A stretch of 30,696 bases of DNA from a virus, in IMG/VR virus record IMGVR_UViG_3300042294_001965, positions 1 to 30,696 of that record. One strand, written 5' to 3'. Both the position numbers and the translations under genes were made by a program. This document shows, in pieces, positions 1-30,696 of the stretch (the first letter of the stretch is position 1; every line of letters begins with the position of its first letter). The notes under the pieces were generated by a model, which worked only from the letters and a program-made list of their open reading frames with translations, did not search any database and was not told the origin of the DNA.

Positions 1-127
1 GGCAGAGCTTCCGGCTGCACGCTGGTCTGCATCTGAGCCGCCGCGGGCGGCGTCGGCACCGTCCGCCAGTCGTCGCGGTAGTCCTGCACCTCCTCGGCGG
101 TGATGGCGCCCATGAGGGCGTCGGGGA
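1..127. repeat. Terminal direct repeat, left copy (circular closure)
   Basis: The first 127 bases are identical to the last 127 bases of the window. A recT-type gene reads in frame through the joined ends, which means the molecule is circular or circularly permuted. A length of 127 equals a common maximum assembler k-mer, so this is more likely an assembly overlap than a biological terminal redundancy. Confidence 0.95.
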
Positions 128-722
128 ACTGGTCACGCATGGCGAAGCCGCGGGCACGCTGCTGCAGCATGCGTTGGGGGTAGGAGCTCCAGGGACCGCG
201 CTGGCCCCAGAGGCCGGCACGCTTGGCATCGGCGATGGTGAACTTCACCACCACGTCGGCCTGGTTCCGCCGGCCCACGGTCACGGTGGCGCCGAAGTCG
301 TCGCCGTCGCCACCCCACACCGTCGAGATGCCGGTGCACTCGGGGTGCCGCTTCACGCAGGCCACCAGGGCATCGCCATAGATTGTGATCTTGCCGCGGA
401 TGAAGGCCATGGCGTCGATGCACTCGGTGGGGGCCAGGCCGATGGCCATGCCCTTCTCGAGGGTGAACATGACCCTGGCGAGCTTGCTGCGGTTGGTCTC
501 GCAGCCGGCGAAGAACTCGGGCTTGAAGGCCCCGCCCTCGAGGTACATGACGGCGATGCGGTAGAGGCTGTCGAGGTTGTCGGCCTCGAGGCCACGCCGG
601 CCCAATGGCACCCTGGCCTTGGGTTCTGCCACCACCATGGCGGCCTGTTGCGGTTGCGGTTGCGGTTGCGTCGGCGGATTGGGCCGCGCGTCGGCCATGA
701 TGGCGTCGATGTCATCGCTCAC
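1..722 (-). CDS. RecT-like single-strand annealing protein, N-terminal part (continues at 30569)
   Basis: This is the 5' part of a gene that runs off the left edge and continues at 30569-30440. The whole protein is 283 aa (852 nt through the join, no stop or frameshift). I place the start at the GTG at 722-720, because GGAG lies 9 bases upstream. The N-terminus has a PQ-repeat linker, then a conserved core with LEKGMAIGL-P, an IRGK-ITIYGDAL segment, and FP-DALMGAITAEEV near the end. These resemble phage RecT-family proteins, which coat single-stranded DNA and anneal complementary strands. It follows a RecE-like exonuclease by about 25 bases, the standard RecE/RecT pairing for phage recombination. 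The tail is Pro/Ala/Gln-rich and probably disordered. Family assignment is from motifs and context only. Confidence 0.85.
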   Translation of the reverse strand, partial: MSDDIDAIMADARPNPPTQPQPQPQQAAMVVAEPKARVPLGRRGLEADNLDSLYRIAVMYLEGGAFKPEFFAGCETNRSKLARVMFTLEKGMAIGLAPTECIDAMAFIRGKITIYGDALVACVKRHPECTGISTVWGGDGDDFGATVTVGRRNQADVVVKFTIADAKRAGLWGQRGPWSSYPQRMLQQRARGFAMRDQFPDALMGAITAEEVQDYRDDWRTVPTPPAAAQMQTSVQPEAL

Positions 723-746
723 TTGGGATCTCCTACGGGGTTGGGG

Positions 747-1589
747 TTAGATGCCGGCCACGTCGGCGGCACCAGAGAAGGCCCAGCCGGGCAGCTCGAG
801 CAGCTGCACCTGGCCGTCCTGCTGGATAGAAGTATACTCGCCAGATTCGACGCAGGCGGCCCACTGCCGCAGTATCTGCGAGTTGATGGCGTCGGCCTGC
901 TCGAGGGCCTGGTGGTCCAGCTCGTAGAGGCAGCAGCTGTAGGGTGCGCTGCTCTCGAGCACGGCGAAGACGAAGGGCAGCAGCTCGCCGGTGGTCGCGG
1001 CCACGGCGCGGCGGTACCACGCCGCTTGCATGTGGTACCCGTAGGCGGCCACGGCCCTGGTGAAGGCGAAGCTGCCGGCGGCCCTGGCGGTCTTCACGTC
1101 GAGCACCAGGTGGTGGTGGATGAGGCGGTCCACCCGCGCCTTGCACCGCAGGCCGCTCTCGGCGTCGGTCCACACCAAGACCAGCTCGCTGCTGCCATCG
1201 GCGGCCAGCAGGTCCCGCATGGTCTGGTGCCGCCGGCAGGCCTCCACCATGCCTTGGGCGGCCTGGTAGGTCTCCACATCGACGATGATGGCGCCGGCCG
1301 GAAGGCCCGCGGTCCACGCGGCCTTGGCCTCCTTGGCGGCCTTGGTCCGCAGATCGCCGAAGTCGGGGGCCACCACCACCCGATCAAGCTTCGCCGGCTC
1401 GAGGAGCATGGCATGGGTGATCGTCCCGAGCTCCTTGGCGGCCGAGCTCTCGGACACGCCGCTCATGGCGAGCTTCATGTGCTGCATGCTGGTGCGGCCG
1501 GCCTTGATGCTCGAGGCGTTCACGTAGGGCAGGGCCCGGTAGGCTTCCTCGGTCATGGCGGCGTAGATGCCATCGGCAATGTCGTTCAC
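747..1589 (-). CDS. RecE-like PD-(D/E)XK exonuclease
   Basis: This 280-aa protein probably digests double-stranded DNA ends to give the single strands used by the neighbouring RecT-like protein. Visible motifs fit the RecE/lambda-exonuclease fold: GTITHAMLLEP at residues 55-65, ARVD at 151-154, the metal-binding LDVKT at 163-167 (D164, K166), and YGYHMQAAWYR at 183-193, which supplies the conserved Gln and Tyr. It is the length of the C-terminal nuclease domain of RecE and lacks the long N-terminal region of E. coli RecE. The start is a GTG in a GTGA overlap with the upstream gene's stop, so translation is probably coupled. Catalytic residues look intact. Confidence 0.88.
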   Translation of the reverse strand: MNDIADGIYAAMTEEAYRALPYVNASSIKAGRTSMQHMKLAMSGVSESSAAKELGTITHAMLLEPAKLDRVVVAPDFGDLRTKAAKEAKAAWTAGLPAGAIIVDVETYQAAQGMVEACRRHQTMRDLLAADGSSELVLVWTDAESGLRCKARVDRLIHHHLVLDVKTARAAGSFAFTRAVAAYGYHMQAAWYRRAVAATTGELLPFVFAVLESSAPYSCCLYELDHQALEQADAINSQILRQWAACVESGEYTSIQQDGQVQLLELPGWAFSGAADVAGI

Positions 1590-1930
1590 TGGTTGGTCTC
1601 CTTGATGAGGTGCTGCAGGTTGAGGTGGTGAGCGAGGCGGACGGTGAGGCGTTCGAGGCGGTCGAGCCGCTCGAGGGCGGCGCCGTCGAACAGCTGCGGC
1701 TCGGGCTTGGTCTTGGCCGCGGCCCGCTCGATCTCGAGGTGCCGGCGAAGGGTGAATCCCTCAGCCTCGGCGATGCTGTGGATGCTGCGGTCGCTGATCG
1801 GGAAGCCCAGCGCGGCCTCGGCGGCCTTCGCCACGGCCGGGGCGTACTCAGCCTTGAGCAGCTCGACGTTCTCACGCAGCCAGTTGGTGAGCAGCAGCAG
1901 GTTCTTGATGGTGAGGTGCCGGGAGGCCAT
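1586..1930 (-). CDS. Hypothetical early protein (114 aa)
   Basis: I do not recognise this protein. It is mostly helical and charged. A central stretch (about residues 35-65, ending IHSIAEAEGFTLRR) could be a DNA-binding helix-turn-helix, and the C-terminus is a Leu-rich amphipathic helix that might mediate oligomers. The ATG at 1930 is preferred over longer in-frame extensions because it forms a TGATG junction with the upstream gene. Its own stop overlaps the recE-like start. Position between small early genes and the RecE/RecT pair suggests an accessory or regulatory role in recombination; this is inference only. Confidence 0.7.
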   Translation of the reverse strand: MASRHLTIKNLLLLTNWLRENVELLKAEYAPAVAKAAEAALGFPISDRSIHSIAEAEGFTLRRHLEIERAAAKTKPEPQLFDGAALERLDRLERLTVRLAHHLNLQHLIKETNQ

Positions 1931-2343
1931 CACGCGCCTCCCTTCGCCAGGTCGATGGCGGTGAGGATGCGATCCGCGGCCTGCTTCATCGTCCGCCACG
2001 TCTCGACGCTGGCGGCCCAACGCCGGCGGGCCTCGAGGATCTTGGGCTCGTCCTTGGTCGCCATGGCGGCCAGGTACTGCTGCCAGCAGAGCTCGGTGCG
2101 GTTGTCGAGCTGGGTGGCCATCTCCTCGACCACCCGCAGGCCGGCACGCAGGCCGGCGAGGTAGTCGGTGGAGCCGGTCTTGGTGCTGCCGTACCCGCGG
2201 CGGTCGGGCACGCGCCGTGGCAGCAGGTCGGCCGGGCAGCCGCCGTCGAAGGCGTCGTCACACTCGACGCTGGCGGCCATCACGTCCGCCATCAGGCGGC
2301 GGTCTGCTGCGGGGTTCTTGCCGGTGAGGATCACGTCTTCCAT
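1930..2343 (-). CDS. Hypothetical early protein (137 aa)
   Basis: Unrecognised soluble protein. The N-terminal third is Asp/Cys-containing (ECDDAFDGGCPADLL), and the middle and C-terminal parts are helical (GLRAGLRVVEEMATQLDNR and onwards), ending in Ala/Arg-rich helices. The ATG is preceded by AGGAGACTGACCG, a good ribosome binding site. The stop shares one base with the next ATG (TGATG). It belongs to the early operon leading into RecE/RecT. No function is proposed. Confidence 0.72.
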   Translation of the reverse strand: MEDVILTGKNPAADRRLMADVMAASVECDDAFDGGCPADLLPRRVPDRRGYGSTKTGSTDYLAGLRAGLRVVEEMATQLDNRTELCWQQYLAAMATKDEPKILEARRRWAASVETWRTMKQAADRILTAIDLAKGGA

Positions 2344-2434
2344 CGGTCAGTCTCCTGGTGCCGGTGCCCACTGGCCGGCGGGTCTGGTTGGGCGAATCGC
2401 CGATGCTGGGTGTCCCCAGCCGCGGCGGTGACGA

Positions 2435-2632
2435 TCAGAGGCAGAGGCGGTCGAGGTCGGTCTCGAGGCGTTGGCCGGTGAGGCCGTCACCGGTCGAGAT
2501 CTCGTAGACGGCCAGCTTGTTGCCGGCCACATCCTCGATGAACTCCACCAGCTTGACGTTCACCCAGCGCTTCGTGACCAGGTCGAAGGCGGTGCGGAAC
2601 AGGCTTTCCTTGGTGCGGGTCGTGTCGGCCAT
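2435..2632 (-). CDS. Hypothetical small early protein (65 aa)
   Basis: A small acidic/basic mixed protein with no motif I can name; the middle VEFIEDVAGNKLAVYEI looks like a beta-hairpin. A good ribosome binding site (CAGGAGATCGCC) precedes the ATG. About 90 bases follow before the next gene, containing two short hairpins (CTGGG-GACA-CCCAG and GGCGA-T-TCGCC on the minus strand) but no credible ORF. Small proteins of this type are common at the head of phage early operons, where some act on host targets; nothing here shows that. Confidence 0.62.
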   Translation of the reverse strand: MADTTRTKESLFRTAFDLVTKRWVNVKLVEFIEDVAGNKLAVYEISTGDGLTGQRLETDLDRLCL

Positions 2633-2723
2633 GGCGATCTCCTGCAGGGTGCTCGGCCCATTACCGGGGCCGTGTCGGTGAATGCCTCCTCATCGGCTTT
2701 CGCCGGTGGGGGGCTTGAGGTGA

Positions 2724-2906
2724 TCAGCACATTTCGTTGATCAGGGCGATCAGGTCCCACTTGGTGAAGACCTTGTGGCCGTATCCGGTGCAGCTCATGG
2801 TCCACTTCTGGCCGTTGGCGAGCTTGTCCAGACAGGCGTTCAGCTGCTCGGCGGTGAAGAAGCCAACATGCTGGCCGTCAGAGTTGCGAACGTGGTAGGT
2901 CTTCAT
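2724..2906 (-). CDS. Hypothetical small protein (60 aa), first gene of the early operon
   Basis: I start this gene at the ATG at 2906 and not at the in-frame upstream start at 2945, because AGGAG sits about 10 bases upstream of 2906 and the extension lies in the hairpin leader. The protein has two Cys, an aromatic/basic centre (KWTMSCTGYGHKVFTKWDL) and a short helical end. Function is unknown. It is the first gene after the palindrome and hairpin of the 2907-3097 gap, so it is probably among the earliest expressed phage genes. Confidence 0.65.
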   Translation of the reverse strand: MKTYHVRNSDGQHVGFFTAEQLNACLDKLANGQKWTMSCTGYGHKVFTKWDLIALINEMC

Positions 2907-2937
2907 CGGCTTCACTCCTGCGGGGTTTGGTTCTGCC

Positions 2938-2953
2938 AGCCGCACACGCGGCT
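2938..2953 (-). promoter_or_regulatory. Leader hairpin AGCCGC-loop-GCGGCT
   Basis: A perfect 6-bp stem with a 4-base loop (GTGT on the transcribed strand) lies 31 bases upstream of the 60-aa gene and just before its ribosome binding site. Similar GCGGC/GCCGC stems occur upstream of several other genes in this genome. There is no U-tract, so it is unlikely to be an intrinsic terminator; mRNA protection or translational control is possible. Confidence 0.5.
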
Positions 2954-2962
2954 GACACGTTC

Positions 2963-2978
2963 AGTATAGATCTATACT
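2963..2978. promoter_or_regulatory. 16-bp perfect palindrome, candidate operator/promoter
   Basis: AGTATAGATCTATACT is a perfect palindrome in an otherwise GC-rich gap and lies about 57 bases upstream of the first early gene. It contains TATACT and TATAGA, either of which could act as a -10 element, although I see no good -35. A near-match with the same spacing occurs at 23717-23732. A dimeric repressor or activator site overlapping a promoter is the simplest reading. Confidence 0.55.
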
Positions 2979-3073
2979 CGGCCGTTTGTGCTGCCACGCT
3001 TGAGGATTCGGAGCAGATTCTGCAAATCGTCAGCAGGACCCGAACGGCCCGGTAGGGTGCGGTTCGGATCTCA

Positions 3074-3097
3074 GGCCGCCAGACCGCCAGGCCGCCA
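3074..3097. repeat. Three tandem 8-bp units just after the structural operon
   Basis: Three consecutive octamers on the plus strand read GGCCGCCA, GACCGCCA, GGCCGCCA. They start immediately beyond the stop of the last structural gene (3098). The remainder of the 2907-3097 gap holds only the palindrome and hairpin listed separately. Function unknown; possibly low-complexity GC sequence. Confidence 0.5.
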
Positions 3098-3385
3098 TCA
3101 CCAATGGTTCGACGGGCAGCCCTCGCCGGTGCACGTCACCTTGCCCGCCGGCTTCCACGCGCCGCTGCCGCCGACCCGCCACTGCACCAGGCAGCCACAC
3201 GTCGCGCCGTGATCCTCGAGGGGAGGGCCGCAGAAGGCCGCCTGCAGGTCCGTGCCACGGACCCGCACGATCACCCGGCTCGGGCAGGCCCCGCACACGC
3301 TGGCCCGCCTGGCGGCTTCCTCGGCCGTCGCCGGCGAGCAGCTCGCCCACCGTGCAGCTCCTGCTATCGCCGTCCATGCGTTCAT
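3098..3385 (-). CDS. Cys-rich small protein, probable zinc ribbon (95 aa)
   Basis: The ATG at 3385 overlaps the stop of the upstream gene (ATGA). After an Ala-rich N-terminal helix the protein carries C-x2-C (VCGACP), FCGPP, TCGC, a further Cys and a C-terminal CPSNHW. The order Cys pair, later CxC-type site, then CP-x-x-W at the end resembles small phage zinc-ribbon proteins (DUF6171-like) as I remember them. It closes the structural operon and probably belongs with the tail-tip genes, though a regulatory role is possible. The longer same-frame ORF starting near 3622 is an out-of-frame overlap with the neighbouring gene and was not used. Confidence 0.6.
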   Translation of the reverse strand: MNAWTAIAGAARWASCSPATAEEAARRASVCGACPSRVIVRVRGTDLQAAFCGPPLEDHGATCGCLVQWRVGGSGAWKPAGKVTCTGEGCPSNHW

Positions 3386-4326
3386 TCGATGACCTCGAGC
3401 TGGGATCTGTCGCCGCAGTTGGAGCACCCGCCGCCGGTGAGCTCGGTGGGCCCGCCTCCACCGCACGGGCAAAACTCGCGCGTCCAGGTGCTCTCGAGGT
3501 TGGCGGTGTAGTCGGTCACGCTGACGTTGGGGAACCGACCAGGCAGCGCCTCGGTGACGGTTGACCAGGTGAATCGACCACCACTGCAGGCATCCTCGTA
3601 CCGGTATTGGTCGCTCGTCCATCGGTCGTACCTGGTGCTCGAGGCGCAGGGGGTGGTGCCGGGAATCAGGAGCGGGCCCGTCCTGGTGCCACTCACGTCG
3701 GCGTTGCCGCCCGCGGCACCGATGGGATAGAGGAACGGTGCCGCGGGCACCACGGGACGCAGCAGCTCGACCACCACGGGCCGCTGGTTGCCGGCTTGGT
3801 TGACCACGGGCAGGAGATCCGAGGTAGCCGGTCCTTGCGGGATCAGCACCTCACCCGCCGCGGCCAGCTCGAAGATGCTGTCACCGTCCGCCGTCGTGGT
3901 CTGGAAGGTCGCGCCCTCGAGCCGCATGGTGCCGCCGATGAGCCTGGCGATCTGGTTTTCGGTGCCGGCTGGATCAGAGCTCACGCAGTAGTCGGCCGTC
4001 GCCGTCATGGCGAACTGTGCCGCCTGCACCAGCTCGTTCACCAGTCGCTGCCGGCCATTCTCATCACGGATAATCACGTTGGCTTGCCTGAATCTGTACA
4101 GGCTTCGCCAAGAGCTCGTCACCCGCATCCGATATCCGCGGTTCTGGGGGCAGTCGCCGAACGCCATGAGCCCGCCGGCATCGCAGCGCACGTAGGGAGT
4201 CGGCAGGCACGGCGCCTCGGCAGGGCAGCACACGCCGCCGCAGCAGCAGGGTGCGCCGTTGGCGTCGGTGACCAGCTGCCTGGCCACTACGCCCAGCTGC
4301 CGGTCTCGCATGATGAGCTTCGGCAT
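3382..4326 (-). CDS. Cys-rich tail/appendage protein (314 aa)
   Basis: A probable virion protein at the far end of the tail operon. The N-terminus (MPKLIMRDRQLGVVARQLV) leads into a dense Cys cluster at about residues 27-40 (CCCGGVCC), with more Cys at 48 and 59, and the C-terminus carries CPCGGGG and CSNCGD. The centre is beta-rich. Such paired Cys clusters suggest metal binding or disulfide stabilisation of an extracellular appendage. I do not recognise the family. TGATG overlap with the preceding gene and ATGA overlap with the next show it is part of the operon. Confidence 0.65.
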   Translation of the reverse strand: MPKLIMRDRQLGVVARQLVTDANGAPCCCGGVCCPAEAPCLPTPYVRCDAGGLMAFGDCPQNRGYRMRVTSSWRSLYRFRQANVIIRDENGRQRLVNELVQAAQFAMTATADYCVSSDPAGTENQIARLIGGTMRLEGATFQTTTADGDSIFELAAAGEVLIPQGPATSDLLPVVNQAGNQRPVVVELLRPVVPAAPFLYPIGAAGGNADVSGTRTGPLLIPGTTPCASSTRYDRWTSDQYRYEDACSGGRFTWSTVTEALPGRFPNVSVTDYTANLESTWTREFCPCGGGGPTELTGGGCSNCGDRSQLEVIE

Positions 4327-5243
4327 CAGTTGAGGCCGTCAGCTCCGCGGCCGATGGCGTTGCGCGTCGTGATCGTCAGCAGCTTGCTCGGGATGATCAC
4401 GCAGCTCGGCGCGTCCTCCACCAGGGTGACGGTCAGAGGCCGCTGCAGCCTCGAGAAGTCGATGGTGCCGCCCAGGGCGAGCAGGTTGGTGATGCCCGCG
4501 GTGGGCACATCAGGGTTGCCGCAGTTGAGCACCACCAGCTGGCCGCCGGTCACCGTCACCGCCGCCAGGTTGCGGCTGCCGGCGTCCACCGTCACGTTGC
4601 CGCCAGCCACCGTCAGTCCCTCGGTGCGGCTGCCGGCCGTCACCGTCGTGCCCTGGATCCCACGCTTGATGAGGTGCTGGCCGCCCGTGATGGTCAGCGC
4701 GTGAATGTCGTTTGTGCCGCCGCTGTTGACCACGTCGATGGTGCCGACGCCGCCGGTGAATACCCACCGATAGTTGGCCGTGCTGCCGACGTTCTGGGAC
4801 ACGAACACTCGGCCGGCCTGCAGCTCGAGGCGCCGCACCGAGCAGGTGCCCGTCACGTACATGTTGCCGCCGCCGTTCACCTGCAGGTAGTGCACCTCGT
4901 CGTTGGCCGAGGCGTTCTCCGCGGTGTAGTACACGGCGCCGCCGCTGGCCTCGTAGCGCACCCGAGGCAGCTGGGTGGTCTGGGAAAAGAGGCTGTTGCG
5001 GGTCTGGAAGGCCATGCTGCCCGAGCTGCCGCCAATGGTGCCCGAGAAGCCGGCCGTGATGTCCAGAGACTTGATGCCGTTGGTCAGGGCCGTCCAGCTG
5101 ATATCCGAGGTCACGGCCTGCGAGCCGTTCTGGATGAAGAGCTCGGCATCATCGACGATGCCGGAGCCGGCGGCGCCGGCCAGGGTCTTCCAGTTGCCGC
5201 TTGCAAGTGAGGTGGCGCCGGTGTTCAGAATCTCGTTGGCCAT
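4326..5243 (-). CDS. Beta-rich tail appendage protein (305 aa)
   Basis: Starts MANEILNTGATSL and continues with repeated Gly/Thr/Val-rich turns (TITGG, LTVAGG, VTVDAG, VTVTGG) between about residues 180 and 240 that look like rungs of a beta-helix or beta-solenoid. This fold is common in phage tail spikes and receptor-binding proteins, but no catalytic site is evident. AAGGA lies 8 bases upstream of the ATG, and a TACACT hexamer lies about 30 bases upstream. It follows a 94-aa ORF and precedes the Cys-rich protein. Receptor binding or virion decoration is inferred. Confidence 0.62.
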   Translation of the reverse strand: MANEILNTGATSLASGNWKTLAGAAGSGIVDDAELFIQNGSQAVTSDISWTALTNGIKSLDITAGFSGTIGGSSGSMAFQTRNSLFSQTTQLPRVRYEASGGAVYYTAENASANDEVHYLQVNGGGNMYVTGTCSVRRLELQAGRVFVSQNVGSTANYRWVFTGGVGTIDVVNSGGTNDIHALTITGGQHLIKRGIQGTTVTAGSRTEGLTVAGGNVTVDAGSRNLAAVTVTGGQLVVLNCGNPDVPTAGITNLLALGGTIDFSRLQRPLTVTLVEDAPSCVIIPSKLLTITTRNAIGRGADGLN

Positions 5244-5265
5244 GGGTCAGGTCCTTGGGTGGTCG

Positions 5266-5276
5266 TGTCAGTGTAC
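5266..5276 (-). promoter_or_regulatory. TACACT promoter-like motif before appendage gene
   Basis: In the short gap between two tail genes the minus strand reads GGGTACACTGAC. The hexamer TACACT matches the -10 consensus at 4 of 6 bases, and the following gene starts about 25 bases beyond it with its own ribosome binding site. The same GGTAYACTGA string occurs in the capsid leader at 15904-15913. No clear -35 is visible. Confidence 0.3.
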
Positions 5277-5281
5277 CCGCA

Positions 5282-5566
5282 TCACGGGCGCGTCTCGGCC
5301 TCGAGCAGCAGCCACAGGTAGTCGCGGATGGTCGTTCGGGTGAAGGTGTCGAGCACCATGGGAATGTCATCTTTGTAGTAGTCGGGAATCGAGATGTAGT
5401 TGGTGTGAACCGGCTTCCACTCCGGATCCACGCTCGCCTCGAGCTGCGCGAAGGTGTGGCAAGTCACGGTATCGGCCACGGTGTCGATGGCGATGATGGC
5501 CGGAAGGTCGCCGGCGTTGGCGGCTCGATGGGTGGCGATGGCGGTGAGGATGGCCGTGCTGTTCAT
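5282..5566 (-). CDS. Hypothetical tail-region protein (94 aa)
   Basis: Small acidic protein starting MNSTAILTAIATHRAANAG, with helices at both ends and an aromatic middle (NYISIPDYYKDDIP). The start is one base beyond the stop of the preceding 372-aa gene (TGACATG). Not recognised. Position among fibre genes suggests a minor virion component, a chaperone for the neighbouring fibre or a small assembly factor. Confidence 0.6.
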   Translation of the reverse strand: MNSTAILTAIATHRAANAGDLPAIIAIDTVADTVTCHTFAQLEASVDPEWKPVHTNYISIPDYYKDDIPMVLDTFTRTTIRDYLWLLLEAETRP

Positions 5567-5567
5567 G

Positions 5568-6686
5568 TCACACCCTTGGGTCCAGCACCCTGCGCACCAT
5601 CAGCAGGATGGCATACTGGCTCAGGCCCAGAGTCTTGTTGCCGGTCTGCCAGGCGTTGCCGCTGGTGGCGATGGTGGCCTGCAGCTTGGTCCCCCATGGC
5701 ATGCCCACCGTTGGGTCTGGCGAACTGGCGAAGTTGGCCGTGCCGATCTGCCCAGGTGCTGAACTGTTGGCCGAGAAGGTCATGACGGCGCGGTAGCTGT
5801 TGCCCACCCGCATGCGGAACGGTCGCTCGAAGTAGCAGAAGAGCAGGGCGCGGTTGTCGGCCGTCACAGCTTGGGTGTAGAGAGGCGAGGAGTTTGGAGC
5901 TTGATTGCCGCCGAAGATCTCCACTCCGCTCCAGCTGGCGGCAGAGCCCACGCTCATGCCGAATATCTCCATGTCTGTCTCAAAGTTGTCGATGTAGATG
6001 CCGCGCTTCAGGGTGTTGCTTCCGGGCGTTCCGCCGCCGGCGTTCTGCATTCCCATCCAAGTGCCATCGGAGAACTTGAGCAGCATGACGTGGCCGCCGT
6101 TGATCAGCGTCCCAGCCGTGGCGAATCCGTTGGTGGTGTTGACGGGGCACCAGAATCGAGCCTCACCCGTGGCCAAGGTGGCCGCGAGTCCGCCGGTGTT
6201 GTCGAAGACCCGGTAGTAGTTGGTCGCGTTGCCCGCCGGATCACCCACGACGATGAAGTACATCGTGTTGATCGTCAGTTGCTGCGGCGTCGTGAGCACC
6301 ACGCGGTTCCACGACGAGGCCACTGGCGTGCTCGACTCGCTCGTGACCAATGTTCCGGGCAGCAGCGCGTTGCTGGCGTTCGAGGTTCGCAGCTCGACGG
6401 TCAAGGCACCGGTGGGGCTGCCGGTGTTGGCACCCGTGGCGTACCAGATCTCGGTGAGCACGCGGGTTTGCGGCACCATGAATCTGAGGGCCCTGAGGGT
6501 GCCGCTCACGCCGAAGGAGTACGCAGTGGTGAGCACGGTGGGCGTCGTGCTGCCCGTGCTGTAACTGCCGATCACGTTGCCTTGGTGCGGGTTGGCGTAC
6601 AGGTTGTGAGGCGGTGGGATGCGGCCACGCCGGAGGAAAAGCCCGGTGTTGGTGCGGCCGTTGACCTCGAAGTACCCGCGGTTCAT
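5568..6686 (-). CDS. Putative tail fibre/appendage protein (372 aa)
   Basis: Mostly beta-structured and rich in Thr, Ser, Asn and Gly, with an N-terminal segment containing RTNTGLFLRRGRIPPP that may be an attachment peptide. Two central stretches (about residues 45-165 and 225-340) look like jelly-roll or carbohydrate-binding domains; the first resembles a beta-sandwich found in secreted and phage proteins (TPQQLTINTMYFIVVG). No enzyme motif is visible. It sits in the distal tail block between a 139-aa and a 94-aa ORF. Host-surface recognition is inferred from composition and context. Confidence 0.62.
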   Translation of the reverse strand: MNRGYFEVNGRTNTGLFLRRGRIPPPHNLYANPHQGNVIGSYSTGSTTPTVLTTAYSFGVSGTLRALRFMVPQTRVLTEIWYATGANTGSPTGALTVELRTSNASNALLPGTLVTSESSTPVASSWNRVVLTTPQQLTINTMYFIVVGDPAGNATNYYRVFDNTGGLAATLATGEARFWCPVNTTNGFATAGTLINGGHVMLLKFSDGTWMGMQNAGGGTPGSNTLKRGIYIDNFETDMEIFGMSVGSAASWSGVEIFGGNQAPNSSPLYTQAVTADNRALLFCYFERPFRMRVGNSYRAVMTFSANSSAPGQIGTANFASSPDPTVGMPWGTKLQATIATSGNAWQTGNKTLGLSQYAILLMVRRVLDPRV

Positions 6687-6687
6687 G

Positions 6688-7107
6688 TCAGAAGTCCACG
6701 GCGATGCTGGTGACGTTCCAAACCTCGGACGCGTTGGTGTTCACCTCGACCACGTCGCCCGAGGCCAAGGGCATGCCCTCCATGCCATTGACCAGAGTCA
6801 TCAGGGGCGCGAGGTGCTGAACCTCGGCCGATGGAACCGTGCCCGAGGCCGTGATGGCCGTGGTGGGCACCTCGCCCAGCAGCCGCCTGGTTCCGCCGCT
6901 GGGGGTGAGCCAAAACCGGATCATGCCGGCCACCGTCGTGCCCGTGGCCTTGCAGTTGGCGCCGACGTACATGCCTCCATTCGTGCCGGCGGTGTACAGG
7001 GTGGTCAGTTGGTTGGGCGCGGTCAGAGACGTGCTGCCCGTGCCGGTGGTCGCCACCGTGTTGGTCTTGCTGGTGAGGCCGAAGATCGGCGAGGTGTTCG
7101 CTGGCAT
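6688..7107 (-). CDS. Hypothetical tail-region protein (139 aa)
   Basis: A beta-rich, Thr/Gly/Ala-rich protein beginning MPANTSPIFGLTSKTN. Its ATG follows AAGGACACACC, a good ribosome binding site, 9 bases after the collagen-like fibre gene. Composition and position suggest a small virion or fibre-associated protein, perhaps a jelly-roll module; the C-terminus (GDVVEVNTNASEVWNVTSI) ends in alternating beta-like residues. No family recognised. Confidence 0.62.
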   Translation of the reverse strand: MPANTSPIFGLTSKTNTVATTGTGSTSLTAPNQLTTLYTAGTNGGMYVGANCKATGTTVAGMIRFWLTPSGGTRRLLGEVPTTAITASGTVPSAEVQHLAPLMTLVNGMEGMPLASGDVVEVNTNASEVWNVTSIAVDF

Positions 7108-7116
7108 GGTGTGTCC

Positions 7117-8478
7117 TTATCTGAACCCGCGGTAAGCATAGATCTTGCCGGCGGCATCGACGGCCGCGCTGGCGCTGCCGCCTGATCCCGTGTCGCCCTT
7201 CGAGGCCAAGAGATCCCATTCGGTGGTCGCCGTGGCGGGATTCGAGCCCGGCACGGTGGTATCGGCGATGCAGATGTAACTTGAGCCGTTGTACTCCACG
7301 GCATCGTTCACGTAGTAGAAGGTGGTCGTGCCGGCCCAAGTACCTTGCCACACCAGGCCGGCGGGCCCGGTAGCTCCTGTCGGCCCTGTAGCTCCTGTCG
7401 GCCCTGTGGCTCCTGTCGGCCCAGTCGCTCCGGTGGGTCCAGTCGCGCCGGCCGGCCCGGTTGCACCAGCCGGCCCGGTCGCGCCGGTTGGTCCAGTGTC
7501 GCCGGTGAGCCCTGTCGGACCTGTCGCACCGACTGGACCTGTCGCACCAGCCGGGCCGGTCGCACCCGTTGGCCCGATGGATCCAGTCGGGCCCGTGGCG
7601 CCTGCCGGCCCAGTCGCTCCGGTGACGCCTGGCGTGCCCGAGCTCGCCTGCACCACGGTCAGGATCACCGCCGGCGTGGCCGGTCGCGTCGGGCTCGTCG
7701 CCGCCGCCATGTAGTCCAGCGTGATGTCGCTGTCCGTCGCGCTCATCACGATCTCGAAGTAGTCGCCTGCGGCCATGGTGTAGACGAAATTCCACGCCAT
7801 CACCTCGGCGGCGTTGTTTCCCTGAATGGCATAGTCGGTGTTGCTCCGCGGGATGTCGGTCCCGTTGTGCCGGAACCAGACGCTGACGTGCTCGGTGCCG
7901 CCGCTGCTGTGCCGCAGTTGAGCCGAAAACTGGAAGTTGTACGTGCCCGCGTTCGTCACCACCACGCGGCTCAGGGGGCTGCCCAGGCTCACGCCCGTGG
8001 CCTCCTCGGTCGTGTCGTACACCACGGGCGTAGCCGTCGCGTTGCCGATGCTCTGGTCGGCGTTGGCCGTGAACACGCCGTAGTAGCCGCGGGTTGTCAC
8101 CGCCGTAGGCACCTCGAGAACGTCGCCGGTCGTGCCCGTCACCAGCAGCTTGTACTCCACCGTGCCGCTGGTGGTCGTGACCTGGAACCTCACGTACCGG
8201 ATGCCGGCCACGTAGATCGACTCCTTGAGGCCGGCAGAGCTGTAGTCCACGGCGCCCTGCGGCATCGGCCACCAGGTCTCATTGTCATTCGACCCTTGCA
8301 CGCTGATGGTGCCGGCCGCCGAGGCGTCCAATGGCGTCGAGATCTGCGGCCGGATGGTGGCGTAGGCCTGCACGTCGTAGACCAGGCCGCTGTTGATGCT
8401 CGAGAGCACCGCCGCGGGGTCGAACTGATCGACGCCGTTGGTGTTGATCGGGCTGAGGATGTCGGTTCGGATCGGCAT
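7117..8478 (-). CDS. Collagen-like tail fibre with CBM5/12-like module (453 aa)
   Basis: A multidomain fibre. Residues 1-125 form a beta-sandwich with [16 protein letters not shown]; about 130-275 a second beta-rich domain with [15 protein letters not shown]; about 279-373 is an almost unbroken Gly-X-Y collagen repeat dominated by GPTGAT and GPAGAT; about 373-430 is a short module ([34 protein letters not shown]) resembling carbohydrate-binding modules of family 5/12, known to bind chitin or similar glycans. Collagen-like stretches in phage fibres trimerise. The gene lies in the distal tail block, as expected for a host-binding fibre. Repetitive DNA could hide assembly errors in repeat number. 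Confidence 0.8.
7358..7640 (-). repeat. Collagen-like Gly-X-Y coding repeat
   Basis: About 280 bases of degenerate 9-bp repeats encode [12 protein letters not shown] triplets within the tail fibre gene. The repeat is seen at DNA level on both strands, where the antisense reads Pro-Val-Gly/Ala-Pro. Repeat number is prone to slippage and may vary between related phages. Confidence 0.9.
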
Positions 8479-8481
8479 GGG

Positions 8482-8886
8482 TTAGTCGGGGTTCACGTCA
8501 GGGATGGGGGCGCTATCGCCTGGGCCTATCTCGCCTTCGCCGGCACCAGGCACCAAGGGAGGCCGCACGGTACCAGGGCCGCCATCACCGACGCGCAGCT
8601 GGATGGCTCGAGGATCGGGCCCACACTCTCGGAAGGCTGGGTATTCGTGAAAGTGCCACTGCACCACGTTCGCAGCCACGGCGCCGATCACCAGCTGCCC
8701 ACGCCGCAGCGCCACCACGTCGATCTGGTCGGGCCATCGCTGCACCGGTGTCTGCAGCTCGAGCCGGTAGATGCCCTCCACGTTGGTGTCGTGAACGGCG
8801 ATGGTGTAGGTGATGCCGCTGGCCGGCCCAGGGCTCTGGCCCTGAACCTCCACGATGCGGCCGAGGATGAGGCGGGGGTCTGCCAT
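8482..8886 (-). CDS. Putative tail-tip/baseplate protein (134 aa)
   Basis: The start is the ATG at 8886, two bases after the preceding stop; a longer same-frame ORF to 8964 would overlap that gene in another frame. The N-terminal half (ILGRIVEVQ, ITYTIAVHDT, LVIGAVAANVVQW) looks like a small beta-barrel (OB-like), which would suit a baseplate or hub component. The C-terminal half is Pro/Gly-rich and ends PIPDVNPD, a heptapeptide also found at the C-terminus of the ParB-like protein at 29299. Function is inferred from position only. Confidence 0.6.
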   Translation of the reverse strand: MADPRLILGRIVEVQGQSPGPASGITYTIAVHDTNVEGIYRLELQTPVQRWPDQIDVVALRRGQLVIGAVAANVVQWHFHEYPAFRECGPDPRAIQLRVGDGGPGTVRPPLVPGAGEGEIGPGDSAPIPDVNPD

Positions 8887-8888
8887 GG

Positions 8889-9722
8889 TCAGATGATCCT
8901 CGAGGCTCCTGGCAGCTCTCGCCAGCCCTCGGGCTCGTAGTCGTACAGGTCCTGCGGGAAGCACCGGGGCCGCTGCGTCTCGGGGTTGCCATCCTGCACC
9001 ACGGCGAAGACGGTATAGGGCAGCCTCACCGGCACGTCATCCTCGTCGGGCAGGCAGTACTTGATCAGGTCGCTTCCGGTCTCGGGCAGGAAATAAGTTC
9101 CGTAGTCGATCTCCCAGGTGTAGTTGATGTCGTAGGTGCCGGCGTCATCCACCTGGCTCACCGTGCCGCCCTCGAAGTGATAGATGCCACCATCGGGCAT
9201 CTTGTGGAGCTTGTCGGTCTGCTGTGCGATGGCGTCGAACACCCGCACATCCTGCACCACCACCCGCACCTGGAGGGGCCGCAGCACCCTCACCTCCACC
9301 AGCTGCTTCTTGGCCAGCTTCCACACCAGCTTCTCCACCTGGTCGCCGTTGCCGTTGGTGCTCAGGACCTGCGACCGCACCGCCATCGGGATCTCCACGG
9401 TGGCCTTGCGGCTGGCCCAGCCCCAGTGGTACCAGGTCGGCGCGTCGCGGTTCGGGGCCCGCAGATCCACGAATCGGTTGTCGTTGGAGTACTGACACTC
9501 GACGGTGCAAATGCCGCTCTGGTTGGTCGTGACGCTGTAGCGGTCGAGGCGCATCCGCGGATCGTCGGGGTGCGTCGAGTTGAGCTGCGGCACATCCGGC
9601 GAGAGCAGGGCCGCCGAGGGCGAGAGGGTCTGCACCACGATCCGCCTCGAGGCGGTCATCTTGCCGGTGCGGTCGCGCCCCAGCTGCTGGGATAGTGCAA
9701 GGTCATAGCCAGGCAGGCTCAT
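8889..9722 (-). CDS. Putative distal tail/tail-tip protein (277 aa)
   Basis: Directly follows the tape-measure candidate (ATGA overlap), the usual position of a distal tail or tail-tip protein. The sequence is beta-rich with conserved-looking aromatic segments (TWYHWGWASRKATVEIP, INYTWEIDYGTYFLP) and a negatively charged C-terminus. I do not recognise a specific family such as Dit, and no lytic motif is visible. Confidence 0.62.
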   Translation of the reverse strand: MSLPGYDLALSQQLGRDRTGKMTASRRIVVQTLSPSAALLSPDVPQLNSTHPDDPRMRLDRYSVTTNQSGICTVECQYSNDNRFVDLRAPNRDAPTWYHWGWASRKATVEIPMAVRSQVLSTNGNGDQVEKLVWKLAKKQLVEVRVLRPLQVRVVVQDVRVFDAIAQQTDKLHKMPDGGIYHFEGGTVSQVDDAGTYDINYTWEIDYGTYFLPETGSDLIKYCLPDEDDVPVRLPYTVFAVVQDGNPETQRPRCFPQDLYDYEPEGWRELPGASRII

Positions 9723-10873
9723 CCAACGCCCTCCACCACGATGCGGTTCATGTTGCCGGCGGCCTGCAGGCCGCTGACGGTGAGCTGCTGGCCGAACTGG
9801 GTGATGCTCGCCGCGGCCTCACCGCCGAAGGTGGCGTTGATCTCGGCCCTGATGGCCTTGAGGCTCTGGATCCACGCCTCTTGAGCCTTGCGGGCTGCCT
9901 CGGCCTGCTTGCGCTGGGCTTCCTCCTGCTCGGCCCACCACTTCCGGTACTCCTCGTGTTCTTCCTCTCGCTTCTTGCGCTCTTCCTCGGCCTTCTTGGC
10001 TGCCTCGTCGGCCGCGGCCTTGGCCCGCTTGGCCAGCTCGTCCGCCAGTGTCTTCTCGATGGCTTGGATGGCTGCGGTGGTCTCGCCGGCCTTGGCCAGT
10101 CGATCCGCCGCCGCCAGGGCGTTGTGCGCCTTGATGATCTCGAGGATGCGGGCCTGCGCCTCGGCCTCGAGCCGCTCCTCTTCGCCCATGGCATCAAGCT
10201 GGGCCTGTTCATTGAGGGCGTTGAGAGCCTCGAGCTGCTTTGCGTACCGCTCGGCCTCTTGTGCATCGGCCGCGGCCTGTGCCACGCCACGGATGCGTCT
10301 GGCGTTGTTGGCGGTCGCCTGTGCGATGTCGTTTAGATTCTTGAGCTCGTCGCGGATCTTGTTGGCGTCATCGGCCAGCAGGCCGGCGAAGTTGGGGAAC
10401 AGCTCCAGCATCGCGTTGGTGATTGGCCGGAACTGTGCATTGACCTCCACCAGCTTCTTGTTGAGCTCGTCGAACTTGTCGGCGATCTTCGCCTGGGCTG
10501 CCGCTGTGTTGGTCTTGTCGAGGGTGGCCCTGAACTCCTCGGCACGCTCATTTGCGGTCTTGAGCCTCTCGATCACGTAGGTGCTGATGGCCTCGCCGAT
10601 CTTGAAGAAGGTCGTGGCGATGGCGCCCACGGCGAAGACCTTGCCCAGCAGGCCCTGCACCACCTCGATCTGCTCGCCGTACGTCTTCTTGACGCCTTTA
10701 AGCTTCTCGCCGAGCTCGGACGTGGCGGCAGCCTGGGCCTTGGTCGCCTCGGTGGCCTTGCCGGCCGAGTCGGCACCCGCGGCGTCCACTTGCGCCTTGG
10801 CCTTGGCCACGTCGCCGGTCAGCTGGCTGGTGTCGGCCCGCAGCTTGACGCCAATTTCGATAGGCTCGGCCAC
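9719..10873 (-). CDS. Putative short tape measure-like coiled-coil protein (384 aa)
   Basis: GTG start with GAGGAG 6 bases upstream. Starts EPIEIGVKLRADTSQL, a pattern often seen at the N-terminus of tape measure proteins, followed by Ala/Lys-rich helices, one hydrophobic segment (about residues 73-95), and long coiled coils with heavy Glu/Lys/Arg (about 265-340). It lies between the tail tube and distal tail genes, the position of a tape measure. It is short for that family; at the rule-of-thumb 1.5 angstrom per residue it would set a tail of roughly 55-60 nm. A tail chaperone pair, usually found upstream, is missing. Confidence 0.6.
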   Translation of the reverse strand: MAEPIEIGVKLRADTSQLTGDVAKAKAQVDAAGADSAGKATEATKAQAAATSELGEKLKGVKKTYGEQIEVVQGLLGKVFAVGAIATTFFKIGEAISTYVIERLKTANERAEEFRATLDKTNTAAAQAKIADKFDELNKKLVEVNAQFRPITNAMLELFPNFAGLLADDANKIRDELKNLNDIAQATANNARRIRGVAQAAADAQEAERYAKQLEALNALNEQAQLDAMGEEERLEAEAQARILEIIKAHNALAAADRLAKAGETTAAIQAIEKTLADELAKRAKAAADEAAKKAEEERKKREEEHEEYRKWWAEQEEAQRKQAEAARKAQEAWIQSLKAIRAEINATFGGEAAASITQFGQQLTVSGLQAAGNMNRIVVEGVG

Positions 10874-10885
10874 CTAGATCTCCTC

Positions 10886-11725
10886 TTAGGTTGCCGTGGC
10901 GGTGTCGGCGATTCGCAGGGTGCCGGTCACACGCACCACATCGTCCATGCGCCAGCTCAGGCTCAGCTTGGTCCAGAAGGCCGGGAAATCCCACCTGCGG
11001 CTGCCGCCCACCGTCAGGCGGCAGGTATTGTCGGGGGTGGACGTGCCGGCGATGTTCCAGGTGGGCTTGCCGATGGTGCCGCTGGCTGCCAACAGGCCGC
11101 CGTTGCTCTGCGTCAGGTTGCCCGAGCCGTTGAAGGTGTAGCTGAGCTCGGAGTAGTCGCCGAGCCGCACCCGCTGGCTCAGGCTCGGGATGCCGATATT
11201 GCCGGCCAGAGTCGGATCAGTGCCGGCCTCCACCAGCTTGAAGCTGGCCGCCGCAGGTGCCCCGGTAGTCGGCAGGCTGGGCGCGTCGTTTACGTCGGCC
11301 TTGCAGGTGTAGCTGCCGCTCCAGGTGCCGATTCCACCCGGCATCCACTTCCGCCAGCCGGTGGCCGCACCAGTCGCCTCCGTGATCTCGATCTCGGGCC
11401 AGGTGATGTCGATGGTCAGGGCGTTCATGTAAGCCACATAGCCCGTGTTGAACGTGACCAGCGCCGAGATGCCCAAGGGAGGGGTGGTCCTTGGGAAGAT
11501 GCCGGAGAAGTCCACCGTGCCCGTTCGCAGGCCTTGGTTCCGCTCCATCATGTTGATGGTCGAGCCGGTGGCCTGCGTCACGTCGATCTCGTTGGAGTCG
11601 ATCTTGAGCGTGGCCAGGTCGGTGGTCATTCGCAGCGCGGTGCCGAACAGGTAGAGCAGGTCGCCACTCGCCGCGGTGCAGGTCAGGTTGCCGGTCTCGG
11701 AGGTAATCGGGTATGCAAGTGCCAT
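10886..11725 (-). CDS. Putative major tail tube protein (279 aa)
   Basis: Beta-rich, Thr/Gly/Ala-rich protein starting MALAYPITSETGNL, with repeated strand-turn motifs and a C-terminal VRVTGTLRIADTATAT. It follows the tail terminator candidate and precedes the tape measure candidate by 12 bases, the canonical place of the tube protein in siphoviruses. Length is within the usual range. It appears to contain two similar halves (about 1-130 and 131-279), which may be a tube domain plus a decorating domain. Identification rests on gene order more than on residues. Confidence 0.62.
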   Translation of the reverse strand: MALAYPITSETGNLTCTAASGDLLYLFGTALRMTTDLATLKIDSNEIDVTQATGSTINMMERNQGLRTGTVDFSGIFPRTTPPLGISALVTFNTGYVAYMNALTIDITWPEIEITEATGAATGWRKWMPGGIGTWSGSYTCKADVNDAPSLPTTGAPAAASFKLVEAGTDPTLAGNIGIPSLSQRVRLGDYSELSYTFNGSGNLTQSNGGLLAASGTIGKPTWNIAGTSTPDNTCRLTVGGSRRWDFPAFWTKLSLSWRMDDVVRVTGTLRIADTATAT

Positions 11726-11735
11726 GGTGAGGATC

Positions 11736-12233
11736 TCAGGGGTTGGTCGCCAGGGCGGTGACCCTAAAGGTGGCGGTCATCGTGCCCTGCATCATGTGCT
11801 CGTCGATCATGGTGGAGTCATAGGTACGCACCAGGCAGTTGCTGGCCTTGGCAGTGTACCCGTTCGTGCCCAACACCAGCAGGTGGCGATGGAAGCCGTA
11901 GGTGGGGATCCGGCCGGCCTGCAGGATGGCGTTGCCATGCAGGCGGTCCATGACGCCGCTAATGCGGCCGGCGAAGTTGCCGGCCACCGCATCCTGCACC
12001 TGGTCGAAGATCTGGAAGGTGGCGGTGCAGTTGAACTCGTCGGCCGTCATGCTGTGGTCCTGGTCCATCCGCACGCTCACCAGCAGGTAGGGGAAGGTGA
12101 TGGCCGCCGGCGTTCCGAAGATGCTGTAGGCGCCGCTAATGACGTTCCAGGCGTTGCCGTTGTAGAGCCCGCCGGCGCCCGTGTCGGCCTTGATCCTGTC
12201 GAAGATGGCCTGGTAGATGGTCGTGAGGATCAT
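11736..12233 (-). CDS. Putative tail terminator / DUF3168-like protein (165 aa)
   Basis: The ATG at 12233 gives MILTTIYQAIFDRIKADTG and overlaps the upstream stop (ATGA); the longer same-frame ORF to 12440 runs through the neighbour out of frame and was rejected. A helical N-terminus followed by TFPYLLVSVRMDQD and an IFDQVQDAVAGNFAGRI segment fits small tail-completion proteins that cap the tail tube and join it to the head. Position between a gp10-like protein and the tube protein supports this. Confidence 0.68.
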   Translation of the reverse strand: MILTTIYQAIFDRIKADTGAGGLYNGNAWNVISGAYSIFGTPAAITFPYLLVSVRMDQDHSMTADEFNCTATFQIFDQVQDAVAGNFAGRISGVMDRLHGNAILQAGRIPTYGFHRHLLVLGTNGYTAKASNCLVRTYDSTMIDEHMMQGTMTATFRVTALATNP

Positions 12234-12856
12234 GCTGCCGGAGCTCCTGCCGCGGCTGCGGCCTTGAAGGCCTTTCGGATCTCGAAGTTGAAGCCGGCTG
12301 CAAAGGCCTTGGCCATGCGGGCCCTCGAGTCTTGGTTGGTCGTGGCCGGCCTGAGGAACGGGCGAGCAGGCAGCCGCACGGTGGGCTTGAGCACGAACAT
12401 CAGCTGGCTCCTGGCGTTCTTGCCCTTGACGGTTCGCCACAGGAACGCCACGCCGCGGTGCGGGCCCTTGCGGAAAGTGAGGTTCTGCGTCCGCAGGTCC
12501 TTGGTGTTTGCTCGCATCTGGGCAGCTTCAGCGTTCACCGGGATGGTCAGGTACTTCTTGTTCTTGGCCTTGATGAGCCCGCCGTATTCCTGCTTCTTGG
12601 CGTACCGCTCGTTGGTGCCCACGATGGTCGTGCCGTTGGCCGGCGGCGTCTTCTGGATGCTGTTCCGCAGCCGGTTGGTGACGGTGCCAGGAGGCCCACC
12701 TGGTGGAGACGGGTTGTGCCAGGAGGTCTTCACGAAGCTGTCTTTGATGTACCGCACCAGCACGTCGCCGGCACGCCCCACGCCGGTGGTGGATGCAGCC
12801 ATCAGCACGACCTGCAGGTCGGCGCCGGCCACCTTCATGGTGAACTGGCTCTGCAT
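12230..12856 (-). CDS. HK97 gp10-like neck protein (208 aa)
   Basis: Starts MQSQFTMKVAGADLQ at the ATG sharing one base with the upstream stop (TGATG). The body contains GRAGDVLVRYIKDSF, VTNRLRNSIQKTP, and a GTNERYAKKQEYGG segment, the pattern seen in HK97 gp10/minor tail Z-like proteins where a helix is followed by a YA-x-x-x-E-YG motif. The rest is basic (KAKNKKYL, FRKGPHRG). The role is at the head-tail interface. Gene order (connector, closure, gp10, terminator) agrees. Confidence 0.75.
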   Translation of the reverse strand: MQSQFTMKVAGADLQVVLMAASTTGVGRAGDVLVRYIKDSFVKTSWHNPSPPGGPPGTVTNRLRNSIQKTPPANGTTIVGTNERYAKKQEYGGLIKAKNKKYLTIPVNAEAAQMRANTKDLRTQNLTFRKGPHRGVAFLWRTVKGKNARSQLMFVLKPTVRLPARPFLRPATTNQDSRARMAKAFAAGFNFEIRKAFKAAAAAGAPAA

Positions 12857-13212
12857 CAGTCCTGATCCCTCTCGAGGGTGATCACGTAGACCGTGCCGAA
12901 GTTGACCAGGTTCCGCGGCTGGCCGGCCACCCGGTACTGCACGCCCGAGATGATCACCTTGTCCTTCGGCGTCACCGTCCAGCTCGCGCCGGCGGTGGTC
13001 ACCGGGGCGCAGTACACATCGAACATCTTGGTGGTGGTGTCGCGGCCGTAGACCAGGGCATCCGAGGCCGAGCCGGGCTGCACCATGCATGCCACCGTGG
13101 CCGAGGCCGTGGCGGGGAAGGTGCCGACCGGCACGCCATCGACGCCGGCCGCCCAGGTCGCTGTGTAGATCTCCATGGAGCTGGTCAGCAGGTGGTACGG
13201 GGTGTTGGCCAT
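12856..13212 (-). CDS. Putative head closure protein (118 aa)
   Basis: Small beta-rich protein starting MANTPYHLLTSSMEIYTATW and ending VQYRVAGQPRNLVNFGTVYVITLERD, consistent with head-closure (gp16-like) proteins that seal the connector after DNA packaging. It lies 3 bases beyond the connector gene and runs into the gp10-like gene (TGATG). The assignment is by order and the final strand-rich segment with VIISGVQYRV. Confidence 0.62.
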   Translation of the reverse strand: MANTPYHLLTSSMEIYTATWAAGVDGVPVGTFPATASATVACMVQPGSASDALVYGRDTTTKMFDVYCAPVTTAGASWTVTPKDKVIISGVQYRVAGQPRNLVNFGTVYVITLERDQD

Positions 13213-13215
13213 GGG

Positions 13216-13845
13216 TCAGGCGCTCCCGGTGTTGTACGCCTGGATGAGCTCGGCCTTGATGCTCTTGGTCTTCTCGGGGTCCATGTTCGTGTAGCTGTAC
13301 CCGCCGAGGCTCTCGCTCTGCAGGCCGAAGTTGCGGCCGCGGGCGGCGTAGGCCAGGTCGGTGAGCCGGTAGCACGCCATCTTCAGGTCGGCCGGGATGG
13401 TGGCGTACCCGCCGGTGTACACCACCTCGATGTTGTCGAAGCCGGCCGGGAACCAGGGCTGCACCGAGAAGGTGCTCTCGATGGTGCCGAAGGCGTCGGT
13501 GGGGAACCTCGCCAGCACCGGGTCGATGCGGCTCAGCAGGCCGCTGTCGCCGTTCACGCGGTAGGTGTCGGCGTCGAGCGTGTCGTAGCTGCCGCCGGCG
13601 GTGTAGACCTTGACGCTGGTGATGCTCGAGACGGGCCACTCGACCAGCTGAATGGTCTGCTCGCCGGTGCCGTCGTAGCGCTCGGTCCTGCTCACGCTCT
13701 CGAAGCCGTTGGTGAGGTCGCGGTCGCACATGCGCCGAACCTCCATCGAGACCGCATCGACCAGGACGGTGAGCAGGGCGTCCTGCGCCGTGCCGCTGAT
13801 GCCGGCCCAGACCTTGTACTCGGAGATGCTGATGAGGCTGGCCAT
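13216..13845 (-). CDS. gp6-like head-tail connector (209 aa)
   Basis: The N-terminus MASLISISEYKVWAGIS and the following helix (LTVLVDAVSMEVRRMCDRDL) match the phage gp6-like connector family, in which a short motif is followed by an oligomerising helix; a middle beta-region (VKVYTAGG) and a C-terminal helix (PADLKMACYRLTDLAY) also fit. These proteins dock under the portal to connect head and tail. Placed between a 152-aa head protein and the closure protein. Family identification is fairly secure from pattern and order. Confidence 0.78.
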   Translation of the reverse strand: MASLISISEYKVWAGISGTAQDALLTVLVDAVSMEVRRMCDRDLTNGFESVSRTERYDGTGEQTIQLVEWPVSSITSVKVYTAGGSYDTLDADTYRVNGDSGLLSRIDPVLARFPTDAFGTIESTFSVQPWFPAGFDNIEVVYTGGYATIPADLKMACYRLTDLAYAARGRNFGLQSESLGGYSYTNMDPEKTKSIKAELIQAYNTGSA

Positions 13846-13898
13846 GAAGCCCAGCCGCCAGCTGTCGCCGGCGGCCGAGGGTGAGGGGTGCTTGAGGA

Positions 13899-14357
13899 TC
13901 AGACCACGGCGCGGGCCACCAGGCCGGCGGCCGTGGCGCGGGCCGCCTCGGTCGAGCCGTTGACGCCGTTGCAGGGGTTGATGCCGATGGCCACGGCGCC
14001 GATCACGCGGCTGGTCGCCGTGCCGGCGGTGTGGCTGCAGCGCAGGTAGCGCTGCCGCGGGCCGCCGGTCTGCACCGAGATCATGTAGGTGCCGACCGCC
14101 GCGGTCTGGTTGTAGGTCACCGTCGCGTTGGTGATGGCGGTGTAGGTGCTGTTGTCGCTGGACTCCTTCACCACGAAGGTGCCAGACGTGTCCGTGCCGC
14201 TGGCCGACGTGAGGATGAAGACGATGTCAGAGAAGCCACCGAGGGCGGCCAGGGTGGAGCTCTGGAGGTCGATGACCGTGCCGGTGGTCTCGGTCGTGGC
14301 GGCCACGGCCTGCGGAGCGAGGGCCTGGGTGATGAGGCTGTTCTGGAGGGGGTTCAT
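13899..14357 (-). CDS. Putative head decoration/minor capsid protein (152 aa)
   Basis: The protein starts MNPLQNSLITQALAPQAV and contains a beta-sandwich-like core (GFSDIVFILTSASGTDTSG, FVVKESSDNSTYTAI, QRYLRCSHTAGTAT) followed by an Ala-rich tail. It directly follows the major capsid gene with 33 bases between. Proteins in this place are often head decoration or fibre proteins. The same beta-sandwich signature (SSDNSTY, YLR) resembles the first domain of the collagen-like fibre at 7117. No closer identification. Confidence 0.6.
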   Translation of the reverse strand: MNPLQNSLITQALAPQAVAATTETTGTVIDLQSSTLAALGGFSDIVFILTSASGTDTSGTFVVKESSDNSTYTAITNATVTYNQTAAVGTYMISVQTGGPRQRYLRCSHTAGTATSRVIGAVAIGINPCNGVNGSTEAARATAAGLVARAVV

Positions 14358-14390
14358 GGGTCGTATTCCTTGTTCTGATGGTGTGGCTAA

Positions 14391-15722
14391 TCAGGCGCCG
14401 AGGAGGCAGACGATGGGGCCGTAGGTCGAGCCACGGCCGTCGCCGTGGATGACGGTGTTGAACCGAGACGTGCCGCGGACGGCCAGGGCATCGGTCGAGA
14501 AGTAGAACTGGTCCGAGGTCTGGATCTCGAGCTGGCGGCGGTCGCCGAGCATGGTGGCGCCGACGAAGTCGCCGAAGTAGCAGCTGCGGACGTTGCTGCC
14601 CGTGGCGGTCGGCATGACCTGGGAGAAGAAGACGGGGTAGCCCAAGAAGGTGGCGTCACCGCCAAGGCCGCCCATGGTGAGCTCCTTGAACTGGTTGGCC
14701 GTCTTGTCCACCTTCAACATCACCTGGGCGAAGAACTGCCGGCTGCAGACGAACGCGAGGCGAGCCGGGTTCACGTTCTCGACGCGGCCCATGGCCGTCG
14801 TGAAGTCGCTCACGGCCATCGTGCCCCACGACACGCCGGTGAGGTACGCGCTGGAGGGCAGGGCCGAGGTGAGGCCGATCTGGTTGGCGTAGGTCGCCGT
14901 GCCGTTGCCGAGGAAATAGGCCTGATCCTCGGCGATGGCCTGAGCCTCGGCGATGCTGCGGGCGAGATCGTCGGCGATGTTCACCGCCGAGTCGGCGAGC
15001 AGCTCGCGCGAGACCTGGTACAGCACGCCGTACTTCTTGGCCGTCAGCGTCACGTTGCCGTAGCTGTTATCGGTCGGGCTCAGGGTGCCCGTCTCGGCCA
15101 CGGGGCTCATCGACGCGATGGCCGTCTTCCGGGGCACGGTGGTCACGTCGCGGGCCATCGTCACCACGTTGGCCAGCTTGCGGGCCATCCCGTACTGCTC
15201 GGTGAGGTACACCAGGTTGGGGATGAACTCGACGGGCACCAAGGCGCCGCCCAGCTGGTTGTTGAAGATCACCTGCGCCTTGCGGGTGATCTCCAGGTCC
15301 GCCTTCTTCTGGCCGTACTCGGTGTTGCCGAGGGTGCTGAGGCGAGCCCAGGCGCCGAAGGCCTCGGCCTGGTCGGCGTCGTTGAACGCCGCCTTGCCGG
15401 CCCGGATCTTGGCCTGGTAGGCCTTGCGGCTGGGGTTGCCGATGCTGAACCGCTGGGGCACGCCGGCGTCGGCGGCCTCATCGGCGATGGCCGCGTGAGG
15501 GCTGGCCGTGCCGCGGATGGCATCGGCATCGCCGGCGATGCGCAGAACGCTCTTGGCGTTCCACACCTGGTCCACGTCGATGGAGTTGCCGGCGTCGTCC
15601 TGGAGGTCGATGCCCTGGGCGGCGAGCTTCGCCACATGGGCCTTGCAGTTGTCAATGGTCGCTTCGCCCTGGAGGCCGTTGGCCGTCAGGGTGTCAATGA
15701 GGGTCTTACGAGTGAGGGGCAT
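14391..15722 (-). CDS. HK97-fold major capsid protein (443 aa)
   Basis: The ATG at 15722 (MPLTRKTLIDTL) is preferred over the upstream start at 15749 since AGGAAG lies 7 bases before it and the extension is in the hairpin leader. The first ~110 residues look like a helical delta/scaffold domain removed by the adjacent protease. The rest has the HK97 capsid pattern: NNQLGGALVPVEF, MARDVTTVPRKTAIASM, YGVLYQVSRELLADSAVNI, and the C-terminal FSTDALAVRGTSRF. Forms the icosahedral shell. A ~197-base leader with a promoter-like motif and two hairpins precedes it, suited to high expression of the most abundant virion protein. Confidence 0.92.
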   Translation of the reverse strand: MPLTRKTLIDTLTANGLQGEATIDNCKAHVAKLAAQGIDLQDDAGNSIDVDQVWNAKSVLRIAGDADAIRGTASPHAAIADEAADAGVPQRFSIGNPSRKAYQAKIRAGKAAFNDADQAEAFGAWARLSTLGNTEYGQKKADLEITRKAQVIFNNQLGGALVPVEFIPNLVYLTEQYGMARKLANVVTMARDVTTVPRKTAIASMSPVAETGTLSPTDNSYGNVTLTAKKYGVLYQVSRELLADSAVNIADDLARSIAEAQAIAEDQAYFLGNGTATYANQIGLTSALPSSAYLTGVSWGTMAVSDFTTAMGRVENVNPARLAFVCSRQFFAQVMLKVDKTANQFKELTMGGLGGDATFLGYPVFFSQVMPTATGSNVRSCYFGDFVGATMLGDRRQLEIQTSDQFYFSTDALAVRGTSRFNTVIHGDGRGSTYGPIVCLLGA

Positions 15723-15732
15723 GGATGCTTCC

Positions 15733-15748
15733 TGCGGCTGGTGCCGCA
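15733..15748 (-). promoter_or_regulatory. Hairpin just upstream of the capsid ribosome binding site
   Basis: On the transcribed strand TGCGGC-ACCA-GCCGCA forms a perfect 6-bp stem, ending one base before AGGAAG of the capsid gene. The same GCGGC-loop-GCCGC core lies before other genes here. It may protect the 5' region of the capsid mRNA or set translation level. Confidence 0.5.
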
Positions 15749-15792
15749 TTGGTTGGGTGCATCTCTGGCCGGGCTCACTCGGGGGACCTGCT

Positions 15793-15819
15793 GCCGCACA
15801 CGCGGGGCTTGGTCCTGCC
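15793..15819 (-). repeat. Intergenic element shared with the early leader
   Basis: Plus-strand 15802-15819 gcggggcttggtcctgcc matches 2920-2937 gcggggtttggttctgcc at 16 of 18 bases, and both are next to CCGC-ACAC-GCGG hairpins (15794-15805 and 2938-2953). The two copies are non-coding, one before the early operon and one before the major capsid gene. Confidence 0.5.
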
Positions 15820-15855
15820 GCTGGCTGCGGGGCAGGCTGTATTCACTTGAAGCCG

Positions 15856-15879
15856 GCGGCAGGCCGTACTACCTGCCGC
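15856..15879 (-). terminator. 8-bp inverted repeat between protease and capsid genes
   Basis: GCGGCAGG and CCTGCCGC are separated by 8 bases, giving a perfect 8-bp stem-loop about 41 bases beyond the protease stop. No U-run follows, so it is at best a weak terminator; it could be a processing site or pause that uncouples protease from capsid mRNA. Confidence 0.4.
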
Positions 15880-15903
15880 AGGCGAGAAGAGGAGGTGACG
15901 AGC

Positions 15904-15913
15904 TCAGTATACC
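15904..15913 (-). promoter_or_regulatory. Promoter-like TATACT upstream of capsid gene
   Basis: The minus strand reads GGGTATACTGAG 7 bases beyond the protease stop. TATACT matches 5 of 6 bases of the bacterial -10 consensus (TATAAT). No convincing -35 is present at 17 bases. The GGTAYACTGA string recurs at 5266-5276. A capsid-specific promoter is plausible because the gap (15723-15919) contains no ORF. Confidence 0.4.
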
Positions 15914-15919
15914 CGCCGC

Positions 15920-16612
15920 TCACCGCACCACGATCACGCGCCTCGGCTGGATGCCGAAGTCGCCCACCACCCTGTCGCTGATGCGGGCGTCCAAGAGGGC
16001 CTTGCGGGCCTTCTCGGCGTTCTCTGCTGCCGCCTCGATGTTGCTGCCCACCATGCGGCAGGTCACGTTCATAGGCAAGGCGGTATAGCTCACCTCGAGC
16101 ACCTTGGCCTTGCGCACCACGCTCTCGACGCCGGGGTACGCCTCTCGCTCCTCGGGCGTCGGCGGGCCCCACTCCATGGCCTCGAAGCCCACGCTCATGG
16201 CCAGGGTGCCGGCACGCGCGAGGGCGATGCAGGCCCGCACGTACTGGTTGGCCACGTCATCATGGAAGGCACCCTTGCAGAGCCAGCCCTGAGGCGTCAG
16301 GCTCATGTCGCGGCACACCGCCACGGCGCTCATCACGTCGTAGTTGTGGTCCACGAACAGGTTGCGGTTCTTCATCAGGTAGCTGGCCACGTCGAGGCCG
16401 GTGGGCAGCACCACCTCGCGCTCGAGGTCCACGGCCGAGGTGTTGGCGAGGCACCACACCTCGAGGGGCTTGGCCGCGGCCTGCTTGACGCCGGTCTTGG
16501 GCCCGGTGGTCCAGTACCCGCTCGTCACGCCGATGGTGGCGTTGGCCTTGGTCATGCCGCGGGCGATGGCCGAACGCTTGATGGTCTCGATGATGGTCTG
16601 GGGGGTCTTCAT
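15920..16612 (-). CDS. HK97-type prohead protease (230 aa)
   Basis: Serine protease that cleaves the capsid scaffold domain inside the prohead. The ATG at 16612 overlaps the portal gene stop (ATGA). The catalytic residues fit the herpesvirus/HK97 fold: His89 in NLFVDHNYD, Ser140 in LAMSVGFEAMEW, and an acidic residue Glu173 in KVLEVSYTALPMN. Length is typical. Placed between portal and capsid, as in HK97. The protein begins MKTPQTIIETIKR with an unusual basic N-terminal extension before the beta-rich core at about residue 50. Confidence 0.9.
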   Translation of the reverse strand: MKTPQTIIETIKRSAIARGMTKANATIGVTSGYWTTGPKTGVKQAAAKPLEVWCLANTSAVDLEREVVLPTGLDVASYLMKNRNLFVDHNYDVMSAVAVCRDMSLTPQGWLCKGAFHDDVANQYVRACIALARAGTLAMSVGFEAMEWGPPTPEEREAYPGVESVVRKAKVLEVSYTALPMNVTCRMVGSNIEAAAENAEKARKALLDARISDRVVGDFGIQPRRVIVVR

Positions 16613-19437
16613 TCGTCGTAGTCCAGTCCTGGCACCAGGTCGCACCTGCAGTTGGGATGTGCCGGCGGGGCCTGCCAGCTGCCGGCGTCCACGGTGAAAT
16701 ACTCGTCAATGGGAATGTCGTTGGGGTACTTGGTCGTGATCTGGTCGCAGATCGGGCAGGGACCGCCGCTGTTGATCCAGCCCTTGCTCTGCACGCCTTC
16801 TTGGATCCACGCCTGCCGCTGGCCCTCGCAGTAGGCCCTGAGGGTCTCGGTGCGGGCGATCCTCACCGCCTGATACTCGGTGAGCTCGGGTGCCACCTTG
16901 CGGATGGCGTCTCGCATGTTGCCGACGCTGGTGCCGGCGGCCAGCTCTCGCTCGATGGCGGCCTGCAGGCTGGGCTTGAGGGTGTCGGGCACGCTGGTGG
17001 CCAGGGCCAGCCCTTGGTTGCGGATGAACGCCATGGCCGGCTCGTTGGCCACGTCGAAGGAGCCGTCAGTCTTGCCGAGCTGCTCGAGGCCGCTCATGGC
17101 GCCGCTGGCCAGTGACGCCTGGATGAATCGCTCGGAGATGGCCGTCAGGTCCGCCATGGCCTCGTTGCTCGGGGCGGCCACCATGCCGAAGTCATCGACC
17201 ATGGCCGGCACCGCCGAGATGTACCAGGCACTGAGCTCTCGGACGAACTGGCGATAGGCGCCGGCCGCCACCCGCGGCGTTCCGGCCTCCTCGTCCCACA
17301 CCGTCAGGGCCGCCTTGCGCCTCAGTTGAGCCGGCAGGCCAGCATGTGATACGTGAGAACCACAGGAGCATGCGTCAGCAGCATTCGCATCCGCGGCGTG
17401 AGCTGCGGATTTGCTTCCTGCGCCAGGCTCTCCGCCAGCAGCTCCCTGCACATCTCCGCCAGCTTCCTTTGGTCGGCATGCTTCCGTACCTGGCGGCGTG
17501 CAGGCCTCGGCCTTGCCGGCCTCACCCACTGTCTCCGCCAGGGCCTTCTCCTCGGCTGCCTCCACTTCATTGATGATCTCCTCGGCCCAGGTGCGGCCGG
17601 CATCGCCACCCCACAGCGCCCAGGCGATCCGGCCGGCGGACGGATAGCCCTCCTCACCCTCGCTCCACCCTTGGCCCTGCTGGTCCACTTCGTGCCGCGC
17701 GAAGTAGGACGCCATCCGATACACCGTGTCCAGACTCAGGTTCCGCCGGTTCACGATGTCCCGCGCCCGCGCCACGCCCACGGCCGTGCCGCCGCGGCCG
17801 TACTCGGCACGCCAGTCGAGACCACGCTGAGCCTCCTCGGCCATGGCCGCGGTCGGCTCATAGCTTGGCGCCTTGGCCGCCACCACGGCCTTGGCGTCCA
17901 TCGTCAGCTCCTCGGGCTCCACGTCCACGCTGCCGGCTGCCGGCTCCTCGAGGTCAACAGAGGCGTCCATGGTCGGCGCCTCGGGCTCGGCCTCGGTCTC
18001 GGGCGACACGTCAACCGACGCTTCGCCCACGTCCTGGCTGGGCATCTCCTCGGCCTTCGCCGGGGCAGGCAGGCCGCCGAAGATGCCGCCGCCCATCGGT
18101 GCCGGCGCCTCGGTCTGCCGGTACCGCAGCACGTTGGCCGCATCGGGCAGCGCCTCGAGGTCCATCACCTTGCGGTACTCGTTGGGCGTCACCAGGCCCT
18201 GCGCCTCGGCGGCACGCAGCTCGGCCGCCAGCTGGATCTGGTCTTCCTGCACGGGGTTGTCGAAGGCGAACCACATCTCGCCGGGCTCGACGCCGAACTG
18301 AGGAAGCAGGAGCTCGGTGAACTCCGCGGCCAGCACGGCCAGGCGAGGCGCGATGGTGAATCGCATGTACTGGGCGTTGGCCACGGTTGCGCTGGCGAGG
18401 TTGGCGCTGTTGAGCCGGTAGATGGGCTCGGGGATGCCGGCGGCGTCGTAGATCCGCTTCTCGGTCGTGGTGATGCCCTCCACGTACTGCATCTCGTGGG
18501 GCTTGGTCCCGTACTCCTGCAGCTCGGTGTCGCGGAGCAGCAGCACGCTGCCGGCCTTGCCCACGCCTCGGGTCTGCTGGTTCAGGTGTGCCGAGATCTG
18601 CTTCATTTGGGCGTCGGTGGTGGTGGGCGCGGCCTTGAAGACCATGCCGGGCATGCCGCCATTCAACCACCGCTGCACCTCGGCCTTGAGGGCCGCGGCT
18701 TCCATGTCGCTCTCGGCCACCACGCTCAGCAGCCAGCTCATGCCGCCGGCGGGATGCACGGGGCTGCCGTTCTGCCGCAGGTAGATCACATCCTCGGCGG
18801 CGATCCGCATCGGGTCGCTGCTGTTGCGGCCGTAGTAGTACCCGCGGATCAGGTTCTTGTCGTCGAGGATCGGCCAGGCGTACTCGCTCGGCAGGATGTA
18901 CGCGCTCACCGGGCCTTGGCTGCTGCGTTCGCCGACGTACAGGTAGGCGCGTCCACAGATCTCCTTGAACCACGCCACCATCCAGAGCCACAGAGGCCCC
19001 GTGTAGAGGGGGTCCGGGTTCTGCAGGAGGTCGAGCACCGGATGGTCCAGCACCTCCTCCACCTGGTCACCGGCACGGCCGGCGTACAGGGCTGCCTTGC
19101 CGATGACCGACCGCACGGGCCCGCGGTTCTGCAGGTGCCGCAGCAGCGCAGGGTCCGCCACCTTGCGGCCTCGGCTCTTGCCGCCCATGCCGGTGTTGCG
19201 GTAGAGGCGCAGGCACTGCCCGCTCACCACCGTGGCGTTGATACTCGCGGCACGCCACGCGGTGCCGGTGATGCCGCGGCTCACCAGCTCGAAGTCGCGG
19301 CCGGTGTTGTTTGTGGTCCAGCTGGTGGACGGCTCGCCGGGAATCAGAGAGGCCGACACCCACGCGCCGGGAATCTCGCGCTGGTCCGGTTCCACTGCCG
19401 CCTTGGTGTTGGTCTTCTTCGCCATGTTCAGGCCCAT
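16609..19437 (-). CDS. Portal-MuF head morphogenesis fusion protein (942 aa)
   Basis: Residues 1-440 are an HK97-family portal: PGEPSTSWTTN, WRAASINATVVSG, ILPSEYAWPI, AGIPEPIYRLNSANLASA, AFDNPVQEDQ. The portal forms the dodecameric DNA entry ring. Residues 450-525 are an acidic Pro/Glu linker; about 533-625 is a compact domain (GLDWRAEYGRGGTAVG, GYPSAGRIAWALWGGD) which I recall from other phage head proteins but whose function I do not know. About 645-700 is Cys/His-containing linker. The C-terminus is a MuF/gp7 domain: ARTET (861-865), PCPICDQ (893-899) and PPAHPNCRC (924-932). The fusion of portal and MuF in one chain is less usual than two genes. Start could also be the in-frame ATG at 19425, 2 bases after the terminase stop; neither start has a strong ribosome binding site. 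Confidence 0.88.
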   Translation of the reverse strand: MGLNMAKKTNTKAAVEPDQREIPGAWVSASLIPGEPSTSWTTNNTGRDFELVSRGITGTAWRAASINATVVSGQCLRLYRNTGMGGKSRGRKVADPALLRHLQNRGPVRSVIGKAALYAGRAGDQVEEVLDHPVLDLLQNPDPLYTGPLWLWMVAWFKEICGRAYLYVGERSSQGPVSAYILPSEYAWPILDDKNLIRGYYYGRNSSDPMRIAAEDVIYLRQNGSPVHPAGGMSWLLSVVAESDMEAAALKAEVQRWLNGGMPGMVFKAAPTTTDAQMKQISAHLNQQTRGVGKAGSVLLLRDTELQEYGTKPHEMQYVEGITTTEKRIYDAAGIPEPIYRLNSANLASATVANAQYMRFTIAPRLAVLAAEFTELLLPQFGVEPGEMWFAFDNPVQEDQIQLAAELRAAEAQGLVTPNEYRKVMDLEALPDAANVLRYRQTEAPAPMGGGIFGGLPAPAKAEEMPSQDVGEASVDVSPETEAEPEAPTMDASVDLEEPAAGSVDVEPEELTMDAKAVVAAKAPSYEPTAAMAEEAQRGLDWRAEYGRGGTAVGVARARDIVNRRNLSLDTVYRMASYFARHEVDQQGQGWSEGEEGYPSAGRIAWALWGGDAGRTWAEEIINEVEAAEEKALAETVGEAGKAEACTPPGTEACRPKEAGGDVQGAAGGEPGAGSKSAAHAADANAADACSCGSHVSHAGLPAQLRRKAALTVWDEEAGTPRVAAGAYRQFVRELSAWYISAVPAMVDDFGMVAAPSNEAMADLTAISERFIQASLASGAMSGLEQLGKTDGSFDVANEPAMAFIRNQGLALATSVPDTLKPSLQAAIERELAAGTSVGNMRDAIRKVAPELTEYQAVRIARTETLRAYCEGQRQAWIQEGVQSKGWINSGGPCPICDQITTKYPNDIPIDEYFTVDAGSWQAPPAHPNCRCDLVPGLDYDE

Positions 19438-20768
19438 GCTCGCTCGTCGGGGTCTGTTGCAAGTATACCTGCAGCCGCATCGTGCACAGTCAGCACCGCC
19501 GCGCCGTGCCCGCGGCCGGCGGCGTCCTGGTGCATCACGGCGTAGCGGGCGGCGTCCAGGCCATCGTCGTACAGCTTGATGGGCTCCTCCTTGGGCGCCT
19601 TGCCATCCTGCCCTGGTGGGTAGATGTGGCAGTCGAACTCGGCCACGGTGTTGGTCGGCTTCTTCGCCTGGTACAGCTCGCGGTCGGTCTCGAGGGTGCA
19701 GCCGGCCAGGAACAGCAGCCGCGGCTTGCCGTCGCCCTGCACCCGCAGGCGTTCGTGCATGGCGTCTCGGCCGGTGCGGTGGTCCTTCATCGCCGGCACG
19801 CTCTGGATGCCATGAGCTGCGAGGGTGGCGCGATCCTCGGCGTCATGGTCGGTGATCGTCGCCACGTAGGTCTCGCCGTCGCTGTAGCGGTTGATGATGG
19901 CGGCATGCTCGGCCACGGTTCGCTTGGTCTGGTAGATCTCGCGGTAGAGCCACATCCGGCCATCCGGGTCGATGGCCCACCACTGACAGACGAAGGGGTG
20001 CACGAAGCCAAAGTCGATGCTGCGCAGCTTGGGCCACTTCTCCCAGCCGGCCGGCATGGAGGCCACCACATGCGTGGCGGTGTTGAACTCGGGGTAGACA
20101 AGGCCCTCGGCCGCTGACCACTTGCCATCGAGCAGGCGGGCGCGTCGGTGCCCGGTGAGGCTCTGCAGGGTCGCCAGGTACTTGCGGCCTTGCTCGGTCC
20201 AGTCCTTGGCCTGCCGGTCCCACAGCACCGGGTTGTCTTGGTGCCGGCACTCGAAGACCTCCATCTGGCCGCGGTCGGCCCGGCGCTTGAGCCAATGGCT
20301 CGGGCTCGCGGGGTTGCAGTCGGCCACGATCTGGTGGTACGGGCCCTTGCCGTTCCGCAGGCGGGTGGTGAGCTTCTCCCAGTCATCCTCGGAGCACTCG
20401 GTGGCCTCGAAGACGGCGATGATGTCGTACTCGGTGCTCATGATGCGGTCGGGGTTGTCGAGGCCCCCGACCACCAGCACGCTGCCGTTGTCGTAGTCGT
20501 AACTGCTGCGCGTCCGCCGGCTCTGGTTGTTGAGGTCGCAGCCTACCTGCACCACCTTCGCCTCGAAGGTCACCAGCACGCTCTCGGTCATCGAGGCGCG
20601 GGTCTTCCGGCAGATCAGGCCGCGGGTCTTGGGGTACTTGAGCAGGTACAGGTGCACCTTCTCGAGGATCCCGCGGGTCTTGCCGGTGCCGGCCGGGCCA
20701 GGTGCGAGCACCTCGGTGGCCCTGCTCTTCCAGACCTTCTCGATGCCGCCGTAAGGGGTGTAGCTCAC
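19428..20768 (-). CDS. Terminase large subunit (446 aa)
   Basis: The packaging motor ATPase/nuclease. Walker A is GPAGTGKT (24-31), Walker B-like YDIIAVFEATE (114-124), a coupling motif VADCNPA (148-154), and nuclease acids D252 (SIDFGF), D308 (TDHD) and D402/D405 (DDGLDAARY). I choose the GTG at 20768 over an ATG at 20852: AGGGGAAG lies just upstream, the family normally begins a few residues before the strand leading to Walker A, and a small ORF ends exactly at GTGA here. The gene overlaps the portal start by about 10 bases. Confidence 0.92.
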   Translation of the reverse strand: MSYTPYGGIEKVWKSRATEVLAPGPAGTGKTRGILEKVHLYLLKYPKTRGLICRKTRASMTESVLVTFEAKVVQVGCDLNNQSRRTRSSYDYDNGSVLVVGGLDNPDRIMSTEYDIIAVFEATECSEDDWEKLTTRLRNGKGPYHQIVADCNPASPSHWLKRRADRGQMEVFECRHQDNPVLWDRQAKDWTEQGRKYLATLQSLTGHRRARLLDGKWSAAEGLVYPEFNTATHVVASMPAGWEKWPKLRSIDFGFVHPFVCQWWAIDPDGRMWLYREIYQTKRTVAEHAAIINRYSDGETYVATITDHDAEDRATLAAHGIQSVPAMKDHRTGRDAMHERLRVQGDGKPRLLFLAGCTLETDRELYQAKKPTNTVAEFDCHIYPPGQDGKAPKEEPIKLYDDGLDAARYAVMHQDAAGRGHGAAVLTVHDAAAGILATDPDERAWA

Positions 20769-20833
20769 GCCGGCTTCCCCTTGCCGCAGGTGGCACAGTC
20801 GGCATCGCCACAGTCGCATCTCGGGTCGGTCAC
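20765..20833 (-). CDS. Tiny Cys-rich ORF between terminase subunits (22 aa)
   Basis: A 23-codon ORF (GTG at 20833, stop at 20765) encodes MTDPRC, CGDADC, ATCGKGKPA in order. Its GTG overlaps the small terminase stop (GTGA) and its own stop overlaps the GTG of the large terminase (GTGA), so it fits exactly in the only space between them. GGAGG lies 4 bases upstream. Four Cys at 6, 8, 13 and 16 give C-x-C-x4-C-x2-C, able to hold one zinc. No family known to me; could also be only a translational coupling relay whose peptide is irrelevant. Confidence 0.5.
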   Translation of the reverse strand: MTDPRCDCGDADCATCGKGKPA

Positions 20834-21234
20834 ACGGCCTCCACTGGGGCATCCTTGCCGTAGAGCTGGATGGCGTGGCGCTCGGTCACCTGGCCGGCGT
20901 CGAGCCGCTGCAGCTTGTCGGCGTGCATGTGCAGCTCGAGGTTGTGTTTCAGGCAGGCCAGGGCGAGTTTCACGCCGGCAGCCCTCACCCGCGGGGTGGC
21001 GTCCTTGAGCAGCAGGGCGCAGGCATCGGGCAGCGCCTCGGCCAGCTCGGCCGGCACCGGCACCCCGCGGATGCTGTAGCCCTCGAGCTCCTCGATCACC
21101 CGCTGCACGTTCCGCCGCTCATGGGTCGGCTGGCAGATCTCGGCCACCACCTCGGCCTTGGGCTTGGGCTTCTTCGCACCCTTGCGCGGTTCCCCCCTCC
21201 CCCGCTTCTTGGTGTCGATGTCCCTGGCTTTCAT
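20830..21234 (-). CDS. Putative terminase small subunit (134 aa)
   Basis: A basic N-terminus (MKARDIDTKKRGRGEPRKGAKKPKPK) is followed by helices: HERRNVQRVIEELEGY, ALPDACALLLKDATPRVRAAGVKLALACLKHN, and a final helix. Small terminases are short, basic, helical DNA-binding proteins that recognise the packaging site and lie next to the large subunit; this gene fits by position and character, but no HTH signature is decisive. It starts 9 bases beyond a membrane-protein gene. Confidence 0.55.
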   Translation of the reverse strand: MKARDIDTKKRGRGEPRKGAKKPKPKAEVVAEICQPTHERRNVQRVIEELEGYSIRGVPVPAELAEALPDACALLLKDATPRVRAAGVKLALACLKHNLELHMHADKLQRLDAGQVTERHAIQLYGKDAPVEAV

Positions 21235-21242
21235 GCTGAACT

Positions 21243-21578
21243 CTATCGGCGGTCAGGGCTTCGGTCGGCGTGGCAGGTGAACTTGGCCTCGAGCAGGGTG
21301 TTGGTCACCTTGATCAGGTTGGTGCTCGCCTCCATGGTGTGTTTGGCGTGCAGCTGCTGCTCCTTGGCCATGTCCGCCGCGGCCTGGCTGGTCTCTTGGA
21401 TCGAGCGCAGCGCGTCGGCCTGGGCGGTGGCGATCTCGGCCTGCCGGTCCACGAAGGGCTTGAGGAACTTGGCCCACACGAAGCCGGCAACGACGGCGAT
21501 CATCACGACGGTCAGTAGCACCACGCTCTCTCGCGCGATGCTTTGCAGGGTCTGCTCCACAGCTGGTACCTCGCTCAT
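21243..21578 (-). CDS. Single-span membrane protein with coiled coil (111 aa)
   Basis: One strong transmembrane segment (about residues 18-37, VVLLTVVMIAVVAGFVWAKF) with a short N-terminal region, then an amphipathic helix rich in Ala, Gln and Glu (about 45-98) and a basic tail. Its ATG overlaps the preceding stop (ATGA). Topology resembles an inner-membrane spanin or a signal-arrest holin accessory, and it lies in a three-membrane-protein cluster. I assign it as a candidate lysis protein by position; it could instead be a superinfection-exclusion protein. Confidence 0.62.
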   Translation of the reverse strand: MSEVPAVEQTLQSIARESVVLLTVVMIAVVAGFVWAKFLKPFVDRQAEIATAQADALRSIQETSQAAADMAKEQQLHAKHTMEASTNLIKVTNTLLEAKFTCHADRSPDRR

Positions 21579-22318
21579 GCTTTCTTGGTCCCGATGGCCC
21601 TCTGGATGGTGTCCACGATCTTCTTGGTGGCCTTGCTCTGGATGGCGTTGGCCACGGTCTTGAAGCTGTCGGCGTCCAGCCGCGGCTTGAAGGTCTCGAC
21701 GAGCCGCACCACCTCACTGGCGGCCTTGCGCTCACGCACCAGGGCGTAGGCGATCCACGCCGCGGCCAAGGCCAGCGCGGAGAGGCCGATCACCACCCGG
21801 TATTCGAGGATCCACTGGCCGGCGATGGCGGCGCCGAAGACGGCCACGCCGGTGATGGCTCCTTGGGCAGACCGCAGCCACACCATGGAGACCACGGCGA
21901 GGCCCAAGCCGGCGATGGCGGCCGCGGCCAGGAGCTTGGCCAGCAGGCCGTTCTTGTTGGCCTCGAGGTCCGCCACCCGCTTCTGGGATGCCGCCAGCTG
22001 TTCCTGCAGCTCGGCCACCTTCTTGGCGTCGGCACCGATGGCCACGCTGGCGGCCTCGAGGGTGCCGCTGGTGGTCCTCAGCTCGGCCACGCCGGTGGAG
22101 ATGGTCACGGCCTGGGCGGCGAGCTCGGGCACCTTGGCCACCTCGGTGTTGGCGGTCTCGATCTTGGTTGCCGCGGCCTGCACGGCCTGGGCGGCTTCCT
22201 TGGTCGCCGAGACGGCCGCGGGCAGGTTGGTGCCGGCGTTGGGCGATGCGCTGGGCTTGCACTTGCAGCCGGCGATGGCAAGGCAGGCGGTGACGGCCAC
22301 GGTGGCGAGGATTCGCAT
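21575..22318 (-). CDS. Lipoprotein-coiled coil-multispan membrane protein, candidate lysis protein (247 aa)
   Basis: The N-terminus MRILATVAVTACLAIAGC is a lipoprotein signal with lipobox ending at Cys18. A long Ala-rich coiled coil (about 35-125) contains the heptad-like VAELQEQLAASQKRVADLE. Three hydrophobic segments follow (about 126-148, 153-172, 174-194), then an amphipathic basic tail. Signal peptide, periplasmic rod and C-terminal membrane helices in one chain recall spanin- or holin-type lysis proteins, but the combination is unusual and I know no exact match. Starts 4 bases after the 30-aa membrane ORF. Role as lysis protein is inference. Confidence 0.65.
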   Translation of the reverse strand: MRILATVAVTACLAIAGCKCKPSASPNAGTNLPAAVSATKEAAQAVQAAATKIETANTEVAKVPELAAQAVTISTGVAELRTTSGTLEAASVAIGADAKKVAELQEQLAASQKRVADLEANKNGLLAKLLAAAAIAGLGLAVVSMVWLRSAQGAITGVAVFGAAIAGQWILEYRVVIGLSALALAAAWIAYALVRERKAASEVVRLVETFKPRLDADSFKTVANAIQSKATKKIVDTIQRAIGTKKA

Positions 22319-22322
22319 GGCC

Positions 22323-22415
22323 TCAGTGTACCTTGCTGCGTCCTTTCCACCACGCCAGGGCGAGGAGGAGGGCCAGAAGCTCCAAGGCCATCACGGTGAT
22401 CCAGAAGACGGTCAT
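22323..22415 (-). CDS. 30-aa single-span membrane peptide
   Basis: ATG at 22415 overlaps the preceding stop (ATGA) and AGGAG lies 6 bases before it. The peptide starts MTVFWITVMALELLALLLAL and ends WWKGRSKVH, a single hydrophobic span with a basic tail. Small membrane peptides of this type include holin-like or toxin-like proteins. It ends 4 bases before the lipoprotein gene, so the two are probably translated together. Below usual ORF-calling thresholds. Confidence 0.6.
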   Translation of the reverse strand: MTVFWITVMALELLALLLALAWWKGRSKVH

Positions 22416-22747
22416 GGCTTGCTCCTGTCGAGTCGCACGCGGGTCACGTCGATCTTCATGCGTTGGCCGGTCTCGAGGCGAACCACGGCCACCACGATGC
22501 CGGGCACGATGTAGGGATAAACCCTCACCAGCACGCCTCGGATCTCGTCACGCCGGCGTTGGCCGATGCGCTGCCAGGTGCAGACCACTCGGGCACCCTT
22601 GGGCATGGCGAGGGCCTTGGCGGCCTTGGCGGCCTCCTGCCTCATCCGCGCGTTGTGCCGGCGCTTGCCCTCGGCCTGGTCGCCCACGAACCAGTCGGCC
22701 CAGGGGATCCACGGTCCCCCCGCCTCACCTTTGCGGATGTAGGGCAC
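22412..22747 (-). CDS. Hypothetical basic protein (111 aa)
   Basis: Starts MPYIRKGEAGGPWIPWADWFVGDQ with several Trp, followed by a basic helix (RRHNARMRQEAAKAAKAL), then a beta-rich C-terminal half (ARVVCTWQRIGQRRRDE, YPYIVPGIVVAVVRL) resembling a small SH3-like or Sm-like barrel. Overlaps the VRR-NUC gene end by 23 bases. No family recognised. It may serve nucleic-acid binding because of its charge. Confidence 0.6.
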   Translation of the reverse strand: MPYIRKGEAGGPWIPWADWFVGDQAEGKRRHNARMRQEAAKAAKALAMPKGARVVCTWQRIGQRRRDEIRGVLVRVYPYIVPGIVVAVVRLETGQRMKIDVTRVRLDRSKP

Positions 22748-23084
22748 GGCCCAGCTCCTGGTCGAGCTGCTGGAGCAGCTCGAGGGCCTCGGAGCCGGAT
22801 CTAACCACCCGGTAGACGCCGCCGGCGGCGGTCCACTGGGCTTCCCAGTCGCGCTGGGAGTCGGCCTGGCGGCCCTTGGGAGTCTTCACCTCGATGGCCA
22901 CGGCGCGGCCGCGGTAGACCCCCACCAGGTCGGCGGTGCCGGCCGCGGCGAGCTTGATGAGGCGGTCCCCCACCTTGATCATGCCGGCCTGGACGCGCAC
23001 GAAGACGGCCGGATGGCCGCCGGCGGCATGCAGGGCGATGGCGCCGAGAACGCTGCGGGTGACGGCGTTCTCGGCGGCGCCCAT
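22725..23084 (-). CDS. VRR-NUC-type nuclease (119 aa)
   Basis: A compact PD-(D/E)XK nuclease. D52 in TADLVGVYRGR, E65 and K67 in VAIEVKTPKG, and Gln77 with the DWEAQWTAAGG segment give the VRR-NUC signature (G-x-x-D ... E-x-K ... Q ... aGG-Y). Such phage proteins are thought to resolve or nick branched DNA (Holliday junction-type). The start is in a TGATG junction. Typical length for the family, and the catalytic residues are intact. It probably serves recombination or packaging-linked DNA processing near the terminase. Confidence 0.85.
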   Translation of the reverse strand: MGAAENAVTRSVLGAIALHAAGGHPAVFVRVQAGMIKVGDRLIKLAAAGTADLVGVYRGRAVAIEVKTPKGRQADSQRDWEAQWTAAGGVYRVVRSGSEALELLQQLDQELGRALHPQR

Positions 23085-23290
23085 CAGTCCGCTCCCTCGC
23101 GGTGATCGAGGCGGGCCTGCAGCACCGCATGCTCACGCCAGTAGGCCAGGGCCTCGGCCACGTACTTCTCGGCCTCGTCCATGGCAGCCACGTACCCGCT
23201 CATGGTCTGGGACCGAGCCGCGGTCTGGAACCTACGGGCGATCTCGCGGGCCTTGTCGCGGTCTCGGGTGGTCACATCCATGCGCCTCAT
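23084..23290 (-). CDS. Hypothetical small helical protein (68 aa)
   Basis: I start at the ATG at 23290, which overlaps the HTH gene's stop (ATGA); the ORF could be read longer upstream but that region is the preceding gene. Charged helices (RDKAREIARRFQTAARSQ, AMDEAEKYVAEALAYWREHAVLQARLD) suggest a coiled coil. Not recognised. It is between the HTH gene and the nuclease and could be a partner of either. Confidence 0.58.
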   Translation of the reverse strand: MRRMDVTTRDRDKAREIARRFQTAARSQTMSGYVAAMDEAEKYVAEALAYWREHAVLQARLDHREGAD

Positions 23291-23508
23291 GGTACCTTGG
23301 GCGCCTTGGTGACCACTTGGATGATCCTGTCGATGGTGCCCTCGGCGAGCTGGGGCCGGTCCTTGCCGGCCAGCCACTGCATCAGGTTGTGCCGGTTCAC
23401 GCCGGGCATGCTGTCGGCGATCTGGCGGGCAGACAGGGCCTTGTTCTCGACCATGGCCATCACCATGCTGCGGACGTGCCGAGGCGCGTTGTTGAGCCGT
23501 CGCTTCAC
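23287..23508 (-). CDS. Small HTH DNA-binding protein (73 aa)
   Basis: GTG start in a GTGA overlap. A basic N-terminus is followed by a helix (VRSMVMAMVENK), then ALSARQIADSMPGVNRHNLMQWLAGKDRPQ, a helix-turn-helix of Cro/XRE-like type (SARQIADSM turn NRHNLMQWL). It lies near a 16-bp palindrome (23717-23732), so it may bind there and at 2963-2978. Could be a Cro-like regulator of the early/late switch; a lysogenic repressor is less likely because no partner or integrase is found. Confidence 0.72.
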   Translation of the reverse strand: MKRRLNNAPRHVRSMVMAMVENKALSARQIADSMPGVNRHNLMQWLAGKDRPQLAEGTIDRIIQVVTKAPKVP

Positions 23509-23699
23509 TCGGCCCCCTTCTTGGCCGGCTTGGCCTTGTTTGCGGCCTCCTGGCGGCCCTGCTCGCGGGCTTCGCCCAGCGCCTTGGCGATGTGGGCCAC
23601 CAGGTCGATGGGGTTCACGTTCTCCTTGGGCGCGATGAACCAGGCCACGTTGGCCTCGGCGATGAGCTTGCGGGCGGTGTCGGTGTCGTTGTGTTCCAT
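23505..23699 (-). CDS. Hypothetical acidic-basic small protein (64 aa)
   Basis: Starts MEHNDTDTARKLIAEAN at the ATG at 23699, with GAGGA 8 bases upstream; the longer reading upstream crosses the operator region and was rejected. A mid-segment VAWFIAPKENVNPIDL is followed by a basic Ala/Lys/Gln-rich helix (REQGRQEAANKAKPAKK). Function unknown. First gene after the palindrome gap and coupled to the HTH gene, so probably co-regulated with it. Confidence 0.58.
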   Translation of the reverse strand: MEHNDTDTARKLIAEANVAWFIAPKENVNPIDLVAHIAKALGEAREQGRQEAANKAKPAKKGAE

Positions 23700-23716
23700 G
23701 GTGAGATCCTCTTCGG

Positions 23717-23732
23717 TGTATGAGATCATACT
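23717..23732. promoter_or_regulatory. 16-bp imperfect palindrome, candidate operator
   Basis: TGTATGAGATCATACT contains GTATGA and TCATAC arms separated by GA. It resembles the palindrome at 2963-2978 in length and outer bases (AGTAT-N6-ATAC-W on the minus strand). It lies 18 bases upstream of the 64-aa/HTH operon start and next to a GCGGC hairpin. Candidate operator for the small HTH protein encoded immediately downstream. Confidence 0.5.
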
Positions 23733-23752
23733 GCGGCTGTGCCGCTCGCGGC
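23733..23752 (-). promoter_or_regulatory. GCGGC hairpin (alternative stems) before HTH operon
   Basis: GCGGC-TGT-GCCGC (23733-23745) is followed by TC-GCGGC, so two mutually exclusive stems can form. It directly follows the gene at 23761 and directly precedes the palindrome. It belongs to the family of GCGGC/GCCGC hairpins found between genes in this region. Confidence 0.45.
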
Positions 23753-23760
23753 TTGCACGG

Positions 23761-23913
23761 TCACTTGTCCTCCAGTGCCCCGGCGGCGTCGGTGGCCGCT
23801 CTGGCTCTCGCCAACTCTCCTTCGCTTGCATCGTCGTCGTACCAGCCGCTTCGCCACGCCTTCACCTCGGCACGCAGCACGGTGATGATCTTGTCCTTAT
23901 CGGTGTCGGTCAC
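23761..23913 (-). CDS. Hypothetical small protein (50 aa)
   Basis: GTG start at 23913 overlaps the stop of the preceding 109-aa gene (GTGA). Starts MTDTDKDKIITVLRAEVKAW, continues with WYDDDASEGELARARAATD and ends GALEDK. The composition and end resemble the 89-aa coiled-coil protein at 25453 (EVTAWRDAD, ends ALQRAKEDK), suggesting a shortened relative. Followed by a gap (23700-23760) with hairpin and palindrome. Function unknown. Confidence 0.6.
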   Translation of the reverse strand: MTDTDKDKIITVLRAEVKAWRSGWYDDDASEGELARARAATDAAGALEDK

Positions 23914-24239
23914 TTCAGCACCTCCCGCCACTTCGACTCGTCGCAGTCGATGTACATGACCACGCTGCCCTTGTGGGCACGCACGACGCCGCACGAATCG
24001 AGCACCGTGTCCTTGGTCGGGCCACCCAACGCGATCTCGCCAAGGCCCTTCGTCGTGCCCCACACGCGAACCACGCTGGCGTTTCCGATGGTCACGTCGT
24101 CGCCGCTGATCGCCACCATGCCGACGACAACCCAACCGCGTTGCAGCACCACGATCTGGAGTCCCTGCTGCGTGATGTTGTCGCTCTCAACGCCGAGAGC
24201 CTTGTTCACTGCCGTTTCGATTGCCTTCTGAATCAACAT
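23910..24239 (-). CDS. Duplicated hypothetical protein, copy B (109 aa)
   Basis: Shows MLIQKAIETAVNKALGVES at the start, a beta-rich centre (LQIVVLQRGWVVVGMVAISG, VRVWGTTKGLGEIALGG), and a C-terminal RAHKGSVVMYIDC. It differs from copy A (24501-24830) at about 11 residues, mostly conservative apart from the last five, showing a recent tandem duplication. The ATG follows a GTGAGTGAGGA site behind a GCGGC hairpin. Unrecognised; the beta-rich core might be a small sandwich. Intact reading frames in both copies suggest that both are expressed. Confidence 0.72.
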   Translation of the reverse strand: MLIQKAIETAVNKALGVESDNITQQGLQIVVLQRGWVVVGMVAISGDDVTIGNASVVRVWGTTKGLGEIALGGPTKDTVLDSCGVVRAHKGSVVMYIDCDESKWREVLK

Positions 24240-24255
24240 TCCTCACTCACTTTCT

Positions 24256-24268
24256 GCGGCTGTGCCGC
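24256..24268 (-). promoter_or_regulatory. GCGGC-loop-GCCGC hairpin, copy B
   Basis: A 5-bp stem with a 3-base loop (ACA on the transcribed strand) begins immediately after the TAA stop of the Gly-Tyr-rich ORF and ends 16 bases upstream of the 109-aa gene's ATG region. Identical in copy A at 24847-24859. It could act as an mRNA stabiliser or translation-tuning element. Confidence 0.55.
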
Positions 24269-24481
24269 TTAGTAACCAATGCCGTTGCCGTCGCCGTAGC
24301 TGTAGCCGTTGCCGCAGCCGTAGCCGTCGCCGTAGCTGTAGCCGTTGCCGTAGCCGTTGCCGTAGCCGTTGCTGTAGCCGTAGCCGTCGCCGTAGCTGTA
24401 GCCGTTGCCGTAGCCGTTGCCGTAGCCGTCGCCGTTGCCGTAGCCGTAGCCGATCAGACTGTGTGCATCTTCGTTTGTCAC
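24269..24481 (-). CDS. Gly-Tyr-rich dipeptide repeat protein, copy B (70 aa)
   Basis: GTG start at 24481 with AAGGAGG 4 bases upstream, in the duplicated unit. After MTNEDAHSLI the protein is almost only Gly-X dipeptides with X = Tyr, Asn or Asp, interrupted by a few Ser, Cys and Ile, ending GDGNGIGY. Low-complexity, probably disordered or self-associating. Copy A is 60 aa, so repeat number differs by 10 residues. The X codons TAC, AAC and GAC differ only in the first base. Whether it is translated is uncertain, but the start site and frame are conserved in both copies. Confidence 0.6.
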   Translation of the reverse strand: MTNEDAHSLIGYGYGNGDGYGNGYGNGYSYGDGYGYSNGYGNGYGNGYSYGDGYGCGNGYSYGDGNGIGY

Positions 24482-24500
24482 TTGGCCTCCTTCGCCCGCG

Positions 24501-24830
24501 TCAGAGCAACTTGCCAGCCCACTTCGATTCCACGCAGTCGATGTACATGACCACGCTGCCCTTGTGGGCACGCACGACGCCGCACGGGTCGAGCACCGTG
24601 TCCTTGGTCGGGCCACCCAACGCGATCTCGCCGATGCCCTTCGTCGTGCCCCACACGCGAATCACGCTCGCGTTGCCGATGGTCACGTCGTCGCCGCTGA
24701 TGGCCACCATGCCGACGACAACCCAACCACGCTGCAACACCACGATCTGAAGTTTCTGCTGCGTGATGTGGTCGGTCTCCACGCCAAGAGCCTTGTTCAC
24801 TGCCGTTTCGATTGCCTTCTGAATCAACAT
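24501..24830 (-). CDS. Duplicated hypothetical protein, copy A (109 aa)
   Basis: Same length and near-identical sequence as copy B (23910-24239), with changes such as S/T, N/H, G/K, V/I, L/I, S/P, D/V and a different last five residues (AGKLL for REVLK). The preceding hairpin and ribosome binding site are identical too. The end is followed by a remnant of the 104-aa gene's 3' end containing GGGCGAAGGAGGCCAAGTGA, which supplies the next gene's ribosome binding site. Function unknown. Confidence 0.72.
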   Translation of the reverse strand: MLIQKAIETAVNKALGVETDHITQQKLQIVVLQRGWVVVGMVAISGDDVTIGNASVIRVWGTTKGIGEIALGGPTKDTVLDPCGVVRAHKGSVVMYIDCVESKWAGKLL

Positions 24831-24846
24831 TCCTCACTCACTTTCT

Positions 24847-24859
24847 GCGGCTGTGCCGC
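24847..24859 (-). promoter_or_regulatory. GCGGC-loop-GCCGC hairpin, copy A
   Basis: Same hairpin as at 24256-24268 in the duplicated unit: GCGGC-ACA-GCCGC on the transcribed strand, directly after the stop of the Gly-Tyr-rich ORF. It lies 16 bases upstream of the 109-aa start region. Confidence 0.55.
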
Positions 24860-25042
24860 TTAGTAACCAATGCCGTTGCCGTCGCCGTAGCTGTAGCCGT
24901 AGCCGTAGCCGTCGCCGTAGCTGTAGCCGTTGCCGTAGCCGTTGCCGTAGCCGTTGCCGTTGCCGTCGCCGTAGCCGTTGCCGTTGCCGTCGCCGTCGCC
25001 GTAGCCGTAGCCGATCAGACTGTGTGCATCTTCGTTTGTCAC
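24860..25042 (-). CDS. Gly-Tyr-rich dipeptide repeat protein, copy A (60 aa)
   Basis: GTG start overlaps the 104-aa gene's stop (GTGA), with AAGGAGG inside that gene's 3' end as the ribosome binding site. MTNEDAHSLI is followed by Gly-X repeats with X = Tyr, Asn, Asp, ending GDGNGIGY. Shorter than copy B by 10 codons. Gly-Tyr-rich low-complexity peptides can self-assemble, but no function is known here. Confidence 0.6.
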   Translation of the reverse strand: MTNEDAHSLIGYGYGDGDGNGNGYGDGNGNGYGNGYGNGYSYGDGYGYGYSYGDGNGIGY

Positions 25043-25353
25043 TTGGCCTCCTTCGCCCGCTGACGGAGCATGGCGTCGGCGACGGCGTATGCGTCACCGG
25101 CAATCTCAACCGCCCCATGATGCTCGCCGGTCTTCTGGTCTGTGTCCAGCATCATCGAGCGGTGCGGCTCCGTTGTCGTCGTGTCACCTTCAATCAGAGG
25201 ATTTCGATGGTTGACCACGCGGTAGTTTCCGACCATCGCTTGCATTGCCTTCGCCGCGAAGTAGTCGCGGAGAGACATGCCCGCGCTGTATTCGTCTCGC
25301 TCGTGCCTCACCACCAACGGAAACGCCGTTCCACCATCGTCGGTCTTGCTCAT
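25039..25353 (-). CDS. Hypothetical phage protein with SLRDYFAAKAMQ motif (104 aa)
   Basis: Start at ATG 25353 (MSKTDDGGTAFPL) is preferred over the GTG at 25362, because AAGGAG is only one base before the GTG but 8 bases before the ATG. GMSLRDYFAAKAMQAMV is a motif seen in many small phage and prophage hypothetical proteins. The rest is charged (DQKTGEHHGAVEI) and ends AVADAMLRQRAKEAK, whose codons also hold the next gene's ribosome binding site. Function unknown. It follows a hairpin at 25368-25381. Confidence 0.7.
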   Translation of the reverse strand: MSKTDDGGTAFPLVVRHERDEYSAGMSLRDYFAAKAMQAMVGNYRVVNHRNPLIEGDTTTTEPHRSMMLDTDQKTGEHHGAVEIAGDAYAVADAMLRQRAKEAK

Positions 25354-25367
25354 GACATTCACTCCTT

Positions 25368-25381
25368 GCGGCTCTCGCCGC
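25368..25381 (-). promoter_or_regulatory. GCGGC-loop-GCCGC hairpin before 104-aa gene
   Basis: GCGGC-GAGA-GCCGC (transcribed strand) has a GNRA-type tetraloop, which is especially stable in RNA. It lies 3 bases after the stop of the 23-aa ORF and directly before AAGGAG. Part of the recurring 5' hairpin family. Confidence 0.5.
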
Positions 25382-25384
25382 TGT

Positions 25385-25456
25385 TCACCGCATCGCGTCG
25401 CGGACGGTCAGGTTGTACATGGGCGACACGCTGCCGCCGGTCTTGTCGTCGCTCAC
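25385..25456 (-). CDS. Tiny ORF, truncated relative of the 104-aa protein (23 aa)
   Basis: GTG at 25456 overlaps the stop of the 89-aa gene (GTGA), with AAGGAGG 4 bases upstream. It encodes MSDDKTGG followed by SVSPMYNLTVRDAMR. Both the MS-(D/K)-GG start and the TVRD-AM segment parallel the following gene (MSKTDDGG, SLRDYFAAKAM). It may be a decayed or minimal copy of that gene. Translation is likely from the strong site, but whether the peptide has any role is unknown. Confidence 0.45.
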   Translation of the reverse strand: MSDDKTGGSVSPMYNLTVRDAMR

Positions 25457-25722
25457 TTGTCCTCCTTCGCCCGCTGAAGGGCACCGCTTGCGTCAACTTC
25501 TTTCTGGGCGTTCTCAACGGCATGGCGGTGGCCATAAACGTCGCACACATCGATGGCTTCAAGCAGTTTGTGCGAAGCGTCGGCATCTCGCCACGCCGTG
25601 ACCTCGGTCGCCAGCACGTCGCGGTCGGCCTCGGCCTGTGCCGCCCTCGCCTCGGCCGCTTCCGCTCGCTTCTGGGCCGCCTCGAGGAGCTCGGCCGCCA
25701 CCTGTATGTGCCTTTTGGTCAT
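25453..25722 (-). CDS. Coiled-coil hypothetical protein (89 aa)
   Basis: Start at ATG 25722 (MTKRHIQVAAELLEAAQK), with GGAG 6 bases upstream. Residues 8-50 are an Ala/Glu/Arg heptad coiled coil (AEAAEARAAQAEADRD), followed by EVTAWRDADASHK and an end ALQRAKEDK, related to the 50-aa protein at 23761. The 3' end carries the AAGGAGG of the next small ORF. Function unknown; the gene is just downstream of the replication ATPase. Confidence 0.65.
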   Translation of the reverse strand: MTKRHIQVAAELLEAAQKRAEAAEARAAQAEADRDVLATEVTAWRDADASHKLLEAIDVCDVYGHRHAVENAQKEVDASGALQRAKEDK

Positions 25723-25741
25723 CACCTGCTCCACTCTTGGT

Positions 25742-26746
25742 TCACCAGCCACAGTCCACGGCCGTGGCATCATCCTCGTCCTTGATCTCGATCCGCTTGA
25801 TCCAGCCCTTCACGTCGATGGTCAGGCTGGTCGGGTTGAGCATGACACTGAGCTTTCGGCCGGCGGCCACGCCGTCGCGGCACTTGAGCACCCTGAGCAC
25901 TCGCACCATGTCCTGGTGCCGGTCCTCGGTCTCCGTCCCGTCCCACCGCCGCTTGCCGAACACCACGTGAGTCTCGGGCCGCTCGCGGCGCTCAAGCCAG
26001 AGCACCACGTCGGTGAACCGGCTGATGGCGGCGCCGCCGGCCAGCACCTCCATCGAGATCTCGGTCTTGCGGCCCTTCTTGGGATGGGTCACCAGCCACC
26101 CGGCGGCATGGTGCCGCTCGAGCAGACGCCGCAGGCCGGTGATGAGGTTCTGGTCGTCTTCCCACGGCTTCTCGCTGGGCTGCATGGCGGTGATCGGGTC
26201 GATGGCCAGCACCTTGACGCCCTGCTCGAGCTTGGCCTGAGCCCACCGCAGCACGTCGCGGTGCGTCAGGAGCTTGCCATCGGCCACGTCCATGACGTTG
26301 CCCAGGCTGTTGAGGCTGCTGCGGTGCAGGTTCATGAGGCTGCGGATGCGCTCGGGGTTGGCCGCGATCCAGTCGAGGTTGGTGACCTGCGGCTCGCTCG
26401 AGAGCTGGGCGAGGTACCGCATCAGGTGCCACTCGCGGGTGCACTCAAGCTCGAGCAGCGCCACGGGCACGCCGGCACGATGGGCATGGGCCATCAGCTG
26501 CAGCACCAGGAAGCTCTTGGCGCTGCCGGGGTCGCCGCACACCACGTTGATCGTGCCAGGCATGGCCGCCTTGATGTCGTCGAACGCCGGCCAGGGCGTG
26601 GCCACCGGCCTGATGGTTCCGTCGATGATGCCGTCAATACGGCCGGTCATCAGGTCCGCCGGGGACCGGTGCTTGGCTAGGTTCTCCTCGATGGCCTTGC
26701 GGTCCACCCAGGACGGAAAGTCATTCCAGTCATTCGGCACGTTCAC
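25742..26746 (-). CDS. RecA-fold ATPase / DnaB-like helicase-type protein (334 aa)
   Basis: The GTG at 26746 overlaps the preceding stop (GTGA). Walker A GDPGSAKS (71-78) and Walker B VKVLAIDP (Asp183) with LLELECTREWHLMRYL in between belong to the RecA/AAA_25 (RepA-like) family of hexameric helicases or helicase-like ATPases. The later WLVTHPKKG and RFTDVVLWLERRE segments match the sensor strands of such ATPases. It is shorter than DnaB and lacks its N-terminal domain; the adjoining 174-aa protein may provide that. Likely replicative helicase or loader acting with the initiator upstream. Confidence 0.82.
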   Translation of the reverse strand: MNVPNDWNDFPSWVDRKAIEENLAKHRSPADLMTGRIDGIIDGTIRPVATPWPAFDDIKAAMPGTINVVCGDPGSAKSFLVLQLMAHAHRAGVPVALLELECTREWHLMRYLAQLSSEPQVTNLDWIAANPERIRSLMNLHRSSLNSLGNVMDVADGKLLTHRDVLRWAQAKLEQGVKVLAIDPITAMQPSEKPWEDDQNLITGLRRLLERHHAAGWLVTHPKKGRKTEISMEVLAGGAAISRFTDVVLWLERRERPETHVVFGKRRWDGTETEDRHQDMVRVLRVLKCRDGVAAGRKLSVMLNPTSLTIDVKGWIKRIEIKDEDDATAVDCGW

Positions 26747-27267
26747 TTGGTCACCTCCTCGCCGGGGTTCCAGACCCACGGCCCGGTATGTTGTGGCGTC
26801 CAAGCGGCGAAGGCAAGCAGCTCGGCACCGTGCAACGCATCCTTGTCGGCCTTGCCCTCCTCGATCCGCTTGGCAATGTGCCGAAGCACTTGCGGTGCCC
26901 ACCGGTCTAGCCGGCGGCGTGCCGCACGCTGGAAGGCCATCAGCCTGCCCTCAAAGCCCGGCATGCCGCTGTAGTACATGGCCGCGGTGAAGAGCGTGCG
27001 GTGCGGTGCGCAGTGATCTGGCAGGGGCCGCTCGATCACGGCCATGTGCCTGACCGATTCGTGCACGTTCGAGCCAAGCAGCAGCGCGTCGTAGAGCTCC
27101 TGGAGCCGCGGGTGGCTCATCACGTCGCTCGAGATGCCCATGCGGCGGGCCCAGAGCCTCACAGTCTCGTCGCCAGTCAGCAGGGTGGCCAGGATTGTCA
27201 CCTCTTCGGGCTCAATGGCTGCCGGCTTGGTGGCGGTCACGGTGGGCATGGTCTTGGTGGTCGTCAT
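26743..27267 (-). CDS. Hypothetical replication partner protein (174 aa)
   Basis: After a Thr/Lys-rich N-terminus the sequence EPEEVTILATLLTGDETVRLWARRMGI has the look of the first helices of a DnaB N-terminal domain (E-x-x-L-x-LL), then a basic helical region. Lies between the initiator and the RecA-fold ATPase with ATGA and GTGA overlaps, so the three are translated together. I suggest it serves as N-terminal-like or loader partner of the ATPase, inferred only from context and a weak pattern. Confidence 0.62.
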   Translation of the reverse strand: MTTTKTMPTVTATKPAAIEPEEVTILATLLTGDETVRLWARRMGISSDVMSHPRLQELYDALLLGSNVHESVRHMAVIERPLPDHCAPHRTLFTAAMYYSGMPGFEGRLMAFQRAARRRLDRWAPQVLRHIAKRIEEGKADKDALHGAELLAFAAWTPQHTGPWVWNPGEEVTK

Positions 27268-28037
27268 TCGGGGATCTCCGGGCTGGGTGGGTCATTGGCC
27301 CACAGACGCTGATTCAGGTAAGTCGTGGTGTGCTGCACATACCCATCCTGCCACTTCTTGCTCTTGATGTACTTCTCGAGGTTCAGCATGATGTGCTCGA
27401 CCAGGCTGGGCTTTCCCGGCTCGGTTGGCCGTTCGATCTGGTCTCGTTGCCAATAGCCAAAGGCCTTTACCTTGGCATGGCGACCAGCCCGCGGGTACCG
27501 CGCCCAGAACCGGTTGAACGCCTCGGAGTACGCCGGGATGAGCTTGGGGGGCTCTTCGCCCGCGTCCCCCTTGGGGGGACTATGGGGGGATTTCTTACTC
27601 TTCTCTTCTCTTCTCTTCTCTGGTGCGCATTCTGTGCGCGAGTTGTGCGCACCAGTTGCGCACATTCTGCGCACACGTGTCTGGGCTGCATGATCGGCCC
27701 GACGCTTGGCCCCCATTCCGTTGTGGATGTCGAAGTCTCGCATCTCCAGACCTTTATCGGTCTGCGTGAGCCAGCCGACGCTGCCCATGGCATTGGAAAA
27801 GCCAGGGATTCCCACCAGCTCATCGACGGTCTGGAGGCTGTAGCCCTCGAGGATTCCGTCGCGGCTGTGGGCGTCAAAGAGGCTCCACACCTGGTGCAGC
27901 GCACCGACAACCATGCACCGCTGCGCACTTGCCGCGCACCCATCGCGCACAAGCTGCGCACAAACTGCGCACACAATGCGCACCACCTTCGGGTGCGTGT
28001 GCAGGTTCACCCGCACCTTGATCCAGTCATCTGCCAT
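27264..28037 (-). CDS. Replication initiator-like protein containing the iteron arrays (257 aa)
   Basis: MADDWIKVRVNLHTHPKVVRI is a typical N-terminus of phage replisome organiser/initiator proteins (winged-helix type). LEGYSLQTVDELVGIPGF and GVGWLTQTDKGLEMRDFDI continue the DNA-binding domain. A basic linker (PEKRREEKSKK) leads to a C-terminal region (FWARYPRAGRHAKVKAFGYWQRDQ, YVQHTTTYLNQRLWAND) shared by many such proteins. Two clusters of 11-bp repeats lie inside this gene, coding a Cys-rich stretch at about residues 18-40 and CATGAHNSRTECAPE at about 120-138. As in lambda O, the origin lies inside the gene of its binding protein. Confidence 0.82.
   Translation of the reverse strand: MADDWIKVRVNLHTHPKVVRIVCAVCAQLVRDGCAASAQRCMVVGALHQVWSLFDAHSRDGILEGYSLQTVDELVGIPGFSNAMGSVGWLTQTDKGLEMRDFDIHNGMGAKRRADHAAQTRVRRMCATGAHNSRTECAPEKRREEKSKKSPHSPPKGDAGEEPPKLIPAYSEAFNRFWARYPRAGRHAKVKAFGYWQRDQIERPTEPGKPSLVEHIMLNLEKYIKSKKWQDGYVQHTTTYLNQRLWANDPPSPEIPE
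27564..27580. promoter_or_regulatory. GC-rich hairpin beside the origin tract
   Basis: GTCCCCC and GGGGGAC are separated by 3 bases (TTG), a perfect 7-bp stem. A run of G follows. It flanks the pyrimidine tract on the side away from the iterons. It is within coding DNA but the symmetry is nearly perfect; a possible primer or structure element of the origin. Confidence 0.4.
27591..27620. repeat. TTCTC pentamer tract, possible unwinding element
   Basis: Four exact TTCTC pentamers (27601-27620) preceded by TTTCTTACTC form a 30-base pyrimidine strand, among the lowest-GC stretches here. It abuts the first iteron array (starts 27624). Strand-asymmetric AT-richer tracts next to iterons often serve as DNA unwinding elements. 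Confidence 0.5.
27624..27678. repeat. Iteron array 1: five 11-bp repeats, core TGCGCA
   Basis: TGCGCA (one TGCGCG) starts at 27624, 27635, 27646, 27657 and 27668, an exact 11-bp phase. The last three continue as TGCGCAC. Because 11 is not a multiple of 3 the unit passes through all reading frames of the gene, so the periodicity is not a codon effect. The phase of about one helical turn places the sites on the same face of DNA. Confidence 0.8.
27922..27987. repeat. Iteron array 2: six 11-bp repeats, core YGCGCAC
   Basis: Hexamers TGCGCA, CGCGCA, CGCGCA, TGCGCA, TGCGCA, TGCGCA start at 27922, 27933, 27944, 27955, 27966 and 27977, again exactly 11 bp apart, each followed by C. It lies about 245 bp from array 1 and near the 5' end of the same initiator gene. 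Likely initiator-binding iterons or, alternatively, autoregulatory sites. Confidence 0.8.
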
Positions 28038-28278
28038 TGGTCATCTCACGGACACAACGACCCCCAGCCGTGGCTTCTCCCGTGGCGCATGCAGGACGCC
28101 ATTGGCACGGAGGGGGGTCGATGTGTCGATGAGGCTGCATTGTCAGATCAGGGAGAAGCACCCACATGGTACCAGCCGCTGCCCGATAACACAAGGGCTT
28201 CTGGTTGAATCCACCCGAGGCGTTTTCACACCTCGGGTGGCCTCGGTTGTCGGCGGTCCACCCGGAGTAGTCGGGCAC
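28027..28278 (-). CDS. Doubtful ORF in the pre-initiator gap (83 aa)
   Basis: An open frame runs from a GTG at 28278 to 28027, overlapping the initiator start by 11 bases, with an in-frame internal ATG (MWVLLPDLTM) that would give 46 aa. Composition (many Cys, His, Pro) and the inverted repeats inside it make real coding doubtful; no good ribosome binding site is seen. I list it because 28038-28331 otherwise has no gene. More likely the region is regulatory. Confidence 0.2.
   Translation of the reverse strand: MPDYSGWTADNRGHPRCENASGGFNQKPLCYRAAAGTMWVLLPDLTMQPHRHIDPPPCQWRPACATGEATAGGRCVREMTNGR
28211..28240. promoter_or_regulatory. 10-bp perfect inverted repeat upstream of replication genes
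   Basis: CCACCCGAGG and CCTCGGGTGG are separated by 10 bases with a TTTT/AAAA loop. Strong stem in RNA or a protein-binding site in DNA. No U-run follows on the transcribed strand, so an intrinsic terminator is uncertain; it could end the HNH operon or control the initiator operon. Confidence 0.5.
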
Positions 28279-28296
28279 TCCGGTTTACTCCGGTTG
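28262..28296. promoter_or_regulatory. ACTCCGG repeat cluster, candidate control site
   Basis: Plus strand has ACTCCGGTTT (28277-28286) followed at once by ACTCCGGTTG (28287-28296), with the inverted CCGGAGT at 28262-28268. Two direct and one inverted copy of a 7-bp core in a gap suggests a protein-binding site upstream of the replication operon. Confidence 0.42.
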
Positions 28297-28331
28297 CCGG
28301 TCGAACCGATCAGTGTTGCTTACCAGTTGCC

Positions 28332-28607
28332 TCACGCCGGCGGCCGGTCGCGGTCGGTCTCGGCACGCCGCCAGCTGCAGGTCTCGTCGGGCAGCCACCC
28401 GGTGTCGGGCACCTTGGCGCTCCACAGGATGTCGCGCCCGTGCACGTCGGCCGCGCTCTGGGCCTCGAGGTACCCCAGCTTCGCCAGGTGGCCGCTGGGG
28501 CAGGGCAGGCCGTCGCGGAATGCCCGCCAGCCCACGGTGTACTCGCGCTCCTTGGCCTGGGCCCGCTGGCATACCAGCTCGTCGGTGATGGCTTCTCGCT
28601 CGGTCAT
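28332..28607 (-). CDS. Hypothetical protein (91 aa)
   Basis: ATG at 28607 overlaps the preceding HNH gene's stop (ATGA). Starts MTEREAITDELVCQRAQAKERE, with WRAFRDGLPCPSGHLAKLGYLE and a C-terminal tail ending CSWRRAETDRDRPPA. Helical and charged, containing three Cys. The start region (GGAGCCAAGGCATGACCGAGCG, minus strand, across the overlap) is nearly copied from the HNH gene start. Unrecognised; it ends the operon before the pre-initiator gap. Confidence 0.65.
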   Translation of the reverse strand: MTEREAITDELVCQRAQAKEREYTVGWRAFRDGLPCPSGHLAKLGYLEAQSAADVHGRDILWSAKVPDTGWLPDETCSWRRAETDRDRPPA

Positions 28608-29287
28608 GCCTTGGCTCCAGTGTGTGGCTTGGTCTTGTCGAACAGGGTGCCCTTGATGTCCTTGCAGGTCTTGGCGGCGTCAGTGAACCTATCGCACAAT
28701 GCCGGCAGCAGGGCCTTGGCGTATTCGTTGCCCTGACAGTCGATCTGGTGCATCCATGCCTGCACCACCATGATGCACTCGTCATCGAGCTCCGACACCT
28801 GGTCGATTGGGTCTGTCTTGAGGAAAGGCTTGCAGATGCCCTTGGGCTTGCTTCTGTTAGAGAATCGGAATCGGTTTTCGTAGACGTTCAGGGCCCTCCA
28901 CATCGTCCCGTTCTTGTCACGGAACGGATCGGCGAACCGATGGACCTTGTACCAGACGTCCATGAACTCGGTCTCGTCATGGCATCGGCGGCACTGCATC
29001 CAAAGGTTGCCAGGATGATCGGTTCCGCCCAGTCTGCGCATCAGAATGTGGGCTCGCTCGATCCGTGATCCGGCATGCCCACACTCCCAGCAGACGTGAT
29101 CGGCTGGCAATGGTTGGTTGCGAATCTCCTGGTACTTTCCACGCCACTCATCTTGGATCGCCGTGATGCTTGGCATCTTGCGCGGACGGTCTTGGGTGTA
29201 CTCCATGACGAAGTGACGATGCACCTCGCTGATGATGCGTTCGGATGTGCTTACATTGGGAACGAACGCTGTGTTACGCTCGGTCAT
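28604..29287 (-). CDS. HNH endonuclease-like protein (227 aa)
   Basis: Start at ATG 29287 with GGAG 8 bases before it. Contains CWECG (66-70), RIERAHI (75-81), NLWMQCRRCH (94-103): the two CxxC pairs and H80-N94-H103 pattern of zinc-type HNH nucleases. N- and C-terminal parts are helical and basic. HNH proteins in phages include packaging nucleases and homing endonucleases; this one lies among early genes, not by the terminase, so a homing or DNA-modification role is as possible as a packaging role. The catalytic pattern appears intact. Confidence 0.75.
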   Translation of the reverse strand: MTERNTAFVPNVSTSERIISEVHRHFVMEYTQDRPRKMPSITAIQDEWRGKYQEIRNQPLPADHVCWECGHAGSRIERAHILMRRLGGTDHPGNLWMQCRRCHDETEFMDVWYKVHRFADPFRDKNGTMWRALNVYENRFRFSNRSKPKGICKPFLKTDPIDQVSELDDECIMVVQAWMHQIDCQGNEYAKALLPALCDRFTDAAKTCKDIKGTLFDKTKPHTGAKA

Positions 29288-29298
29288 GGCTTGGCTCC

Positions 29299-30183
29299 TC
29301 AGGGGTTCACGTCGGGAATGGGCTCGCCGGCCACGGCGCGAAGCTTGGCCGAGCTCCTGCTGTGCAGGATGTTCCAGGCCTTGATGATCAGGGACACGCC
29401 ACGCCGGCGGTCGCCGTCCACGTTGAAGCTGCCAGCCCGGAACTGCCGCACCAGCTGCAGCCGCGGGTCGCTGTCCTTCAGCTCGGTGCCCTGGATGGTG
29501 CGGTGCATGAACTCCCAGGCCTTCTCGACGCCGTGAACCTTGGCGATGCGCCAGCAGGCATAGGCGGCGATGGCGTAGGGGATGCCCGCGGCACGCAGGC
29601 CGCGAGAGGCGCCGCCGCACCGCCCGATCATGCTGTTGGCCACCTTGTCGTTCACGGTGAGGTCGATCACCTCGGTGGGCGCCGGCTTGCCCAGGGGCAG
29701 GCCCTTGTCGAACATGAGCCGCATGCGGGCGAAGGCTCCCCGCATGTTGGCGTAGTCGGCGCCGAGGCAGCCCACCAGGTAGGCGTTGCTCCTGGGCCGG
29801 AAGGCGTCGTAGAGGGCGATGCAGCTCGGATCGTCGCCCCAGGCGGTGCGGATCTTCAGCTTTGCCTTCGCCAGGACGATGGCCTGCAGGGTGGTCTGCC
29901 CGTTCACCAGATTGTTGTTGGTGTCGAAGACGATCCAGGTGACGCGCAGGCCCTCCACCCAGTCGCCGGCCTTCATCACGCGGGCCAGCTTCTGAGCCTC
30001 GTTCATGTTGAGGGCACGCTGCTGGTCGTGCTTGTTGTGGTGGTCGAGGATGTACTGGGCGAGCTCGGCGTGATAGGTCACCAGCGCCTCGCCAGGCGGG
30101 TGGCCGCGGCCGGGCACCTTGCCGGTGAGGAAGGGCAGCTCGGCAAGCAGGCGGACGGTGGCGGCATGGTCTCTGTCGGTCAT
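29299..30183 (-). CDS. ParB-like / GQxxL-motif DNA-associated protein (294 aa)
   Basis: ATG at 30183 (MTDRDHAATVRLL) with CAGGGAG before it; the longer same-frame ORF to 30501 lies in a hairpin-rich gap and overlaps recT, so it was rejected. Residues 82-104 (WIVFDTNNNLVNGQTTLQAIV) match the ParB/Srx-like core in which a beta-strand, turn and GQ-x-x-L form a nucleotide-binding patch; the usual GQHRL is here GQTTL. The rest is helical. It follows recT in the early operon. Possible role in DNA binding or partition-like activity; no CTPase assignment can be made from this. Confidence 0.65.
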   Translation of the reverse strand: MTDRDHAATVRLLAELPFLTGKVPGRGHPPGEALVTYHAELAQYILDHHNKHDQQRALNMNEAQKLARVMKAGDWVEGLRVTWIVFDTNNNLVNGQTTLQAIVLAKAKLKIRTAWGDDPSCIALYDAFRPRSNAYLVGCLGADYANMRGAFARMRLMFDKGLPLGKPAPTEVIDLTVNDKVANSMIGRCGGASRGLRAAGIPYAIAAYACWRIAKVHGVEKAWEFMHRTIQGTELKDSDPRLQLVRQFRAGSFNVDGDRRRGVSLIIKAWNILHSRSSAKLRAVAGEPIPDVNP

Positions 30184-30439
30184 GGGTACTCCCTGATGGG
30201 GGGTGAAATCCGGCCACACGGCCGGCGAATGGGTCCCGAGGCCTTCCGGCCTCGAGATCCCCAGCGCGAACGGGCACGCCCTTGCGCCTGAGGGGGAGTT
30301 GCCGGCGGAACGAAAGGGATCCGCGGCATGGCCCTGGTGCTGTTTTGGGGGGCCGATCACCCCGAACCACCTGCACCTATGGGTCCAACGCGGCCGGCTG
30401 CCTCTCGGCTCGCCGGCCACCACGCAGGAGAAGAGAGAA
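30184..30439 (-). promoter_or_regulatory. Gap with two strong hairpins between recT and ParB-like genes
   Basis: No gene in 256 bases. Two perfect hairpins lie at 30210-30225 (CCGGCC-4-GGCCGG) and 30237-30254 (CGAGGCC-4-GGCCTCG, GGAA loop on the transcribed strand). Neither has a U-tract. They precede the ParB-like start by about 27 and 54 bases and might stabilise mRNA or control its translation. Confidence 0.45.
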
Positions 30440-30696
30440 TCAGTTGCCCTTGGTGGCCGTCCTGATGGCCGCCAGGGCTTGGGCTGCGGTGGGGGCTCCA
30501 TTGGGAGGCTGCTGGGCCTTGGAGGGCTCCTGCGGCCTCGGCGCGGCCTCGACGGCCTTCTGGGGAGCCGGCAGAGCTTCCGGCTGCACGCTGGTCTGCA
30601 TCTGAGCCGCCGCGGGCGGCGTCGGCACCGTCCGCCAGTCGTCGCGGTAGTCCTGCACCTCCTCGGCGGTGATGGCGCCCATGAGGGCGTCGGGGA
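30440..30696 (-). CDS. RecT-like protein, C-terminal part (begins at 722 across the join)
   Basis: The 3' part of the recT-type gene: the frame enters at 30696, which duplicates 127, and runs on to the stop at 30440. Continuing from MGAITAEEVQDYRDDW, the tail is Pro/Gln/Ala-rich and ends AIRTATKGN. Only the 130 bases at 30440-30569 are unique. The joined frame from 722 to here is open with no frameshift, supporting circularity. Confidence 0.85.
   Translation of the reverse strand, partial: PDALMGAITAEEVQDYRDDWRTVPTPPAAAQMQTSVQPEALPAPQKAVEAAPRPQEPSKAQQPPNGAPTAAQALAAIRTATKGN
30570..30696. repeat. Terminal direct repeat, right copy (circular closure)
   Basis: Exact copy of bases 1-127. It lies inside the recT-type gene. 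The duplicated stretch should be removed once when computing genome length. Confidence 0.95.

Follow-up and report, generated by a model that had tools for sequence, protein, structure and literature searches.

The window analysed here, meaning the whole stretch of DNA, is a virus record of 30,696 bases with about 66% G+C. The following features of its replication region are discussed below:

27264–28037, minus: replication initiator gene, 257 aa; winged-helix-like N-domain, low-confidence linker and helical C-part (PHROG match, AlphaFold2)
27922–27983, minus: array 2 (N-cluster), six 11-bp-phased sites reading GTGCGC(A/G) on the coding strand; gene nt 55–116
27623–27674, minus: array 1 (linker cluster), five 11-bp-phased sites of mixed orientation; gene nt 364–415
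27580–27621, minus (purines on the coding strand): purine tract with its edge, a candidate DNA-unwinding element; TTCTC pentamers on the plus strand
27564–27580, strand not applicable: hairpin with a 7-bp stem (27564–27570 / 27574–27580) that adjoins the tract
26743–27267, minus: next gene, 174 aa, sharing 4 bp with the end of the initiator gene
25742–26902, minus: RecA/DnaB-C-type replicative helicase-like gene, downstream (PF13481, E 6e-10; PHROG 239; PHROG 19)

In a profile search, residues 1–164 of the initiator protein match PHROG 2509 (E 9.2e-42) and residues 4–253 match PHROG 9474 (E 8.4e-34). An earlier sequence-only reading of this DNA had described the gene as initiator-like, which these matches bear out; judged by its profile hits, it is the replication initiator of the PHROG 2509/9474 phage replication-initiation families. 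The protein has no Pfam family at E ≤ 0.1, and the product of the 174-aa gene matches no family in Pfam, PHROGs or NCBIfam. The helicase-like reading frame as listed overlaps this second gene, and its true start probably lies further in. Three other viral contigs carry an identical initiator gene, with 0 base differences over 774 nt, which makes a local assembly error unlikely.

Direct inspection confirmed eleven cores of the form [TC]GCGC[AG], placed in two clusters and exactly 11 bp apart within each, as had been reported. The six sites of array 2 share one orientation (NGCGCAC on the plus strand). Array 1 consists of three GTGCGC(A/G) sites followed by two that read TGCGCAC on the plus strand. 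Although the core motif occurs 32 times in the whole window, no other run of at least three copies at 11-bp phase is found there, in agreement with the expectation of only two arrays genome-wide.

The initiator gene contains nine in-phase pairs of the motif. Neither of two null models came up to this number: shuffling synonymous codons within the gene gave at most 6 pairs in 5000 rounds, and 5000 sequences drawn with the codon usage of 11 ORFs listed for the window gave at most 5, so that the claim that an 11-bp period does not stem from codon structure stands. Array 2 holds an 11-residue in-frame insertion relative to four homologues. The corresponding 33 bp equal three repeat units and are the smallest in-frame gain possible for an 11-bp array.

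Array 1 adjoins the least stable 40 bp of the window (27580–27619), for which nearest-neighbour stacking gives −1.26 kcal/mol per step. The lead is narrow, since the next least stable stretch reaches −1.27; the window mean is −1.61. On the plus strand, the pyrimidine run is unbroken over 24 nt (27598–27621). The sequence-only reading had seen in the tract and the hairpin together something resembling an unwinding element. The tract is real and has the low stability of such an element; the hairpin is equally real, but a part for it in the element gains no clear support, as hairpins at this place are enriched in relatives yet confined to a minority (see below).

A turning point of the GC skew had been expected near 27.6–28.0 kb. 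It is not clear in the cumulative curve, which peaks near 17 kb, declines until about 26 kb and shows no more than a shallow local minimum at 28.0–29.0 kb. The missing clear turn counts against reading the locus as an origin.

Two phased clusters in related initiator genes

Viral and genome contigs were searched at the protein level for relatives, of which we kept 80 of at least 570, 80 of 122 and 80 of at least 566; eight named phages, picked from a protein search, were added to the sample. Of the resulting 252 loci, 240 contained the initiator reading frame by pattern and 12 did not (one of these being the window's own piece, L001). After removal of genes more than 93% identical to an earlier one over the N-terminal 130 residues, 128 representatives remained: 66 from viral contigs, 53 from genome contigs, the eight named phages and the window's gene (L002). 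The loci from genomes belong to Enterobacterales, Pseudomonadales, Burkholderiales, Planctomycetota and others. The repeats of these genes come in several spellings, namely GTCCGC (class A), GTAACG (class B), GTCACG (class C), GTAGAC (class D) and the GTGCGC of the window.

By the sequence-only reading's own terms, repeats that are missing or out of phase in related initiators would have told against it, and the homologues do not show this. Two clear clusters, located in the parts of the gene that encode the N-domain and the linker, were found in 109 of the 128 non-redundant homologues, their sites mostly spaced at 11–12 bp even where the repeat has another sequence; 19 homologues lack two clear clusters. 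Centre-to-centre distances between sites are mostly 11 and 12 bp, with further ones near multiples of these. The N-cluster sits at about gene nt 54–110 in class A and the window, and at 137–195 in classes B, C and D. The linker cluster follows the HNG motif at about nt 333–430. Within the 122 labelled genes, hexamers of the gene's own class reach 7.77/kb, compared with 0.44/kb in the rest of their loci.

The repeats also emerge when the window motif is not used. The most repeated 6-mer of each gene exceeded 100 synonymous shuffles at p ≤ 0.01 in 95 of 128 genes and missed this threshold in 33, while only 4 of 120 downstream control ORFs passed. The two synonymous nulls and these control ORFs together rule out codon structure as the cause of the repeats. 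The 6-mer test alone is not specific, because a run on lambda O chose a scattered, non-iteron word at p = 0.01. Overall, sites fall in all three reading frames, with each class preferring some. We conclude that the repeats reflect selection on the DNA, with kinship still contained in the frame counts. The DNA of the initiator gene would have to provide binding sites whose frame changes and at the same time encode a functional protein.

In the homologues the two clusters lie 200–300 bp apart. Their relative phase is concentrated in class A (R 0.79 at 10.5 bp, among relatives that are not independent) and hardly so in class B (R 0.18). This is consistent with looping between the clusters in class A, and hardly so in class B; here, too, kinship is still in the values.

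The purine tract is a regular neighbour of the linker cluster. The sequence AGAGAAGAGAAGA occurs in the linker of 105 of the 128 genes, adjoining the cluster, and starts in frame 0 in 62 genes, frame 2 in 40 and frame 1 in three (kinship still included). Of the 128 genes, 116 have a purine run of at least 15 in the linker region and one has such a run upstream of the linker. A tract is present in 121 representatives, and in 110 of these it is touched by the gene's least stable 40 bp, compared with about 10% expected from position. A stem of at least 7 bp after the tract was found in 30 of 120 genes; among control windows, the share is 2.9% of 344 taken downstream and 17.3% of 480 from the N-part, the latter containing the iterons. 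The hairpin can thus be ruled out as a universal part of these loci, although it is enriched. The post-tract hairpins measure 7–10 bp and differ in their stems, and several have a taac or tgac loop (e.g. L143, L126, L198).

A scan that used DNA alone, for three GTGCGC heptamers at 11-bp phase in viral contigs, returned 33 stretches, three of which are the contigs with the window's own gene. Eight of the other 30 encode an initiator homologue at E ≤ 1e-4. Four of them (L254, L260, L281, L283) have both clusters in the window's own spelling, L254 and L260 encoding nearly the same protein, and four (L284, L282, L263, L262) have a GTGCGC-type linker cluster only. The remaining 22 lack a match to the initiator profile at E ≤ 1e-4, and at E ≤ 0.01 only L271 (0.009) is added; 14 of these 22 were inspected. 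The heptamer array is consequently not unique to initiators. GTGCGCA arrays at 11-bp phase outside initiator homologues are seen in L253, L255, L264, L265, L270 and L274, three of them on one contig. The more distant homologues L262, L263 and L282 have GTGCGCAC linker clusters, followed by GAGCCA, GCCTAT or CCTGAG hexamers, without a purine tract.

Repeat spelling and the N-domain

In 108 of the 109 genes in which both clusters hold at least two hexamers, the N-cluster and the linker cluster share one spelling. The sole disagreement, L233, results from a tie in its N-cluster. Labels taken from the linker hexamers were placed on an N-domain tree of 131 rows, 125 of which carry a label (few columns, many forks not resolved). 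They require 11 changes of spelling, compared with 49.5 for shuffled labels, none of 200 shuffles being as low. Removal of the columns encoded by the N-cluster left 12 changes, compared with 49.7. Kinship is only partly removed from the frame and tree counts, and part of this co-inheritance is trivial, because the clusters lie in or beside the sequence that codes for the N-domain. In a host table, Burkholderiales hold four spellings and Pseudomonadales three; the table used initial labels, of which nine rows were set by hand and at least one (L137) is wrong. Judged from these comparisons, the spelling follows the phage N-domain, and host order is not the guide.

Natural chimeras tell the same story. 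In ten gene pairs, the C-part after the tract is 62–100% alike in amino acids, while the N-domains are only 34–52% identical and the spellings differ. The clearest pair is L007 (class A) and L216 (class B), whose C-parts agree in 100% of amino acids and 97% of the DNA over 354 nt. Such chimeras suggest a way in which phages swap origin specificity. Because the spelling tracks the N-domain tree and differs within pairs that share a C-part, the N-domain is the likely binder; the sequences point to it as the predicted partner of the repeats.

Two changes on the tree are required to account for the window and the other GTGCGC members, so that this spelling may have arisen twice. We looked for a recognition residue common to the two GTGCGC groups. 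Alignment position 8 was the sole candidate outside residues encoded by the iterons (M in 52 of 53 class A rows; V, V, F and V in four GTGCGC rows), which is too little, and the candidate was rejected. The five natural spellings and their N-domains could offer a way to read the recognition code of this poorly described family of winged-helix-like domains.

AlphaFold2 predictions for 45 relatives give a confident N-domain, with block-mean pLDDT of 83–97 over residues 11–100 and a winged-helix-like order of elements that is similar when the N-domain is predicted alone (42 relatives). The linker, residues 135–167, is of low confidence (block-mean pLDDT of 47–51 over residues 131–170), and the C-part is predicted to be helical. 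Compared with the PDB, the N-domain yields weak matches (best Foldseek E 0.6, best Z 5.3). Among these are 4pql (Z 5.0, rmsd 3.5 over 82 residues), which is level with unrelated winged helices, and the likewise weak 5kbj (Z 4.7) and 4pt7 (Z 4.5), which stand among many tied winged helices. We take these three entries to be N-domains of pSK41-type plasmid Rep; they are listed as a DNA-binding protein, a Rep–DNA complex and an initiator. Predicted viral proteins gave better matches, under names such as primosomal protein 1 (E 6e-5), replisome organizer (E 6.5e-3) and, more weakly, DUF1376 (E 0.05). The C-part of the family alignment profile matches primosomal protein 1 / DnaT chains (6aep, E 2.3e-4). 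The Pfam DnaT family is found in 12 of 45 homologues; it is absent from the window protein.

A probable origin within the initiator gene

The sequence-only reading had compared the locus with phage lambda O, and for geometry the comparison holds: iterons lie inside the initiator gene and are followed by its least stable stretch. In lambda O, the iterons occupy gene nt 349–433 and the least stable 40 bp, with a purine run, nt 436–475. As in the lambda origin and its relatives in Stx phages, the iterons of the window gene lie in the part that encodes the linker, at a near-equal position, and adjoin a purine-rich stretch of unwinding type with the lowest predicted stability. In contrast, lambda has one cluster of four 18-bp sites with starts 20–24 bp apart, while the initiator gene described here has two clusters of heptamers at 11–12 bp. 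Kinship with lambda O was not detected by hhalign of 45 homologues (probability 0.1%, E 0.44) or by BLASTP (E 0.83). In Stx phages, two extra iterons are reported to lengthen O by 13 residues (PMC7466680). The gain of iterons in array 2 is a parallel case, in which the protein is longer by 11 residues.

We infer that the initiator gene very probably contains a lambda-like intragenic origin of replication. The N-terminal winged-helix-like domain would bind the heptamers at their 11-bp phase, on a single face of the helix. Its binding to the linker cluster (array 1) would strain and open the adjoining purine tract, and the C-terminal part, which resembles DnaT in some family members, would recruit a helicase, probably the phage's own RecA/DnaB-type helicase encoded just downstream. 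Some 300 bp away, the N-cluster (array 2) would offer this protein a second set of binding sites, for which loading reservoir, autoregulation and bridging are candidate roles.

The arrays might instead be operators, at which the initiator or another phage regulator blocks transcription within the gene, with the origin lying elsewhere. A protein bound to the N-cluster, so near the gene start, could act as a roadblock, and the lambda origin has a single cluster. Own-class hexamers are somewhat denser in the 300 nt upstream of the genes (0.80/kb) than in the rest of the loci. They are few, however, with 29 hexamers upstream and 753 inside the genes, and an operator has no need of a tract behind the linker cluster that touches the gene's least stable 40 bp in nine-tenths of cases. 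We therefore consider operators unlikely. Binding of the arrays by a host protein is highly improbable: TGCGCA is a palindrome and similar arrays stand outside initiator homologues in other viral contigs, but the spelling tracks the phage N-domain and varies within a single host order, as in Burkholderiales and Pseudomonadales. It is hardly credible that protein constraint or neutral tandem duplication produced the repeats as a by-product, because synonymous-codon nulls fail, spacings of 11 and 12 bp mix the frames and different spellings occupy corresponding places in distant genes, even though three units in the window were gained as a 33-bp in-frame step, as duplication would give.

Beyond the intragenic origin of the window, we tentatively propose a wider reading, which we hold to be plausible if somewhat short of probable. 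These genes may represent an undescribed and widespread family of portable origins, in which a DNA-binding domain and two matching clusters at helical phase would form one cassette within the initiator genes of epsilon15/Rac-type phages. The parts of the cassette would change spelling jointly, and recombination at the conserved purine tract would join them to shared C-parts that recruit the replisome; the upstream cluster would be obligate and would bridge to, or tune, the core origin. The intragenic origin itself yields a predicted origin for many phages and prophages in which the initiator has no more than an annotated name. Among the literature matches listed, in which subscription journals are thinly covered, none described an intragenic origin for initiators of epsilon15, phiPSA1 or the YdaU type.

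A precedent for such an arrangement is found in plasmids. pSK41 Rep is reported to have an origin inside the rep gene, a winged-helix N-domain that binds boxes in the central part of the gene and a C-domain that binds the DnaG primase; in pPR9, N-domain and origin have been swapped naturally on a C-domain that is more than 97% identical (PMC5703833). The loci studied here resemble these RepA_N initiators in that the origin, here predicted from sequence, lies in the initiator gene and is exchanged together with the N-domain on a conserved C-domain. pSK41 Rep differs in having four Rep boxes in one region and in belonging to a plasmid rather than a phage (PMC5703833). The RepA_N domain had no Pfam match in the window protein (E ≤ 0.1) or in the 45 homologues (E ≤ 0.05). 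An iteron plasmid of the Rep_3 type, with iterons of ~20 bp near the rep promoter, was also considered and ruled out, as the sites here measure 6–7 bp and lie at 11-bp phase inside the gene; in pSK639, five 22-bp repeats are reported to stand upstream of rep (PMC5703833).

The Rac prophage offers a specific prediction. Rac is reported to have an active origin, oriJ (PMC3945230). In Rac of E. coli 442/2, the ydaU homologue belongs to class B: GTAACG clusters stand in both regions of the gene, and a purine tract is present. In MG1655, the N-domain of ydaU is a different one (annotated as DUF1376), as are the linker repeats, and the C-part is similar. Side by side, ydaU of MG1655 (L287:8120–8977) and of Rac 442/2 (L286:1228–2016) share the C-part and differ in their N-domains and in their repeats, which read GTTCAA in the former and GTAACG in the latter. 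We predict that oriJ lies within ydaU, which becomes a candidate place for the origin of Rac.

Phage SPP1 is a further system with an origin-binding protein and two sites. Its oriL is presumably located in gene 38. The origin-binding protein G38P, a discrete oriL and a second site, oriR, are described for this phage (PMC3485210), a likeness at the level of description.

Other features of the window

Two further repeat-containing regions were observed in the window. Collagen-like Gly-X-Y repeats occupy 7364–7566, within an ORF at 7117–8478 (minus) whose place would suit a tail protein, which is a guess. Two similar reading frames of 109 aa lie at 23910–24239 and 24501–24830 (minus), each beside a long tandem array of GCCGTA-type hexamers (24281–24452 and 24872–25013). 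The paired frames with their hexamer arrays look like a duplication.
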